64,000 nt of DNA from the NCBI RefSeq assembly GCF_011090385.1, contig NZ_SEWW01000011.1, positions 1 through 64,000 on the forward strand. The letters run 5' to 3'. This stretch comes from Aquirufa beregesia. Lineage in GTDB: Bacteria; Bacteroidota; Bacteroidia; Cytophagales; Spirosomataceae. The notes beneath the pieces are model-generated. The model was not told the DNA's origin and ran no database searches. It worked only from the letters and a program-made list of their open reading frames with translations. A program made the position numbers and the translations under genes. Of this stretch, positions 1 to 64,000 are shown one piece after another. Position 1 is the stretch's first letter. Each line of letters begins with the position of its first letter.

Positions 1-338
1 TCTTCAATATCCAATCCTTGTTGTTCACAAATAACCTCTAAGGTGCTTTCCGCAATAACTCGGTCGGTGACAATGTCTGCAATAGACATCTTTAAGCGCT
101 TTATTTCTAGCTTTAAAGCAGCGATTTCATCTTTTTCTTGGGGAGTTTCCACACGAATAGTTTTTGGTATGAGATTAAAATTACCACTTTTTCTTGCCCA
201 ACAAGCAATCGTGGTTGAACCTTTAATTCCATAGCGCCGCTGTAATTCATTGGCACTATAAATACCTTGTGATAGTTCTTCTAATACTTGTTGTTTGAAA
301 CTCTCACTGTAACGATAAATCCTCTTAATTTTAAGCAT
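1..338 (-). CDS. IS3-family transposase OrfA (partial, C-terminus outside window)
   Basis: The ATG is at 338 and the reading frame stays open to the window edge (112 codons). The product starts MLKIKRIYRYSESFK and has a helix-turn-helix region at about residues 8-50 (QVLEELSQG...ELQRRYGI...TTIACWARK), followed by a charged segment at about 67-85 that looks like the leucine-zipper/coiled coil typical of OrfA proteins. OrfA proteins bind the element ends and are fused to OrfB by frameshifting. Only the 5' part is visible, so whether the gene is intact is unknown. Confidence 0.7.
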   Translation of the reverse strand, partial: MLKIKRIYRYSESFKQQVLEELSQGIYSANELQRRYGIKGSTTIACWARKSGNFNLIPKTIRVETPQEKDEIAALKLEIKRLKMSIADIVTDRVIAESTLEVICEQQGLDIE

Positions 339-381
339 AAGTATTCAGTTTGTAACTGTCTACTTTTTTCAGGACGGGACA
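1..381 (-). mobile_element. IS3-family insertion sequence, end fragment (runs off left edge)
   Basis: The minus strand begins at 381 with TGTCCCGTCCTGAAAAAAG, which has the TG start and layout of an IS3-family terminal repeat, and leads 43 bases later into an OrfA-like transposase gene. The element continues beyond base 1, so the other end, target duplication and OrfB cannot be seen. The sequence after 381 looks like ordinary intergenic DNA. It is different from the IS at 19880-21263, whose ends and OrfA differ. Confidence 0.7.
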
Positions 382-480
382 GAATGAGTTTTAGGGTTTA
401 CTTTTTAGTGATTCTGTCTTCAAGCTATTTCCAACTACCAAATAATTTATAATCCATAATTTATATTTCCTTCCAATTTC

Positions 481-508
481 TTGTTGCAAATTCGTAAATT
501 TACCTTTC
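481..508 (+). promoter_or_regulatory. Candidate Bacteroidota-type promoter for the phosphohexosamine mutase gene
   Basis: TTG at 481-483 is followed 17 bases later by TACCTTTC at 501-508, which matches 7 of 8 positions of the Bacteroidota -7 element TAnnTTTG. It lies about 25 bases ahead of the TTG start codon at 534. The rest of 382-480 shows only AT-rich intergenic DNA. Confidence 0.35.
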
Positions 509-533
509 GTTTCCACCTTTAAATATTTGCATT

Positions 534-1922
534 TTGGCCTTAATCAAATCAATCTCTGGAATTCGTGGTACTATTGGAGGAAAGCCTGGTGAAGGCTTAA
601 GCCCCATTGATGTTGTTACTTTTGCTGCGGCTTATGGTACTTGGCTTCGTCGTAATAACCATCCTTCCAATTCCATTGTGTTGGGTCGTGATGCGCGTAT
701 TTCGGGTGAAATGGTTTCTTCTTTGGTGGCTAATACGCTGATTGGTTTAGGTTGGAACGTGCTCGACATAGGTTTGTCGACGACACCTACCGTCGAACTA
801 GCCGTCCCTTGGACAAAAGCTGCCGGAGGGATCATCATTACTGCCAGTCATAATCCAGCGCAGTGGAATGCCCTAAAGCTCCTAAATTCGGATGGTGAAT
901 TCATTTCGGATGCCGATGGGAAGGCTTTATTGCAGATTGCAGAACAACAAGATTTTCAGTTTTCAGAAGTGTTTCAATTAGGAAAAATCACTCAAGATGA
1001 TTCCTTCCTAGACCAACATATTCAACATGTCCTTGACCTTCCTTGGGTGGATGTCAATGCAATTGTTCAATCCAAATTCCGCATTTTGGTGGATGCGGTG
1101 AATTCCACTGGGGGTATCGTGGTGCCTCATTTATTGAAAGCTCTAGGAGCGGCTCATATAGATGTGATCTTCGGTGAACCTACAGGCCATTTTGCCCATA
1201 ATCCAGAACCACTTCCAGAAAACTTGACGGACATGATTGCCAAAATGAAGTCGGGTAATTATGACTTAGGTATTGTCGTAGACCCTGATGTGGATCGCCT
1301 TTGCTTCATTAATGAAGACGGTACTCCTTTTGGAGAAGAATATACCTTGGTGGCTGTAGCAGATTATGTATTGTCCAAACAAGTTGGAAATACGGTTTCT
1401 AACCTATCGTCTACCCGTGCTTTGCATGATGTGACCGAGTCTAAAGGGGGGCATTATTTTGCGGCGGCGGTTGGTGAGGTGAATGTGGTGAATCAAATGA
1501 AGGCACAAAAGGCCATCATTGGGGGAGAGGGTAATGGAGGTGTTATCTTCCCAGAATCGCACTATGGACGTGATGCTCTCGTGGGTATTGGTTTGTTTTT
1601 AACGCATTTGGCTAATTCAGGTATGAAGATTTCAGAGTTGAGAGCCTCATATCCAGCTTATGTGATTTCCAAGAATAAAATAGAGCTTTCGGCCAATCTC
1701 AACGTGGATTTAATCCTCGATTCCATTGCCAAAGCGTATCAAGAATACAATGTCAACACGATTGATGGGGTCAAAATTGACTTCCCGAATGGATGGGTGC
1801 ATTTGCGCAAATCCAATACGGAACCTATCATTCGTATTTATGCGGAAGCTTCTACGGAGGAACAAGCGAACATTTTTGCTCAACAAATTATGAATGCGAT
1901 TGAGAAAATCGCACAGTCTTAA
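534..1922 (+). CDS. glmM: Phosphoglucosamine mutase / phosphohexomutase
   Basis: An alpha-D-phosphohexomutase of 462 aa. It most likely converts glucosamine-6-phosphate to glucosamine-1-phosphate for UDP-GlcNAc, and so feeds peptidoglycan and LPS synthesis. Visible motifs: the phosphoserine loop TASHNP with Ser105, the metal loop DPDVDR (250-255), the sugar-specificity loop GEGNGG (331-336) and the phosphate-binding RKSNTEPIIR near 425-434. The start is TTG; the N-terminus LIKSISGIRGTIGG is the usual family beginning and no in-frame ATG precedes it. It is followed after 5 nt by a cysteine desulfurase and is probably co-transcribed with it. A phosphomannomutase or phosphoglucomutase role cannot be excluded from sequence. 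Confidence 0.85.
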   Translation: MALIKSISGIRGTIGGKPGEGLSPIDVVTFAAAYGTWLRRNNHPSNSIVLGRDARISGEMVSSLVANTLIGLGWNVLDIGLSTTPTVELAVPWTKAAGGIIITASHNPAQWNALKLLNSDGEFISDADGKALLQIAEQQDFQFSEVFQLGKITQDDSFLDQHIQHVLDLPWVDVNAIVQSKFRILVDAVNSTGGIVVPHLLKALGAAHIDVIFGEPTGHFAHNPEPLPENLTDMIAKMKSGNYDLGIVVDPDVDRLCFINEDGTPFGEEYTLVAVADYVLSKQVGNTVSNLSSTRALHDVTESKGGHYFAAAVGEVNVVNQMKAQKAIIGGEGNGGVIFPESHYGRDALVGIGLFLTHLANSGMKISELRASYPAYVISKNKIELSANLNVDLILDSIAKAYQEYNVNTIDGVKIDFPNGWVHLRKSNTEPIIRIYAEASTEEQANIFAQQIMNAIEKIAQS

Positions 1923-1927
1923 AATTT

Positions 1928-3079
1928 ATGTCAAATTCTGTCACGCCCATCTATTTGGACAATGCAGCTACTACGCCCATTGATCCCTTAGTTTGGCAAG
2001 AAATGCAGCCGTATTTTGAAAATTTCACGGCTAATCCCTCGTCGATTCACTCCCATGGCCGACAAGCCAAAGTGGCGGTGGAGCGAGCACGCAAGTCCAT
2101 TGCCACCTTATTGAATGCTTCTCCCTCGGAGATTTTCTTTACTTCGGGTGGTACGGAGGCGGATAATACTGTCATTCAATCTGCTGTTTTATACGGTGGT
2201 GTAAAGACCATCATCACGTCGCCCTTAGAACATCATGCCGTTTTGCATACGTCTGAGGCTTGGTTGAAACTGGGATTGGTGGATCTCAAATTAGTTCAAT
2301 TGCTTCCCGATGGCAGTATCGATTTAGCTAATTTGGAACGTCTCTTGCAAGAAAACCCTCATGCCTTGGTGAGTTTGATGCACGGAAATAATGAAATCGG
2401 TAATTTATTGGATTTGAATGCAGTAGGTGCTCTTTGCGAGCAATACGGCGCTATTTTTCATTCGGATACGGTTCAAACCATGGGCCATTATCGTCATGAT
2501 ATGTCGCAATTACCTGTCCATTTCATCGTGGGTGCAGCACATAAATTTCATGGTCCCAAGGGCATCGGTTTTTTATATACCAAAGCAGGTTCAAAATTTC
2601 ATCCATTACTACATGGTGGCGCGCAAGAGCGTAACCAACGTGGGGGAACAGAAAATGTCTATGGCGCCATTGGTCTAGCTAAAGCATTGTCCATTGCTTA
2701 TGAAGAAATGGATGCGCATGAGGCCTATATCAAAGGCTTGAAGGCCTATTTCATCGAGGGCTTGAAAAAAGCTTTCCCGAATGTGGAATTTAATGGAAAA
2801 TCAGGTGATGTAGACAATAGTTTGTACACGGTGCTCAATGTGCGTTTCCCCCAAGTGGCGGACGGCGATATGCTCTTGTTTCAATTGGATATCGAGAAAA
2901 TTTCAGCTTCAGGTGGTAGTGCTTGTTCGAGTGGGACTTCGGTAGGTTCACACGTCTTGTCGGCTTTGAACCCCAATGCCGCAGGAGCGGCCGTTCGTTT
3001 TTCTTTCTCAAAAAACAATACCCAATCGGAGATCGATCGGGTATTGGAGGTATTGAAGAAATTGATTCCCGCGTCTTAG
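1928..3079 (+). CDS. Cysteine desulfurase (NifS/IscS-type)
   Basis: A class V PLP enzyme of 383 aa that takes sulfur from cysteine and passes it as a persulfide to Fe-S cluster or thio-cofactor assembly. The PLP lysine is Lys206 in [10 protein letters not shown] and the catalytic cysteine is Cys333 in [10 protein letters not shown]; the early DNAATTP motif is at 11-17. The short loop around the cysteine does not separate IscS from NifS, so no exact symbol is given. No scaffold gene (iscU/sufU) is adjacent. Its TAG stop shares bases with the stop codon of the convergent proS gene (4-nt overlap). Confidence 0.9.
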
Positions 3080-4548
3080 TAAGCGCGGGCAAAAATAACG
3101 CGTTGTTTCGATGGGTTTCCAGTAAGGATGCATTTTCCTGCTTCTTCCTGGGAATCCAAAGGAATACAACGAATGGTGGCTTTGGTCAATTCCTTGATCT
3201 TTTCTTCGGTCTCAGGACTTCCATCCCAATGGGCCGACAAGAATCCCCCTTCTTCTATTTTCACTAGGAATTCATCCCATGTATTCACATCAAACGTATT
3301 GGCAGCCCTGAAATCCAGTGCTTTTTGGTAGATGCTGATCTGGATATCTTCTAAGGTATCTACAATCACTTGCTCAATGCCTTCAAATGGCAAACTGGTT
3401 TTCACACGGGTATCACGACGGGCCAATTCGATGGTTCCATTTTCAATGTCGCGGTTACCAATCGCCAAGCGAATAGGGACACCTTTTAATTCATATTCGG
3501 CAAACTTGAAGCCTGGGCTTTGGTTTTCAGATACATCAAATTTCACCGAAATGCCACTTTTCTTCAAAGCGGCAACCAATGGATCAATTTTAGATTTGAT
3601 GTTATTCAATTGCTCTTCTCCTTTGTAAATTGGCACAATCACCACTTGGATAGGGGCTAATTTTGGAGGTAATACCAAACCTTGGTCATCCGAGTGCGCC
3701 ATGATCAAAGCTCCCATCAAACGGGTAGAAACACCCCAAGAGGTTCCCCACACAAATTCTTGTTGGTTGGCTTTGTTCAAAAATTTCACATCAAATGCTT
3801 TAGCAAAGTTTTGTCCCAAAAAGTGGGAAGTACCTGCCTGCAAGGCCTTTCCATCCTGCATCATGGCTTCGATGCAATAGGTATCTTCTGCACCCGCAAA
3901 ACGCTCATTGGCAGTTTTACGTCCTTTGATGACTGGCATAGCCATGAAAGTCTCCGCAAATTCGGAATAGATGTTCAACATCTGTTCCGTTTCTTCTACT
4001 GCTTCTTCTTTGGTAGCGTGTGCCGTATGGCCTTCTTGCCATAGGAATTCCGCTGTTCTCAAGAACAAACGGGTACGCATTTCCCAGCGCATCACGTTCG
4101 CCCATTGATTCATCAAAATAGGCAAGTCGCGGTAGGATTGCACCCAGTTTTTATAAGTAGACCAAATCACGGTTTCTGAAGTCGGACGAATGATCAATTC
4201 TTCTTCCAATTTTGCTTCTGGATCCACGATAACCCCGTGGCCGTTCGGGTCATTTTTTAGTCGGTAATGAGTTACTACAGCACATTCTTTAGCAAAGCCT
4301 TCTACGTGAGAAGCTTCTTTGGAAAGAAAGGATTTGGGGATTAAAAGGGGGAAATAAGCGTTTACGTGCCCGGTTTCTTTGAACATATCATCCAAGGCTC
4401 TTTGCATTTTTTCCCAAATAGAATAGCCATACGGTTTGATGATCATACAGCCACGTACCGCTGAGTTTTCAGCTAGGTCTGCACGCTTCACCAATTCGTT
4501 ATACCATTCGGAATAATTTTCAGCTCTGCTGGGTAAGGATTTACTCAT
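3076..4548 (-). CDS. proS: Prolyl-tRNA synthetase, archaeal/eukaryotic-like type
   Basis: A cytoplasmic class II aminoacyl-tRNA synthetase of 490 aa that charges tRNA-Pro. The N-terminal [19 protein letters not shown] and the absence of a long editing insertion between the class II motifs mark the shorter archaeal/eukaryote-like form that is normal in Bacteroidota. The motif 2 arginine region is [19 protein letters not shown] near residues 152-170. The C-terminal part holds the anticodon-binding domain and ends RVIFARAY, the Tyr-ended tail typical of this type. It is divergent from the lipoprotein gene at 4681 and overlaps the desulfurase end by 4 nt. Confidence 0.95.
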
Positions 4549-4629
4549 AAAAATAGCTTGTCGCGTAATTAATTAGATATTTATTCGTTTTATTTGTGTT
4601 AATATTATCACTCAACGAACGATTAGCGA

Positions 4630-4637
4630 CAAAGATA
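4630..4637 (-). promoter_or_regulatory. Candidate -7 element for proS
   Basis: The minus strand reads TATCTTTG, an exact match to the Bacteroidota -7 consensus TAnnTTTG, 82 bases ahead of the proS ATG. No convincing -33 TTG was found at the usual spacing. Confidence 0.35.
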
Positions 4638-4680
4638 CGTTATTGTCCTTAGTTAAGCTTATACTTTTATCTCTAAGACC

Positions 4681-5688
4681 ATGAAAAATCAACTTATTAT
4701 CTTGTCTTTTCTGGGTATCGCAGCTTTATTTCAAGCTTGTGTGACCATTCAGGTCAGTCCATCAGGAGAAGTTGCCAAGAAGCAATTTGCTTCGGATGAT
4801 TTGTATGATGCACCCCAGCGTGCAGTGGCTTCAACTAAAAAAGTGAAATCCGATTATTTGAATTTTGATGATAATACCGTAGTCATTGAAGAGGAAGAGG
4901 GAATTGCGGAGGAGTCGACTTATTTGAACTCCAGAAGCGTTTATAATTACAACAATAGTGTTAATCCTACTACCTATAACCAAGTGTATAACAGTGGTTA
5001 TAATGCGGGTTATAACACCGCTTCAGCTTGGAACAATTGGTATGTAAATCCCATGATTAGCTTTGGTTATGGATTTGGTTCTCGTTGGTATTCACCATTG
5101 AGTTCATACAACATGATGATGAACCCATACTATTCCAGCTATGCGATGATGTATGATCCATTTTTCTCTGGTTCTTCCTTCGGTTATGGATTTAATTCTT
5201 ATCGCTATTATGATCCATTTTATAACCCATGGTCATTTTACAACCCTTACCGCAATTTTGGAGGGGTAGTCTACAATAATTACAATTACTATAATTCTTT
5301 GGGTTCTAGTGGGTATAATTACAATAATACCACGGTAGACCCTCCTCGTAAAGTGAATTATGGTCCTCGTGATGCAGCTTCTTCCAATAGGGCTAGTTAC
5401 GGTGATTCTTTCTCCAACACGCCTAGAAGCGGCAATAACTATTACAACAGTCAAGGTTCTAATCAGCCAAGTACCTATTCTAACCGTTCAGTGGGTACAC
5501 AAAGTAACGAGCGTTCGGCAGCGCCAAGAAGAAATAGTAATGTAGAATACCGCTATGCGGAACCATCACAATCTCGTCAGACGGAAACTTTCTCTAGACC
5601 TTCTTCTAACTCAGGAGGAGGATCATATGGTGGAGGCGGAAGTAGTGGCGGCGGTGGCGGTGGTGGAAGTTCACGTGGACCTAGGTAA
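4681..5688 (+). CDS. Tyr/Asn/Ser-rich predicted lipoprotein, function unknown
   Basis: A protein of 335 aa with a lipoprotein signal peptide: hydrophobic residues 5-18, then a lipobox-like LFQAC with Cys20. The middle (about residues 85-220) is of very low complexity, rich in Tyr, Asn, Ser, Phe and Gly with many YNN, YNS and YGF repeats. The tail is Ser/Arg-rich and then almost pure Gly/Ser (about 312-333). I do not recognise a named family; similar aromatic- and Asn-rich lipoproteins occur in Bacteroidota. It precedes the outer membrane protein gene by 11 nt, so the two are likely co-expressed envelope components. Confidence 0.7.
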   Translation: MKNQLIILSFLGIAALFQACVTIQVSPSGEVAKKQFASDDLYDAPQRAVASTKKVKSDYLNFDDNTVVIEEEEGIAEESTYLNSRSVYNYNNSVNPTTYNQVYNSGYNAGYNTASAWNNWYVNPMISFGYGFGSRWYSPLSSYNMMMNPYYSSYAMMYDPFFSGSSFGYGFNSYRYYDPFYNPWSFYNPYRNFGGVVYNNYNYYNSLGSSGYNYNNTTVDPPRKVNYGPRDAASSNRASYGDSFSNTPRSGNNYYNSQGSNQPSTYSNRSVGTQSNERSAAPRRNSNVEYRYAEPSQSRQTETFSRPSSNSGGGSYGGGGSSGGGGGGGSSRGPR

Positions 5689-5699
5689 TTTTTGATCTT

Positions 5700-7256
5700 A
5701 TGAAAAAGTATATTGTAACAATCGCCTTAGGATTGTGTTTGCCTAGCTTTGTGTTTGGGCAAATATACAGCTATGCCAACTTGGCCAAATACTTCTCTAC
5801 TAGCTATGCTACGGGAACCGCCCGTATGCAGGCCTTGGGAGGTAATTATAGTGTCTTGGGAGCAGATATTAGTTCCATTGCAGCTAATCCTGCAGGCTTG
5901 GGATTGTACAATCGTTCGGAGGTGCATTTGAGCATGGCTCAACAAAATTCCTCCACTAGCTCCGATTACCTAGGAAGTACTGCCAAGCAAACAGATGCTT
6001 TATTTCATTTACCCAGTTTAGGCTTGGTCTTAGCTGGAGATCCTAGTACCTACAGTAAATGGCATGGAGCTTTTGGTATCAGCTATTCAAAGCATGTGGT
6101 CTTTACGCAGCCAGTTTATGTGACAGGGACGAATAACCGTAGTTCATTATTGGATTCCTTCATTGAGAAGGCCAACGATAAAAATGCAACAGGGGCTAGT
6201 TTAGACGATGAATACAGTCCAGCGAGTAATTATGCCGATAGCCCGGAAGCAGCGGCTTATCAAGCCTATTTGATTGATCCTAACTCAACCTCAGGAGGTG
6301 TACCATTCACTCGATATGAGCCTAATTTGCCGACTTACCAAGTAGGGGAAGTGGTAAATTCAGGGTCCTTGAGCAGTTGGAATTTTAGTTATGGAGCCTC
6401 CTACATGGACAAATTGTACATTGGTGCGGGTTTGCAGTTTTCTAAAATTACGTCAACGACCACCAGCAATTGGACAGAAGAGTATGTAGGTGGACGCTAT
6501 GTGGCTGGAATGAATTACCGTGAAAATTTAGTGACCAATGGTTCTGGCATCTCTTTGTCATTGGGCATGATTTATAAGTGGAGTCCAAATTTGAGGGTGG
6601 CGTTTAATTTCCAAAGCCCTGCTTATTTTGATCAAATGAATGAGCGTTATGATGCACGAATTAGCCCAACAGTCAATGGCATTCCATCTTATGATTCCAA
6701 TGGGGTCCCTATCGTCATTACCAAAGTTAAGCCTGTTTACGTAACTCCTAATGAATTTACGTATCAAATGACCAGTCCTATGACCTTATCTGGAGGATTG
6801 GCTTATTTCTTTGGGAAGAGAGGCTTTTTGAGTATGGATTTGGCTTATGTGAACTATCCTGGCATGCGAGTTTCTTCCGGAGAATTATCGTCTTTGGCTA
6901 ATCAACAGTTTCAAGATAAACATAATGGACAAATCAAACGTAATTTTGATTCGGCATTGAACATTAAGGTAGGGACGGAGATTCGTGTAACAACGAATTG
7001 GAATGTGCGAGCAGGAGTGGCCCAGTTTGGTAGTGGATATGCCAGTACGTACGATAGCATTGATCGCAATAGCCTTCAAATCTCAGGAGGAATTGGATAT
7101 CGTGCCTCTTCTTTTTATATCGATTTAACGGCTGTTCAGCGTACAGCTAAAGATGGATTTACCCCATATAGCTTAAAAAATGCTGCAGATTATTCTTCGG
7201 CCATGTTGACAAAGAATAACCTGCAGCTGGTTTTAGGTGCGGGAATCTTGTTCTAG
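5700..7256 (+). CDS. OmpP1/FadL-like outer membrane beta-barrel protein
   Basis: A protein of 518 aa with a Sec signal peptide (MKKYIVTIALGLCLPSFVFG, then Q). The mature N-terminus has the block ATGTARMQALGG...LGADISSIAANPAGLGLY (about 36-65) typical of the OmpP1/FadL/TodX family, with the NPAGL motif. The rest alternates short hydrophobic and polar stretches as expected for a beta barrel and ends with an aliphatic/aromatic ...LGAGILF. FadL-type proteins import hydrophobic compounds; the substrate here is unknown. The stop codon abuts the stop of the convergent aroK gene with no spacer. Confidence 0.75.
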   Translation: MKKYIVTIALGLCLPSFVFGQIYSYANLAKYFSTSYATGTARMQALGGNYSVLGADISSIAANPAGLGLYNRSEVHLSMAQQNSSTSSDYLGSTAKQTDALFHLPSLGLVLAGDPSTYSKWHGAFGISYSKHVVFTQPVYVTGTNNRSSLLDSFIEKANDKNATGASLDDEYSPASNYADSPEAAAYQAYLIDPNSTSGGVPFTRYEPNLPTYQVGEVVNSGSLSSWNFSYGASYMDKLYIGAGLQFSKITSTTTSNWTEEYVGGRYVAGMNYRENLVTNGSGISLSLGMIYKWSPNLRVAFNFQSPAYFDQMNERYDARISPTVNGIPSYDSNGVPIVITKVKPVYVTPNEFTYQMTSPMTLSGGLAYFFGKRGFLSMDLAYVNYPGMRVSSGELSSLANQQFQDKHNGQIKRNFDSALNIKVGTEIRVTTNWNVRAGVAQFGSGYASTYDSIDRNSLQISGGIGYRASSFYIDLTAVQRTAKDGFTPYSLKNAADYSSAMLTKNNLQLVLGAGILF

Positions 7257-7778
7257 TTATTGAACAGGAACATACGATTCAATCAGCCACAACAATTGAT
7301 TGACGCTGATTTCTCCATCCACCTGAATATCAGCTTGCTTGTAAAAAGGAAGTCTTTCTTCAAAGGTCTTTTTGATGGTCGCTATAACCGCTTCTTCGCT
7401 TTGGCTTTTGTCCAATAAGGGACGGTTATTTCCTTGGGCTTTATACAATCTCTTGGCTAAGTCATTCAACTCCACATTCAAGAAAATACTGATGCCGTGC
7501 TTCTTCATGTAATCCATGTTGTCGAAAAAGCAAGGTACCCCACCACCTGTGGCGATGACCATGGATTGATCCGGCTGGAAACCATGCAAAGTTTTGCGTT
7601 CTAATTCACGGAAATGTGCTTCACCTTGGTTTGAAAAAATTTCAGAAATAGTTTTTTGTTCCCTTGTTTCAATCAGCTTATCCATATCAGTAAAACTAAA
7701 TCCTAAGTTTTTCGCTAATTCTTTCCCAAGAGTACTTTTACCCGAGGAGGGCATTCCTATTAAATAAATATTTCTCAT
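7257..7778 (-). CDS. aroK: Shikimate kinase
   Basis: Phosphorylates shikimate to shikimate-3-phosphate in aromatic amino acid and chorismate synthesis. 173 aa, normal family length. Motifs: Walker A GMPSSGKST (8-16), shikimate-binding D33 in DMDKLIE, Arg57, the GGG loop (78-80) and the lid arginine Arg119 in NNRPLLD. It is the last gene of a three-gene minus-strand unit (DUF1599, BT_3928-type, aroK) with 2 nt between it and the preceding gene. aroQ lies in a separate operon at 16508. Confidence 0.95.
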   Translation of the reverse strand: MRNIYLIGMPSSGKSTLGKELAKNLGFSFTDMDKLIETREQKTISEIFSNQGEAHFRELERKTLHGFQPDQSMVIATGGGVPCFFDNMDYMKKHGISIFLNVELNDLAKRLYKAQGNNRPLLDKSQSEEAVIATIKKTFEERLPFYKQADIQVDGEISVNQLLWLIESYVPVQ

Positions 7779-7780
7779 TC

Positions 7781-8890
7781 TTAATCTGTTGTTATTAAAC
7801 GTTGGTCTATGTCTTCGATACTAGGCAGGTGGTAGGCAGACCATTTACCACGAACAGTTCCTTGGTTGATCAACCAAAGTCCCGGGCTAGAACGAATGAT
7901 GGTTTTTAATACTTTGGTATCAACGGACATCGCTGGGAAGTTCAATTGATACTCGTGTCGGATGGCATTGACCTCTTCGTCGGAAGAAGCACTCAATAAC
8001 CAAACCTGGATTCCTTTTTTACTGGCTTCATTCGCCAATACGGCAATTTGTTTTAAAGCGTCCAAGTGCGCATGATGCACATTGGGTATAATGACCATGA
8101 GTTTTTTACCCGTAAAACTCGCTGCGGTATAGTCGATGGTATCGTTTTCCACCCAAATACGGTAATCCGTAATCAAGGGTCTAGCTTCTTTTTCATTCAA
8201 AGCTTGCATGGAAACAAAAATGGCTTGGGTATCCGTTGGCATTTCTGTCAATGTCTCTTCTTTACCATGGATTTTATATACATAAGAAAAGCGTAGCGCT
8301 TCTCTGGACTTCATGTTTTGCGGAATATTGTCACCAATGGCATAAGGAAGACCATCGTGGATAGGCAAGTAGAAAAAGCAGTAAATACCTAAAGAAACAC
8401 TTACTAGGGCACTGATGAGGACAGGACTGAGATTCTTATTGAAGGACTTTATTTTGTCCGTAAACAATAAACTTACTGCCAAAACAAATAAGAACACATC
8501 TTTAAAGAAAGAAGTCCAGGGCGTTAATTTGATGGTTTCTCCGAAACAACCGCAGTCGGTAACCTTGTTGAAATAAGCCGAATAAAAAGTCAGGAAACCA
8601 AAGAATCCCAAAAGGCCTAAAAAAGTCCAAAGCACTTGTTTGGTTCGGTAATTAGCCCAAAGAGCGATACCCAGAACAATTTCCATGCTACTTAACAGGA
8701 TGGATAGCGGTAAAGCCAAGGGAATCCAGAATTTCCAAAAGCCTTCCATGGCGGGAAAATCCTGGGAGAAAACATCGAAATATTCTTCCAACTTCAATTG
8801 GGTGCCAATCGGGTCATTGAGCTTGATGAGACCTGAAAAGAGGAAGATAAAGACCAATAAAAAAGTAGCGATTCGACTGTATTGCCGCAT
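7781..8890 (-). CDS. BT_3928-type DoxX-like membrane protein with thioredoxin-like C-terminus
   Basis: A protein of 369 aa. The N-terminal half (about 1-170) has about five membrane segments and resembles DoxX/MauE domains, including the TDCGCFGE motif with Cys113 and Cys115 that defines the BT_3928 group in Bacteroidota. The C-terminal half (about 195-365) resembles a redox/thioredoxin-like fold without an obvious CxxC. The role is unproven; the cysteine pair and fold suggest redox chemistry at the membrane. It sits between the DUF1599 gene (12 nt upstream) and aroK (2 nt downstream). Confidence 0.75.
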   Translation of the reverse strand: MRQYSRIATFLLVFIFLFSGLIKLNDPIGTQLKLEEYFDVFSQDFPAMEGFWKFWIPLALPLSILLSSMEIVLGIALWANYRTKQVLWTFLGLLGFFGFLTFYSAYFNKVTDCGCFGETIKLTPWTSFFKDVFLFVLAVSLLFTDKIKSFNKNLSPVLISALVSVSLGIYCFFYLPIHDGLPYAIGDNIPQNMKSREALRFSYVYKIHGKEETLTEMPTDTQAIFVSMQALNEKEARPLITDYRIWVENDTIDYTAASFTGKKLMVIIPNVHHAHLDALKQIAVLANEASKKGIQVWLLSASSDEEVNAIRHEYQLNFPAMSVDTKVLKTIIRSSPGLWLINQGTVRGKWSAYHLPSIEDIDQRLITTD

Positions 8891-8902
8891 GTTATTGGTG
8901 GA

Positions 8903-9481
8903 TTATTGTTGTTGGATTTGCATTTGCTCTTCCTTGATTTTGATTAAACAGAAGACTGCGTAATTCAGCATGTCTTGGTAATTAGCTTCTACACCTTCGG
9001 AAACTAAGGTTACACCCAGGTTGTTTTCGATTTGTTTGGTGCGGAAAATCTTCATTAAAATCAGGTCTGTCATACTACTCACCCGCATGTCGCGCCAAGC
9101 CTCACCATAATCATGGTTTTTATTACGTAAAAGCTCTAAGGTGATTTCTATTTGGTGATCATAAAATCGACTTAATTCTTCTGCTGAAAATTCCATTTGT
9201 TCCGAATTTTCAAGGGATCTTTGAATCAAGGCAATGATGCAATAGTTGATGATTCCAATGAATTCACCTTCAATACCATCTTGAATTTTTTGCTCTCCTT
9301 TTTCTTGAATGCTGCGAATACGCTGCGCTTTAATAAAAATTTGATCTGTTAAACTAGGCAATCGCAAAATTCGCCAAGAAGTACCGTAATCTTTGTTTTT
9401 TTTATCAAACAAGGCTTTGCAGTGTGAAATTACTTGTCGATATTCGATTTCAGTTTGGGAAGGCGCATTGTCCCTGTTCAT
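8903..9481 (-). CDS. DUF1599 protein with two repeats (nucleotide modification-associated domain)
   Basis: A 192-aa protein made of two related halves: KNKDYGTSWRILRLPSLTD (about 28-46) and KNHDYGEAWRDMRVSSMTD (about 121-139), each followed by a long helix with R/K-rich residues. This is the DUF1599 signature. The domain has been related to nucleotide-modifying or all-alpha NTP pyrophosphohydrolase-like proteins, but the reaction is not known. It is divergent from folP with a 75-nt gap and leads the operon that contains the BT_3928-type gene and aroK. Confidence 0.75.
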   Translation of the reverse strand: MNRDNAPSQTEIEYRQVISHCKALFDKKNKDYGTSWRILRLPSLTDQIFIKAQRIRSIQEKGEQKIQDGIEGEFIGIINYCIIALIQRSLENSEQMEFSAEELSRFYDHQIEITLELLRNKNHDYGEAWRDMRVSSMTDLILMKIFRTKQIENNLGVTLVSEGVEANYQDMLNYAVFCLIKIKEEQMQIQQQ

Positions 9482-9556
9482 AGGAGAGGATTAGTTTACA
9501 AATCTCTTTTTTTTCAGACTACAAAAATATTTAAATTATCCTAAATTTCAGCTCAT

Positions 9557-10426
9557 TTGGAAGCTCTTTTTCCATCTTTTCAAACAATTCGATATAAGTC
9601 GGGTTTGATTGATCTTCAGATACCCCAAATCATGGGTATATTGAACGCTACGCCCGATTCATTTTTTTCAGCTAGTCGGGTGAGTGTCATCGACGATTGC
9701 CTGACATTAGCTGCCAAAATGATCGAGGAAGGGGCAAGCATCTTGGATATTGGGGGGCATTCTACCAGACCCAATGCGGATGCCGTTTCTGCCCAAGAGG
9801 AGCAAGATCGTGTAATTCCGGTGCTGGAGGCCTTACGTAAAGCCTTTCCCCAAATGTGTCTATCCGTGGATACCTACCGTTTGTCCGTTGCACAGGCTGC
9901 CATCCAAGCGGGGGCAGATTGGTTCAATGATGTGGGTGGAGGGCAAATGGATGATGGAATTTTCGATTGGGTAGCAAAAAATCAGGTTCCTTATATTTTA
10001 ATGCATAGTGTAGGCGCATTTTCTCAGGTGCATCAGGTGCCAGTTTATGAATATGTGGTGGAAGATGTCTGGTTAGACATGGCAAAAAAAATACATGCAT
10101 TGAGGTCCTTGGGTGCTAAGGATATCGTGTTAGATCCAGGCTTTGGTTTTTCTAAATCCTTGGATCAAAATTATCAATTGATGGCTCAACTGCATCAATT
10201 TACTCGATTAGGTGTGCCGCTATTGGTGGGGATTTCTCGTAAATCCATGATTCAGAAAGTGCTAGGAACTCAAGCGGAAGAGGCCTTGAATGGGACTAGC
10301 GTTTTGCATACGGTGGCATTGCAACAAGGCGCCAATATTTTGCGAGTGCATGATGTGAAAGAAGCCCGACAAGTCATTCAATTAGTGAAGAAATTACAAG
10401 AAAATGGTTTACCCAATTTATCATAA
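9557..10426 (+). CDS. folP: Dihydropteroate synthase
   Basis: Condenses p-aminobenzoate with dihydropterin pyrophosphate in folate synthesis. 289 aa, TIM barrel. Signatures: MGILNATPDSF with Asn30 and Asp34, DIGGHSTRP (64-72), SVDTYR with Asp105, DPGFGFSK with Lys200 and GISRKSM (225-231). The start appears to be TTG at 9557, because an in-frame stop lies 15 bases upstream and the next ATG (codon 26) would remove the first strand. Its 3' end overlaps the following aminotransferase-family gene by 23 nt, which implies translational coupling. Confidence 0.95.
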   Translation: MEALFPSFQTIRYKSGLIDLQIPQIMGILNATPDSFFSASRVSVIDDCLTLAAKMIEEGASILDIGGHSTRPNADAVSAQEEQDRVIPVLEALRKAFPQMCLSVDTYRLSVAQAAIQAGADWFNDVGGGQMDDGIFDWVAKNQVPYILMHSVGAFSQVHQVPVYEYVVEDVWLDMAKKIHALRSLGAKDIVLDPGFGFSKSLDQNYQLMAQLHQFTRLGVPLLVGISRKSMIQKVLGTQAEEALNGTSVLHTVALQQGANILRVHDVKEARQVIQLVKKLQENGLPNLS

Positions 10427-11219
10427 TCACCACTGGATAGATCCAGATCAGGTGTATGTAGGCATTCAGGATGTCGGCTTTTTACGGGGCTTTGGCATAT
10501 TTGACTTTTTTAGAGTCATGCATGGCAGACCTATCTTTCTATCGGATCACCTAGATCGTTTTTTGGTATCGGCAGATAAAATGGGGATTTCCCATATTTA
10601 CAGCAAAGAACAGCTAGCAGGTTTAATTCATGAGATTGCGGCTAAGTCGGAAGTGGAATGCTTGGGCATCAAAATGGTGCTTACAGGTGGTGATTCCTCC
10701 AACGGATTTGAACCTCAAGGCAAAAGTCAATTATTCATCATTCCCAACGAGTTTCAGTTCATGGACCCCATTCATGGCATGAAATTGGCCAGTCGGCAGT
10801 ATGTCCGTGAAATGGCGGATATCAAATCCTTGAACTATGCTTATGCCATCCGAAATTGGAGCGGAATTAAATCCCAAGGATTTGATGATTTAATCTATTA
10901 TACGGATGAATATGGTGTGTCGGAATCCTCCAGAAGCAATTTGTTCTGTGTGAAAGATGGAGTTTTATATACACCTGCTCAACATATCTTAGAGGGAATT
11001 ACTCGAAAACATGTGATTGACTTGGCTTCTTCCTTTATGGAGGTCAAGGTGCAAGATGTGAGTTTGGAAGCATTTAAACAGGCCGATGAGGTCTTTACCA
11101 CAGGAAGTACCAAGCGAGTGGTTCCTATCCTTCAAATTGATGATAGTATCATTGCCAATGGGAAAAGAGGAGCCATCACGGCACAATTGTACGAACTCTT
11201 ACTCCAGCACGAACATTAA
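10404..11219 (+). CDS. Class IV PLP aminotransferase family, possibly aminodeoxychorismate lyase
   Basis: 271 aa, fold-type IV PLP enzyme. Visible: the N-terminal GFLRGFGIFDFFRV block (25-38), the likely PLP lysine Lys141 in IKSLNYAYA, and the cofactor-binding ESSRSNLF (174-181). The family includes branched-chain and D-amino acid transaminases and 4-amino-4-deoxychorismate lyase (PabC). The 23-nt overlap with folP makes PabC, which supplies p-aminobenzoate to FolP, an attractive guess, but sequence alone does not prove it. Its stop codon shares bases with the convergent mog gene. Confidence 0.7.
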   Translation: MVYPIYHNHHWIDPDQVYVGIQDVGFLRGFGIFDFFRVMHGRPIFLSDHLDRFLVSADKMGISHIYSKEQLAGLIHEIAAKSEVECLGIKMVLTGGDSSNGFEPQGKSQLFIIPNEFQFMDPIHGMKLASRQYVREMADIKSLNYAYAIRNWSGIKSQGFDDLIYYTDEYGVSESSRSNLFCVKDGVLYTPAQHILEGITRKHVIDLASSFMEVKVQDVSLEAFKQADEVFTTGSTKRVVPILQIDDSIIANGKRGAITAQLYELLLQHEH

Positions 11220-11743
11220 GAAACGGGCGGACGGAAGGCTTTCATGTTGGCATCATTACACACTAAAAATGGGCCACCAATCAAATCAATACAATAGGGG
11301 ATAGCAGGAAATACCGCTTCTAAGCATTGGCGAATAGCTTTGGGTTTTCCGGGTAAATTGATGATCAAGGATTTCCCTCGGATGCCAGCAGTTTGACGAC
11401 TCAAAATGGCCGTAGGGACGTATTGTAAGCTGACCTGGCGCATCAGTTCTCCAAAACCAGGCATCATCTTTTGGCATACCGCCTCTGTGGCTTCAGGAGT
11501 AACATCACGCAGTGCAGGGCCTGTTCCTCCTGTCGTGACAATCAAACAAGCTTCCGCTTCATCCGCCATTTGGCACATGGTTTGTTCCAATAGCGCTTGT
11601 TCATCAGGAATTACGGCATAAACAACTTCAAAATCTGAAATCAAATATTCCTTGAGTAATTCCACTACAGCTTTGCCTGGGATATCTTCGTAGATACCCG
11701 CACTGGCCCGGTCAGAAACATTGATAACCCCTATTTTGATCAT
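11216..11743 (-). CDS. mog: Molybdopterin adenylyltransferase
   Basis: Activates molybdopterin by adenylation before molybdenum insertion. 175 aa, MoaB/Mog fold. Key motif TTGGTGPALRDVTPEA (70-85), N-terminal INVSDRASAG, and GKSLIINLPGKPKA near 138-151. It is the last gene of the aroQ-to-mog minus operon and overlaps tcdA by 4 nt. No other molybdenum cofactor gene is present here, so the rest of the pathway must lie elsewhere. Confidence 0.85.
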   Translation of the reverse strand: MIKIGVINVSDRASAGIYEDIPGKAVVELLKEYLISDFEVVYAVIPDEQALLEQTMCQMADEAEACLIVTTGGTGPALRDVTPEATEAVCQKMMPGFGELMRQVSLQYVPTAILSRQTAGIRGKSLIINLPGKPKAIRQCLEAVFPAIPYCIDLIGGPFLVCNDANMKAFRPPVS

Positions 11744-12537
11744 TTCTTTTGTTTATTTTTTTGCTCCATTTTAATGAAGGCCTTAGGCTTTTTTTCCATG
11801 GGAATAGGCTCATTCAATAGGTCGCGAATCACTACCGAAGCGCAAACACCACCAAAAGCCGCAGGCAGATAGGAAATAGTTCCGTAGGCCGACTTCTTGA
11901 AGTTGGACCCATCGGTTAAGATAAGCGATTCATCTTTTACTTTTTCCTGAGAATAAACAGCTTTAATGCCGCGTGAAACACCCATTTTGCGGATGCGCTT
12001 TCTCACCAAAGAAGCTAAATAACATTCTCTGGTATCCAACAAGTCCGCTGTTTTGAGTTTGGTTGGATCTAATTTTCCTCCTGCTCCCATGGAGCTCACT
12101 ATGTTCAAACCTAAGTCATAGGCTGTTTTCAATAAGGTCAATTTGGGTGTGACCGAATCGATACAATCCATGACATAATCGTATTTCGTTTTTTCTAAGA
12201 TGTCTTTGGCCGCTTCTGGGCTTAAAAAGGCCTCATGTTCGTGCAAGACCAAATCTGGATTAATAGCCTTTAGGCGTTCGGCCATAATTTTTACTTTAGC
12301 CACACCGTGGTTGGTAGCTAAAGCAGGTAATTGACGATTGCGGTTCGTGGGGTCTACCACATCGCCATCTACTATGGTCATGGTTCCAATACCTGCACGG
12401 GCAATAAATTCTGCTGCAAAGGAGCCAACTCCCCCTAGTCCTACAATCAATACATGGGCATTTTGTAATTGCTGAATGCCTTGTTCTCCAATGAGAAGTT
12501 CCGAGCGACTCAGCCAACGAAGGTCTTTTGTACTCAT
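11740..12537 (-). CDS. tcdA: tRNA threonylcarbamoyladenosine dehydratase (TcdA/CsdL-type)
   Basis: An E1-like ATP-dependent enzyme that cyclises t6A37 to ct6A in tRNA. 265 aa. The nucleotide-binding VGLGGVGSF is at 32-40, followed by ARAGIGTMTIVDGDVVDPTN (47-66) with the acidic DGD of ThiF/MoeB/E1 domains, and DCIDSVTPK near 143-151. There is no C-terminal rhodanese domain, as expected for TcdA rather than MoeB-type enzymes. It is 2 nt downstream of the GT2 gene and overlaps mog. tsaE, which acts upstream in t6A synthesis, is at 23506. Confidence 0.85.
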   Translation of the reverse strand: MSTKDLRWLSRSELLIGEQGIQQLQNAHVLIVGLGGVGSFAAEFIARAGIGTMTIVDGDVVDPTNRNRQLPALATNHGVAKVKIMAERLKAINPDLVLHEHEAFLSPEAAKDILEKTKYDYVMDCIDSVTPKLTLLKTAYDLGLNIVSSMGAGGKLDPTKLKTADLLDTRECYLASLVRKRIRKMGVSRGIKAVYSQEKVKDESLILTDGSNFKKSAYGTISYLPAAFGGVCASVVIRDLLNEPIPMEKKPKAFIKMEQKNKQKK

Positions 12538-12539
12538 AT

Positions 12540-13505
12540 TTAGGATATTTCTTCCTTGATTTGATAATCAGTTGTTTTATCAGAATTGGTTACCATCAGC
12601 TCACCAATGAAGCCTGCCAAAAATAATTGAACGCCCAGAATAATGGCCACCAAGGCCAAAAAGAATAAAGGGTTATCCGTTACATTGCGGTATTTTAAAT
12701 GCTGTGTGATATTGTATAGCTTTTCGCCGATGAGCCATAAGGTAATGATGCTTCCAGAAAAGAAAGACAGGATACCTAGGCTACCAAATAGGTGCATGGG
12801 TCTCTTACCAAAGGTCTGTACGAAGGTGATGGAGAGTAAATCCAAAAATCCATACAGGAAACGCTCTAAGCCAAATTTGGTTACACCATATTTTCTGGCT
12901 TGGTGCTGTACCACCTTTTCTCCAATTTTAGAAAAACCGTTCCATTTAGCCTGAACAGGAATATAGCGATGCATTTCGCCGTATAAGCGAATGGTCTTAA
13001 TCACTTCTAATTTGTAGGCTTTCAGTCCACAGTTGAAGTCGTGCAAATACACTCCCGAAAGAGCTCTCGTAGCGGCATTGTATAATTTGGTAGGGATGGT
13101 TTTGGATAGAGGATCAAAACGTTTTTGTTTCCAACCTGAAACCAAATCAAAGCCATCTGAAGTAATCATTTCATACAAAGCAGGAATCTCATCAGGTGAA
13201 TCTTGCATGTCGGCATCCATGGTAATGACCACAGATCCTTGTGCCTTAGAGAAGCCTTCATGCAAGGCAGCTGATTTACCATAGTTACGGGCAAAAGAAC
13301 TAGCTTTTAAGCTGGGGTATTGAACCGATAAGGATTTCAATACTTCCCAGGATTCATCCCGACTGCCATCATTTACAAAAATCATTTCATAGGTGAAATG
13401 ATTGGCTCGCATAACCCGATCAATCCAGGCACATAGCTCAGGGAGTGATTCAGCCTCATTGTAGAGGGGAATGACGATGGAAATTTGTAGCGTAGAATCT
13501 TGCAT
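12540..13505 (-). CDS. GT2 glycosyltransferase, polyprenyl-phosphate sugar transferase-like
   Basis: 321 aa. The N-terminal GT-A domain has ISIVIPLYNEAESLPEL (8-24), VNDGSRD (44-50) and the metal-binding DAD (97-99) in VITMDADMQDSP. Two membrane helices lie at about 240-265 and 280-305. This DPM1/ArnC/GtrB-like layout usually moves a sugar onto undecaprenyl or dolichyl phosphate at the inner face of the membrane. Donor and acceptor are unknown. It lies in the aroQ-mog operon, 33 nt after trmN6. Confidence 0.8.
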   Translation of the reverse strand: MQDSTLQISIVIPLYNEAESLPELCAWIDRVMRANHFTYEMIFVNDGSRDESWEVLKSLSVQYPSLKASSFARNYGKSAALHEGFSKAQGSVVITMDADMQDSPDEIPALYEMITSDGFDLVSGWKQKRFDPLSKTIPTKLYNAATRALSGVYLHDFNCGLKAYKLEVIKTIRLYGEMHRYIPVQAKWNGFSKIGEKVVQHQARKYGVTKFGLERFLYGFLDLLSITFVQTFGKRPMHLFGSLGILSFFSGSIITLWLIGEKLYNITQHLKYRNVTDNPLFFLALVAIILGVQLFLAGFIGELMVTNSDKTTDYQIKEEIS

Positions 13506-13538
13506 GTTGACAAAAATACAAAAAGCTAAGTTATTATT

Positions 13539-14255
13539 TTAGGGGAAAATTAAATAGTACGGTTTTAATAATTCTTGAAAATCAGGGTGGTAGTCGCCCT
13601 GTTCATCCCGAATATGGATTTGTTCTTTCAATAGTTCAGATTTTTGACGAGATCCCCAGAGCATTTGTCGGAGTACCTTAGCCCCTGGCTTGGGAATAAT
13701 ATCGGCCAAGCGATTGGCAAATATGCCTCTTTTTTCAGCAGTTTGTAAGAAAAGACCCATTTCATAGGGAGGATATAAGACGGCAAAATTCCCTGAATCC
13801 GCTAATTGATGTTGGATAGCTTGCGCTAAATCATCTGGAGATAAGTGATCTGCATGTATGGCAGCTTGTTTGGAACTATCAGAAGCGGCTAAATGGTTCG
13901 TGAAAAATGGAGGATTACACAGGATAAGGTCATATGCTTGGCTTGCTGTCCAAGTTTTGATATCTCCTTGAAAGACCTTGATTTGCACTTTAAATGGGCC
14001 ATGTTCCGCATTTTGATGGGCTAATTCCGCCACATCTGGATGGATTTCTAGGGCATCCACTTGCAAGCCGGGGGCTTTTTGACAAAGCATGTGAGCCAAC
14101 AATCCGCATCCAGTACCTATATCCAAGGCATGATGGACGTTTCCTAAAGGTATCCATGCACCGAAAAGACATGCTTCCGTACTGATTTTAAGTCCTGGAT
14201 TTCCGTGAGCTAGTTGAAATTGTTTGAACTGAAAAATGGACCTACTTTCTGCCAT
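13539..14255 (-). CDS. tRNA1(Val) (adenine(37)-N6)-methyltransferase, TrmN6/YfiC-like
   Basis: SAM-dependent N6-adenine methyltransferase of about 238 aa. From the ATG at 14255: FQFKQFQLAHGNPGLKI near the N-terminus, SAM-binding DIGTGCGLLA (about 45-54) and catalytic NPPF (about 114-117), the pattern of the YfiC family. A longer reading from a GTG at 14273 is possible, but the ATG better matches family length. The start overlaps the end of the RNase H gene by 14 nt. The exact tRNA target is inferred from the family. Confidence 0.8.
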   Translation of the reverse strand: MAESRSIFQFKQFQLAHGNPGLKISTEACLFGAWIPLGNVHHALDIGTGCGLLAHMLCQKAPGLQVDALEIHPDVAELAHQNAEHGPFKVQIKVFQGDIKTWTASQAYDLILCNPPFFTNHLAASDSSKQAAIHADHLSPDDLAQAIQHQLADSGNFAVLYPPYEMGLFLQTAEKRGIFANRLADIIPKPGAKVLRQMLWGSRQKSELLKEQIHIRDEQGDYHPDFQELLKPYYLIFP

Positions 14256-14868
14256 AATCCGCCGGATTTTCACCCCAATGCTCTGTTTCCCACTTCAAGA
14301 TTTTCGTTTGGTAGAAATTACCTTTCAACCAAGCGATGGCCTTATCGACTCGCTGGAATAGCTCTTCCGTTTCGGTATTTCGTTCCAAATTGGTTTTGAT
14401 GGCCTTATTTCTAACCCAAGCGATGGCCGTTCTGGAATCGGAATACAAGGGAAAAGGACAATCGATTTTCTTTAAATAGGCCAAGCCATGCACAATGGCC
14501 AGAAATTCGCCAAGATTGACCGTTCCAATGGGATAGGGGCCTTGGGCAAAAAGTACCTCTTTGGTTTCGGTATTGACACCCTGGTATTCCAACACCCCAG
14601 GATTTCCAGAACATGCAGCGTCCACTGAAATGCTTGGGATAATAATGGCTTGGGAGTTAATGGTCTTTTTAACACTGGCTTTTTTAGCCGTATCAATGCT
14701 AGCCCAATAGTTCTTTTTGAAGGCATCTTCGGCTGCGGCACGACTATCAAAAGATTTGTATTGTGCCCCTGGGAAGTTCTTGATTAACTTTTCGGCCTTA
14801 CCCCAAGAATCAAAAATCCCTGTTTCATGACCCGCCCAGATGACATAGTATTTTTGTTTTTTACTCAT
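14242..14868 (-). CDS. Ribonuclease H with N-terminal caulimovirus VI (viroplasmin) domain
   Basis: 208 aa. Residues 1-52 form the RNA/hybrid-binding viroplasmin-like domain (KYYVIWAGHETGIFDSW), as in eukaryotic RNase H1. The catalytic domain has all four acidic residues: Asp83 (SVDAACSGNPG), Glu121 (GEFLA), Asp144 (YSDSR) and Asp204 (ENPADYGR). It should cleave RNA in RNA-DNA hybrids. Two nt separate it from marC upstream. Confidence 0.9.
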   Translation of the reverse strand: MSKKQKYYVIWAGHETGIFDSWGKAEKLIKNFPGAQYKSFDSRAAAEDAFKKNYWASIDTAKKASVKKTINSQAIIIPSISVDAACSGNPGVLEYQGVNTETKEVLFAQGPYPIGTVNLGEFLAIVHGLAYLKKIDCPFPLYSDSRTAIAWVRNKAIKTNLERNTETEELFQRVDKAIAWLKGNFYQTKILKWETEHWGENPADYGRK

Positions 14869-14870
14869 GC

Positions 14871-15440
14871 TTAGAACAATCGGGTCTTAATGATTTTAAT
14901 AGCAATGGCAATTAAGATGACCCCAAAAACCTTACGCAAGATTTGTGTACCAACGTTCCCTAATTTCTTTTCTATCCAAACGCTAGTGCGTAAAACGAGG
15001 TAGATGAAGATGAGGTTAATCAGAATACTGATGATAATGTTTTCTTCTTCAAACTGTGATTTTAAGGAAATCAGAGTAGTCATGGTCCCTGCTCCAGCAA
15101 TCACTGGAAAGGCAAGGGGTACAATGGAGTGGGTCCCTTCTTGCATCTCTTCTGCTTTGAAAATATTTCTTCCCAAGGTCATTTCTAGACCAATCAAAAA
15201 GATGATCAGTGCCCCTGCCACGGCAAAGGAATTGGTATCAACCCCTAGCAGATGCAGGATGAATTTACCTGCAAAAAAGAACCCAATCATGATGGCGCCA
15301 GAAACCAAAGTGGCTTGTTCGGCGTGAATGCTTCCATTTTTCTTTCGCAGATCTATGATGATGGGAATAGAGCCCAAGATATCGATCACGGAAAAAAGAA
15401 TGAGGGAAGAGGAAATGATTTCTTTTAGGTTGAAGTGCAT
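14871..15440 (-). CDS. MarC/UPF0056 family integral membrane protein
   Basis: 189 aa with about six membrane segments spread over the full length, starting with FSVIDILGSIPIIIDL (16-31). The central GLEMTLG and PLAFPVIAGAGTMTTLI (about 132-148) are family signatures. MarC was once linked to multiple antibiotic resistance, but the function is unproven. It sits in the aroQ-mog operon between the class V aminotransferase (1 nt upstream) and RNase H. Confidence 0.85.
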   Translation of the reverse strand: MHFNLKEIISSSLILFSVIDILGSIPIIIDLRKKNGSIHAEQATLVSGAIMIGFFFAGKFILHLLGVDTNSFAVAGALIIFLIGLEMTLGRNIFKAEEMQEGTHSIVPLAFPVIAGAGTMTTLISLKSQFEEENIIISILINLIFIYLVLRTSVWIEKKLGNVGTQILRKVFGVILIAIAIKIIKTRLF

Positions 15441-15441
15441 G

Positions 15442-16506
15442 TTAAGCTTGTATAAGTTGAATGAGCGAGTATATATCTTCTACGGTATGGCTTGGGAAAT
15501 TGGCAATGCGGAAGGTATTGTTCTTCCAGGTTCCATAACCTTTGCCTAAATCAATCAGGTGTTGTTCAGCCAACTTAAAAATGCGACTTACCTCCGAGGC
15601 TTCTCCTTTCAAAGCGAGTACCGTCGGTAGTCGAAGTTCTTGCTTGCCCACTAAAAAATCAAATTCAAAAGAGGATTGACGTGTCCAAAAATCTTCCCAA
15701 ATGGCCATTTTCTCCAAGGTATGTTGGTGGATTTCTTGAATAGAAGGCAGCGTTTGGCTTAAACGATTTAGTAAATAAATCCCCAAAACATTGGGTGTAT
15801 AATGCGTTTGGAACAACTTTCTATTTTGTTCCATCAAAATGATGCTATTGTAATGATCTTTTCTGTTCAGTTTTTCGGCTCTTTCTAAGGCTTTGGGAGA
15901 ACAAATCAATACCCCTAATCCGGCAGGAATGCCCATGCATTTTTGACAAGAAGCCAACCAAACATCGGCTTCTGACCAAGGAAGTTCGATACCTCCCATG
16001 GAAGACGTGGCATCCACGGCAATCAGGCAATCGGTAGAAAAGCCTAATTCTTTTCGATTAATCACTTGGCCTGTTCCATTGGATGTTTCACTTTGAACTA
16101 AGCAAAGTGTATCCACTTCTGTTTTTATTTCTGCTGAGATTGTGGTGGCAAATTCCGACAAAGACTCATTTAATTCAAACTCCAAACTGGAAGCTTGGGG
16201 AATAATTTGCTCCACATAATGCCCCCATTTTTTACCAAATGCCCCATTGTAAAGATGAAGGCTTTTCTTTTCTATCAGGGATTGAGCCACGATTTCCCAA
16301 GCCTCGGTGGCCGAAGAAATGAAATAGATGGTGTATTCGGCCGGAATGTCCCACTTTTGGTGCAAGTTTTCTAGGGTTTCTTTCAACAAGCTTTCAAAGC
16401 GGGCACTGCGGTGGTTGATGCTCACAATTCCCTGCTCATACGCTTCTTGGATGAAGCCCAAAGTTTGAGGATAGACTTTGGAAGGACCAGGGTAAAAAGA
16501 TAGCAT
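15442..16506 (-). CDS. Class V PLP aminotransferase, phosphoserine/alanine-glyoxylate-like
   Basis: 354 aa, fold-type I PLP enzyme starting FYPGPSKVYPQT. Visible: SINHRSARFESLL (29-41), cofactor aspartate Asp165 in AVDATSSMGG and the probable Schiff-base lysine Lys189 in SCQKCMGIPAG. The opening block resembles phosphoserine aminotransferase, but length and context do not settle the substrate. It lies 1 nt after aroQ and 1 nt before marC. Confidence 0.75.
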   Translation of the reverse strand: MLSFYPGPSKVYPQTLGFIQEAYEQGIVSINHRSARFESLLKETLENLHQKWDIPAEYTIYFISSATEAWEIVAQSLIEKKSLHLYNGAFGKKWGHYVEQIIPQASSLEFELNESLSEFATTISAEIKTEVDTLCLVQSETSNGTGQVINRKELGFSTDCLIAVDATSSMGGIELPWSEADVWLASCQKCMGIPAGLGVLICSPKALERAEKLNRKDHYNSIILMEQNRKLFQTHYTPNVLGIYLLNRLSQTLPSIQEIHQHTLEKMAIWEDFWTRQSSFEFDFLVGKQELRLPTVLALKGEASEVSRIFKLAEQHLIDLGKGYGTWKNNTFRIANFPSHTVEDIYSLIQLIQA

Positions 16507-16507
16507 G

Positions 16508-16933
16508 TTAAATAAAGGAGTATAGGCCTAAATCATAACTTCTCAATCCAAAACCAATGATGCTTCCTTTGCATTTTGGACTCAAGTAAGAATGCGCACG
16601 AAAAGATTCACGGGCATGAACATTGGAGATATGCACTTCAATCACGGGGGTAGAAATAGCTGAAACAGCATCTGCCAAAGCGATGGAAGTATGTGTGTAT
16701 CCACCTGCATTCAACAAGATACCATCATAGGAAAAACCCACTTCATGTAATTTGCTGATCATGGCGCCTTCGCTATTGGATTGAAAATATTCCAATTCCA
16801 ATTCCTTTCCGAATTTATCCTTCAGTACTTCTAGGTATTGTTCAAAGGTCTGATGACCGTAAATTTCTGGTTCTCTCGTTCCTAATAGGTTCAAATTGGG
16901 CCCGTTTAGGATCAATATTTTTTGTCGTACCAT
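16508..16933 (-). CDS. aroQ: Type II 3-dehydroquinate dehydratase
   Basis: Dehydrates 3-dehydroquinate to 3-dehydroshikimate. 141 aa, the normal size of the dodecameric type II enzyme. Active-site features: NGPNLNLLGTREPEIYG (10-26) with catalytic Tyr25, NAGGYTHTS (75-83), HISN with His101, and Arg112 in RESFRAHS. It is the first gene of an eight-gene minus-strand operon and is divergent from xerD, an arrangement common in Bacteroidota. Confidence 0.95.
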   Translation of the reverse strand: MVRQKILILNGPNLNLLGTREPEIYGHQTFEQYLEVLKDKFGKELELEYFQSNSEGAMISKLHEVGFSYDGILLNAGGYTHTSIALADAVSAISTPVIEVHISNVHARESFRAHSYLSPKCKGSIIGFGLRSYDLGLYSFI

Positions 16934-17034
16934 ACCAATGGGTTTTGCTTACATCTACGGATTTTAAAACGTCCGTCAAGGCTTAAAATTACGTAATTCT
17001 TCTAAATTTACATGTTTGTTTCAATAAAAAGCCC

Positions 17035-17943
17035 ATGTGGGAAAAGGAAATACGTTCGTTTGGAAACTATTTAAAGATAGAGCGAGGCTTGTCCGGCCAT
17101 TCGCATGAGGCTTACTTGCGGGATGTCACTAAATTAGCCACTTATTTGGCTAGCAGTTTCGGAGATGATCTCCCCATAGCGGAAGTTCAAGAAGTACATC
17201 TATTAGCATTTTTGAAGGATTTACACGGACTGGGTATCGAGGCAAGTACACAAGCTAGGTGCTTGTCGGGCATTCGCTCTTTCTTTCATTTTCTTCAATT
17301 TGAAGGCAGCATTCAGCAAGATCCCACTTTGCATATTAAGAGTCCTCAGCAAGGCCGGAAACTCCCAGATACTCTTTCTTTTGATGAAATCAATCAGATT
17401 TTGGAACAAAATGATATGTCGACCCCCGAGGGAGTGCGCAATCGGGCCATGTTGGAAATGTTGTATGGAGCTGGCATGCGGGTTTCCGAGTTGACCAATT
17501 TGAAATTGACGGATGTTTACGAGGATATTGGTTTTTTGAAAGTGCGGGGGAAAGGAGATAAGGAAAGATTGGTGCCAGCAGGCAAGGATGCTTTTCATTA
17601 TTTGAAAATCTACTTGGAGTCGGTACGGTCACAAATTTCAGTCAAAAAAGAGGCCTTGAATGTTGTCTTCTTAAATAGGCGAGGAGGGTCCTTGAGCCGG
17701 GTGATGGTTTTTATTATTTGTAAAGACCTAGCTGCCAAAGCGGGCATTGAAAAATCCATTAGTCCACATACCTTCCGACATTCCTTTGCCACGCATTTAA
17801 TTGAAGGGGGAGCTGATCTTCGTGCTGTGCAAGAAATGCTCGGCCATGAATCCATTTTAACAACAGAAATTTATACCCATTTAGACCGCGCTTATTTAAG
17901 TCAGATGGTGCGGGATTTTCATCCGCTGAATAAGAGAATGTAG
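17035..17943 (+). CDS. xerD: Site-specific tyrosine recombinase XerC/XerD
   Basis: Resolves chromosome dimers at dif. 302 aa. An N-terminal SAM-like core-binding domain (about 1-90) is followed by the catalytic domain with Arg149 (GAGMRVSEL), Lys173 (RGKGDKERLVP), His245 and Arg248 (SPHTFRHSFATH), His271 (LGHES) and nucleophile Tyr280 (IYTHLD). The complete set of residues argues for an active enzyme. The place next to aroQ and family length support a housekeeping Xer protein rather than an integron or phage integrase. Confidence 0.85.
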   Translation: MWEKEIRSFGNYLKIERGLSGHSHEAYLRDVTKLATYLASSFGDDLPIAEVQEVHLLAFLKDLHGLGIEASTQARCLSGIRSFFHFLQFEGSIQQDPTLHIKSPQQGRKLPDTLSFDEINQILEQNDMSTPEGVRNRAMLEMLYGAGMRVSELTNLKLTDVYEDIGFLKVRGKGDKERLVPAGKDAFHYLKIYLESVRSQISVKKEALNVVFLNRRGGSLSRVMVFIICKDLAAKAGIEKSISPHTFRHSFATHLIEGGADLRAVQEMLGHESILTTEIYTHLDRAYLSQMVRDFHPLNKRM

Positions 17944-18058
17944 AGAGGAAATGATAAATTATAAATGATTTTGAGGTCATTTTGCAAATAATAGATTAGC
18001 CTATTCTTTATTCAAAATACAAATAATTTCAATTCACCTTATCGTGTTACAATTACCA

Positions 18059-18191
18059 AGGCATTTCTTTTTTTATAAAAAAAAAGAAAATCCAAAGAAC
18101 GTTTTAATCCAAAAATGTCAATTAAATAAAGAAAATTGAATATTAACCCATTTATAATTCACCATTTACCATTTCATCATTTACTAAGGCT
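18059..18191. repeat. Leader repeat L1
   Basis: An AT-rich sequence that starts with a T-run/A-run hairpin (TTTCTTTTTTTATAAAA...), runs through AATCCAAAGAACGTTTTAATCC and ends in ATTTATAATTCACCATTTACC-type text ahead of paired-arm unit 1. It recurs almost unchanged at 18724-18854 (offset about 663) and, split by the IS, at 19819-19879 plus 21264-21312. The stretch 17944-18058 before it holds no gene and only AT-rich simple text. Confidence 0.85.
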
Positions 18192-18641
18192 TTTCTTTTT
18201 TTGAAAAAAAAGAAACAAAAAAACTTCTTTTTTTGTCGTTCAGCCAAGGCGAATTCCGCTTTGCGGAACCGTGATTCTCTCCGCTAGCGCCTATATTTTT
18301 GACGCCGACGCACATCGCCCATGCTGAGGTCAAAACCTCGTCTACCGCTGCGTTCATCACCTTTCGCTCGTGCTGACCGACGGTATTTTCTCTCAAAAAT
18401 TCTAGATTCTAATAACTAACCTCTAATCCCTATTAAGAAGGTTAATCCCAACGAAAGATTGGAACGAAGCTTGAGCGAAGCGGCAGGCGGATATTTGACC
18501 CTGCGCATAGGCCGTGTGCGATGGCGTCAAAGATTAAAGACGTAAGCGGAGAGACAATCGGTTCTGCGCAGCGGAATTCGTCTTGGGATTAACCGTCCTT
18601 CTTCTGTTTTTTTTGTTTCTTTTTTTATGAAAAAAAAGAAA
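18192..18641. repeat. Paired-arm repeat, unit 1
   Basis: A 450-bp unit bounded by near-perfect hairpins (TTTCTTTTTTTGAAAAAAAAGAAA at 18192-18215 and a similar one at 18616-18641). Arm A (about 18242-18378) and arm B (18440-18594, itself bounded by GGTTAATCCCA and TGGGATTAACC) are inverted relatives of each other, roughly 70 percent alike by eye over about 125 bp. Each arm has a small stem-loop: TTCCGC/GCGGAA at 18254-18268 in A, and TTCTGC/GCGGAA at 18562-18576 in B. It codes for nothing recognisable. Confidence 0.85.
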
Positions 18642-18723
18642 TGCCAAAGAAAGTTAAAGTAAGAAAATGTGATTGGTTATAAAATTGAAGAGATCATCCA
18701 TTATAAGTAAAATTAATTACTAA

Positions 18724-18854
18724 GGCCTTTCTTTTTTTATAAAAAAAAGAAAATCCAAAGAACGTTTTAATCCAAAAATGTCAATTAAATAAAGAAAATT
18801 GAATATTAACCCATTTATAATTCACCATTTACCATTTCATCATTTACTAAGGCT
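18724..18854. repeat. Leader repeat L2
   Basis: A second copy of the AT-rich leader found at 18059, nearly identical, including AATCCAAAGAACG and the uninterrupted text GAATATTAACCCATTT that serves as the empty-site reference for the IS insertion at 19880. It joins directly to paired-arm unit 2. Confidence 0.85.
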
Positions 18855-19287
18855 TTTCTTTTTTTGAAAAAAAAGAAACAAAAAAACTTCTTTTTTTGTT
18901 GTCCAGCCAAGGCGAATTTCGCTTTGCGAAACCGTGATTCTCTCCGCTAGCGCCTATATTTTTGACGCCGACGCGCATCGCCCATGCTGAGGTCAAAACC
19001 TCGTCTACCGCTTCGTTCATCACATTTCGCTGGAGCTGGACGACGCTATTCTCATTTTCATAAAATTCTTCATTCTAGATTGAAAGGTTAATCCCAACGA
19101 AAGATTGGAACGAAGCTTGAGCGAAGCGGCAGGCGGATATTTGACCCTGCGCATAGGCCGTGTGCGATGGCGTCAAAGATTAAAGCCGTAAGCGGAGAGA
19201 CAATCGGTTCTGCGCAGCGGAATTCGTCTTGGGATTAACCGTCCTTCTTCTGTTTTTTTTGTTTCTTTTTTTATGAAAAAAAAGAAA
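18855..19287. repeat. Paired-arm repeat, unit 2
   Basis: 433 bp with the same plan as unit 1: boundary hairpins at 18855-18878 and 19262-19287, arm A from about 18903, arm B 19086-19240. The arm A stem-loop reads TTTCGC/GCGAAA (18917-18931), a paired change from the TTCCGC/GCGGAA of unit 1. The arm B stem is TTCTGC/GCGGAA (19208-19222). The spacer 19288-19373 holds no gene. Confidence 0.85.
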
Positions 19288-19373
19288 TGCCAAAGAAAGT
19301 ATTAGTAAAAAAATGCAGTTAGTAAATGAATCATTAAACTATTCAATTTTACGGAACATCAATTCCCAAGGCA

Positions 19374-19823
19374 TTTCTTTTTTTGAAAAAAAAGAAACAA
19401 AAAAACTTCATTTTTTGTCGTCCAGCCAAGGCGAATTCCGCTTTGCGGAACCGTGATTCTCTCCGCTAGCGCCTATATTTTTGACGCCGACGCACATCGC
19501 CCATGCTCAAGGTCAAAACCTCGTCTACCGCTGCGTTCATCACCTTTCGCTCGTGCTGACCGACGGTATTTTCTCTCAAAAATTCTAGATTCTAATAACT
19601 AACCTCTAATCCCTATTAAGAAGGTTAATCCCAACGAAAGATTGGAACGGAGCTTGAGCGAAGCGGCAGGCGAATATTTGACCTTGAGCATAGGCCATGT
19701 GTGTAAGTGTCAAAGATTAAAGCCGTAAGCGGAGAGACAATCGGTTCCGCGCAGCGGAATTCGTCTTGGGATTAACCGTCCTTCTTCTGTTTTTTTTGTT
19801 TCTTTTTTTATGAAAAAAAGAAA
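19374..19823. repeat. Paired-arm repeat, unit 3
   Basis: 450 bp, boundary hairpins at 19374-19397 and about 19799-19823. The arm A stem is TTCCGC/GCGGAA (19436-19450). Arm B runs 19623-19777 and its stem reads TTCCGC/GCGGAA (19745-19759), fully paired, unlike the G-T-containing stem of units 1, 2 and 4. It is directly followed by leader L3, which carries the IS insertion. Confidence 0.85.
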
Positions 19824-19942
19824 ATCCAAAGAACGTTTTAATCCAAAAATGTCAATTAAATAAAGAAAATTGAATATTATGTCAATGCCTGAAATAGGTT
19901 GACCGTTTAAAAGTAAAATTTTAAACATAAAATCTATTATCC

Positions 19943-20368
19943 ATGGCAAACAAAAAATCATATCTTCAAAGTGTGTCACAAAGACGGCTCCGTCATTTTA
20001 GTGATAGTTTTAAAATTGAGAAAGTTCGAGAAATAGAACAAGGTCGAACTCGTGTTTCAGAAATTTGTAAGCAATACGAAGTATCTGGAACCAACGTGTA
20101 CAAATGGATTTCTAAATTTGGTATCATGAAAACCAACAAGACTCGAGTCATAGTAGAAACACAGAGTGATACACAAGAATTGTTACTACTCAAGAAAAAA
20201 GTGGCTGAACTAGAGCGTATTGTAGGTCAGAAGCAAATTCTACTTGATTTTAAGGATAAAATGATTGATCTAGCCGAGCAGGCTTATGGGGTTGACATTA
20301 AAAAAAAATTCGATTCAAAACCCTTAGATACTACTGGCTTACCCGAGAAAAACATCCCTTCAGTTTGA
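19943..20368 (+). CDS. IS3-family transposase OrfA
   Basis: 141 aa, DNA-binding part of the transposase. A helix-turn-helix lies at about 18-57 (HFSDSFKIEKVREIEQG...ICKQYEVSGTNVYKWISKFG), then a leucine-zipper-like coiled coil (about 75-110, LLLLKKKVAELERIVGQKQ). The first 17 residues form a basic tail. An A9 run within codons 119-122 is a possible slip site for making the OrfAB fusion. Confidence 0.9.
   Translation: MANKKSYLQSVSQRRLRHFSDSFKIEKVREIEQGRTRVSEICKQYEVSGTNVYKWISKFGIMKTNKTRVIVETQSDTQELLLLKKKVAELERIVGQKQILLDFKDKMIDLAEQAYGVDIKKKFDSKPLDTTGLPEKNIPSV
20300..20308 (+). other. Candidate -1 programmed frameshift site (A9 run)
   Basis: Nine consecutive A residues lie inside orfA. OrfB is in the -1 frame relative to orfA, and that frame is open from 20302 to 21192 with no stop, while a TAA sits just before it at 20299-20301. 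Slippage here would yield a fused OrfAB of about 416 aa, the usual active IS3 transposase. Confidence 0.6.
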
Positions 20369-21192
20369 ATGAATTATATCGAAGTCTTGGTATGAGTAAG
20401 CAAGCCGTACATCAACAGTTAAATCGGCAACTTAAACAGGAATATGTAGAGCAACACCTATTAAAGACCATTGACAAAATTAGAGAAGAACACCCCACCA
20501 TGGCTATACGCTACTTGTATTATATGATTAAACCTCATCATCAGCAGATGATGGGACGAGATCTTTTTGAGGTATTTTGTAAGCAACAGCATTTAACTAG
20601 ACCTCGAATACTCTCCTTCATCAAGACAACAGACAGTCAAGGAGTGATTCGATTTGAGAATTTATTGATGCATCAAAAACCAAGTCGGGTAGATCAATAT
20701 TGGCAGAGTGACATTAGTTATTATCAAGTCAATGAGATTTATTATTACCTCACTTTTATCATAGATGCCTATACTCGTCATATCGTAGGCCATCACACCT
20801 CTAAAAGACTGTTGACAACTCATACCACCATTCCAGCCTTACAAATGGCCATCAAGCTTCGAAAACAGAGGAGATTTGATGATTTAATACTTCACTCCGA
20901 CGGAGGTGGACAATATTATGCCAAGGAGTTTTTACGTATTACTCAAAAACGAGGAATTAAAAACAGTATGTGTAAGTATCCTTGGGAGAATGGTAAAGCG
21001 GAACGAATCAATGGCATCATAAAAAACAATTATTTACGGCATCGTAACATCCATAATTTCGAAATGCTGGTCAAGGAAGTTGACCGAGCAGTATCACTCT
21101 ATAATCTAGAAAAGCCTCATATTGGATTAAATAAAATGACACCTATTGCTTTTGAGAAAAAACTACTAAATTTAAATCAAGCTATAGGCTAA
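20365..21192 (+). CDS. IS3-family transposase OrfB (DDE integrase core)
   Basis: Catalytic part of the transposase, 275 aa if read from the TTG at 20365. The DDE triad is Asp116 (QSDISYY), Asp179 (LHSDGGGQYY) and Glu213 (WENGKAERING), in an rve-type fold; the HTH_21-like region precedes it at about 35-75. No ATG is in frame near the start, and the frame is open upstream to 20302, so production by -1 frameshift from orfA is more likely than independent initiation. The frame looks intact. Confidence 0.9.
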   Translation: MNELYRSLGMSKQAVHQQLNRQLKQEYVEQHLLKTIDKIREEHPTMAIRYLYYMIKPHHQQMMGRDLFEVFCKQQHLTRPRILSFIKTTDSQGVIRFENLLMHQKPSRVDQYWQSDISYYQVNEIYYYLTFIIDAYTRHIVGHHTSKRLLTTHTTIPALQMAIKLRKQRRFDDLILHSDGGGQYYAKEFLRITQKRGIKNSMCKYPWENGKAERINGIIKNNYLRHRNIHNFEMLVKEVDRAVSLYNLEKPHIGLNKMTPIAFEKKLLNLNQAIG

Positions 21193-21312
21193 ACAACTAA
21201 AGTACTTGAATATGAATCAAGTATAAGTGGCATAAAACGGTCAACGTCATTCAGGCATTCACATTAACCCATTTATAATTCACCATTTACCATTTCATCA
21301 TTTACTAAGGCT

Positions 21313-21762
21313 TTTCTTTTTTTGAAAAAAAAGAAACAAAAAAACTTCTTTTTTTGTCGTTCAGCCAAGGCGAATTCCGCTTTGCGGAACCGTGATTCTC
21401 TCCGCTAGCGCCTATATTTTTGACGCCGACGCACATCGCCCATGCTGAGGTCAAAACCTCGTCTACCGCTGCGTTCATCACCTTTCGCTCGTGCTGACCG
21501 ACGGTATTTTCTCTCAAAAATTCTAGATTCTAATAACTAACCTCTAATCCCTATTAAGAAGGTTAATCCCAACGAAAGATTGGAACGGAGCTTGAGCGAA
21601 GCGGCAGGCGGATATTTGACCCTGCGCATAGGCCGTGTGCGATGGCGTCAAAGATTAAAGCCGTAAGCGGAGAGACAATCGGTTCTGCGCAGCGGAATTC
21701 GTCTTGGGATTAACCGTCCTTCTTCTGTTTTTTTTGTTTCTTTTTTTATGAAAAAAAAGAAA
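21313..21762. repeat. Paired-arm repeat, unit 4
   Basis: 450 bp, nearly identical to unit 1: hairpins at 21313-21336 and 21737-21762, arm A stem TTCCGC/GCGGAA (21375-21389), arm B 21561-21715 with stem TTCTGC/GCGGAA (21683-21697). The remainder of leader L3 (21264-21312) joins it to the IS end. The stretch 21763-21882 holds only AT-rich text with ACTAATACCTAATAACTAA-type words and no gene. Confidence 0.85.
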
Positions 21763-21882
21763 TACCGTGGTAGTATTGATGCAGCTTAGTTAATATGTAC
21801 AATAAGCATTTAATAAACCCCATGTCAACCTATATCAGGAAAAGACACTAATACCTAATAACTAAACACTAAGAACTAATTT

Positions 21883-22287
21883 CTACATTTCCTCCGGGAA
21901 CGGAATAAACACAAAATTAGTAAACTGGCCATCGACCACGAAAAGGCAAGCGAATTCTTCAATGTCCTTGTAATTTTGAACAAATAATTCTTTGTTTTCT
22001 TCGGAAACCAAACCTCTTTGAAGAAATTCCTCTAAAGTAGAAGCGTGGTAATTCCATTTATTACCATTCATTTCATTGACACCAATCAGCTTTTGACCAA
22101 TTTCAATGGGTCTTTGAGAAGTAACAAAAACAGGAAAATCCGAAAAGCCTCTTTTCTTGATTTGATAGGAAGCCTCCTTCAAGAGTTCAGATACCAAGAT
22201 GAAATCACTGGAAATTAGACCCAAGTACTTGCCATTCAAGTCTGGGGAGTTGGGTGCGTTGGAAAGGGCTTGATAATCTTCAATCAT
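21883..22287 (-). CDS. Conserved-looking hypothetical protein downstream of ald
   Basis: 134 aa, acidic, no signal peptide or membrane segment. Predicted mixed alpha/beta content, with a hydrophobic C-terminal strand pair (ACLFVVDGQFTNFVFIPFP). I do not recognise the family. It starts 4 nt after the alanine dehydrogenase stop and so is almost certainly in the SDR-tsaE-ald operon. Confidence 0.6.
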   Translation of the reverse strand: MIEDYQALSNAPNSPDLNGKYLGLISSDFILVSELLKEASYQIKKRGFSDFPVFVTSQRPIEIGQKLIGVNEMNGNKWNYHASTLEEFLQRGLVSEENKELFVQNYKDIEEFACLFVVDGQFTNFVFIPFPEEM

Positions 22288-22291
22288 AATG

Positions 22292-23509
22292 TTAACTTTT
22301 ACTTAGTAATAATAATTGGATGTCTTTGACAGCTTTATGAAATAGCTTGCCTATCATGGGATGAGTGATGTAACCTTTATACGCATAGACGCCCTTCATG
22401 AAGGATTTTCCTTGCCAAAGCATTTCTTCTACTCCACCCGTTTTTCCTGCTTTCAGTAAAAAAGAAGTAATTAAATTGCTGATAGCCAAACTGGCGGTTT
22501 GACTCACTTGGGAAGGGATGTTGGGCACACAATAATGGATGACCCCATGTTTGGTAAAAGTGGGATTGCCCAAATTGGTGGTAAACGATGTTTCAAAACA
22601 CCCACCTTGGTCAATGCATACATCCATGATTAACGTGCCTTCTTTCAGCTTGCTCACCATCTCCTCCGTCACAATGCAAGGCGTGATACCGCTATCTGAA
22701 CGTAAGGCGCCCACAATTACTTGAGCTTCTTGCAAGGCTTTTGGTAAGTTTTCTGAATCAATCACTTGGGTGATGAGAGGAAAGCCTAAACTTTGCTTCA
22801 AACGCTGTAATTTATAGATGTCTTTATCGAATACTTGTACTTGAATGCCCGCATGCCATGCTGCCCGTGCCGCTTGTTCCACCACTTGCCCTGATCCCAG
22901 AAGCACCATTTTGCAGGGTGGTACGCCCGTTACATTGCCCAATAAAATACCAGGCTGATGTTCCTTGCGTAATATGTCAGAGGCTATAGGCAGTATTAAT
23001 TGCCCGGCTATTTCTGCCATGATTTTCACAAATGGAAAGCCTCCCCCATTATCTTCTGCATATTCCAAACCGATGGCCAGTATTTTCTTTTGGATTAATT
23101 TATCGATGATTTCCACCGACAAATGATGGTAGGAGGCACAAGAAATGAGGCAATTGCCCACTTTCATTAGCTCAATTTCCTTTTCGCTGGGTGGGCTGAT
23201 TTTAATCACCAAGGGTGATTGCCAAACTTGTGCAATATCTTCCGTAACGGAAGCTCCTGCTAATAAATAATCGGCATCTGAAAAGCCCGACCGCTCTCCA
23301 GCCGATTTTTCTAATACTACTTCATGGCCATTGGCAACCAATAATTGAACGGCATGTGGACTTAATGCGATTCGGTTTTCGTATTTGGCATGTTCTTTCG
23401 GTATACCAATCAAGATACTACGTGCATTTTGTTTGGTCCAAGCCATCGCCTCCATGGGCATAATGCCTTGTTGTGCTAATAATTCTTGAAAAGGATTAGA
23501 TTCCATCAT
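22292..23509 (-). CDS. ald: Alanine dehydrogenase / transhydrogenase-alpha family
   Basis: About 405 aa from the ATG at 23509, which overlaps the tsaE stop as ATGA; a TTG nine bases further up is less likely. Family features: IGIPKEHAKYENRIALSP (about 34-51) with the substrate arginine, VIKI with the substrate lysine near 103, and a Rossmann loop LLGSGQVVEQAARAA (about 203-217). It likely interconverts L-alanine and pyruvate with NAD. An N-terminal extension of about 30 residues is present, as in Bacteroidota members. Confidence 0.8.
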   Translation of the reverse strand: MMESNPFQELLAQQGIMPMEAMAWTKQNARSILIGIPKEHAKYENRIALSPHAVQLLVANGHEVVLEKSAGERSGFSDADYLLAGASVTEDIAQVWQSPLVIKISPPSEKEIELMKVGNCLISCASYHHLSVEIIDKLIQKKILAIGLEYAEDNGGGFPFVKIMAEIAGQLILPIASDILRKEHQPGILLGNVTGVPPCKMVLLGSGQVVEQAARAAWHAGIQVQVFDKDIYKLQRLKQSLGFPLITQVIDSENLPKALQEAQVIVGALRSDSGITPCIVTEEMVSKLKEGTLIMDVCIDQGGCFETSFTTNLGNPTFTKHGVIHYCVPNIPSQVSQTASLAISNLITSFLLKAGKTGGVEEMLWQGKSFMKGVYAYKGYITHPMIGKLFHKAVKDIQLLLLSKS

Positions 23510-23940
23510 TCGTGCCAAATTGCTGTAAGATGACGGTGCTTTTCATCTTGGGTACTAATATTTATTTCGATATGTGGAAAATCCCACAAGGCTTCGGCTT
23601 GCTCCGGCCATTCAATCAAACAAAGATGACCAGAATCTAGGTATTCTTCAATACCAATGTCCAAAGCTTCTCGAACATTTTTCAATCGGTATAGGTCAAA
23701 GTGATAGATGATATCACCAGCCGCGTTTTGGTATTCATTGACCAAAGAAAAGGTAGGGCTTTGGACCGATTGCAAAACGCCCAATTGTTTACCTATTTCC
23801 TTGATTAAAGTCGTCTTTCCTGCACCCATCTGTCCTCTAAATAGATAAACGGAAGGGAATTGAGAGCTTATTGCTATCCAATCTTTTACCACAGTGGGTA
23901 AATCTTCTAAGGTATAAGTAGCGCTAAATACTTGTTTCAT
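23506..23940 (-). CDS. tsaE: tRNA threonylcarbamoyladenosine biosynthesis ATPase TsaE
   Basis: Small P-loop ATPase (144 aa) that drives turnover of the TsaBD complex in t6A37 formation. Walker A GQMGAGKTT is at 36-44, with YHFDLYRL and LIEWPE further along as family signatures. The start overlaps the SDR stop by 1 nt and the stop overlaps the ald start, so the three genes are translationally linked. Confidence 0.93.
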   Translation of the reverse strand: MKQVFSATYTLEDLPTVVKDWIAISSQFPSVYLFRGQMGAGKTTLIKEIGKQLGVLQSVQSPTFSLVNEYQNAAGDIIYHFDLYRLKNVREALDIGIEEYLDSGHLCLIEWPEQAEALWDFPHIEINISTQDEKHRHLTAIWHE

Positions 23941-24644
23941 TAGTCTAAATCAATATCTCCTAGTTGTGGACGAATTAAAATTTCTTCTAAAACGGTAGAA
24001 GGGGCCATTTGATAAGCCGCCCAAATGGTGGAGGCTATATCCTCTGCTGGAATAAATCGACTTGCTGGTAAATTGACTCCATCCCAAGAAGGAGTCAATG
24101 TTGCCCCTGGTAGAATGGCCGTCACTTTGATGCCTTGGGTCTTTAATTCTTCTCTCAACACTTTGGTGAAACCTAGTAGGGCAAATTTACTGATGCAGTA
24201 GGAGCCACCTTGGGTATAAGCCGTAATCGAAGCGGTAGAACAAATGGTAAAAATATGTCCCGATTGCTGGGCTTGAAAGTTAGGTAATAAGGCCCTCGTC
24301 AAATGGTACGCAGAATACAAATTGGTTTCAATTTGTCGCTCCAGCACATTTTCCTCCTCATTTTGAATTTGGCCTGGAAGAAAAAATCCCGCATTATTGA
24401 TTAAAACATCCACTTGGGAGCTATGCTGTAAAACGAATTGAGCAAAGGCTTGAGTTTGATCTTTTTGACTGACATCAGCCACAAAAGTATGTAGCAAAGG
24501 ACTGTTTAATTCCTCGCTTAAAGCGGCTAAACTAGCGACTTTACGGGAGCAGGTAAAGGTGTTAAATCCTTCCGAGATGAATTTTTTCACTAAAGCTTTG
24601 CCAATTCCCTGACTACCTCCGCTGATTACTACCGTTTTGTTCAT
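23940..24644 (-). CDS. Short-chain dehydrogenase/reductase
   Basis: 234 aa, classical SDR. The NAD(P)-binding GGSQGIG is at 9-15, NNAG at 83-86, catalytic Ser136, Tyr149 and Lys153 (YCISK). Substrate unknown. It is the first gene of the SDR-tsaE-ald-hypothetical operon and is divergent from mlaE; the starts are 37 nt apart if mlaE begins at 24682. Confidence 0.85.
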   Translation of the reverse strand: MNKTVVISGGSQGIGKALVKKFISEGFNTFTCSRKVASLAALSEELNSPLLHTFVADVSQKDQTQAFAQFVLQHSSQVDVLINNAGFFLPGQIQNEEENVLERQIETNLYSAYHLTRALLPNFQAQQSGHIFTICSTASITAYTQGGSYCISKFALLGFTKVLREELKTQGIKVTAILPGATLTPSWDGVNLPASRFIPAEDIASTIWAAYQMAPSTVLEEILIRPQLGDIDLD

Positions 24645-24681
24645 TATATTTGAGTCTTATTGCGCTCAATTAATCCAACGC

Positions 24682-25413
24682 ATGTCAAAATTAGGCAAAT
24701 ATTTAATCTTCCTTGGTAAGCTTTTTACAAATCCTGAGAAATTTAGGGTCTATGTATCTTTAGTGATTCAGGAATGTATGGATATTGGGATCAACTCCTT
24801 GTTGATTGTAACGATTGTAGCCTCCTTTTTAGGGGCAGTTACTTGCGTTCAAACCGCTGCCAATATGGACAATCCTTTTGTTCCGCAGTATATCATTAGT
24901 TTGATTGTACGCGATTCCACCTTATTGGAATTAGGCCCAACAATCACCTGTGTCGTGCTAAGTGGTAAAGTAGGGTCCAGCATTGCTGGTCAATTAGGCA
25001 CTATGCGCATTACTGAGCAAATTGATGCCTTGGAGGTCATGGGAATCAATTCTCAGTCCTATTTGGTATTACCTAAAATTTTAGCTTCCATAATTACCTT
25101 TCCTATGTTAGTTACGTTAGCTTGTTTCTTGGGTATTTATGGCGGATATATCGCAGGTTGGCTGACAGGAGCCATTTCTCCACAGGAATACATTCATGGT
25201 ATTCAGTTTCAATTCAAAGGAAACTACATGTTTTTTGCCTTAGTAAAATCAGTCGTGTTTGCTTTCTTGATTGCTTCCATTGCCTCATTTCAAGGTTTTT
25301 ATACCAAAGGAGGAGCTTATGAAGTAGGAAAAGCAAGTACTGCCGCTGTGACCAACTCCTGTATTGCGGTATTAATTGCAGATTATCTATTAGCCCAATT
25401 ATTGGTCGGCTAG
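24682..25413 (+). CDS. mlaE: MlaE/YrbE-type ABC transporter permease
   Basis: About 243 aa from the ATG at 24682 (MSKLGKYL); a frame extending to 24637 would overlap the SDR start. Five or so membrane segments and the family block LGPTITCVVLSGKVGSSIAGQLGTMR...EQIDALEVMGI (about 86-125). MlaE permeases move phospholipids between inner and outer membranes together with an MlaF ATPase and MlaD. Neither partner is adjacent here. The stop shares bases with the convergent transglutaminase gene. Confidence 0.85.
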   Translation: MSKLGKYLIFLGKLFTNPEKFRVYVSLVIQECMDIGINSLLIVTIVASFLGAVTCVQTAANMDNPFVPQYIISLIVRDSTLLELGPTITCVVLSGKVGSSIAGQLGTMRITEQIDALEVMGINSQSYLVLPKILASIITFPMLVTLACFLGIYGGYIAGWLTGAISPQEYIHGIQFQFKGNYMFFALVKSVVFAFLIASIASFQGFYTKGGAYEVGKASTAAVTNSCIAVLIADYLLAQLLVG

Positions 25414-26264
25414 ATTCTTTCAATCTTAACTTCCGTTTCTAAACTGGAAATGGCGATACCTCGGTAGGTGCCATAGACAGGTGTAATTTCTTCTGGCAGG
25501 CAAGAGGCTGCTAAAGGAATATGATTTCCTGAGACTACCTCATGTTGGGTTGGATCATAGCCTCTCCAGCCACCGCCTGGTAAATAGACTTCCACCCAAG
25601 CATGTAAATGGTGTGTTTGATTCGGTACATCCACTGGGGCAACCCCAATGTAATAGCCGGAAACAAAGCGCGTGGCAAGACCCATCGCTCGGCAGAGGGC
25701 AGCAAATAATACGGCATAATCTCGACAAGAGCCTTTTCTATTTTGTAAGGTTACTTCAGGACTATGCGGAGCCCCTTCTTCTCGAATTTCGTAAGCAAAG
25801 TTTTGGAATATAAATTCATTGACCGCCGATAAAAACGCGGAAGTATCCCAAAGGACAGCCTTGGCTAATTGCTGGGCACAGGCATCTATATCAGGGCTGA
25901 TAGCATCTTGCGTTAAATAAGGACTTAATGTTCTTTGGTAACTCGGACTGTATTGAAGGGGCAGTTTTTGACTTTCAAAAGGAAAGTACACAAAATCAAA
26001 GGGGTTAAATTCGGTGGTTTCCACTACCGCTTCCATGTATATGCTTAAGTGCTCTGTGGGCTGCTTGAAATACAAAATATTTTGAATGTTCCCTTCTGGG
26101 TCCAGGTTTTTTGAAATTTGGACAGGCAGTGGTTGGATGTCTAGGCTGATGGAATTAACGGACAGCATGGAACTTTTCCTGGGATGTAAATACAAGACAT
26201 GCGGATCTAGTGTCACGAGTTCACTATATCGATAATTCAAACGGTGTTGAATGTGTGCGATCAT
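25410..26264 (-). CDS. Transglutaminase-like protein with bacterial transglutaminase N-terminal domain
   Basis: 284 aa, no signal peptide. The N-terminal beta domain (about 1-100) matches the Bact_transglu_N type. The papain-like core has Cys180 (RKGSCRDYA), His221 (HLHAWVEVY) and Asp237 (GYDPTQ). Its role may be peptide-bond cleavage or cross-linking. It overlaps the Anbu gene by 4 nt (ATGA). Transglutaminase, Anbu and alpha-E genes form a known conserved cluster in many bacteria. Confidence 0.85.
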   Translation of the reverse strand: MIAHIQHRLNYRYSELVTLDPHVLYLHPRKSSMLSVNSISLDIQPLPVQISKNLDPEGNIQNILYFKQPTEHLSIYMEAVVETTEFNPFDFVYFPFESQKLPLQYSPSYQRTLSPYLTQDAISPDIDACAQQLAKAVLWDTSAFLSAVNEFIFQNFAYEIREEGAPHSPEVTLQNRKGSCRDYAVLFAALCRAMGLATRFVSGYYIGVAPVDVPNQTHHLHAWVEVYLPGGGWRGYDPTQHEVVSGNHIPLAASCLPEEITPVYGTYRGIAISSLETEVKIERI

Positions 26265-26995
26265 GCAGGCTTGGGGCTAAGAGAAATGAGGTTTTCCATC
26301 CATTTTTCGTCGATTCCTTCCAAAGACTTACGCAAAGCGATGTTCCAATCATCCGAAATGTTTTGCATGTCTTCTTTGGATAATCGAATCTCTTTGGCAT
26401 GAAAACTATTTTTTTCATATACCACCACGTCGATCGGATAATCCACGTCATTGGAACTTACTTGCGTGGCATCAAAGGAAAGAAAACCCATTTTTAAGGC
26501 ATCTTTTAAGGACGTTTCTGCCGTAAGATTACGGTTTAGCAAAGGCTTACCATAATTGGAATTACCAATGATTTGATATTTCAATCCTTCATTGATTTCA
26601 ATCCAATTCCCTTCTGGGAAAATCAAAAAGAGCTTATGTTCTTTATCTTGGCACATTTGTCCTCCCACTAGGGCATGGAGATTAAAATGGTATCCTTCTT
26701 TTTCCAGCGAATCGCGATCTTCGGAAGCTACTTTTTTCAGCATATTGCCAAAGGCCGTTGCCGCTTCAAACATAAAATCATAGCTAGCTTCTTCCTTTTC
26801 TATGGCTTGATTAAAATACGTGACTGCTTTATCACGTACGGAGCGTAAACCAGCCGTCATGATAAATAAGCTATGCTTTTGTACTTCGTGTATGGATATT
26901 TTCTTATTCGAGTAAACTTCGTTTCCGGCTGTAATACGCGTGTCGGCAATGGCTACTAAACCTTCTTTAACCTTAATTCCTAGGCAAAATGTCAT
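26261..26995 (-). CDS. Anbu-type proteasome-related peptidase
   Basis: Proteasome beta-subunit relative, about 244 aa. The ATG at 26995 gives MTFCLGIKV, so Thr2 becomes the N-terminal nucleophile after Met removal, as in other Anbu proteins; the frame reaching 27004 would mask it. ADTRITAGNEV (about 17-27) and IMTAGLRSVRDKA (about 45-57) are family features. Proteolytic targets are unknown. It lies between the alpha-E gene and the transglutaminase gene. Confidence 0.85.
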   Translation of the reverse strand: MTFCLGIKVKEGLVAIADTRITAGNEVYSNKKISIHEVQKHSLFIMTAGLRSVRDKAVTYFNQAIEKEEASYDFMFEAATAFGNMLKKVASEDRDSLEKEGYHFNLHALVGGQMCQDKEHKLFLIFPEGNWIEINEGLKYQIIGNSNYGKPLLNRNLTAETSLKDALKMGFLSFDATQVSSNDVDYPIDVVVYEKNSFHAKEIRLSKEDMQNISDDWNIALRKSLEGIDEKWMENLISLSPKPA

Positions 26996-27049
26996 GAGAT
27001 GCAAATCAAAAATGTGCGCAAAAATACAAATTTTAAACTAAGCCAAGGC

Positions 27050-28012
27050 TTAGTTGACCGGTTTTAGGTCAAAATAGGTATTGAAAATGGTTTCTCCAAC
27101 CTCATTATTTTTGATCTGAAAATTATCTAAGTATTGGTGTAGACCTGTACTTAAAATATCATCAATTTCCGTGAATTCCACTTCTGAAAGGAGTTTGGAT
27201 AGTTTCTTCTCGGCTGGATTCGAAAATCCATTGTCGGATGAGGTTCCTGAAATGTCATAGAGAGAAACTTGCGCTTCTTTCAAGCAATGCACTACCGAGC
27301 GAGGAAAGTTTTTGTCCAAAATCAAAAACTCCACAATGTGCGTTGGATTCACCACCTTGTACTGCTGACGAAACATGTTGTAAGCAGATACCGATTTTAA
27401 CACGGCAGACCAGAGTAATAAGTCCAAAGGAGAACCAATTTCATTGACATCAGGTAAAAGCGTAAAATATTTCACATCCAGAAAACGCGTGGTTTTGTCG
27501 GCCCTTTCTAGCAGCTTGCCCAATTGCCCAAAATGCCAAGCTTCACCTCGGGTAATGGTGGAATCCACAATGCCATAAAACAATTGACTGCCGGATTTGA
27601 TTTCTTCTAAGAAGCCTTGGTAACGGGAGATTTCCCAGTTTTTACTGCCTTCCACTTTGTCTTTTACTTTCCAATAGATTTGATTGACATATTCCCACAT
27701 CTCTTTGGAAATACTTTCCCGGATGGTACGAGCATTTTCACGGGCGCAATAGAGACAAGAAATGATGGAATTCGGATTTTTAATATCAAATGTCATGTAG
27801 TGCAATACGTTCTCTCGACTGGCCTCCGAATAATGCTCAAAGAAATTAAAATGATCGGCGGTAGCCACAATGAGCGGTTCCCATTGTTCAGGGACATTGG
27901 GAGGAAGGTCTAAAGCAAGGTTGAAATTGACAGAGATAAAGCGGGCATAATTATCCGCTCTTTCAATGTATCGATTCATCCAATAAATGGAATTAGCAAC
28001 ACGGCTTAACAT
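27050..28012 (-). CDS. Alpha-E domain protein (DUF403)
   Basis: 320 aa, mostly helical, starting MLSRVANSIYWMNRYIERADNYAR, the hallmark of the alpha-E family. RENARTIRESISKEMWE near 90-106 and RADKTTRFLDVKYF near 171-184 are further family motifs. It is usually coded with a circularly permuted ATP-grasp protein, transglutaminase and Anbu. Here the ATP-grasp gene is absent: upstream lies only a 182-nt gap and then pyrD on the other strand. Confidence 0.85.
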   Translation of the reverse strand: MLSRVANSIYWMNRYIERADNYARFISVNFNLALDLPPNVPEQWEPLIVATADHFNFFEHYSEASRENVLHYMTFDIKNPNSIISCLYCARENARTIRESISKEMWEYVNQIYWKVKDKVEGSKNWEISRYQGFLEEIKSGSQLFYGIVDSTITRGEAWHFGQLGKLLERADKTTRFLDVKYFTLLPDVNEIGSPLDLLLWSAVLKSVSAYNMFRQQYKVVNPTHIVEFLILDKNFPRSVVHCLKEAQVSLYDISGTSSDNGFSNPAEKKLSKLLSEVEFTEIDDILSTGLHQYLDNFQIKNNEVGETIFNTYFDLKPVN

Positions 28013-28166
28013 AGGCTTTTGTTTTTATTAAATGCTTGATTTTTTGAATGATATTTAAAATTAGCCTTTTTTTTAAGAGTTGCAATTGAGCTAAGCAGAA
28101 AATTGAAATTGGAGACAAAATTTGGATTTTATGGGGAAGAATTTCCTCTATCTAGCCCAATTTTTG

Positions 28167-28174
28167 TATTTTTG
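28167..28174 (+). promoter_or_regulatory. Candidate -7 element for pyrD
   Basis: TATTTTTG exactly fits TAnnTTTG and lies 20 bases ahead of the pyrD ATG. A -33 element is not evident, so this is weak on its own. Confidence 0.3.
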
Positions 28175-28194
28175 AGGTATAATAAATTTCTTCT

Positions 28195-29229
28195 ATGATA
28201 TATCAATCCATCATTAAGCCCCTCTTATTTTTGTTGAGTCCTGAAAAAGCTCATTATGTTGTGGCCGATAGTTTACGCTGGATGATGAAGATTCCTGGAG
28301 TGAAATCCATCTTTCGTTCTTTGTTTCAGCTAGAAGATCCTCGATTAACACGTACGGTTTTTGGTATACAATTTCCTAACCCCGTTGGTCTGGCAGCAGG
28401 ATTTGATAAAAATGCTTCCTTGGTGGATGAGTTTTCCAATCTGGGTTTTGGATTTATTGAAGTAGGGACGGTAACTCCTAAAGCGCAGGACGGCAATCCT
28501 CAGCCACGATTGTTTCGTTTGCCAGCGGATAGTGCTTTGATCAATCGGATGGGATTTAATAATGAAGGTTTGGATGCTATGAAAGCCCGATTGGCTAAAA
28601 GGACCTCACGGGTGATTGTTGGAGGAAATTTGGGAAAGAATAAAGTAACGCCCAATGAATTGGCAGAAGAAGATTATTGCTTGGGATTTGAGGCATTATT
28701 TGATGTGGTGGATTATTTTGTGGTCAATGTGAGTTCTCCGAACACGCCCAATCTGCGCGACTTACAAGAGAAAGAGCCATTGAAGAAATTGCTGAGTCGA
28801 TTACAAGCGCTGAATGCGCTTAAACCTAGTCCTAAACCCATCTTACTGAAAATAGCACCAGATTTATCCAATGAGCAATTGGATGATGTCTTGGAAATTG
28901 TTCAAGAGACGAAATTGGCAGGAATTATTGCCACCAATACGACGCTTTCCAGAGAAGGATTGCACTCAAATGTTAGCTTAACCCAAGAAACGGGAGGTCT
29001 GAGTGGTAAGCCTTTGACCCAGCGATCTACTGAAGTAATTGCTTATTTATACCAACATTCAAACGGTAAAATACCGATTATTGGTGTGGGAGGGATACAT
29101 TCTGCTGAGGATGCTTTGGACAAGTTGAGAGCAGGGGCAAGTCTAGTCCAGGTTTATACGGGTTTTGTCTATGAGGGGCCATGTTTGGTCAAAAAAATCA
29201 ATCAGGGAATCATTCAATCAGGACTATAA
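28195..29229 (+). CDS. pyrD: Dihydroorotate dehydrogenase (quinone), class 2
   Basis: Oxidises dihydroorotate to orotate in pyrimidine synthesis, with electrons going to quinone. 344 aa. The N-terminal helical segment (1-40) that binds membrane marks class 2. FMN-site [10 protein letters not shown] (65-74), catalytic Ser181 in [14 protein letters not shown], and [11 protein letters not shown] near 301-311. Sixty-three nt separate it from ftsK. Confidence 0.95.
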
Positions 29230-29292
29230 AAATGATTTTGTAAATCGAATCAAAAAAGCGAAATTTACACAAAGCATTCACCCTACATCTTT

Positions 29293-31767
29293 ATGGCCAA
29301 AAAGATTACTAGTCCTAGCAATACCCTCCAACTGAATTTTGAGAAGGATAGCAACAAGGAATCTGTAAAGAGGAGTGAATTGTCGGGCCGTATCCGTCTC
29401 ATTGTCGCCAGTTTTTTATTTTTAACAGGGGTTTTATTGTTGGTTGCTTTTGTTTCCAACTTCTTCATGGGTGTGGCAGATCAAAGTGAAGTAGAACGTA
29501 GCACTTTGGAAGTGATTGAGGGATCGGATATCCCAGTTAAAAATTTGGCCGGACTTTTAGGCGCTAAAATTGCGCATTTCTTCTTGTTTAGAACCTTTGG
29601 TTGGTCATCCGTTTTATTGATACCCTTATTCTTATTATCAGCGTTAAAGGTTGGTTTTAGAAAAGAAATATATTCGGTGGATCGCCTATCTTGGCAAGTT
29701 CTTTTCTATGTGATTTGGGGCAGTTTGGTGGCTGGTTTTTTATCATACCAATTGGATTTACCGCATTCATTAGGAGGAGGCGTCGGCTTTTTCTTGAATG
29801 AGAAACTGCATCAGCTGATTGGATACATGTCCATTTTTGTGATTTTGTTCACAGGTTTAGTCTTCATTATATTATTCTATCAATTAAATCCTAAACCTAA
29901 GGCGCAAGCTTTGTCGGATGTGCCTAGCAAGGAAGATGCCGCTCAAGCTCCCTTGGTTCCCAATGCTGAGGATGCGTTGTTTGAGGAAGATTTATTTGAT
30001 GAAGATCCGAGCATTCATGTAGATAATGATGATCTCGAGAAATTTAGGCCCATAGTTCCTCCTTTGAAAGGGAACGCGGATGTAGAAGAATTAGACTTGG
30101 ATGAGGAATTGTCTACACAAGAAGTACCAGAGGCTCCTGTTGAAGATGATTTGACCTTCACTTATAAGGTAGCAGAAGTAGACCCTAATGCCCCTGTAGA
30201 AGAGGTGGAAGAACTCACTACCGAAACCAAGGCCAATGATTTAGTGGCCCAGTTTGGATTATATGACCCTACGGCTGATTTGCCCAAATACCAATACCCA
30301 ACCTTGGATTTACTGAAAGAGTATGATGTGAAAAATCAGACCACTCAAGTAACCATGGATGAGTTGAAAGAGAATAAGGAGAAGATTGTAGAAACACTTC
30401 AGTACTATGGCATTGGTATTTCCAAGATTGAAGCGACCATTGGGCCTACGGTTACTTTGTATGAGATTGTTCCTAAAGCAGGAGTTCGAGTAAGCAAGAT
30501 TACGTCTTTGGAAGATGATTTATCGCTTTCCTTGGCCGCTATGGGTGTTCGTATTATTGGCCAAATGCCAGGAAAGAATACCATTGGTATTGAAGTAGCG
30601 AACAAGAACCGAGAAATGGTGCCTGTGCGAGCGGTAATTGGTTCAGAGAAATTCCAAAAGTCGAATTTTGACTTACCTATTACCTTAGGGAAGACCATTT
30701 CCAATGAGATTTTTGTGGCCGATTTAGCCAAAATGCCTCACTTATTGATGGCCGGAGCTACGGGTCAAGGCAAGTCCGTTGGTTTGAATATGTTGTTGAC
30801 CTCACTCATCTACAAGAAGCATCCAGCTACCTTGAAGTTTGTACTGGTAGACCCGAAGAAAGTAGAGTTGTCCTTATTCAATAAGCTGGAAAGACATTTC
30901 TTAGCTTGTCTACCCGATTCCGAAGAAGCGATTATCACCGATACCAAAAAGGTAGTGAGTACGTTGAATTCCTTATGTAAGGAAATGGACTTGCGTTATG
31001 ATAAGTTGAAAGATGCCGGCTGTCGTAATATCAAGGAATACAACCAGAAGTTTATCAATCGTCGTTTGAATCCGAATGATCATGACTTCATGCCCTACAT
31101 TGTGTTGGTGATTGATGAGTTGGCCGACTTAATGTTGACCGCCGGAAAAGAGGTGGAACATCCGATTGCTCGTTTGGCACAATTAGCTCGAGCTATTGGT
31201 ATTCACTTGGTGGTTGCCACGCAGCGCCCATCGGTCAATGTGATTACGGGAACCATTAAAGCCAACTTCCCCGCTCGTTTATCCTTTAAAGTGATGTCGA
31301 AAATTGACTCCAGAACCATTCTGGATGCTAGTGGAGCGGATCAATTGGTGGGACAAGGGGATATGTTATTATCCATGGGTTCTGAGGTGATACGTTTACA
31401 ATGTGCGTTTGTAGATACCCCCGAAGTAGAAGAGATTTGTGAGTTTATTGGCAACCAGCAGGGCTATGCTTCGGCTTATTTATTACCAGAACCCGATTCA
31501 GAAGAAACGGGAGGACAAGAGCGTGGAGATATGGATTTAAGTAATCGTGATTCCTTTTTTGATGAAGCAGCTCGATTGGTGGTGATGCATCAGCAAGGTT
31601 CCACTTCTTTGATCCAGCGTAAATTAAAATTGGGCTATAATAGGGCTGGAAGATTGATTGATCAGTTAGAAGCTGCAGGCATAGTAGGTTCATTTGGAGG
31701 TTCCAAAGCCCGTGATGTCTTAGTAAAAAGTGAAACAGAATTGGAAGAGATTTTGAGAAATTTATAA
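29293..31767 (+). CDS. ftsK: DNA translocase FtsK/SpoIIIE
   Basis: 824 aa. Four membrane helices lie in the first 200 residues, followed by an acidic linker (about 205-320, rich in Glu/Asp/Pro), then the RecA-like motor with Walker A AGATGQGKS (about 486-494) and Walker B VLVIDELADLML (about 603-614). A winged-helix gamma domain ends the protein (LIQRKLKLGYNRAGRLIDQLE). It pumps chromosomes at the septum and activates XerCD at dif; xerD is in the same window at 17035. lolA follows after 7 nt. Confidence 0.95.
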   Translation: MAKKITSPSNTLQLNFEKDSNKESVKRSELSGRIRLIVASFLFLTGVLLLVAFVSNFFMGVADQSEVERSTLEVIEGSDIPVKNLAGLLGAKIAHFFLFRTFGWSSVLLIPLFLLSALKVGFRKEIYSVDRLSWQVLFYVIWGSLVAGFLSYQLDLPHSLGGGVGFFLNEKLHQLIGYMSIFVILFTGLVFIILFYQLNPKPKAQALSDVPSKEDAAQAPLVPNAEDALFEEDLFDEDPSIHVDNDDLEKFRPIVPPLKGNADVEELDLDEELSTQEVPEAPVEDDLTFTYKVAEVDPNAPVEEVEELTTETKANDLVAQFGLYDPTADLPKYQYPTLDLLKEYDVKNQTTQVTMDELKENKEKIVETLQYYGIGISKIEATIGPTVTLYEIVPKAGVRVSKITSLEDDLSLSLAAMGVRIIGQMPGKNTIGIEVANKNREMVPVRAVIGSEKFQKSNFDLPITLGKTISNEIFVADLAKMPHLLMAGATGQGKSVGLNMLLTSLIYKKHPATLKFVLVDPKKVELSLFNKLERHFLACLPDSEEAIITDTKKVVSTLNSLCKEMDLRYDKLKDAGCRNIKEYNQKFINRRLNPNDHDFMPYIVLVIDELADLMLTAGKEVEHPIARLAQLARAIGIHLVVATQRPSVNVITGTIKANFPARLSFKVMSKIDSRTILDASGADQLVGQGDMLLSMGSEVIRLQCAFVDTPEVEEICEFIGNQQGYASAYLLPEPDSEETGGQERGDMDLSNRDSFFDEAARLVVMHQQGSTSLIQRKLKLGYNRAGRLIDQLEAAGIVGSFGGSKARDVLVKSETELEEILRNL

Positions 31768-31774
31768 CATAACC

Positions 31775-32383
31775 ATGAAGAAAATTATAGCTATTATTGC
31801 CGGAGTATGTATTAGTACCTTCAGTTTTGCACAAGCTTCTAAAGCAATCAGTTACATTGACGGGATGCAAAAAAAGTATAAAGCGATGTCCTCTTTTGCG
31901 GCTAGCTTTTCTTATGCCACGGATGGCGGGGCTCCCATGAGTGGATCCATTTCTGTGAAAGGAACCAAATTTCGTTTAAAGACTGCTGGACAAGAGATTT
32001 TCAATAATGGCAAGGAAGTATCCACCTACATCAAAGAAATCAATGAGGTGAACGTATCGGCCTTTGATCCGGCAGATAATGATTTGAATCCTGCTAAGAT
32101 TTATTCTTTTGATAAAAAAGCCTATAAAATATCCTTAGCTGGGGATGCAGGGTCGATTGCTACTGTAGACATGATGCCTACGTCTAAAAATGCACAAATG
32201 CAGAAAATCAGCATCAAGATCAATAAAGCAGACAAAGCGGTAAAGGAATGGACCATCATCAATAAAGCGGGGAAGAAACAGAACTTTAAAGTGCTGAAAA
32301 TTGAATCTAAATCCTTGGATGATAAGTTCTTTACCTTTGACAAAAAGCAATACCCTGGGGTGGAGGTGAATGATTTGAGGTAA
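31775..32383 (+). CDS. lolA: LolA-like outer membrane lipoprotein carrier protein
   Basis: 202 aa with a Sec signal peptide (MKKIIAIIAGVCISTFSFAQ). The mature part has the LolA start pattern (YIDGMQKKYKAMSSFAASFSY) and the strands expected for a lipid-binding half barrel. It would carry lipoproteins through the periplasm. The ftsK-lolA pair is common in Bacteroidota. A terminator hairpin follows at 32513. Confidence 0.8.
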   Translation: MKKIIAIIAGVCISTFSFAQASKAISYIDGMQKKYKAMSSFAASFSYATDGGAPMSGSISVKGTKFRLKTAGQEIFNNGKEVSTYIKEINEVNVSAFDPADNDLNPAKIYSFDKKAYKISLAGDAGSIATVDMMPTSKNAQMQKISIKINKADKAVKEWTIINKAGKKQNFKVLKIESKSLDDKFFTFDKKQYPGVEVNDLR

Positions 32384-32512
32384 GTTGTAAATGATAGATT
32401 ATAAATGATTAGGGTTTAATTAGTGATTAGATATAGATGATGGAAAATCGTTTCACCTGAACCAATAAGCCCCAATAGAATAATAATATACCAAATATTG
32501 AATAGTAAAAAA

Positions 32513-32529
32513 GCCCCGAATTTCGGGGC
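32513..32529. terminator. Bidirectional intrinsic terminator between lolA and purQ
   Basis: GCCCCGAATTTCGGGGC forms an 8-bp stem with a tiny loop; an A-run precedes it and a T-rich tract follows, so it can act for both converging genes. Confidence 0.8.
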
Positions 32530-32564
32530 CTTTCATTTATAATCAATAATTTATAATTCATAAT

Positions 32565-33242
32565 TTACAAAATCAGTTGCTTCAAAATCTCCAAGCCATC
32601 GATATTGGCTAAATCTGGATCAGCAGCGCGTTCTGGGTGAGGCATCATGCCAATCACATTACGACCAGCATTGCATATTCCCGCGATGTTGAATAAACTA
32701 CCATTCGGGTTAGCCGCATCATTTACTTGGCCATTTTCATCACAATAGTAGAATAAGATTTGGTCATTGGCCTTTAAATCTTCCAAGGTCTTTTCATCAG
32801 CGAAATAACGGCCTTCTGCATGGGCAATAGGTATTTTATAGGCTTTATTTAAGTCTAAAGATTGCGTAATCAAGGATTGATTCGTGGCAGTTTTTAAGTA
32901 GATGTTCTTTGAGATGAATTTTTGTGAATTATTTCTCAATAAGACGCCCGGCAACAAATGAGCTTCCACTAATACTTGGAAGCCATTGCAAATACCCATC
33001 AAATATCCTCCGTCATTGGCATGCTTGATGACATTGTCCATGATCGGAGAAAAGCGTGCAATGGCACCCGAACGTAGGTAGTCGCCATACGAGAATCCGC
33101 CCGGTAAAATGATGAAATCACAGTTTTGAAGACTGGTTTCTTTATGCCACAGCTTCACAGCTTGATGACCTAAACTTTCAATGACCCCAACGGTATCATC
33201 ATCACAATTGGAACCAGGAAATACTACTACGCCAAATTTCAT
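32565..33242 (-). CDS. purQ: Phosphoribosylformylglycinamidine synthase subunit I (glutaminase)
   Basis: 225 aa class I glutamine amidotransferase that supplies ammonia to PurL in purine synthesis. FPGSNCDDD (8-16), catalytic Cys85 in GICNGFQ and the His/Glu pair in MMPHPERAAD near 199-208. It stands alone, as separate purQ genes often do. No purL or purS lies nearby. Confidence 0.93.
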   Translation of the reverse strand: MKFGVVVFPGSNCDDDTVGVIESLGHQAVKLWHKETSLQNCDFIILPGGFSYGDYLRSGAIARFSPIMDNVIKHANDGGYLMGICNGFQVLVEAHLLPGVLLRNNSQKFISKNIYLKTATNQSLITQSLDLNKAYKIPIAHAEGRYFADEKTLEDLKANDQILFYYCDENGQVNDAANPNGSLFNIAGICNAGRNVIGMMPHPERAADPDLANIDGLEILKQLIL

Positions 33243-33298
33243 AAGATGCTATTAAATATTGAGCGCAAAAATAGCGGTTTTTGTTCAGAATTCCCCGA

Positions 33299-34906
33299 TT
33301 AAATTTGCTTTTCTACTTGGAATAAAAAATGCTCAAAGTCCCATTGGGGTGCTTCGGTCAACTTTATTTGCTGCCAAGTGTCAGTAGGATGTATTCTTTC
33401 CCCTAATCCTTGGCTATGTTTTATTTCAATAGGTAAGTCGATTTCCCCTGGTACATTTTTCCATTTATAGCGTAAAGTATAGACCCCATTGTCTTCTTTC
33501 AATTGATACGTTAAGGTTGGAATATCCGCCCGATTCAGGTAATACGACATGATGGACTTCATGTTTCGTTTCAACTTCTTTTCAAAGAAATTAAGCACTT
33601 CCTCGGCATTGGTGTTTTTATGGTAAAAGGTCAAACAAAAGTCCTGGATGGTGCTGAACCAAAGCTTATCATCTGCCACGATGGACCGTAAGGTATGAAA
33701 CATCCATGTACCTTTGAAATACATGTCGGAATCAGGACTTTGATAATTTACGCCATAAGGGCCAATGATAGGAAAGCGATTTTTGATGTTGTTTTTTTGT
33801 CCGTTCAAATAGGACTGAGCTTGATCTTTACCTGATTTTTCTTCCAAATAAATGGCTTCGGCATAGGTTCCTAAGGCTTCATGAATCCACAGGTCAGCAT
33901 GATCGGTACAAGAGATGGAATTCCCAAACCATTCATGGGCAGATTCATGCACGATGATGAAATCAAAGCCATAATTATTGTTTTTGTAATGGTTGCCATA
34001 GGCCACGGCACTTTGATGCTCCATGCCCCAATAATCCGTTTCTACCAGCGCATAACCATCTTTGGGAAAAGGGTATGGGCCAAAGTATTTTTCAAAAATG
34101 CGCAGCATTTCCGGCGTTTGCTGAAAATGTTTTTTGGCTATTTCGGCATTACTTTGAAGGACATAATAATCCAAATCCAAGGGCTTGCCATTCAGTTGAA
34201 TCATTTTTTCTGACCAATGGGCATAGTCGGCTATGTTGACAGACACATTGTAGGTATTGATGGGATATTGTACTTTCCAATGGTATTCTGTACCAAAGGG
34301 CGTGGGTGTACTGGCCACTAGATTTCCATTAGATACGGCCATTAGGCCTTTGGGAGCTTCAATGCGGATATCCATGGATGCTGGTTCATCACCTGGGTGA
34401 TCTTTACAAGGCCACCAAACAGAAGCACCTAGGCCTTCACATGAAACGGTTACCCAAGGTTTACCTGCGGGGTCTTTGGTCCAAGAAAAACCACCATCCC
34501 ATGGTGGACGCACCGCTTTACGAGGTTGGCCTTGGTAGGAAATAAGTATCTGGTGTTTTTGTTTTACGAGGAGTGTTCTTGGAAAATCAATGAAAATGGC
34601 ATTGCCATCACGACGGTATTTTAAGGCTTTGTTTTCAAATACAATTTGGTCAATGCTCAAGTTTTGGAATAAGTCCACTTGGATTTGTTGCGTCTTTTCC
34701 TTCACCACAAATTGAATGACATTAGAACCGGTGATGTAGGTTTTCTCCAGGTCAACCTTCACTTTCAAATCATAATGCAGTACATCATAGGAAGTACGCG
34801 CAGGCCGTAAACTGCCCCGCAAACTATCCGCATGACTGAACTTTTGGGCGGAGAGGCTAAAGGAGAACAGTAGAGAAAATAGAAGGAGCAATCTTTTAGG
34901 TATCAT
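33299..34906 (-). CDS. M1 family zinc metallopeptidase, secreted
   Basis: About 535 aa from the ATG at 34906, which opens a clear signal peptide (MIPKRLLLLFSLLFSFSLSAQ); a frame reaching 34930 adds eight residues. The GMEHQS exopeptidase-type motif and zinc site HESAHEWFG (about 320-328 in this numbering) with the third ligand Glu in WIHEALGTY 19 residues on. Likely an aminopeptidase-like enzyme in the periplasm. It is shorter than full-length PepN, lacking the large C-terminal helical domain. Confidence 0.85.
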   Translation of the reverse strand: MIPKRLLLLFSLLFSFSLSAQKFSHADSLRGSLRPARTSYDVLHYDLKVKVDLEKTYITGSNVIQFVVKEKTQQIQVDLFQNLSIDQIVFENKALKYRRDGNAIFIDFPRTLLVKQKHQILISYQGQPRKAVRPPWDGGFSWTKDPAGKPWVTVSCEGLGASVWWPCKDHPGDEPASMDIRIEAPKGLMAVSNGNLVASTPTPFGTEYHWKVQYPINTYNVSVNIADYAHWSEKMIQLNGKPLDLDYYVLQSNAEIAKKHFQQTPEMLRIFEKYFGPYPFPKDGYALVETDYWGMEHQSAVAYGNHYKNNNYGFDFIIVHESAHEWFGNSISCTDHADLWIHEALGTYAEAIYLEEKSGKDQAQSYLNGQKNNIKNRFPIIGPYGVNYQSPDSDMYFKGTWMFHTLRSIVADDKLWFSTIQDFCLTFYHKNTNAEEVLNFFEKKLKRNMKSIMSYYLNRADIPTLTYQLKEDNGVYTLRYKWKNVPGEIDLPIEIKHSQGLGERIHPTDTWQQIKLTEAPQWDFEHFLFQVEKQI

Positions 34907-34941
34907 AGATTTTTCTCGATTTAATTGCAAGGATGATTAAA

Positions 34942-35328
34942 TTATAGTGTACGGGATATAGCCGAATAATCCATTTCTAGTTTTTCTACCAGAAAATTTT
35001 CGGATGCTAAATCTTCTGGTCCAAATACAAGAGTAATGGGATATGCATTCAAGCATTGCCAAGCACGGATGGCCTCTCCATGGGAGTTTAATAACGATAT
35101 GGTTAATGTATTGACAGACATTTTACCCATATTTGATAGGGTATTTGACATTGTTTGAAATGATTTGGTATTTTGACAAAGACCTCTTTTAAAGCCAATT
35201 GGAGAATGTTTAATATCTTTTTTCAAACTTGAACTTTCGATATTCAATCCAGAAACCTCTTGAAACGACATCTCAAGTTTGCCATATTGAACTTTAAAGT
35301 AAAAAGCAGGTTGGGTAATTTCAGTCAT
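34942..35328 (-). CDS. Contractile-tail tube protein (T4 gp19 / eCIS tube-like), orphan
   Basis: About 128 aa from the ATG at 35328; an apparent longer frame to 35421 starts inside the ahcY terminator and is rejected. The strand pattern and motifs FYFKVQYGKLEMSFQEVSGL near the N-terminus and WQCLNAYPITLVFGPEDLAS near 91-110 match phage tail tube (gp19-like) and contractile-injection-system tube proteins. No sheath, baseplate, spike or ATPase gene lies anywhere in the window. The closest neighbours are the M1 peptidase and ahcY. Confidence 0.75.
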   Translation of the reverse strand: MTEITQPAFYFKVQYGKLEMSFQEVSGLNIESSSLKKDIKHSPIGFKRGLCQNTKSFQTMSNTLSNMGKMSVNTLTISLLNSHGEAIRAWQCLNAYPITLVFGPEDLASENFLVEKLEMDYSAISRTL

Positions 35329-35377
35329 TTGTATGAATAGCTTAGTAAAAGTAGCCCAAGATTCCCTTGAAAGCAAA

Positions 35378-35405
35378 AAAGCCACCCTCTTGCGAAGGTG
35401 GCTTT
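35378..35405 (-). terminator. Terminator of ahcY
   Basis: A stem-loop with GCCACC paired to GGTGGC (one mismatch further in, TTGC loop) lies 22 nt past the ahcY stop and ends in a T-run on the minus strand. Confidence 0.75.
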
Positions 35406-35426
35406 GGGGATATAATCTCAAAAAGA

Positions 35427-36743
35427 CTAGTAACGGTAATGCTCTGGTTTGAATGGACCATTTTGTGGTACCCCAATGTATTCCGCTTGTTCTTTCTCTA
35501 ATTTCTCCAATTTAGCCCCAATGTGCGCTAAGTGTAAGAAAGCGACTTTCTCATCCAAATGCTTTGGAAGGATGTACACTTTGTTCTCATAATTAGCGGC
35601 ATTGGCCCAAAGCTCTAATTGAGCTAAGGTTTGATTACAGAATGAGTTCGACATCACGAATGATGGGTGACCCATGGCGCAGCCTAAGTTGACCAAACGA
35701 CCTTCTGCTAATACGATGATATTTTTACCTTCCACGGTGTACATATCCACTTGTGGTTTAATTTGGTCTTTCGAAGCACCGTAGTTTTCATTCAACCAAG
35801 CCATGTCGATTTCGTTATCGAAGTGACCAATGTTACAAACGATCGCTTTGTCCTTCATGGCTTTGAAGTGGCGGTCACGAATGATTTTCACATTACCAGT
35901 AGCTGTTACAAAGATGTTAGCACGCGAAGCAGCTTCGTCCATCGGAACTACTTCAAAACCATCCATCGCCGCTTGTAAGGCACAGATTGGGTCAATCTCC
36001 GTCACTAATACACGGCAACCAGCACCACGTAATGATTCAGCACTCCCTTTCCCTACGTCACCGTATCCCGCTACAACAGCAACTTTACCAGCTAACATTA
36101 AGTCAGTAGCACGACGAATCGCATCGACCAATGACTCTTTACAGCCGTATTTATTATCAAATTTAGATTTTGTTACTGAGTCGTTCACGTTGATCGCTGG
36201 TAAGAATAAAGTACCATTTTTCATACGCTCATATAAACGGTGAACACCCGTAGTAGTTTCCTCAGAAAGTCCTTTGATGCCAGGTATTAATTCTGGATAG
36301 TCATCAAATACCATGTTGGTTAAATCACCACCATCATCCAAAATCATGTTCAAAGGTTGTTTTTCTTCTCCGAAAAACAACGTTTGCTCAATACACCAGT
36401 TGAACTCTTCTTCGTTCATGCCTTTCCAAGCATAAACGGGGATGCCTGCGGCTGCAATGGCTGCTGCTGCGTGATCTTGTGTAGAGAAAATATTACATGA
36501 AGACCAGGTAACTTCAGCTCCTAAGGCAGTCAATGTTTCAATCAAAACCGCTGTTTGGATGGTCATGTGCAAACATCCTGCGATGCGTGCTCCTTTTAAA
36601 GGTTGAGCTTTTCCAAATTCAGCACGTAAAGCCATTAATCCTGGCATTTCTGCTTCTGCTAATTGAATCTCTTTACGACCCCAGTCGGCCAATGCAATGT
36701 CTTTAACTTTAAAAGGTACATACGTACCGGATTGTGATGCCAT
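35427..36743 (-). CDS. ahcY: Adenosylhomocysteinase
   Basis: Cleaves S-adenosylhomocysteine to adenosine and homocysteine, recycling the product of methyltransferases. 438 aa. NAD loop [13 protein letters not shown] near 223-235, [20 protein letters not shown] near 53-72, and the C-terminal [13 protein letters not shown] and KPEHYRY ending. Single-gene unit with its own candidate promoter and terminator. Confidence 0.97.
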
Positions 36744-36780
36744 TGTGTATGATGTTGAATTGAATTTTCTTAATAAAATG

Positions 36781-36788
36781 CAAAGTTA
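36781..36788 (-). promoter_or_regulatory. Candidate -7 element for ahcY
   Basis: The minus strand has TAACTTTG, an exact TAnnTTTG match, 38 bases ahead of the ATG. No SAH or SAM riboswitch was recognised in the leader. Confidence 0.4.
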
Positions 36789-36924
36789 AGTCTTTTTTAA
36801 AGAAAGAGAAAATGTAGAAATGAGTTTAATTTTATTCGTTTATTGCCGCTAAACTTCGCTAATTGATTTATGGCTCCCTGCTTTAGGTAATGGTAAATTT
36901 ATACCGGAGTTTCTCAGTAATTTT

Positions 36925-37401
36925 TTATTTAGTGGTACTTAATATTTGAAGTAAATCAGCTGTTTTAAGATATTGCTGGTGTTGAAATAGGATTTCTTTA
37001 TCAGGACTTAATAGGCAAATGCTAGGGAAGGCAATTTCCCCATGGATGCTACCTAATTTCTGAGCGAGTTCATGTATTCCTGTATTTTCACCCGTAGGTT
37101 GAAACTGAAAAACTTTACCAAGGAAGGAAATCTTTCGTTTTTCTTCAGCATTCAGAGACACAAACCAGAATTGACTGTTCAAAGCTGTGATAACCTGTTT
37201 ATTTTTAAATGTGGTGTTTTTCATGAGTTGACAAAATTTACACCAATCGGTGTGTATGAAAATAAACACATGTCTCTTTTGTGTTTTTTGTAAACTATCT
37301 ATTTGCTCTATAGTATAGGAATTCAATTGTGGAAAAGCCTGTATAGGCTTTAAAAAGAAAAGCGAAATCAAAAGCAAGAACAATAGATATTTCTGTCTCA
37401 T
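36925..37401 (-). CDS. Secreted thioredoxin-like protein
   Basis: 158 aa with a hydrophobic signal segment (residues 5-20) and a thioredoxin-like domain with Cys54 and Cys57 (TDWCKFC). It resembles the DUF255/thioredoxin_7 type found in periplasmic redox proteins. It overlaps the end of the TonB receptor by 4 nt (ATGA), so it is translated from the same mRNA and likely supports the receptor or its cargo; that link is inference. Confidence 0.8.
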   Translation of the reverse strand: MRQKYLLFLLLISLFFLKPIQAFPQLNSYTIEQIDSLQKTQKRHVFIFIHTDWCKFCQLMKNTTFKNKQVITALNSQFWFVSLNAEEKRKISFLGKVFQFQPTGENTGIHELAQKLGSIHGEIAFPSICLLSPDKEILFQHQQYLKTADLLQILSTTK

Positions 37402-39701
37402 TTTTTGAACGTATATCGAATACCTAAAAACATTCTGATACCTTGATTGGGACCATAGACGTAGTTGGGATCAAAGGTTAAAGCATAGGGATTATTGGGG
37501 CTTGCAATGACTTGCCCATTATTCCCGAATTGCACTTCTTTATCAAAAGGGTCATTACTTCTAGCAATGATGAATGGATTTCCTTGATTGGGAGTCCAGT
37601 TCAATAAGTTTTTCACACCACCATACAGTTGGAAATGAGTAAAACCATCATATGTTATTTGTATATTTTGAATGCTCCACCAAGGTGAATAGGCTCTTCT
37701 AGGGTCGCTTTCTCCTAGCAAAGGTAAGCGCATAGGACTGTACATGTTTCCCGTATAATCGAAAGATAAGTGCGCATGGTTGATTTTGTAAGAAATAGCC
37801 CACGTACTAGTGAGATTTTCGGTTAATATTTGCTGTTTAGTTATACCGTTTTCAGTCAGGGTGTTTTCCATTAAGGTACCTCCTACAATTACTTTTAAGC
37901 CATTGCTTAATACTGCATCAATATTTATACTGAGACCTTTGCTTTCAGCATGTCCATTTAAGTTATCGTAGATAATTTTATTGGGATCTTTATCGTAATC
38001 ACCCACAATGCGGTTGTTGAAATAGGTGTAAAATGCCGAGACATCTAGTCCTATATAGGTGTCATTTTGAGAATAAATCTTTTTGATGTAATTCACATTG
38101 AGGTTATGTGAGCGTTCTGGGCGTAATTCATTTTTTATTTCAATGCTTCTTGCGCCAGTTAGTGCAGCGTGGTCTTCAGTAAATAAATTCACGACGCGGT
38201 AACCAGTTCCACCATTTAATCGAAGTATATTATTATCATTTAAAGTCCATTTATAGGCTAATCGAGGGGTAAAAATGTTGCCATGGTAGGAGTTATAGTC
38301 GTACCTGAAACCCAATAGCAATTTGTGCTTTTCAGAAAGGGATATTTCATTTTGAGCAAATATGCCTGGCAACCATGTTTGTTGTGCTTGATTTTGTTGG
38401 GTTACTTGGTTGGAAGTAGCAGTGGCCGGTGTATTATCATCATAATAAGTATACCGCAGTGCTGTGCCTATTAAAAAGTCATTTTTTCCTATTTTTTTGT
38501 CCCATGTTAATTGCAAAAAGGCAATATTTTGCTGAGCATCATACACTGTAGTGCCGTATCTACTATCTTGATTATGGTTGTTGTAAGAAAAGGAGAGTAG
38601 TAACTTTTCACTGCTAGGTAATTGATAATTCCCAAGTATTTCCCAACGGTTAGTAAATATACTTTCCCCATAAATGCTATCGCCACCTCTAAATTGTTTT
38701 TGCCATCGCATATCGCCACCCCAACGGTCTTCATACATGTAACGGGCAGCCAGGCTAAACAATCTATTTTCTTTGCGGTTAAAATTCCATTTTTGAAATA
38801 ATGAAATCCGATGCTGCAAAGTCATATCGGTAAAATTGTCTTTGTTGTTATCTACTCTATTTTGAAAATTAAAATAGTTGAGACCTGTTAAAGCACTAGC
38901 CTTTTTGCCTGCATTCAGTTTGAAAGCCAGATCAGCATTGTATTCACCCCAACTTGTACTAAATATATCTACCGAAGCCAGAGGTGCATTTTGTGGTTTT
39001 TTGGTAATGATATTGATTAACCCACCTACGGCTTCACTGCCATATAATGACGATGCCGGCCCTTTGACAATTTCAATTCTTTCCACAATGGAATTCGGAA
39101 TACCCGATAAACCATATACCGTACTCAAACTGCTGACTATGGGCATGCCGTCAACTAGGACCATGGTATATGGACCTTCTAATCCATTGATATGAATATC
39201 TCCCGTATTGCACACATTGCAATTCAATTGAGGTCTTACCCCATTGACGTTTTGTAATGCCTCATAGATATTAGGAGTCGGATTTTTCTTGAAATAAGTG
39301 GGCGTATAAATTTCTACTGGTACAGGACTTTCTAATCGACTTACTTCTTTCATCGTCCCAGTAATGACTACCTCATTTAAAAGAATAGCATAATTACTCA
39401 AATCAACGTGTAGGGTCAAATGATCTCCGTCTTTTATGGAAATAGCTTTTTCGAATTTTTCAAAGCCCACGCAGCTTACGCGAAGGATATAATTTCCAGC
39501 TTTGATGTTTTTAATGGTATAAATTCCTGACTTGTCGCTGGGAGCTCCATAGGTGCTTCCTAGTAAGGCTACACTAGCCAACTCGATTGGCTGGTTCTCT
39601 GAAATGATTTTACCCGTTATACTGGCTAGTTGAGCATTGGATATCGTGCCACTTAAGATAAAGCAAACAGCTAATAAAATTTGTAGTCTTGTTCTTTTCA
39701 T
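37398..39701 (-). CDS. TonB-dependent outer membrane receptor
   Basis: 767 aa. Signal peptide about 1-23, a carboxypeptidase-regulatory-like domain (about 25-110), a plug (about 120-235, with the block YTMVLVDGMPIVSS and IEIVKGPASSLYGSEAVGG) and a beta barrel to the end. The NCNVCNTG stretch near 157-164 puts a CxxC pair in the plug. It faces a DtxR-type regulator across a 104-nt gap that holds a palindromic box, so metal-dependent repression is likely. The ligand is unknown; iron, manganese or a metal complex is plausible. Confidence 0.9.
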   Translation of the reverse strand: MKRTRLQILLAVCFILSGTISNAQLASITGKIISENQPIELASVALLGSTYGAPSDKSGIYTIKNIKAGNYILRVSCVGFEKFEKAISIKDGDHLTLHVDLSNYAILLNEVVITGTMKEVSRLESPVPVEIYTPTYFKKNPTPNIYEALQNVNGVRPQLNCNVCNTGDIHINGLEGPYTMVLVDGMPIVSSLSTVYGLSGIPNSIVERIEIVKGPASSLYGSEAVGGLINIITKKPQNAPLASVDIFSTSWGEYNADLAFKLNAGKKASALTGLNYFNFQNRVDNNKDNFTDMTLQHRISLFQKWNFNRKENRLFSLAARYMYEDRWGGDMRWQKQFRGGDSIYGESIFTNRWEILGNYQLPSSEKLLLSFSYNNHNQDSRYGTTVYDAQQNIAFLQLTWDKKIGKNDFLIGTALRYTYYDDNTPATATSNQVTQQNQAQQTWLPGIFAQNEISLSEKHKLLLGFRYDYNSYHGNIFTPRLAYKWTLNDNNILRLNGGTGYRVVNLFTEDHAALTGARSIEIKNELRPERSHNLNVNYIKKIYSQNDTYIGLDVSAFYTYFNNRIVGDYDKDPNKIIYDNLNGHAESKGLSINIDAVLSNGLKVIVGGTLMENTLTENGITKQQILTENLTSTWAISYKINHAHLSFDYTGNMYSPMRLPLLGESDPRRAYSPWWSIQNIQITYDGFTHFQLYGGVKNLLNWTPNQGNPFIIARSNDPFDKEVQFGNNGQVIASPNNPYALTFDPNYVYGPNQGIRMFLGIRYTFKK

Positions 39702-39736
39702 CTTTTTTATGTTTCAGTCAAGCAAAAGTAAATAAG

Positions 39737-39752
39737 TTAGGCTAATCTAACA
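39737..39752. promoter_or_regulatory. Candidate DtxR/MntR-type operator
   Basis: GTTAGGCTAATCTAAC is an imperfect palindrome (12 of 16 positions) that resembles the DtxR box core TTAGGTTAGCCTAACCTAA. It lies 35 nt upstream of the receptor start and 53 nt upstream of the regulator gene, where a repressor could control both. Confidence 0.6.
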
Positions 39753-39805
39753 AATTAAGTTTTATCTTTTTTTGTATCTTTACGTATTAATCCCTTTTTC
39801 TGTTC

Positions 39806-40516
39806 ATGCAATTATCCTACACCGAAGAAAATTATTTAAAAGCATTGCTAAAAGTTTCATTTGATAGTGGAATCGAAGCGGTTGGAACGAATGAATTAGC
39901 CATTTCCTTATTCGTAAAACCTGCCACGGTGAATGACATGCTCAAAAAGTTAAAAGAGAAGGGATTGGTGGATTATGAAAAATATGGTAAAATCACCTTA
40001 AGTGCTGAAGGAAAGAAAATTGCCACTTACATTATCAGGAAGCATCGACTATGGGAAACTTTTTTATATGAGAAATTAGAGTTTAGTTGGGACGAAGTAC
40101 ATGACGTGGCTGAGCAGTTGGAGCATATACATTCTCAAAAGTTGGTCGATAAATTGGACAAGTTTTTGGATTTTCCTGAATTTGATCCACATGGGGATCC
40201 TATTCCCAACCGTTTGGGAGAGTTAAAAGTGCAATTCAAGAAAACATTATCTGAGGTTGCGGTGGGTGGTAGTTGCAAAATGGTCGCAGTAAAAGACAAT
40301 TCAAGTTCTTTTTTACAATACGTAGTTCAGGTGGGTCTAGGTTTAAATAATGAGATTAATGTGCTGTCCAAACAAGAATACGATGCCATCCTGGTGATTG
40401 AGGTTAATGGCTTAAAGTCAAGTGTTAGTCAAAAGTTTGCCGACAATATTTTTGTAGTCTGCCATCATTGTGAAGTAGGGAAAATTTGTCCCAATACCCA
40501 ATGTACATTCAGCTAA
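39806..40516 (+). CDS. DtxR/MntR-family metal-dependent transcriptional regulator
   Basis: 236 aa. The winged helix is at about 1-65 (SYTEENYLKALL...KPATVNDMLKKLKEKGLV), the dimerisation and metal region at about 70-140 with HRLWETF, EVHDVAEQLEH and DPHGDPIP, and the rest is an FeoA/SH3-like domain. It ends with a Cys/His-rich tail (CHHCEVGKICPNTQC). Either Fe(II) or Mn(II) may be the signal. It is divergent from the TonB receptor. Confidence 0.88.
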   Translation: MQLSYTEENYLKALLKVSFDSGIEAVGTNELAISLFVKPATVNDMLKKLKEKGLVDYEKYGKITLSAEGKKIATYIIRKHRLWETFLYEKLEFSWDEVHDVAEQLEHIHSQKLVDKLDKFLDFPEFDPHGDPIPNRLGELKVQFKKTLSEVAVGGSCKMVAVKDNSSSFLQYVVQVGLGLNNEINVLSKQEYDAILVIEVNGLKSSVSQKFADNIFVVCHHCEVGKICPNTQCTFS

Positions 40517-40594
40517 CCATGTGGTGTACGAAATTTTTAGGAAATTAATTGGCGGTCTTTCAGTTCTACCTTGAAACAAGCTTGAATCAAAATA

Positions 40595-41887
40595 TTATTC
40601 CAAAAACGGCAACACACTCTCTAAAGAAATACCCCTAGAACCTTTGACCAACAAATAGCTGTTTTTAATGGGATGATCTTGCAGCCAATTGTGTAAACCA
40701 AATTTGTCAGGGAAATAATAGGCCTTAGGTAAATGAATCAAGGCATGTTGCATGTGCTGACCCACCAATAAAACTCGATCAAATCCTTGCTGGGCAATTA
40801 GCTCGCCCAATGCCGCATGTTCTTCAGCGGAAGCATCACCCAATTCAAACATGTCACCCAATATGATGATTTTGGGGTTGTTTTCTGTCTCCGAAAAATG
40901 CTGGATAGCGGCCGACATCGAGGAGGGATTGGCATTGTAAGCATCCATCAATACTTGGTTACTTCCAATGTGAATATACTGAGAACGGTGATTAGTCGGG
41001 ATATAGCTTCGAATCCCCTCATGGCATTGTTCATCTGTTAGACCAAAATGTTTACCCACCGCTAAGGCCATTTGAATGTTTTCGAAATTATAGATGCCTG
41101 GTAAATGACTGCGAACTTGCAGCCCATCCCGCGTTTGGTAAACCACCGTAGGTTTAGCTTCCACCAATTCTGTATACAAGGCCTCATTGGCGATGATGGT
41201 ATTTGTAAAAAGTCTTTCAGCGTGCATGTCATGGACCACGTTTTTGTCATAAGGCAAAAACACCGTTCCTTCATGGTGGGCAAGGAAATCAAATAATTCA
41301 CCTTTTCCTTTTTTGATTCCTTCCATTCCCCCAAAACCTTCTAAATGGGCTTTACCTATGTTGGTAATTAATCCGTGCGTCGGTTGGGCAATACTCACCA
41401 GTTCGTGAATGTCCCCTTGTTTATTGGCACCCATTTCAATCACCGCTATTTCATGACTAGCTTGAATGGACAAAATAGATAAAGGGACGCCTATGTGATT
41501 ATTTAAATTTCCAGAAGTAGCAAAACAATGAAACTTTTGAGACAGCACAGAAAATAATAGTTCTTTGGTCGTCGTTTTACCATTTGACCCCGTTAAGCCA
41601 ATGACAGGAATATGCAAGGTTTCTCGGTATAGTCGGGCTACATCTTGCAAAGCTTGTAAACCATCCTCCACCAAAAGCGTGTTTGGGATGTGTGCAAAAG
41701 CTTCATCATCAATCACGGCATAGGCTGCACCTTTGGATAAAGCTTCTTCTGCCAATTGATTGGCATTAAAATTGGGACCTTTTAGAGCAAAGAATAGATT
41801 ACCTGGAGCGATCTTGCGGGTATCGGTAGATACACCACTGGCTTGTAAAAATCTTTCTAAAAGTGTTACATTAGAGGTCTTCATCAT
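40595..41887 (-). CDS. murF: UDP-N-acetylmuramoyl-tripeptide--D-alanyl-D-alanine ligase
   Basis: Adds D-Ala-D-Ala to the peptidoglycan precursor, ATP-dependent. 430 aa. N-terminal STDTRKIAPGNLFFALKG (20-37), ATP loop GLTGSNGKTTTKEL (97-110), NLNNHIGVPLSIL near 130-142, and MDAYNANPSSMSAA in the C-terminal domain. A second ATG lies one codon in. It stands alone rather than in a dcw cluster. Confidence 0.93.
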   Translation of the reverse strand: MMKTSNVTLLERFLQASGVSTDTRKIAPGNLFFALKGPNFNANQLAEEALSKGAAYAVIDDEAFAHIPNTLLVEDGLQALQDVARLYRETLHIPVIGLTGSNGKTTTKELLFSVLSQKFHCFATSGNLNNHIGVPLSILSIQASHEIAVIEMGANKQGDIHELVSIAQPTHGLITNIGKAHLEGFGGMEGIKKGKGELFDFLAHHEGTVFLPYDKNVVHDMHAERLFTNTIIANEALYTELVEAKPTVVYQTRDGLQVRSHLPGIYNFENIQMALAVGKHFGLTDEQCHEGIRSYIPTNHRSQYIHIGSNQVLMDAYNANPSSMSAAIQHFSETENNPKIIILGDMFELGDASAEEHAALGELIAQQGFDRVLLVGQHMQHALIHLPKAYYFPDKFGLHNWLQDHPIKNSYLLVKGSRGISLESVLPFLE

Positions 41888-41925
41888 AAATTAGATTACC
41901 AGGGCTTTTGGCTTACAAATATCGA

Positions 41926-44049
41926 ATGAAATTTTTAGTATTCTTATTTTTTGGATTCCTAAGCTCGGAAATACTTGCCCAGGTACCATCTTGGAAGCAA
42001 AGTTCGCAAATCCCCGTTAAAGTCAATCAAACATTTTTAGCCAATCCATGGGCAGGAGGGTTTAATTCTGTCCAGGTAGAAAGTATGGATTTGAATTTCG
42101 ATGGACTGGAAGATTGGGTGATTTTCGACCGGAGTACCCAAAAATTGAGTACTTTTTTGCGCTTAAAAAATGCTGCGGGTCAAATTTCTCAGGTGTACAG
42201 CCCTCAATTTGAATCCTTATTCCCCAAAATAGAAAACTGGTTTCATCTAGTAGATTATAATGGAGATGGAAAGAAAGATTTATTCTGCTCGGCTCCAGCC
42301 GGAATGAAGATATACCAAAATACATCGGGGGCGAATATCACTTTTCAAATCTTGGTCGATCCTGTATATTCCGAAGGCTTCTCAGGAAAAATCAATTTGT
42401 ATGTAGCCGCTTCCGATATTCCGGCCATTGGCGATGTGGATGGTGATGGTGATGTGGATGTGCTGGCCTTTGAACCGGCAGGACATTATGTGGAGTTTCA
42501 TGAAAATGTCGCTGCTAAAGGTTCAGGGTTGATTCAGTTCAAGAAAACAGTAGATTGTTGGGGCGACTTTCTTCACAATGATTGTGAAGATGTGGTGTTA
42601 GGCAAATCTTGTAGTACTACTTACATCCCTTTTCAAGTGAAAGGCCCTAATCAGGTCATGCATTCCGGGAATAGTTTGGCCTTATTGCCCAATAAAAATG
42701 GATTGCCTGATCTCTTGTTTGGCCATGTTTCTTGTCAAAATCTCATTCATCTAATCAATACGGGCACTGCTTCTAAGCCTCAATTCAGTCAGTTAAATTA
42801 TCATTTTCCTAGTGGTAACCCAGTTCAAGTTGGTGCTTTTGCCTCGGCTTTTCCTCAAGATGTCAATGCTGATGGTCAATTAGACTTGCTGGTATCTAGT
42901 AATACCTATGATAATGCTTTGTATAGCCAAGATTTCCAACATTCATTAGCCTATTATCAGTTAGAGGGTGATACTTGGGTTGAAAAAAAATCGTCCTTCA
43001 TGCAAGATCAGATGTTGGATGTAGGAGAAAATGCTGCGCCCCTTTGGTGGGATGCCGATGGGGATGGAGATTTAGACTTGCTGATTGGAAATAGCGGTAT
43101 TCGTGGGGCATTGGGTGTGCGGGCCAGTTTGAGTTATTATGAAAATGTGGGCACAGCCCAGCAAGCATCCTTGGTGCAGAAGAGCACGGACTATGGCAAT
43201 TTTAGTATAGCTACCCAAGCCACGGATATCATCCCTCAAGCCGTGGATTGGGATGGAAATGGGCAAAAAGAGTTATTGATTTCTTATCAAACTTTTGTGG
43301 GGGTGAAGGTGGCACTTTACACGATGGATAAAAAGTGGCAAGAATTACCTATATCCGTTCTGCAAGTAGGAGAGACACCCCTGTTTGTGGATTGGAATCA
43401 AGACGGAAAATTGGATTTGCTGGTTTTAGAAAAGTCGGGAAGAATACGATCCTATCAATTTCAAACGGATAAATCCTTGCAATTGGACAATGCCAATTGG
43501 GCCAATCTGCTTCAAGACATAAATTTCATTCCGAAAAGCCTCACCTTTTTGGATGTAGATGGGGATGGAAAATGGGAGTGTATGGCATTTGATCGAATGG
43601 GTAAAGCACAATTGATCACCTACAGTTTGGATGGGAAAAGTGCTAGTAGGGCTCAGGCATTTACCTGGACTGCTGAATTGGGGGAGCGTGTTTGGCCCTT
43701 TGCTGCCGACTGGAATGGAGATGGGAAGATGGATTTAAGTATTGGTTTAGGTGCAGGTGGAGTTCAGTTAGTAGAAAACATTTCCAATAGCCCTGTTATG
43801 GAACAGCTTAGTCAAGATGGCTTACAAGTTTGGCCTAACCCTAGCAAAGGGCCCATTTTTGTGATGAGTGCTGTGGCAGGAGAATTGACCTTCTTGGACA
43901 TACAAGGAAGAGTCATGATGAATCCCATGGCCATTCAAGCCAAAGAAACTAAGACCATTCAATTACCCAAGGGATATCAAGGGTCCTTGTTTATCCGTTG
44001 GGTAAATCAAGTTGGTCAGACAATTGTAAAACGCTTACTGATCGACTAA
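41926..44049 (+). CDS. FG-GAP/VCBS-repeat protein with type IX secretion sorting domain
   Basis: About 707 aa from the ATG at 41926, which opens a signal peptide (MKFLVFLFFGFLSSEILAQ); the frame to 41908 starts at TTG and is rejected. Six or more calcium-binding-like blade repeats (DYNGDGKKD, DVDGDGDVD, DVNADGQLD, DADGDGDLD, DWNQDGKLD, DVDGDGKWE, DWNGDGKMD) suggest a beta-propeller. The last about 75 residues (WPNPSKGPIFV...) are a T9SS type A sorting domain, so the protein is likely exported to the cell surface. Ligand unknown. Confidence 0.88.
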   Translation: MKFLVFLFFGFLSSEILAQVPSWKQSSQIPVKVNQTFLANPWAGGFNSVQVESMDLNFDGLEDWVIFDRSTQKLSTFLRLKNAAGQISQVYSPQFESLFPKIENWFHLVDYNGDGKKDLFCSAPAGMKIYQNTSGANITFQILVDPVYSEGFSGKINLYVAASDIPAIGDVDGDGDVDVLAFEPAGHYVEFHENVAAKGSGLIQFKKTVDCWGDFLHNDCEDVVLGKSCSTTYIPFQVKGPNQVMHSGNSLALLPNKNGLPDLLFGHVSCQNLIHLINTGTASKPQFSQLNYHFPSGNPVQVGAFASAFPQDVNADGQLDLLVSSNTYDNALYSQDFQHSLAYYQLEGDTWVEKKSSFMQDQMLDVGENAAPLWWDADGDGDLDLLIGNSGIRGALGVRASLSYYENVGTAQQASLVQKSTDYGNFSIATQATDIIPQAVDWDGNGQKELLISYQTFVGVKVALYTMDKKWQELPISVLQVGETPLFVDWNQDGKLDLLVLEKSGRIRSYQFQTDKSLQLDNANWANLLQDINFIPKSLTFLDVDGDGKWECMAFDRMGKAQLITYSLDGKSASRAQAFTWTAELGERVWPFAADWNGDGKMDLSIGLGAGGVQLVENISNSPVMEQLSQDGLQVWPNPSKGPIFVMSAVAGELTFLDIQGRVMMNPMAIQAKETKTIQLPKGYQGSLFIRWVNQVGQTIVKRLLID

Positions 44050-45002
44050 AAGAATTTGTCAGCCCCTAGGATAATTTGACGAAGACTAACGATGATAATC
44101 ACCATACCCACTAAAATCATCATGGATTTGATCGGAAGCTTGTTGGCCAAACGTGCGGCGATAGGAGCGGCAACCACACCACCCAAGATCAAGCCAATGA
44201 TGACCTGCCAATAGCCCAGTCCGATGACCGTAAAAAAGGTCAAAGAAGAAGCTAAGGATACAAAAAATTCCGTTAGGTTCACACTTCCAATCGTGTATTT
44301 GGGATGACGACCCGAAGCAATTAAGGTAGAGGACACGATGGGTCCCCAACCACCACCACCGATGGAATCTAAGTAGCCACCAAATAGAGCTAAAAGACCT
44401 ACTTTTTTCAACTGACGTTTTTCTTGTCTTTTAATCAATGCCTTCCGAATGATGATGGCTCCTAAAAATAAGGTATAAATAGAAACGATGGGTTTGATGT
44501 AATCTGCGTAATCTTCTAAGCTAGAAATCACATAGGCTCCTAAAATGGCACCTATGATTCCGGGTATAACTAGGGTTTTAAATAGCTTGGAATTGACATT
44601 CCCAAATTTCAAGTGCATATAACCAGAAACACCGGATGTGAAAACTTCCGAAGCATGTACACTAGCAGATGCTGCCGCGGGTGAAATACCCACGGAAAGT
44701 AAAAAGGTGGTAGCAGTAACTCCATAAGCCATGCCCAAGGCTCCATCGATCATTTGAGCAATAAAGCCCCCTAAAATGTAATAGAGAATTTCAGAATTGA
44801 TAGAAGTGAAGACCACTTCCATTTTTTCAATGGTCACATAGGTAAACAATAAATGCCCCACGATCATCAAAGCCAAGGCATTACTGATGTGTATAATGAC
44901 TTCGGTAATACTTCTTTCTCTTTTCCAAATGGTTTGCACCGCATTGAAAATGCTCGGGAATTTTCTCTTTGTTTCTGGACTAGGAGGAGTATTTTGGGAC
45001 AT
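44046..45002 (-). CDS. TauE/SafE-family anion exporter
   Basis: 318 aa with about eight membrane segments after a 35-residue cytoplasmic head. Typical glycine-rich helices FIAQMIDGALGMAYGVTATTFLL (near 85-107) and GGYLDSIGGGGWGPI (near 208-222) occur twice as in the two-repeat TauE/SafE (sulfite exporter-type) fold. Likely exports an organosulfur or related anion; substrate unproven. Its stop overlaps the FG-GAP gene by 4 nt. Confidence 0.85.
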   Translation of the reverse strand: MSQNTPPSPETKRKFPSIFNAVQTIWKRERSITEVIIHISNALALMIVGHLLFTYVTIEKMEVVFTSINSEILYYILGGFIAQMIDGALGMAYGVTATTFLLSVGISPAAASASVHASEVFTSGVSGYMHLKFGNVNSKLFKTLVIPGIIGAILGAYVISSLEDYADYIKPIVSIYTLFLGAIIIRKALIKRQEKRQLKKVGLLALFGGYLDSIGGGGWGPIVSSTLIASGRHPKYTIGSVNLTEFFVSLASSLTFFTVIGLGYWQVIIGLILGGVVAAPIAARLANKLPIKSMMILVGMVIIIVSLRQIILGADKFF

Positions 45003-45031
45003 AATGCTTACTCGTAAGGTAAAATTGCCTA

Positions 45032-45062
45032 CAAAAATAGTAGACTTTATCTAATCTACCAA
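45032..45062 (-). promoter_or_regulatory. Candidate promoter of the TauE/SafE gene with inverted repeat
   Basis: The minus strand has TTG, 20 nt, then TATTTTTG, matching the Bacteroidota -33/-7 layout, ending 30 nt before the start codon. An inverted repeat ACTTTAT...ATAAAGT (45044-45068) overlaps it and may be an operator. Confidence 0.45.
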
Positions 45063-45133
45063 TAAAGTAGAGTAAATATTTTTTCATAAAAAAAGCCGTA
45101 ATTTGCATTCCTTTTTTAAAATGATAAAAATTT

Positions 45134-47956
45134 ATGCGTACAGAGTATCAGTTTCGAGAAATCGAAAAGCAATGGCAGTCTTTTTGGGAGGCCAATAATA
45201 CCTTTCAAGCAAATGTAAATCCGAACAAACCTAAGTATTATGTGTTGGATATGTTTCCTTACCCATCTGGGGCAGGTTTACACGTCGGGCATCCGCTAGG
45301 GTACATTGCATCTGATATCATCTCTCGCTACAAGCGTTTGCAGGGTTTTGAGGTTTTACACCCGATGGGTTTTGATTCCTTTGGTTTACCAGCTGAGCAA
45401 TACGCTATACAAACCGGGCAGCATCCTGCGCTTACTACAGAACAAAACATTAGCCGATACATTGAGCAATTGAAAAACATGGGTTTTTCTTTTGATTGGA
45501 CAAGAGAAGTAAGAACCTCTGACCCATCTTATTATAAATGGACACAATGGATTTTCATGCAATTGTTCAATTCTTGGTACAATCAGGTTTCCGATAAAGC
45601 GGAGTCGATGGATACCTTGGTTCAAATTTTTGAAAAATCAGGATCGATTGGAGCACAGGCTGTTTGTGATGAAGAAGTGGCACGTATCTCTGCTGAAGAG
45701 TGGAATACCTATAGCGAAGAGGAGAAATATACTTATTTACTATCTTTCCGTTTAGCTTTCTTGGATGATTCTGTGGTGAACTGGTGTCCGGCTTTAGGTA
45801 CCGTTTTAGCCAATGATGAAGTCAAAGATGGTGTTTCTGAACGAGGAGGCCATCCCGTAGAACAAAAGAAAATGCGTCAGTGGTCGATGCGTATCACGGC
45901 CTATGCTGACCGACTATTGCGTGGATTGGAAGAGGTGGATTGGTCAGATTCATTGAAAGAACAACAGCGCAACTGGATTGGTAAATCCATTGGTGCTGAG
46001 GTTGATTTTGATATCGATAATCCTGCGCTTTCTCATAAAAAAATCAAAGTATTTACGACCCGGGTGGATACCATTTATGGGGTTTCCTTCATGGTTTTAG
46101 CTCCTGAGCACGAATGGGTGGAGGAATTGACAACGCCGGAGCAAAAAGAGGCAGTGGAGGCTTATGTGACTTGGGCAAAATCTCGCTCTGAGTTAGATCG
46201 TGTTTCGGAAGTAAAACAAGTGAGCGGCGTATTTACTGGTTCATTTGTGATCAATCCGTTCAATGGAGAACGAGTACCTATTTATTTGGCTGATTATGTC
46301 TTGGCAGGATATGGAACTGGAGCGGTGATGGGAGTACCTTCGGGTGATCAGCGCGACTGGAACTTTGCGACACATTTCAATCTTCCAATTATCCCTATTT
46401 TGGATGCACAGAAGGATATAGAAAAACAAGCTGATGCTACCAAAGAAGGAAAATACATCAATTCCGAATTGATTAATGGTAAGACCTATCAAGAGGCTAC
46501 TCCTATTTTAACCGCATGGTTAGAAGAAAAGGGCATTGGTAAGGGTAAAATACAGTACCGTATGCGTAATGCGGTATTTTCTCGTCAGCGTTATTGGGGA
46601 GAACCCGTTCCGGTATATTTTAAACCGAATTCCAAAGGTGATTTATTGCCTTATTTGATTCAGGAAAGCGAATTGCCATTAGAGCTTCCTAAAATTGATA
46701 AATATCTACCCACTGAAACTGGCGAACCGCCATTAGGTCGTGCGGCAGAAGCTTGGAAGTACCAAGGACAGTACGACTATGAATGGTCGACCATGCCAGG
46801 TTGGGCTGGCTCTTCTTGGTATTGGTACCGCTACATGGATGCCCAAAATGACCAGGAATTTGCTTCGCAAGAGACTGTGAATTATTGGAAAGCAGTGGAT
46901 TTATACATTGGCGGTTCTGAGCACGCAACGGGGCACTTATTGTATTCTCGTTTTTGGAATAAATTCTTGAAAGACTTGGGATATGTGCAGGAAGAGGAGT
47001 TTGCTAAGAAATTGATCAATCAAGGAATGATTCAGGGGCGATCTAATTTCGTCTATCGAGTGAAAAACGTGAGTCCAGCTACTTTTGTTTCTCATGGTTT
47101 AAAGGATCAATATGATGTGGCAGCATTGCATGTGGATGTCAATATTGTAGAGAATGACATATTGAATGTGGAGGCCTTTACATCTTCTAGAAATGATGTT
47201 CCTGCGGATGCCGTTTTCGTATTGGAAGATGGTAAATACCTATGTGGATGGGAAGTGGAAAAAATGTCCAAATCCAAGTACAATGTAGTGAATCCAGATG
47301 ATCTGATAGCCAAATATGGAGCTGATACGCTACGAGTATATGAGATGTTTTTGGGACCATTGGAGCAATTTAAACCTTGGAATACCAACAGTATTTCAGG
47401 ATCTCATAATTTCTTAAGAAAAGTGTGGCGTTTGTTCTTTGATGAAACAACCCAAAAAGTGAAATTGGAAGATGCTCCTGCAAAGCCAGAGGAATTGAAA
47501 GTTTTGCATACGGCCATCAGAAAAGTACATGAAGATTTAGAGCGTTATTCGTTCAACACGGTGGTTTCAACCTTGATGATTTGTGTCAATGATTTGACTC
47601 AATTGAAATGCCATAAGAAAGCCATTTTGAAGGATTTAGTACTATTATTATCTCCATATGCTCCTCACATGGCAGAAGAATTATGGGTTGCATTGGGAGA
47701 GGAGGCAGGAAGTATTTCCAAAGCTAAATTCCCTGAGTTCAATGCGGCCTATTTAGTAGAAGATGAGTTTAATTACCCGATTTCATTCAATGGAAAAGTG
47801 AAATTAACCTTATCTTTTTCTGCGACTGCTAGTCCAGCCGAAGTAGAAGCTGGTGTTTTAGCTCATGCACAAGTGCAAAAAGTATTGAATGGTCAAACAC
47901 CTAGCAAGATCATCGTAGTGCCGAAGCGGATAGTTAATATCGTTTTGGCGAAGTAG
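45134..47956 (+). CDS. leuS: Leucyl-tRNA synthetase
   Basis: Class I synthetase, 940 aa. HIGH-type motif HVGHPLGY (50-57), large CP1 editing domain between about 240 and 480 (TTRVDTIYGVSF), KMSKS at about 709-713 followed by KYNVVNPDD, and a C-terminal anticodon-binding bundle. Extra insertions relative to E. coli are typical of Bacteroidota. A perfect inverted repeat follows the gene. Confidence 0.97.
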   Translation: MRTEYQFREIEKQWQSFWEANNTFQANVNPNKPKYYVLDMFPYPSGAGLHVGHPLGYIASDIISRYKRLQGFEVLHPMGFDSFGLPAEQYAIQTGQHPALTTEQNISRYIEQLKNMGFSFDWTREVRTSDPSYYKWTQWIFMQLFNSWYNQVSDKAESMDTLVQIFEKSGSIGAQAVCDEEVARISAEEWNTYSEEEKYTYLLSFRLAFLDDSVVNWCPALGTVLANDEVKDGVSERGGHPVEQKKMRQWSMRITAYADRLLRGLEEVDWSDSLKEQQRNWIGKSIGAEVDFDIDNPALSHKKIKVFTTRVDTIYGVSFMVLAPEHEWVEELTTPEQKEAVEAYVTWAKSRSELDRVSEVKQVSGVFTGSFVINPFNGERVPIYLADYVLAGYGTGAVMGVPSGDQRDWNFATHFNLPIIPILDAQKDIEKQADATKEGKYINSELINGKTYQEATPILTAWLEEKGIGKGKIQYRMRNAVFSRQRYWGEPVPVYFKPNSKGDLLPYLIQESELPLELPKIDKYLPTETGEPPLGRAAEAWKYQGQYDYEWSTMPGWAGSSWYWYRYMDAQNDQEFASQETVNYWKAVDLYIGGSEHATGHLLYSRFWNKFLKDLGYVQEEEFAKKLINQGMIQGRSNFVYRVKNVSPATFVSHGLKDQYDVAALHVDVNIVENDILNVEAFTSSRNDVPADAVFVLEDGKYLCGWEVEKMSKSKYNVVNPDDLIAKYGADTLRVYEMFLGPLEQFKPWNTNSISGSHNFLRKVWRLFFDETTQKVKLEDAPAKPEELKVLHTAIRKVHEDLERYSFNTVVSTLMICVNDLTQLKCHKKAILKDLVLLLSPYAPHMAEELWVALGEEAGSISKAKFPEFNAAYLVEDEFNYPISFNGKVKLTLSFSATASPAEVEAGVLAHAQVQKVLNGQTPSKIIVVPKRIVNIVLAK

Positions 47957-47961
47957 GAATT

Positions 47962-48037
47962 AGTTATTAGTGTTTAGTTATTAGGTATTAGAACTCTATT
48001 TTAAATTCTAAACACTAATCCCTAAACACTAATAACT
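47962..48037. repeat. Inverted repeat between leuS and the sulfatase gene
   Basis: AGTTATTAGTGTTTAG (47962-47977) and its exact complement CTAAACACTAATAACT (48022-48037) frame a 44-base AT-rich spacer. It could fold downstream of either converging gene. The same word family (ACTAATAACTAA) appears at 18408, 21850 and 62335. Confidence 0.7.
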
Positions 48038-48046
48038 ATCAATTCT

Positions 48047-49531
48047 TCATTCTACATTTTTAATCCGCTGTAGTAGCGCCCTCATCTCACTAACCTTTTC
48101 AGGATATTTCTCAAACAAGTTTTCCGATTCTTTGGGGTCAAGTTTTAGGTTAAATAATTGGCCAGTGATGTGATTGGTGGCTTTGACATTTCTAGGGTCA
48201 GTGAAACCTCCCGAGCCCAATCCTTCCACCCATTTCCATTCACCCTGTCGGACAACTAAATACCCGATGGACGTGGTGAATACCAAAGCCTCTTGCTCTG
48301 GAATATCCTTGCTTTTCTGGGTCAATAATGGGTAAATGCCATAACTGTCATTTTTGCTGGTGCTTTGACCTAGGATTTGTTGACAAGTAGCTAATAAACT
48401 GGTTTGAGAAACTAAGGCATGGGACGTGCTTTTGGCCTTTACTTTCTTAGGCCAACGAACAATGAACGGGATACGGTGGCCAGCTTCAAAGGCATCACCT
48501 TTCATTCCTCTCCATTCTCCAGCCGCCTGATGTTGAAATTCTTTCACGAAATTTTCTCTCCAATAGGGCCCATTATCGCTGGTAAAAATAACGATGGTGT
48601 TTTCTTTTAATCCAAGGCTATCCAAGGTTTTCATGAGTTGACCAACCGAAGCATCCACTTGTTGAACAAAATCCCCATACTCGCCGGCTTTGGAGCTTCC
48701 CTTGAATTTGTTTTGAGGAACCCAAGGAGTATGTGGACCAGAAAAGGGGATGTACAAGAAAAAGGGTTTATTGGGTTTTTGACGGGCCAAAAACTCGTTG
48801 GATTTATCGATGAATCGGGGCATAACTCCATAGAAATCAAAACTAGGTGCCATTTTTCCTTCTCGCCAAAAGGGACCTGTATACCCTGTGGTTAATTTAT
48901 TGCCATCTGTATAGCCAGTAGGCTTCTCCACCAAATGTTGGTTTTCCAAATAGCAATAGGGTGGCATGTCCAACGATGCTGGCAAAATATAGGAATAGTC
49001 GAAACCCACCGCAGCAGGACCACCTGTAGGATCTTGGTCAAAATCAATATGCTCTGGCTTCATTTCTTCCTTGATGCCATAATTCACTTGGGTTATATTG
49101 CCTTCAAAACCGGCTTTTACGGCCCAGTCCAAACCCAAATGCCATTTGCCAACCACGCCTGTTTGATAGCCTTGACTTTTGAGAAAAGAAGCAACGGTCA
49201 TACGTTCTTTTTCAATCAAGCTGCGACTATAGCCACGCAATACGCCCACAGGTAATTTACTTCGAAAAGGATATTGTCCCGTCATGATGGCGTATCTGGA
49301 TGGCGTACAAACTCCAGAAGCAGAATGAGCATCTAAAAAGCGCATGCCTTCTTTAGCCAATTGATCGATGTGAGGAGTGGCTACTTTATCTCCTTTGGGA
49401 TTATAGATGGAGATATCTCCATAGCCCAAATCATCGGCTAATATGTAAATGATATTCGGTTTCTTCTGAGCCAAACTCGGAAAAACCAGGGACATACCCA
49501 GCAAAAGAGGAAAGATAAAGCTTGTTTTCAT
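48047..49531 (-). CDS. Secreted sulfatase (arylsulfatase family)
   Basis: 494 aa with a signal peptide (MKTSFIFPLLLGMSLVFPSLAQ). The metal site begins LADDLGYGD (Asp33/Asp34). The formylglycine motif CTPSR (75-79) needs conversion by a formylglycine-generating enzyme not seen here. IFTSDNGPYW near 317-326 is another active-site block. Substrate unknown. It is the last gene of the six-gene exported module, 1 nt after the diheme cytochrome. Confidence 0.9.
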   Translation of the reverse strand: MKTSFIFPLLLGMSLVFPSLAQKKPNIIYILADDLGYGDISIYNPKGDKVATPHIDQLAKEGMRFLDAHSASGVCTPSRYAIMTGQYPFRSKLPVGVLRGYSRSLIEKERMTVASFLKSQGYQTGVVGKWHLGLDWAVKAGFEGNITQVNYGIKEEMKPEHIDFDQDPTGGPAAVGFDYSYILPASLDMPPYCYLENQHLVEKPTGYTDGNKLTTGYTGPFWREGKMAPSFDFYGVMPRFIDKSNEFLARQKPNKPFFLYIPFSGPHTPWVPQNKFKGSSKAGEYGDFVQQVDASVGQLMKTLDSLGLKENTIVIFTSDNGPYWRENFVKEFQHQAAGEWRGMKGDAFEAGHRIPFIVRWPKKVKAKSTSHALVSQTSLLATCQQILGQSTSKNDSYGIYPLLTQKSKDIPEQEALVFTTSIGYLVVRQGEWKWVEGLGSGGFTDPRNVKATNHITGQLFNLKLDPKESENLFEKYPEKVSEMRALLQRIKNVE

Positions 49532-49532
49532 G

Positions 49533-50579
49533 TTAATGTGCTAAGGAGTTTATCCAATCTTGAATCAATTTGATTCCTGCCTGATGTTTCATTTTTCGAC
49601 CTAGTTCAGGCATCATAATGCCTGGGTCTACGGAATCCATGCGGTAGGCCAAGATACTTTCTTTGGCTTTGCCGGGAACAATATCGTATTTCAAATTGCC
49701 TGATCCTCTTCCCGCTGCTACCGGGGTCTTCATGAACCCATAGGCTGTTTTATCTTTTGAATCCCATTGTAAATATAATCCTGAAGAGCGTGCAGGTCCT
49801 GTTGGGTTATGGCAATGCGCGCAGTTGATGTCTAAATAGGCTTTGGCACGTTCATCGAGCGACTTACTTTCATCGGCATAATTGACTAGCGCTGGAATTT
49901 CATTCAGATGGGGTAAACCCGATAAAATGCCTGCTTTTGCCCAATAATCCAATTGATTTTGCTTCCCAGAAACATAATGAAACTCTCCGTTTACTTGTCG
50001 GGCCGAAGGACCAATGGGCGTCATTTTGCCACTTCGTTCATGGCAACCTTTGCATTGGTTCATGTTAGGCACTTGATAATTTACCTGTTTTAGTATGCCT
50101 TGTTTGTCCTTCCAACTAACCATAGAAGAACCTCCTGCTACTTCCAAAGTGGCTTCTGTTTGGGCTTCATCCCAAATATAGGGCAAGGCTACCCACGACT
50201 TTTCTTGTCGGATTAACACCCGTGTTTCCATGATTCTCCTTCCTGCCGAAGGATTGGCTTCATCTTTGGGATAATAAAAGGTTTTAATGATGGCGGTGCC
50301 CACCGGAAACTGAAATACGGAATCTGCATTATAGGCCACCTTACTTTCCGCTGGTAATTTGATAAAGCGGAGTTTGGATGCATAATCCGAAAAAAGGGGG
50401 GAATTCAATTGGTAAGGAATCACGCCGTCTTGTGGATTTTGATCTTTTAAATCACCCTTGAAAAATCCATAATCGGATAATTTCATGACATAGCCAGTCG
50501 TGCTTTTTTGGATGGAACTAGCGTTGATAAAGGTCATCCAAACCAATATCATCAAGCCTAAACGAAAAGACCTGTTCAT
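49533..50579 (-). CDS. SO2930-family diheme c-type cytochrome
   Basis: 348 aa with a signal segment (5-20). Two heme c sites: CKGCH (176-180) and CAHCH (253-257); the C-terminal DPGIMMPELGRKM is the usual distal Met region. This family is repeatedly found beside parallel beta-helix proteins, as here (2 nt downstream of one). Electron donor and acceptor are unknown. Confidence 0.85.
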   Translation of the reverse strand: MNRSFRLGLMILVWMTFINASSIQKSTTGYVMKLSDYGFFKGDLKDQNPQDGVIPYQLNSPLFSDYASKLRFIKLPAESKVAYNADSVFQFPVGTAIIKTFYYPKDEANPSAGRRIMETRVLIRQEKSWVALPYIWDEAQTEATLEVAGGSSMVSWKDKQGILKQVNYQVPNMNQCKGCHERSGKMTPIGPSARQVNGEFHYVSGKQNQLDYWAKAGILSGLPHLNEIPALVNYADESKSLDERAKAYLDINCAHCHNPTGPARSSGLYLQWDSKDKTAYGFMKTPVAAGRGSGNLKYDIVPGKAKESILAYRMDSVDPGIMMPELGRKMKHQAGIKLIQDWINSLAH

Positions 50580-50581
50580 GA

Positions 50582-51787
50582 TTAACGGAGTGTCTTAAAT
50601 GCTTGAAGATGGCAATTGTACAAACTGACGTCGCGTTGGATGTTTTTGAAATCGTGTTCAGCATCGATATTGGCGAAGCTTTGATTCGTATTGTTTCGAA
50701 TACAAATACGATACGAAGGAAAATATTCACCGCTGGAATCCAATCGTTTCGGGTCCAAGATGCCATCATACACAATATTGGGTACCTGTCTACCAAATTT
50801 CAGTTTGAAGCGATACATCTGACCAAATCGACCTTTGGCAGGAACTCTGCCGGCTTTTCTTTCAAAATCATTGTCACGGATTTCAATGGCTGTAGGATAG
50901 GGGTCATATTCCAAATCCGTGATTTTATTTTCCGTCATGTGGTAAGAAATAATTCCCACGCCCATGGTTCTATTTTGGTGAATCTTATTATTGAAAATTT
51001 CTACCTGACTCGTAGCTAAAACGAGCATGCCCGTTCCTTTTGGGACACGAGCCACAATGTTTCCTTTGGGGGCAAAATTGGCTAGGTTATTTTCAATGAC
51101 CTCATTTTGATATACTTTCACATGACCTCCTTTTTTCTGAACCAAATCAGGTAAATCAAAGACCAAAATGCCTCCTGTATTGCCATAGGCTTTATTGTGA
51201 TGCACCTCGGCAAATTGAGAATTTTCAATTTCTATCCCAGCTACATTTTGAAATGCGATACTATTTTTCACTTCAATGTACTTGGATTGACCTACATAAA
51301 TACCTGCATCTGAGGCACCAATGGCAATGCAACTATCAATCAATACATTTTCACAAAGCACCGGATAAAGCGCATAGCTACCATTGCTAGGAGAGGGTTT
51401 GCCTGTCCACTCGGCCTTGATTCGGCGAAAGGTGATGCCTTTGACATGCATGGTTTTGATTAAATCCCCTTTGGAATCCTGCACGGTCAGATCTTCCAAA
51501 ATGATGTTTTCAGAATTGCTGATTTTAATGCCTTCGGCTCCTCCCACTTGATTTTTAAAGGAAAGGATGGTTTTATCGATTCCTTTACCGCGGATGATCA
51601 TGTTTTTTTTACCATCCATGGAGAGACTTTGGGATATTTGGAAAGTACCTTCTTCTAATTGTATGGTACTTCCATCTTCCGCTAAAATCAAATCCGTTTG
51701 GATTTTCTTTTCGATATCTTGCTGCCCTACAACCTGGGTGACAAGGACTATTTGTAAGATCAATAGGTAAAGAAAACGCTTTGTCAT
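50582..51787 (-). CDS. Parallel beta-helix domain protein, secreted
   Basis: 401 aa, N-terminal signal segment (MTKRFLYLLILQIVLVTQVVGQ). About a dozen helix turns rich in Asn/Ile/Gly (NMIIRGKGI, ENIILEDLTV, KYIEVKNSIA, QFAEVHHNKAYG). It resembles the TIGR03805-type protein normally paired with SO2930 cytochromes. The fold fits polysaccharide lyase, epimerase or binding roles; no catalytic residues could be assigned. One nt separates it from the isomerase-like gene upstream. Confidence 0.8.
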   Translation of the reverse strand: MTKRFLYLLILQIVLVTQVVGQQDIEKKIQTDLILAEDGSTIQLEEGTFQISQSLSMDGKKNMIIRGKGIDKTILSFKNQVGGAEGIKISNSENIILEDLTVQDSKGDLIKTMHVKGITFRRIKAEWTGKPSPSNGSYALYPVLCENVLIDSCIAIGASDAGIYVGQSKYIEVKNSIAFQNVAGIEIENSQFAEVHHNKAYGNTGGILVFDLPDLVQKKGGHVKVYQNEVIENNLANFAPKGNIVARVPKGTGMLVLATSQVEIFNNKIHQNRTMGVGIISYHMTENKITDLEYDPYPTAIEIRDNDFERKAGRVPAKGRFGQMYRFKLKFGRQVPNIVYDGILDPKRLDSSGEYFPSYRICIRNNTNQSFANIDAEHDFKNIQRDVSLYNCHLQAFKTLR

Positions 51788-51788
51788 A

Positions 51789-52628
51789 TTATTTTAAATT
51801 CGATAAATAGGTTCTGCTTTGTCGGGTTTGAACGGGATATCTAGAGCTTTCATCCTCTAAATAATAATGCTGAATTTTGGCTTTTTTCGCCGCTTTCATG
51901 ATTTCAGGTATGTTCAGTTGCCCACTTCCTAAAGCTACATCATTTTCCACAGATGTGCCACCCGACATATTTCCTTGCACTCCTTTTTTCAAATCCTTCA
52001 AGTGCACCAATTTAAAGCGATTACCATATTTTTCCAACAGAGACGCTGGATTTTGACCTGGGAAAAAAGTCCAAAGGATATCCATTTCATAGCTGACAAA
52101 TTTAGGATCCGTATTTTGAACCAAGTAATCAAACAATGTACCTTCTCCATAAGGCTCAAATTCAAAGCCATGGTTGTGGTAGCAAAAGGTTAGGTCATAT
52201 TTCTCTTTCAAGGCTTTACCAATTTGGTTAAATTCCTGAGCCGTCTTTTGGGCCATTTCTAAGGTAAACGGACCTGTATGAGGAATCCATGCCACTCGAA
52301 CAAAGGAAGCACCTAAGGTTTTCGCATTTTCGCCCACCTGATCCGTCTTGTTTAATGCATCAGCCATATTTACTCCGAAAGAAGAACATTTCATGCCCCT
52401 TTCATCCAACAGGTCTCTCACTTCTTGGGCTGTTTTGCCAAATAAACTGGAGAATTCCATGTCGGTAATACCTTGGTTTTTTAAGGTATCTAAAGTTTTG
52501 GCCATGTTTTTGGATAAGCTATTGCGGTAAGTAAAAGATACCATGCCGATGTCTTTGCCATTGATTTGCATGGGTTTCTGGGCAAATGCCAACGTAGGCA
52601 ATAGGAGTAAAAGAAAAAATGCTTTCAT
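51789..52628 (-). CDS. Secreted sugar phosphate isomerase/epimerase-like TIM barrel
   Basis: 279 aa with a signal peptide (MKAFFLLLLLPTLAFAQ). AP-endonuclease-2/xylose isomerase-like barrel: FCYHNHGFEFEPYG (about 147-160), EMDILWTFFPGQ (about 178-189) and LVHLKDLKKG (about 205-214) carry the expected His/Glu/Asp metal ligands. Phosphorylated sugars are not expected in the periplasm, so a free sugar or cyclitol substrate is more likely. Directly downstream of the oxidoreductase gene (1 nt). Confidence 0.85.
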   Translation of the reverse strand: MKAFFLLLLLPTLAFAQKPMQINGKDIGMVSFTYRNSLSKNMAKTLDTLKNQGITDMEFSSLFGKTAQEVRDLLDERGMKCSSFGVNMADALNKTDQVGENAKTLGASFVRVAWIPHTGPFTLEMAQKTAQEFNQIGKALKEKYDLTFCYHNHGFEFEPYGEGTLFDYLVQNTDPKFVSYEMDILWTFFPGQNPASLLEKYGNRFKLVHLKDLKKGVQGNMSGGTSVENDVALGSGQLNIPEIMKAAKKAKIQHYYLEDESSRYPVQTRQSRTYLSNLK

Positions 52629-52629
52629 G

Positions 52630-53721
52630 TTATTTTAAAAAAATGGTTTTGTGAGTTTTTGCAGATTCAGAGGCAGCGGATAATATTTCCACTACAATTT
52701 CATTGATGGCTAAAGAAGACAAATCCTTTTGTGGATCTATTTTGCCTTGTACTACAGCAGCTAAATAGGCAAATACATTGGCTCTTTCGGGAGCTAATGG
52801 AGATAAATCAATGAGGCTTTCTTTGCCAAATCGACCTTCAGCAACATACTTCATTTGTTTGGTCTTATTGGCCACTAAAATACCTTTGCTGGCATATAAT
52901 TCGGTGTCTTTTCTATCAAATGGCCAATTCCAGGAACCTTGAATGATGGCCTGAGCATTAGGGTAGTTTAAAATAATGGTGGTTTCATCATCTACTTTAG
53001 GATAGATGTGCGGTTTTAAATGTTGGCTCACAGCTGTCACGGAAATAGGCTTTTGTCCTTCCATGAGCCAAGTCATGATGTTAGCACCATAGCAACCAAA
53101 ATCAATCAATGCTCCTCCACCGTTCATTTTAGGGTCGGTTAGCCAAGCTAAGAATTCTTTCGAACAACCAATTTCTACGGGACCATTATGTCCGTCCATG
53201 ATGACTACCTTGCGCAGATCCCCCAAGGATTTTTCCACTTTCAGCATGTCCCACATCTTGGCATGGGAGGGATACCAAGTCGTTTCAAAATTGGTTAATA
53301 GGGCTATCGGATGCTTTTTAACCAAGGCTTTCATCTTAGCCAGATGATCCATATTGACAGCCAACGGTTTTTCTACCATTACATGTATGCCTTTGGGGGC
53401 ACAAGTTTGGACGACTTCCAAATGTTCATAGATGCTATTAAATGCACAAACGGCTTCTGGTTTTGTTTGGGCAATCAGTGTTTCTAAATCGGGGAACCAA
53501 AGGGATTCGGGTAATTGGTATTGCTTGAGCAGGCGCATGGCCAAGTTTTTATTTTTCTCGGCAAATCCAACAATGACCACATCCGCATTTTTTTGTGCGG
53601 CATGTAGCGCCTGACCCACGTGATCATGCGTCATTCCGGCTATTCCCACTCGAATGGGATTGCTGAATAAAAGTATAGGGCTGATCATGACCAGCCCTAT
53701 GAGAAATAGTTTCGTTTTCAT
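52630..53721 (-). CDS. Gfo/Idh/MocA-family oxidoreductase with export signal
   Basis: 363 aa. Signal-like MKTKLFLIGLVMISPILLFSN, then a Rossmann start RVGIAGMTHDHVG (about 23-35) in which the usual GxGxxG is altered. VEKPLAV (EKP motif) near 116-122 and FGCYGANIMTWLM near 205-217 fit the family. The signal lacks a twin arginine, so export would be by Sec without bound cofactor; how it obtains NAD(P), or whether it stays anchored inside, is open. A strong hairpin lies in its signal codons. Confidence 0.8.
   Translation of the reverse strand: MKTKLFLIGLVMISPILLFSNPIRVGIAGMTHDHVGQALHAAQKNADVVIVGFAEKNKNLAMRLLKQYQLPESLWFPDLETLIAQTKPEAVCAFNSIYEHLEVVQTCAPKGIHVMVEKPLAVNMDHLAKMKALVKKHPIALLTNFETTWYPSHAKMWDMLKVEKSLGDLRKVVIMDGHNGPVEIGCSKEFLAWLTDPKMNGGGALIDFGCYGANIMTWLMEGQKPISVTAVSQHLKPHIYPKVDDETTIILNYPNAQAIIQGSWNWPFDRKDTELYASKGILVANKTKQMKYVAEGRFGKESLIDLSPLAPERANVFAYLAAVVQGKIDPQKDLSSLAINEIVVEILSAASESAKTHKTIFLK
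53675..53700 (-). other. Strong hairpin inside the signal-peptide codons of the Gfo/Idh gene
   Basis: ATAGGGCTG and CAGCCCTAT pair perfectly (9 bp) around an 8-base loop, starting 22 bases into the gene. It could slow ribosomes or act as an mRNA processing or attenuation point between the small LTxxQ-like gene and the rest of the operon. Confidence 0.5.
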
Positions 53722-53742
53722 TGCTAAAAGATATATAAAGAA

Positions 53743-54102
53743 TTAGTTTCTTGGAGGACCACCTTGACGCATTTGACTTTGCATCGTGATGTATTTTTCC
53801 AATTGTTCTGGAGAGAAAATGGCTTTCAATGATTCCAATTGTCCATCATTGATTTTCTTCATTTCTGCCATCATTTGCTCACGCTCCATGCCAGCCTGAC
53901 GGAATTCCGTCATTTTTTGCATACGAGCGGAAATAATCGGCTCCAGTTTTTTAACCTGATCATCAGTCAGTTTTAATTCCGTAGAATAACGGTCAAGCTG
54001 ACGTTGAACCATCGCTTTTGGATCAAAGTCTTGTGCAGTAGCTTTTGTACTCAGGCCAAGGAGCATCGCCATCATGGCGCATAGAGCAATTAGTTTTTTC
54101 AT
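53743..54102 (-). CDS. Small secreted LTxxQ/Spy-like protein
   Basis: 119 aa with a signal peptide (MKKLIALCAMMAMLLGLSTKATAQ). The mature part is helical and Met/Gln/Lys-rich, with LKLTDDQVKKLEP (about 43-55) and FSPEQLEKYI (about 96-105) in the style of Spy/CpxP-type LTxxQ repeats, and a Pro/Gly tail. Possible periplasmic chaperone or metal/stress sensor. It follows eboF by 59 nt and leads the exported module. Confidence 0.65.
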   Translation of the reverse strand: MKKLIALCAMMAMLLGLSTKATAQDFDPKAMVQRQLDRYSTELKLTDDQVKKLEPIISARMQKMTEFRQAGMEREQMMAEMKKINDGQLESLKAIFSPEQLEKYITMQSQMRQGGPPRN

Positions 54103-54161
54103 GGTAAAGTATTTTATTGATTTAATGGCTAAATATAGTGCTAATTTTTCTAATTAAATTT

Positions 54162-55529
54162 TTATTGAAAAATAGTTTTCCAAATTAAATCATATACTTC
54201 AGGCGCCTCTACTTGGCTAGGAAGGCTTTTTTGATCCGATACATAAATAGGATAATAGGCTGGCTCACAAAAAATACTTCCATGGGAACCTTTGATGAGC
54301 GTGGCATCTAGTGGAATTACATCCATCAAATAGCGAAAACCACTGAGTTTTCTAGCCAATTTATAGGCCGCTCTGAGTTTAATGAAGGGGTTTTTAGGGT
54401 CCATAAACATCTCTACAGGGTCATAACCTGGTTTTTTATGAATATCCACTAAACGGGCATAGTCAGGCGCTTTGGCGTCATTCATCCAGAAATAATAGAC
54501 AAACCAAGCCTGCGGCTCGGCTATTAATACCAATTCCCCACTGCGGGCATGATCAATGTGGTAGGCTTTTTGTTCCTTCTTATTTAAGACTTTAGCTATG
54601 CCGGGTACTTTTTCTAAATCGGCCTTTATTGCCGCTATTTTGTTGGCATCTTGAATGTAGACGTGCGCTATTTGGTGATCTGCCGTTGCAAATGCCACAC
54701 TAGCACCTGCATCCAGTAGTTCTAAGCCTTGTTCAATGCGTATGCTAATCAAACCTTTTTCACGCAAAATACGATTGATGTAAATAGGCTGATTCACTTC
54801 GTTGATTCCATATTCGGATAATAGAATCACTTCCGCTCCTGTACTTTCAAAATGCGTCACTAGGTCTTTGACCACTTCATCTATTTCCTTCAACTCCTTC
54901 GCTATCTTGGGAATATCTGGGCCAAATTTTTGCAGACAATAGTCCAAATGCGGCAAATAAATCAGATTCAGCGTGGGATTATATTTCTTATCCACCCAGA
55001 TAGAAGCATCAGCAATCCATTGGGTCGATTTGATATTGGCATTAGGCCCCCAAAAACTAAATAATGGGAATGTTCCTAGTTCCGCTTGTAATTCATCGCG
55101 TAAGGAGGCGGGGTAGGAGTAGCAGTCGGGTGCTTTTACGCCGTCTGCATGGTACTGTGGACGAGGCGTGACAGAATAATCCGCTGTAGAATACATGTTG
55201 TACCACCAGAACATTTTGGCACAGGTAAAATTCGGATTTGCCTTTTTGGCGGCATCCCAAATTTTCTCCCCTTGAACTAGGTGGTTGGATTGTTTCCAAA
55301 ACTTCACTTCGGCATCTTCGCGGTCATACCAGCCATTTCCCACGATTCCGTTTTCATTGGGATATTTTCCAGTCACATAACAACTTTGAGAAGTGGTCGT
55401 AACAGCTGGTAAAACGGGTTTGATGTGGCAAATTTGCTTGGAAGCAATGAACTGGTTTAAAAACGGTGTATGTTCGCAGAGAACACTTTGACTTAATCCA
55501 ACCACATCAATCACGACCGTCTTTTGCAT
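54162..55529 (-). CDS. eboF: EboF, nucleotide pyrophosphatase/phosphodiesterase-like (alkaline phosphatase superfamily)
   Basis: 455 aa, no signal peptide. VVIDVVGLSQ (5-14) begins the type I phosphodiesterase fold; LPAVTTTSQSCYVTGKYP (40-57) carries the Thr nucleophile, and LPHLDYCLQKFGP and LSEYGINEV hold other metal ligands. The last ebo gene; the cluster has been linked to delivering a precursor to the periplasm. It starts 4 nt after eboE. Confidence 0.88.
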   Translation of the reverse strand: MQKTVVIDVVGLSQSVLCEHTPFLNQFIASKQICHIKPVLPAVTTTSQSCYVTGKYPNENGIVGNGWYDREDAEVKFWKQSNHLVQGEKIWDAAKKANPNFTCAKMFWWYNMYSTADYSVTPRPQYHADGVKAPDCYSYPASLRDELQAELGTFPLFSFWGPNANIKSTQWIADASIWVDKKYNPTLNLIYLPHLDYCLQKFGPDIPKIAKELKEIDEVVKDLVTHFESTGAEVILLSEYGINEVNQPIYINRILREKGLISIRIEQGLELLDAGASVAFATADHQIAHVYIQDANKIAAIKADLEKVPGIAKVLNKKEQKAYHIDHARSGELVLIAEPQAWFVYYFWMNDAKAPDYARLVDIHKKPGYDPVEMFMDPKNPFIKLRAAYKLARKLSGFRYLMDVIPLDATLIKGSHGSIFCEPAYYPIYVSDQKSLPSQVEAPEVYDLIWKTIFQ

Positions 55530-55533
55530 AGTT

Positions 55534-56736
55534 TTAGGCTTTTAATTGTTCTTGTACCCATTGAATTTCTCGAATGATGGATTCATGAATGGGAATTTGA
55601 TGTTCTTCCGGCAAGACAGCCCAGGTATAGGTTTCTATTTCCATTTGTCCGGTGAATGCTTTCTGCTTTTGTATGGCTAATGTTTCTCGAATTTCTTTCT
55701 GTGTGGAACCCAATAATCCATAATTCTCTAAAAATAAAGGCACATGGTAGTGAATTCTCCATTCCAAAAATGCCCCTGGCTCATAAGCCGCAAAGGCTTG
55801 GTCCAAATCCGGATATTGGATGAAACTGCCATCCACTTTTTTGGCTTTCACCTGATGTAAATAAACAGGCTCTTGGTATTTTTTCAGCAAGGCTAATTTT
55901 TCTTCCGCTTGCTGACTAAAGTCCAACCGCAAGGCTGAACTCACCTGTATCTTTCCTACTTGTATGCCTTTTTCCTTCAACTCAGCAATGCAGGTAGCAG
56001 GATGATCATAGCTTACTCCGAAATGACAGATGTCAAAACAGATTTGAATATGTCGACGAATCAATTCCTCGGCTTTGGTAGCGCTATATCCTTTTTCGAT
56101 TAAATGAGGAATACCTAGTGGCAATAAACAGGCACCATACCAATCCACGAATTCACGGTGGTTTTCTAAAATACCATCGGGTTCTGGTTCAATATCAATG
56201 TGTATGCTTTTTCCTGTAGCTTGTTCAATGTGTGCCAAAGAATCCACTAAATCTACTAAGGCCAAGGTGCCTTTTTCAGTAGCTTCTTGCAATGCCTCTG
56301 GACTTTTCCACCAAAAACGGTAGGAGAGTGGAGAGGTGGAAATGCCTCCTGAAGCTTGACTTTCTGGCAATAATTTGGCTAAAATATGGGCCAAACGCAG
56401 GGTATAATCGTAACGTTCTGTTGTGGTCCAATCAGGTGTGTGCACATCGTCTTTAACCACTACGCCATGAAATCCTCCAAAAGGAAATCCGTTGAGCGTA
56501 AATACGTACAAATCCTCGGCTTTCAACCAATCTGTCAAGGCTTTCCAAGCTTGTTCATCTTGTAAATCTCTACTGGCTAAATCGGCAATGCGTAAACCTA
56601 GGCCCATGGGAGCATCAGGACTTACTACCGCTTTGATAGCCGGTATGTTTTTTTGAAGATTGGCAAAATGTTCAGACCAAATTTCACCCGGATGAATGTT
56701 GGAACAATAACTTAAAAGCCCTTGTGCTGTTTTCAT
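55534..56736 (-). CDS. eboE: EboE, xylose isomerase-like metabolite traffic protein
   Basis: 400 aa TIM barrel related to AP-endonuclease 2/xylose isomerases. LSYCSNIHPGEIW (8-20) is the typical EboE start, IDIEPEPDG near 198-206 and ICFDICHFGVSY near 232-243 carry predicted metal ligands. No signal peptide, so it acts in the cytoplasm. It starts 6 nt after eboD and is followed 4 nt later by eboF. Confidence 0.9.
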   Translation of the reverse strand: MKTAQGLLSYCSNIHPGEIWSEHFANLQKNIPAIKAVVSPDAPMGLGLRIADLASRDLQDEQAWKALTDWLKAEDLYVFTLNGFPFGGFHGVVVKDDVHTPDWTTTERYDYTLRLAHILAKLLPESQASGGISTSPLSYRFWWKSPEALQEATEKGTLALVDLVDSLAHIEQATGKSIHIDIEPEPDGILENHREFVDWYGACLLPLGIPHLIEKGYSATKAEELIRRHIQICFDICHFGVSYDHPATCIAELKEKGIQVGKIQVSSALRLDFSQQAEEKLALLKKYQEPVYLHQVKAKKVDGSFIQYPDLDQAFAAYEPGAFLEWRIHYHVPLFLENYGLLGSTQKEIRETLAIQKQKAFTGQMEIETYTWAVLPEEHQIPIHESIIREIQWVQEQLKA

Positions 56737-56742
56737 GGTATG

Positions 56743-57888
56743 CTATCCTAATTGAGCTAAGAAATCAACCGATTTTTTAATTAAATCGAAATTCATTTCA
56801 TGCACTTCTTTTCCTTTGCCTAGTTTTTCCAACAAAGTAATACATAATTGTCCACCCAAATGCTCTTGGAATTCCTGCAAGCCTTTGAATAAATTGGCTT
56901 TATCATTTTCTGCCAAAGCTGGGTGGTAGGTATCAAATCCTAAAGTTCGAATCACCGCAATCACACGGTCTCTTTCCTCAGCGGTTAAATAGCCAATTTC
57001 ATGCGAATAGGCTGTATCTAAAGCAAGACCAATGGCCACAGCTTCTCCATGACGAATCTCAAAATTGCTTAAATATTCTAATTTATGAGCTGCCCAATGG
57101 CCAAAATCCAAGGGTCTAGCTGATCCTAATTCAAAAGGATCCCCGCTGGAAATGTGCTGCATATGTAATTCAGCGCAACGGTAGATTTGTTCCATCATGG
57201 CCGCTTCATTGCGCTCATTCATGGCTGCTGCATTGGCTTCCAACCATTGGAAGAAGGCTAAATCCTTGATTAAAGCTACTTTGATGGCTTCTGCAATACC
57301 TGATCTCCAGTCGCGGTCGTTTAAGGTAGCCAATAAATTCACATCGTTGAACACAGCTACGGGTGGAGCAAAAGTGCCTAGGAAATTTTTCTTTCCCATG
57401 TAATTCACTCCATTTTTAACGCCTACTCCCGAATCATTTTGAGATAAAACCGTACTCGGTATACGAATGAATTTCACCCCTCGGTGCGAGATAGCTGCGG
57501 CATAACCGCTCATATCTAAAAAGGCTCCACCACCAATACATGCCACAAAAGAGTGTCGATCGATGCGATGCTCATCAATAGCCCGAACCACTTCTTCATA
57601 AAAGCGAGGGTCATTTTTACATATTTCTCCACCGGGTAAAATCAAGATTTCTGGGGATAAATCTGCCACAGGATACGTTTCAAAGTAGTGGACGATTTCA
57701 GAGGTCAAGTTCGGATGGGCATCTGCCACGCCTTTGTCGATGACAAACACAATCCTTTTCCTAAAATCGGCTAAGCCAAAGTTCAAGATGAAATCCTTGA
57801 AAACGGGATTATCTTGTTGGAATAAGCCTTTGGAAAAAATGACTTGATAGCGAAAGGGTACCTGAAAATATTGTTCTAATGACTGCAT
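56743..57888 (-). CDS. eboD: EboD, 3-dehydroquinate synthase-like sugar phosphate cyclase
   Basis: 381 aa of the DHQS/sugar phosphate cyclase superfamily. ILPGGEICKND (83-93), NAD loop CIGGGAFLDMSGYAAA (117-132), IPSTVLSQNDSGVGVKNGVN (143-162) and the zinc-site region DFGHWAAHKLE (about 263-273). The name 3-dehydroquinate synthase is inherited; its ebo context suggests a different cyclic product. It lies 9 nt after eboC. Confidence 0.9.
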   Translation of the reverse strand: MQSLEQYFQVPFRYQVIFSKGLFQQDNPVFKDFILNFGLADFRKRIVFVIDKGVADAHPNLTSEIVHYFETYPVADLSPEILILPGGEICKNDPRFYEEVVRAIDEHRIDRHSFVACIGGGAFLDMSGYAAAISHRGVKFIRIPSTVLSQNDSGVGVKNGVNYMGKKNFLGTFAPPVAVFNDVNLLATLNDRDWRSGIAEAIKVALIKDLAFFQWLEANAAAMNERNEAAMMEQIYRCAELHMQHISSGDPFELGSARPLDFGHWAAHKLEYLSNFEIRHGEAVAIGLALDTAYSHEIGYLTAEERDRVIAVIRTLGFDTYHPALAENDKANLFKGLQEFQEHLGGQLCITLLEKLGKGKEVHEMNFDLIKKSVDFLAQLG

Positions 57889-57897
57889 GCTATAAAA

Positions 57898-58779
57898 TTA
57901 CGTAACGGCAAAGAATTTCCCTACTCGCATGGAAATGGGTAATAGGGCTAACACTGCCAAAGCAATCATCCATTGTCCACTTAGACTCACCCAGGCCGCG
58001 TTCATCACAATGAGTGACAAGACACCTGCTTTCACCGTTTTACCAATGTTGGGTCCAATGGGATTTTGATATGCTTTTATTAAAGGTTTAAATATAAGCG
58101 TGATGTGCAAGATAATGAAAGGAATGGCAATCCATTGTTCCGATTTAATGGCCAAGGATAATTGTGCCGCATGAATGATCAAAAAGAAAAAGGCCGCTGC
58201 CGCTATGGGCCAAGGGGTACTTCCATGTACTTCACCCCGACTCACCATGGTAATGGCTGCAATGTAAATCAAAGGTAATATCATCCATTGTCCCTGTTCT
58301 ATGACCCCTAGTTCGTAGACCGACATGCCCAAAAGTAGGTTAAATGCTCTGCAAAGGCCCATGTTGATGGGGCCAAAGTATGGCATGTGTTTTCCTTTCC
58401 AGTCGTAAAATAGGGCTAATAAAGTAATGATAATGGCCACGTAGCCACTGAGTATACTTTGTTTGAAGGCTAAGAAAATGCCCAAAACTAAAAGGAGTAA
58501 ACCTCCTGCAATAGCGGCTTGTAAAGAAATCCTTCCACTGGGTAAAGCTCTTTCTGGTCGTTCTAGGCTATCCAAATCTCTATCAAACACATCATTGAAC
58601 ACCACCCCACCTGCATATAAACACATGGTGGAAAATCCTAATAAGAAAAGGGGCTGTATGGAATAATCTTTCCAAACAAAAAGGAAACCCACGATGGCCA
58701 TACCCGCCATGATGTCGGTCAAAGCCGTGATGACATTGGCGGGTCGAGTTAATTCCAAAAAGGCCCTAATCTGACTCAT
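57898..58779 (-). CDS. eboC: EboC, UbiA-type prenyltransferase
   Basis: 293 aa with about eight membrane helices. The first Asp-rich motif is NDVFDRDLDSLERPERALPSG (62-82). UbiA enzymes transfer prenyl chains to aromatic or cyclic acceptors at the membrane; the substrate here is unknown. Start and stop overlap with eboB as TAATG (1 nt). Confidence 0.9.
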   Translation of the reverse strand: MSQIRAFLELTRPANVITALTDIMAGMAIVGFLFVWKDYSIQPLFLLGFSTMCLYAGGVVFNDVFDRDLDSLERPERALPSGRISLQAAIAGGLLLLVLGIFLAFKQSILSGYVAIIITLLALFYDWKGKHMPYFGPINMGLCRAFNLLLGMSVYELGVIEQGQWMILPLIYIAAITMVSRGEVHGSTPWPIAAAAFFFLIIHAAQLSLAIKSEQWIAIPFIILHITLIFKPLIKAYQNPIGPNIGKTVKAGVLSLIVMNAAWVSLSGQWMIALAVLALLPISMRVGKFFAVT

Positions 58780-59792
58780 TAGCGAATGATCAAGGAGTTT
58801 TTATTGACTCTTGGAGCTTGTCCACCACGTAAAACCGTATTGCCATTGAATTTCAGAGACTGATCTATTTCCATGCCATGGATAAAATCAGATTCCTTAA
58901 TTTGTCCACTTTGAGCAAAAGCATCCAAGGCATTTTGGTAGGTTACTAAACGAATATCTTCATCCGAAATACCTTTCATTTTCATCAATGCTGCTGTTTT
59001 TGGAATCGCCAAGGGATCGGAAATACCCCAGTCGGCCGCCGAATTAATCATGATCATGGATGGGCCGTATTGTTTGACAATTTCCACCATGCGCTCATTT
59101 CCCATTTTAGTGAAGGGGTAAATGGTAAAGGCGGCATAGAATCCTTGATCCAATACCGATTTAACGGTTTCCTCGTTGTTATGGTCAATGATGACCATAT
59201 GAGGATCTAAACCATGCTCCAAAGCGATGGCCATGCTTCTTTCTGTACCTTTTTTCTTATCTCGGTGAGGCGTATGCACCTGCACAGGCAAGCCCATTTC
59301 TTTGGCCAATTCCAATTGTGCTCGGTAGTATTTTTCTTCCAAGGCTGTTTGGTCATCAAAACCAATTTCACCTACACCCACTACGCCTTCTTTTTGCAAG
59401 AATAAGGGTAAAATCTCCATTACCTCCTCAGCCAAAGCTTCATTATTAGCCTCGCGAGAGTTAAGTCCAATGGTGCAATAATGCTTGATGCCAAATTGAG
59501 AAGAACGAAAACGCTCCCAACCAACCAACGTAGCAAAATAGTCTTTAAACGACGATAATCCTGTTCTAGGTTGACCTAACCAGAAGGCAGGCTCAATGAT
59601 GGCCACCACTCCAGCATCCGCTAAGGCTTGGTAATCATCCGTTGTTCTTGCCGTCATGTGCACATGCGGATCAAAAAACTTCATGCCTTTGATGTATTGC
59701 TCAAATGTTTCTTCCACGGTGCTAGCAGTCATGGCTTCCTCTGCTGATCCTTGAAAATGAGATGGGTTCGATTGGTGTGGATTTTTACACAT
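58779..59792 (-). CDS. eboB: EboB, TatD-like metal-dependent hydrolase
   Basis: 337 aa, amidohydrolase-type TIM barrel. Metal ligands: DPHVHM (41-46), GVGEIGF (about 141-147), VQVHTPH (about 173-179), IIDHN (about 201-205) and NSAADW (about 248-253). The first 20 residues are a polar extension; an alternative ATG is at 59732. It follows eboA by 4 nt. Confidence 0.9.
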   Translation of the reverse strand: MCKNPHQSNPSHFQGSAEEAMTASTVEETFEQYIKGMKFFDPHVHMTARTTDDYQALADAGVVAIIEPAFWLGQPRTGLSSFKDYFATLVGWERFRSSQFGIKHYCTIGLNSREANNEALAEEVMEILPLFLQKEGVVGVGEIGFDDQTALEEKYYRAQLELAKEMGLPVQVHTPHRDKKKGTERSMAIALEHGLDPHMVIIDHNNEETVKSVLDQGFYAAFTIYPFTKMGNERMVEIVKQYGPSMIMINSAADWGISDPLAIPKTAALMKMKGISDEDIRLVTYQNALDAFAQSGQIKESDFIHGMEIDQSLKFNGNTVLRGGQAPRVNKNSLIIR

Positions 59793-59796
59793 AATC

Positions 59797-60657
59797 TTAG
59801 GCTGGTTGGTAAATGGGTTCTGGTTTCTCTAAAGCTCCCCAAGCATCATTTGGGACTACAGGAAGCTCGTTTTTGTATTTTTCTGCCAATTTTTTTGCTT
59901 CAGGTAAAGTGCTTTGTGCTAAAACGAGCGCAGCAGCTAAACGGTCTGAGGCTAAATCGGAATGAATTAATTTTTCAATATCAGGTAATATCTTCTGATT
60001 CAAATAAGGTACGATTAAGCGCCAAACTTGCGATGGTACACGACGGTTCGCCGCCCAACGTTCATGCGCAAAATCCACCAAGGTTTGTACCAAAGCTTCG
60101 TTATTTCTTTCGGCTAAACCTTCAATTTGATGGATAGGCTTATCGTTGAATATGCATTTTAAGACCAATTGGTTCCAAGCTAATTCCGAGAAATACTGCT
60201 TGGGATATGGATTTCCAAAGGCAATGGCGTCAAAGATTAAACCCACATTAGAACGTACCGCATCCGTAGCACGGTTCATCCATGCTTCAGGATAAGCGAA
60301 AACCGGAATGGCCGAATATAGGGCAACGGACTCGTTCAATTCAGCGGTATCAAATAGCAGGTTGATTTTCTTGATGTATTCTTCTCGACTTAACTCTCTT
60401 TCTTGGCAAAGGCTCAATAAATACACACGGGCCAAGCGGTCTAAGGTCCAACCATTCCAATTCCAATCGGGTAGGATGGAGGCGGCTTGACTCAAGACTT
60501 CATTTTCTAGTTCTTGTTTTTCAATAAAACGAGGAACCATGACAAAGCTGAGCGATAAAGAATTAGTGTCTTTCGCTGATTTTTCCTTCAACCAATCCAA
60601 TTCTTTGGGTTGACATTGGGTACTTAATGCTTGAAATAGGGACTCGGAGATATTCAA
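59797..60657 (-). CDS. eboA: EboA domain protein
   Basis: 286 aa, soluble and mostly helical. The start is TTG at 60657; an in-frame stop lies three codons upstream and no nearby ATG exists. WNWNGWTLDRLARVYLL (about 65-81), NVGLIFDAIAFGNPYP (about 136-151) and WNQLVLKCIF (about 160-169) match the EboA family as remembered. Biochemical role unknown. First gene of the ebo cluster, 100 nt after the glycosyltransferase. Confidence 0.9.
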   Translation of the reverse strand: MNISESLFQALSTQCQPKELDWLKEKSAKDTNSLSLSFVMVPRFIEKQELENEVLSQAASILPDWNWNGWTLDRLARVYLLSLCQERELSREEYIKKINLLFDTAELNESVALYSAIPVFAYPEAWMNRATDAVRSNVGLIFDAIAFGNPYPKQYFSELAWNQLVLKCIFNDKPIHQIEGLAERNNEALVQTLVDFAHERWAANRRVPSQVWRLIVPYLNQKILPDIEKLIHSDLASDRLAAALVLAQSTLPEAKKLAEKYKNELPVVPNDAWGALEKPEPIYQPA

Positions 60658-60757
60658 AATATGCTATTTTATGATGATTTTAGGCTAAAAACGAATTTAC
60701 TACATAATCCTTAGATTGATGACATGATTTATGTATGATATTTATCAGCATTGGCAT

Positions 60758-61747
60758 TTAGTGCGCATTTTCTTCGGGTTTGATCTGATACGACTTTTTT
60801 AACAGGAAAACCGTTTGCCAAAAATAATGAAACAGCATGCCTGTTTTTCGGCTAAACAAGACCTGGTTTTCCGTATTGTGCAGCAGTGGTCTCCTCTTGA
60901 CCAAATTCAACAAAATTTTCCAAGTCCAAAACAAAGGAACCAAAGCCGCATAGTTCAATAGAATAAGCAAATAGGCTCCTTGGCCATAACTTTTTCTAAT
61001 CCACAGTAAATTCGACACTTGGATTTGAACTGAAAAACGATTGACCCAAGATGTTTTCGCTCTTCGGAAGGGATTATCTCCCAACAAATGCGTCACTCGG
61101 ATATCCTCAAAATAGGCTAATTTTCCCGCTTTGATTAATCGAGTACTCCATTCGGCATCTTCGGCATACATGAAAAAATCCTCGTCCCATGCGCCCACTT
61201 GTTGAATCACTTCTTTACTTGTCATCAAGAAAAAACCGACCAAATTATTCGTTTCGTAGCTTTCTTGCGCCTCATACGGAGGAAAACATTGGTATACCCA
61301 ACGCTTCCATGCAGGTATATTCGGCAAAATATATAGATCAATGCGGATGTCGTTCAGCGTCCGATAATAGGATATCGGATTTCCCCCGGCATCTACCTGA
61401 ATAGCTCCAACAGCGGCAATTTCAGGTTTTTGTTGCAGGTAATCATAGGCTTTCCAAATGGCATTATCGCTTACAAAGGTATCCGCATTCATGAACAAGA
61501 TATGAGGGGCTTTGGCCGCGGCTAAACCTGCATTATTCGCTTTGGAGAAACCGGCATTATAGCCCAAATCCATCCATATCGTTTCAGGGAATTCCTGAAG
61601 AATAGCGGCATTAGCGCCCGCTTGGTATTTATTATCCACCACAATGCACTCAAATTCCAAACCTTGGGTATACTGGTAAATGCTTCGGAAGCAATTCAGT
61701 AAAAGATCTTCACTTTGGTAATTAACAAAAATGATGGAAAGCTGCAT
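60758..61747 (-). CDS. GT2 rhamnosyltransferase-like glycosyltransferase
   Basis: 329 aa. GT-A fold: LSIIFVNYQSEDLLLNCF (3-20), VVDN (36-39), MNADTFVSD (90-98, DXD-like NAD) and MYAEDAEWSTRLIKAG (about 196-211). One or two C-terminal hydrophobic segments (about 262-282). It likely adds a sugar to a cell-surface polysaccharide. It may be the first gene of the ebo transcript, but the 100-nt gap leaves this open. Confidence 0.85.
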   Translation of the reverse strand: MQLSIIFVNYQSEDLLLNCFRSIYQYTQGLEFECIVVDNKYQAGANAAILQEFPETIWMDLGYNAGFSKANNAGLAAAKAPHILFMNADTFVSDNAIWKAYDYLQQKPEIAAVGAIQVDAGGNPISYYRTLNDIRIDLYILPNIPAWKRWVYQCFPPYEAQESYETNNLVGFFLMTSKEVIQQVGAWDEDFFMYAEDAEWSTRLIKAGKLAYFEDIRVTHLLGDNPFRRAKTSWVNRFSVQIQVSNLLWIRKSYGQGAYLLILLNYAALVPLFWTWKILLNLVKRRPLLHNTENQVLFSRKTGMLFHYFWQTVFLLKKSYQIKPEENAH

Positions 61748-61829
61748 ATCTTACAAAAATAAGATAGATTGTGAAATAATCATGCTTAAAATTATTCTGC
61801 ATTCTACATTCTTCAATTTACAATAAACG

Positions 61830-62030
61830 GTTAATCCCAACGAAAGATTGGAACGAAGCATGAGCGAAGCGGAAGGCGGATATTTGACCTTGCGCATGGG
61901 CCATGTGCGTAAGCGTCAAAGATTAAAGCCGTAAGCGGAGAGACAATCGGTTCTGCAAAGCAGAATTCGTCTTAGGATTAACCGAATTCCTTCTGTTTTT
62001 TTTGTTTCTTTTTTTATGAAAAAAAAGAAA
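61830..62030. repeat. Paired-arm repeat, unit 5 (arm B only)
   Basis: A solitary arm B: GGTTAATCCCA at 61830 to TAGGATTAACC at 61983, with the 3' boundary hairpin ending at 62030. Its stem reads TTCTGC-AAA-GCAGAA (61951-61965), fully paired. The spacer 62031-62113 is copied almost exactly at 62559-62641, so this is the partial first period of a 527-bp tandem duplication. Confidence 0.8.
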
Positions 62031-62113
62031 GACCACGGAAATTTTTAACTAAGAAATGTACTTGTATGAACTTTTTTAACAATTCTTTTTATGGAACTTA
62101 ACTTACCAATGCC

Positions 62114-62558
62114 TTTCTTTTTTTGAAAAAAAAGAAACAAAAAAACTTCTTTTTTTGTCGTCCAGCAAAGGCGAATTTCGCTTTGCGAAACCGTGATTCA
62201 CTCCGCTATCGCCTATATTTTTGACGCCGACGCGCATCGCCTATGCAGAGGTCAAAACCTCGTCTATCGCTGCGTTCATCACCTTTCGCTCGTGCTGACC
62301 GACGGTATTTTCAATCCTATAAATTCTACATTCTAATAACTAATACCTATTTAAACGGTTAATCCCAACGAAAGATTGGAACGAAGCATGAGCGAAGCGG
62401 AAGGCGGATATTTGACCTTGCGCATAGGCCATGTGCGTTGGCGTCAAAGATTAAAGCCGTATGCGGAGTGACAATCGGTTCTGCGCTGCAGAATTCGTCT
62501 TAGGATTAACCGTATTTCATCTGTTTTTTTTGTTTCTTTTTTTATGAAAAAAAAGAAA
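62114..62558. repeat. Paired-arm repeat, unit 6
   Basis: 445 bp with both arms: hairpins at 62114-62137 and 62533-62558, arm A stem TTTCGC/GCGAAA (62176-62190), arm B 62357-62511 with stem TTCTGC-GCT-GCAGAA (62479-62493). Same strand orientation as units 1-4, more than 40 kb away. Confidence 0.85.
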
Positions 62559-62830
62559 GACCAAGGAAATTTTTAACTAAGAAATGTACTTGTATGAACT
62601 TTTTTAGCAATTCTTTTTATGGAACTTAACTTACCAAGGCCTTTCTTTTTTTATGAAAAAAAAGAAAGACCAAGAAAAGTATTAATCCAACAATGTTAAT
62701 TAAATAAAGAAAATATAACTCATTCATCATTTACCAAGGCATTTCTTATTATAGGGTTTGACATGACCCTGCAAAACATGTTGATAATTGAAGAATAGGT
62801 AAAACACCCAATTTCCACTAATTTTGTAGC
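62559..62830. repeat. Spacer copy, extra hairpin and leader-like text before ygiQ
   Basis: 62559-62641 duplicates 62031-62113. A further boundary hairpin lies at 62642-62667. Then AATCCAACAATGTTAATTAA (62684-62703) resembles the leader repeat of 18059. No gene is seen; the last 100 bases contain the region ahead of the radical SAM gene. Confidence 0.7.
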
Positions 62831-64000
62831 ATGGAAGAAAGACCGATCACCGACTGGTTACCCTTGACAAAAAAAGAAGTAGAAAAATGCGGCTGGGACG
62901 AGCTAGATGTTATTTTAATATCCGGCGACGCCTACGTAGACCATCCCTCTTTTGGCACCGCAGTGATTGGTCGAATCATGGAAAGTGAAGGTTTGAAAGT
63001 GGGTATTGTGGCCCAACCCAACTGGCAAGATGATTTACGTGATTTCAAGAAATTAGGGAAACCCAAGTATTTTTTTGGTGTAACCGCTGGTTGCATGGAT
63101 TCCATGGTGAATCATTATACGGCCAACCGTCGCTTACGTTCCAATGATTCCTATACTCCGGGTGGTGAAGCGGGTTTTAGACCGGATTATGCCACGACGG
63201 TGTATTCCAACATCCTCAAAGAAATTTTTCCCGATGTTCCTGTCTTGATTGGAGGAATAGAAGCGTCCTTACGTCGGGTGACGCATTATGATTACTGGGC
63301 CGACAAATTATTCCCTTCGGTTTTAGTGGATTCCAAGGCTGATGTATTGGTCTACGGCATGGGCGAGCAGCCCTTGCGGGAGATTATTCGTGGTGTGAAA
63401 AGTGGGATTCCTTTGACGGAATTGACCCACATCAATCAAGTCGCATTTTTACAGCCCAAAGAGGCAGCTTTACCGGTGGTGGATTCTTGGGAAACCGTGG
63501 AATTGAGCAGTCATGAAGATTGCTTGGTGGACAAAATTAAATACGCCGCCAATTTCAAGATTGTGGAGGTGGAGTCCAATAAATGGCAGGCCAATCGGAT
63601 TACCCAACAAGTAGGAGATCAAACCTTGGTCATCAATCCCCCTTTCAAAACCATGGATGAGGTGGAAATGGATCGTTCTTTTGATTTGCCTTATACCCGT
63701 TTACCTCATCCTAAATACCGCAAAAGAGGGCCTATTCCTGCTTTTGAGATGATTAAATTCTCGGTCAACATGCACCGAGGCTGTTTTGGAGGTTGTAGTT
63801 TTTGTACCATTTCGGCCCATCAAGGGAAATTCATAGCTTCTAGAAGTGAGAAGTCCATCATGAAGGAGGTCGATCAAATCACGAAATCACCGGATTTCAA
63901 AGGATACATTTCTGATTTGGGAGGACCCTCGGCCAACATGTACAAGATGCGGGGCAAAGATGAGTCCATTTGTGCCCGTTGTTCTAGTCCAAGCTGCATT
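62831..64000 (+). CDS. YgiQ-family radical SAM protein (partial, 3' end outside window)
   Basis: 390 codons visible, starting ATG at 62831 (MEERPITDWLPLTKKEVEKCG). N-terminal UPF0313 domain: ISGDAYVDHPSFG, PGGEAGFRPDYAT and VLIGGIEASLRRVTHYDYW. The radical SAM cluster motif is at the visible C-terminal part, CFGGCSFC (CxxxCxxC) in MHRGCFGGCSFCTIS, followed by ISDLGGPSANMY. Reaction unknown; SAM cleavage is inferred from the motif. Confidence 0.9.
   Translation, partial: MEERPITDWLPLTKKEVEKCGWDELDVILISGDAYVDHPSFGTAVIGRIMESEGLKVGIVAQPNWQDDLRDFKKLGKPKYFFGVTAGCMDSMVNHYTANRRLRSNDSYTPGGEAGFRPDYATTVYSNILKEIFPDVPVLIGGIEASLRRVTHYDYWADKLFPSVLVDSKADVLVYGMGEQPLREIIRGVKSGIPLTELTHINQVAFLQPKEAALPVVDSWETVELSSHEDCLVDKIKYAANFKIVEVESNKWQANRITQQVGDQTLVINPPFKTMDEVEMDRSFDLPYTRLPHPKYRKRGPIPAFEMIKFSVNMHRGCFGGCSFCTISAHQGKFIASRSEKSIMKEVDQITKSPDFKGYISDLGGPSANMYKMRGKDESICARCSSPSCI

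Follow-up and report, generated by a model that had tools for sequence, protein, structure and literature searches.

The ebo gene cluster occurs in many phyla and even in algal plastids, and what it makes has been a matter of guesswork since 2016; we know of no identified Ebo product. Excerpts of Yurchenko et al. (2016; PMC5133447) report the ABCDEF gene arrangement from Bacteroidetes, Cyanobacteria and Leptospira, and treat it as ancestral in the first two. According to excerpts of a study of Nostoc punctiforme (PMC6282210), the cluster there is tied to scytonemin, with homologs of EboA, B, C, E and F encoded together and eboD nearby in the opposite direction, and every ebo gene tested was required for export of the scytonemin monomer to the periplasm. 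Partial text of a review (PMC9655573) links a Pseudomonas cluster with ebo homologs, EDB, to indoles. Streptomyces clusters of the SCO3242 type have homologs of EboA, B, C, E and F in common with the locus described here, but encode an inositol-3-phosphate synthase and an isomerase and lack EboD.

The locus lies in the window, a 64,000-nucleotide stretch of an Aquirufa beregesia contig (Bacteroidota; NZ_SEWW01000011.1). A sequence-only reading had called a complete eboABCDEF cluster with tightly packed genes, and this was right: six open reading frames follow one another in the order A to F, all on the minus strand (60657–54162), with successive gaps of 4, −1 (a 1-nt overlap of eboB and eboC), 9, 6, and 4 nt. 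The first, eboA (59797–60657), has a TTG start and encodes a protein predicted to be all-helical, with a HEAT-like solenoid in its model. It is followed by eboB (58779–59792), encoding a member of the TatD-like metallo-hydrolase family (PF01026, 63 bits), and eboC (57898–58779), encoding a membrane prenyltransferase of the UbiA superfamily (NF035940, 363 bits; cut-off 250). Next is eboD (56743–57888), for a sugar phosphate cyclase of the dehydroquinate synthase (DHQS) superfamily that matches NF004852 at 552 bits and both DHQS Pfam domains (PF01761 and PF24621). A xylose-isomerase-like TIM-barrel protein is encoded by eboE (55534–56736; NF035939, 482 bits, cut-off 250), and a PF01663 protein (220 bits) by eboF (54162–55529). 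Profile searches thus place EboC, EboE and the EboA domain (NF035938, 166 bits; cut-off 50) above curated NCBIfam cut-offs, while full-length EboA falls under that of its subfamily (NF035937, 207 bits; cut-off 320), and the NCBIfam matches of EboB include no Ebo-specific model. In families, order and strand no departure from the ABCDEF type as excerpted from PMC5133447 was seen, and the cluster is a canonical ebo operon and an ordinary member of that type.

For EboE no Pfam match was found; its fold is given as a xylose-isomerase-like TIM barrel in the accessible text of PMC5133447 and by the NCBIfam name. Searches by sequence profile returned no solved relative for EboA or EboE. A VIA-align table gives middling matches of EboA to HEAT-type scaffolds and lists no closer fold, which does not imply that the fold is novel.

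Profiles of the Ebo proteins detected the same six genes together in 61 of 128 compared loci, the window included, or 60 of 127 distinct loci, as two entries (L038 and L120) are one locus taken twice. Chance as the source of this grouping is excluded. For each of the six genes, Bacteroidota ebo loci fill all six places among the nearest loci listed, with L034, L127, L131, or L054 at the head. The expectation that the genes share a history held within Bacteroidota, where gene-tree distances correlate at r = 0.62–0.87 (0.60–0.86 once the duplicate locus is removed), and only partly across phyla, where the history of A and B differs from that of C–F. The operon does not appear to extend beyond the six genes. 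Five flanking proteins, a glycosyltransferase (60758–61747), the product of 53743–54102, a Gfo/Idh protein (52630–53721), a TIM barrel (51789–52628), and a beta-helix protein (50582–51787), had no tblastn match at E 1e-5 in any of 31 Bacteroidota ebo loci (30 distinct), and an extension into the flanks was rejected. Two of them, the downstream Gfo/Idh and TIM-barrel proteins, resembled cyclitol enzymes but were set aside; both have starts that resemble signal peptides by eye, and neither is conserved beside ebo. No tRNA and no Rfam match at gathering level were found in the window.

The prenyltransferase offers clues to the chemistry. Its first Asp-rich motif, NDxxDxxxD (N62-D63-x-x-D66-x-x-x-D70), is invariant in 16 aligned proteins and in the 61 loci. 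The second Asp-rich motif of the UbiA superfamily was not found in EboC; SRGEVHG, with E183, stands at what we take to be its place. Across the alignment of 16 EboC and SCO3242 proteins this stretch reads (S/A)(R/K/Q)xE, with Q replacing E in one of them. The closest solved relative by profile is DGGGP synthase, an archaeal lipid enzyme (PDB 6m31; E 6.9e-26) whose acceptor is presumably a glycerol phosphate derivative, and the match to 4-hydroxybenzoate prenyltransferase is far weaker (E 4e-7, vs. ~7e-26), so the nearest relative supports prenylation of a polyol by EboC. Excerpts of PMC9235831 indicate that EboC homologs are active in vitro despite the changed second motif.

A second clue comes from clusters that lack eboD. 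The ebo-like clusters found in Actinomycetota, on one Gemmatimonadota plasmid and on haloarchaeal plasmids have no eboD; near eboC they carry genes for an inositol-phosphate synthase (MIPS; M below) and a distinct sugar isomerase (I). Among the sampled loci, EboD (cut-off 250 bits) was present in 82 of 128 and M and/or I in 12 of 128, with no overlap. We did not count as swaps one locus with an EboD fragment of 245 bits at a contig end (L109), two on short contigs (L082, 5 kb; L116, 3.6 kb), one with EboB and EboE only (L135), two with EboB, E and F only (L154 and L155), or 25 with EboE alone above cut-offs. Plasmid records with an EboE match numbered 48, or 47 after dropping one in which the match covered only 23% of the query; among these, EboD adjoins EboE in 15, M lies within ~5 kb of EboE in 29, and 3 have neither. 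The records with M comprise 28 of the 31 from Actinomycetota plus that of Gemmatirosa, and in 19 of the 28 actinomycete copies EboE is at least 93% identical.

The swap also occurs where the rest of the cluster is of the usual kind. One Bacteroidota genome (G178) and two sister Alphaproteobacteria (G296 and G297) have ebo clusters without eboD, and EboD is absent from the whole genomes (only 34–36% matches); all three encode M, as well as I at 436–456 bits, elsewhere in the genome. In gene trees, EboB, C, E, and F from the loci of these eboD-less genomes (L050, L079, and L080) fall within clades of EboD-type relatives. MIPS is absent from 22 of the 23 EboD-bearing Bacteroidota (among 24 genomes with EboE), and from all 12 further EboD-bearing sources (10 genomes and two records, completeness not stated). 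Across the 296 Bacteroidota genomes, I reaches about 400 bits in two, G178 (456) and G195 (399.9), the next best match being 76. Aligned to 1u1i and across 11 M proteins, M keeps the presumed catalytic lysines of MIPS and nearby residues, and scores 22–44 bits against the NCBIfam inositol-3-phosphate synthase model, far under its cut-off of 638. An annotated isomerase from Ketogulonicigenium was not matched by a profile built without it, and was therefore dropped from the I family.

The six-gene cluster has been described before; the alternation of eboD with M and I is a new addition to what is known of ebo. Our searches over open-licence papers found none linking ebo to inositol synthase, and the word inositol is absent from PMC5133447.

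Our best reading of the whole, plausible if somewhat short of probable, is that EboD, or M with I, makes a cyclitol, that EboC prenylates it, and that the other Ebo proteins finish or organize the product. The gene content, families, swap, nesting of the swapped clusters and conserved residues are observed; the chemistry we infer, including the substrate of EboD, O-prenylation, the order of steps, a carrier role and the validity of the scheme in this Bacteroidota genome. EboD would convert a sugar phosphate to a carbocyclic polyol or keto-polyol, and where it is missing a myo-inositol-phosphate synthase and its partner isomerase would perform the same step, which makes the cyclitol probably inositol-like. 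EboC, in the inner membrane, would use a prenyl diphosphate to attach a prenyl chain to this cyclitol. EboB, EboE, and EboF may be soluble tailoring enzymes (hydrolysis, isomerization, dephosphorylation), held or docked by EboA, a putative alpha-solenoid. The resulting prenyl-cyclitol lipid would reside in the membrane and be needed for the passage of hydrophobic secondary metabolites to the periplasm; Nostoc, where genetics revealed such a need for ebo in the case of the scytonemin monomer, is the one example of an export role known to us. An undescribed prenylated cyclitol-like compound had been suggested from the window alone; the swap now backs the cyclitol and the nearest solved relative of EboC the prenylation, but the idea is not new, as the excerpts of Yurchenko et al. 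(2016; PMC5133447) already propose a prenylated cyclitol, and that this is the Ebo product is still unproven.

Some readings place an aromatic compound at the center. EboC might prenylate 8-hydroxyquinoline-2-carboxylic acid (8-HQA) or similar, yielding a farnesylated quinoline-like metabolite whose ring EboD feeds; according to excerpts of PMC9235831, heterologously produced EboC homologs (Ubi-297) farnesylated this aromatic in vitro with strong preference. We consider this unlikely, as an aromatic ring is hard to reconcile with an inositol synthase where EboD is missing, and the best solved relative of EboC is a polyol prenyltransferase. That EboD is a spare 3-dehydroquinate synthase supplying aromatic precursors, as the equivalog label of NF004852 would suggest, is highly improbable: the genome encodes a second DHQS-family gene, and, compared with AroB of the same genome, four residues of the DHQS substrate site, at positions presumed to bind DAHP, are not kept in EboD (K250 to H, R264 to A, N268 to D, and K356 to E). 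Together these rule out EboD as the housekeeping AroB, and judged by its residues the substrate pocket is unlike that of AroB.

NCBIfam names EboA and EboE metabolite traffic proteins, in line with Ebo proteins that form a transport complex and make no metabolite themselves; this is quite improbable given that many family-typical residues of EboB (including H43, H45, H173, H204, and D254), EboC and EboD are invariant in the 61 loci, and that of the 84 loci in which EboB and EboF occur together, 77 also have EboD or M. The swap could instead mark a change of chemotype, with EboD-type and M/I-type clusters making different cyclitol lipids on common core machinery. Actinomycete EboC proteins, annotated as the SCO3242 family, form their own tree group, joined by Gemmatirosa, and EboA and EboE went undetected in the haloarchaeal stretches; however, the remaining Ebo proteins of L050 and L079/L080 are ordinary EboD-type members, leaving a chemotype change unlikely.

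Returning to EboD and M with I as functional equivalents, we advance tentatively, as a possibility with the odds against it, that they alternate in several lineages (Actinomycetota, Gemmatimonadota, haloarchaea, a Bacteroidota and a branch of Alphaproteobacteria) to supply a universal inositol-type intermediate that EboC prenylates to a new class of membrane lipid. If true, this prenyl-inositol lipid would be common to bacteria, algal plastids and haloarchaea, would aid secondary metabolites across the inner membrane, and would account for one cluster serving unrelated metabolites. As MIPS is a well-understood enzyme, its presence where EboD is missing would narrow the EboC acceptor to an inositol-like cyclitol and make the acceptor testable.

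Several observations cut against our best reading, among them the in vitro preference of EboC homologs for 8-HQA and the link of EDB to indoles. G195 lacks EboE yet encodes both M and I, clustered with a PIG-L-like protein, and in G178, G296, and G297 the two lie apart from ebo, so they may serve another pathway there. G203 carries EboD and yet also a MIPS, of the longer standard type and on another contig. The three plasmid records with EboE but neither EboD nor M in the stretch read are actinomycete, and among three haloarchaeal stretches there is one with I but without M. EboD-bearing genomes, that of the window (48 bits) included, also give weak matches of 42 to 76 bits against the I profile, which we read as other sugar isomerases. 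EboE itself is present in 24 of the 296 genomes of the phylum sample, the window's genome among them, which makes ebo uncommon, yet not rare.

All six open reading frames that the sequence-only reading had assigned to eboABCDEF are present on the minus strand at 60657-54162, and the gaps between them are 4, -1, 9, 6, and 4 nt. Its assignment to Ebo families held directly in profile searches for EboA, EboC (a UbiA-superfamily prenyltransferase), and EboE. EboB, EboD (a sugar phosphate cyclase of the dehydroquinate synthase, DHQS, superfamily), and EboF matched superfamily models only, and were identified as Ebo proteins because of their position and their similarity to the Ebo proteins of relatives. 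EboA does not reach the threshold of the narrow EboA model but passes that of the EboA domain; its start codon is TTG, separated by two codons from an upstream stop. The genome contains three UbiA-family genes in total. Downstream of the cluster, 48047-53721 holds genes that by eye are sulfatase-like and beta-helix, as well as TIM-barrel and Gfo/Idh genes, both with signal-peptide-like starts; the beta-helix, TIM-barrel, and Gfo/Idh genes are not kept beside ebo in relatives.

That EboD is simply the housekeeping DHQ synthase, AroB, is ruled out by a second DHQ synthase gene (AroB) in the same genome and by four changed substrate-site positions. The catalytic core is kept between the two proteins, and the changes (K250 to H, R264 to A, N268 to D, and K356 to E, with the alignment near K250 and K356 uncertain by about one residue) lie at AroB positions that we take to be DAHP-binding. 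Aspartate at 268 and an arginine one place past 264 are common to EboD and two annotated sedoheptulose 7-phosphate cyclases.

The ebo cluster is already described in the literature, and the window cluster is therefore a further member of that kind, not a new kind. Yurchenko et al. (2016; PMC5133447) described the operon, found its genes ordered ABCDEF in Bacteroidetes, Cyanobacteria, and Leptospira, and proposed an isoprenoid-cyclitol product. In Nostoc, export of the scytonemin monomer stops when any one of eboA, eboB, eboC, eboE, and eboF is deleted (2018 mBio, PMC6282210). EboC homologues are reported to farnesylate 8-hydroxyquinoline-2-carboxylic acid (Amiri Moghaddam et al., 2022; PMC9235831), and an EDB cluster with ebo homologues in a Pseudomonas has been linked to indoles (review, PMC9655573).

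EboE is present in 24 of the 296 genomes of the phylum sample, including that of the window. The comparison took in 128 loci: 23 came from the phylum sample, 80 were the best of at least 586 confirmed stretches of a genome-contig scan, 10 were first plasmid stretches, one was the window itself, and a further 14 completed the set. All six genes are present in 61, with one locus counted twice (L038 and L120). Over these 61, gene-tree distances correlate at r = 0.84 for A-B and 0.80 to 0.885 within C-D-E-F, and more weakly between A/B and C-F (0.37 to 0.56); every correlation exceeds the best of 200 permutations, and dropping the duplicate shifts none by more than 0.02. The six genes thus share a history within Bacteroidota (28 loci; all pairs 0.62 to 0.87, or 0.60 to 0.86 without the duplicate), where the window's six nearest loci lie in all six trees; in most cases L034, from the same family, and two Dyadobacter loci rank first. 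This history extends only partly across phyla: in the 32 loci outside Bacteroidota (one cyanobacterial locus excluded), r is 0.95 for A-B and 0.44 to 0.81 within C-F, against 0.23 to 0.60 for A/B vs. C-F pairs, so eboA and eboB seem to pass between phyla together. In one locus (L055, genome G179), EboE is split across two reading frames.

Some clusters lack EboD and carry instead an inositol-phosphate synthase (MIPS; here M) and a distinct sugar isomerase (I). Streptomyces plasmid clusters encode homologues of every Ebo protein but EboD, and the EboC homologue is flanked by M (annotated inositol-3-phosphate synthase) and I. Among 47 plasmid records with an EboE match (48 less one partial match), 15 have EboD. 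In 29, M lies no more than about 5 kb from EboE; these are 28 of the 31 Actinomycetota records and Gemmatirosa, where C, M, and I are side by side. The remaining three, Streptomyces NBC_01562, NBC_01340, and NBC_01244, have neither in the stretch read. In 19 of the 28 M-bearing actinomycete records, EboE shares 93% identity or more with a common reference. Haloarchaeal plasmid stretches (L149, L150, and L151) contain EboB, EboC, and EboF homologues with two or more I-like genes, and M (inositol-3-phosphate synthase) in two of the three; EboA and EboE were not detected on them. EboD and M were not found together among the matches listed (60 of the 136 records that match M and 60 of the 115 that match EboD), the loci read, or two whole records. 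In the 128 loci, EboD occurs in 82 and M and/or I in 12, three of these being the unlinked M or I stretches of genomes G178, G296, and G297, with zero overlap. The actinomycete, Gemmatirosa, and haloarchaeal cases, with M and I near EboC, are the secure part of the swap. A ScyD/ScyE family protein and a multicopper oxidase flank two Streptomyces M-type clusters (L056 and L158), a possible sign of oxidation in the periplasm or outside the cell, as for scytonemin.

The unlinked cases are three genomes whose ebo clusters lack EboD: G178 (Bacteroidota, L050), and G296 (L079) and G297 (L080), close sisters counted as one event. Whole-genome searches for EboD gave only 34-36% matches, and all three genomes encode M as well as a close I, which scores 436 to 456 bits; the two genes adjoin in G178. 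MIPS is absent from 22 of 23 EboD-bearing Bacteroidota (the exception is G203, whose MIPS is of the long standard type and lies on a different contig) and from all 12 further EboD-bearing genomes or records; any type occurs in 47 of the 296 phylum-sample genomes. I at about 400 bits occurs in two of the 296, G178 (456) and G195 (399.9), which also have the sample's lowest-scoring, short-type MIPS; 29 others, including the window's genome, have only weak matches (up to 76 bits). In gene trees, the other Ebo proteins of the three genomes nest among EboD-type relatives. L079/L080 cluster with L105, or L105 and L126 (support: EboB 0.984, EboC 0.975, EboE 0.908, EboF 0.988), and L050 groups in Bacteroidota (EboB 0.828, 14 members; EboC 0.985, 3; EboE 0.836, 7; EboF 0.957, 3); in EboE and EboF its closest pairings have weak support (0.60 and 0.28). 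M from these genomes and G195 forms its own subgroup (55-60% identity, sister pair 96%), at 32-38% to Streptomyces and haloarchaeal M and 39-42% to Gemmatirosa. Bacterial I is a single family (41-55% identity to G178 I); the I-like proteins of haloarchaea lie further off, at 118 to 134 bits.

Against the swap, G195 (L165) has M and I without EboE, in a cluster with genes that we read from their protein starts as presumably Gfo/Idh-like and PIG-L-like, and G297 has a similar cluster (L162). M and I therefore also have another role besides ebo, and their tie to ebo in G178, G296, and G297 is circumstantial.

The residues that we take to be catalytic in inositol-phosphate synthase are kept in all 11 M proteins examined, three of which score far under the cut-off of the NCBIfam model for this enzyme. 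I has only distant likeness to sugar epimerases and inosose enzymes. Among the EboC profile matches, the archaeal lipid enzyme DGGGP synthase (PDB 6m31; E = 6.9e-26) ranks above chlorophyll synthase (7e-12) and 4-hydroxybenzoate prenyltransferase (4e-7), and EboA is predicted with high confidence to be an alpha-solenoid, with middling matches to HEAT-type scaffolds. From these sequence and model comparisons, we infer that the ebo product may be a membrane-made prenylated cyclitol: EboD, or M plus I, would supply the cyclitol, EboC would prenylate it at the membrane, and EboA would act as scaffold.

In 25 loci only EboE was over cut-offs, among them L090, L094, L100, L107, L129, and L145, which have an EboE-like protein without another Ebo gene in reach. 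The start motif is YSTLVH in six of nine EboE-only loci inspected, vs. YCTNxH in EboE, and by eye several adjoin ABC-transporter or dehydrogenase-like genes; these proteins are perhaps a catabolic paralogue. Near ebo in Aureibacter, Mycetohabitans, and Gloeothece (L063, L062, and L159) are annotated ferritin-like protein genes, each adjoining a gene, about 1.8-2 kb long, for a hypothetical protein.
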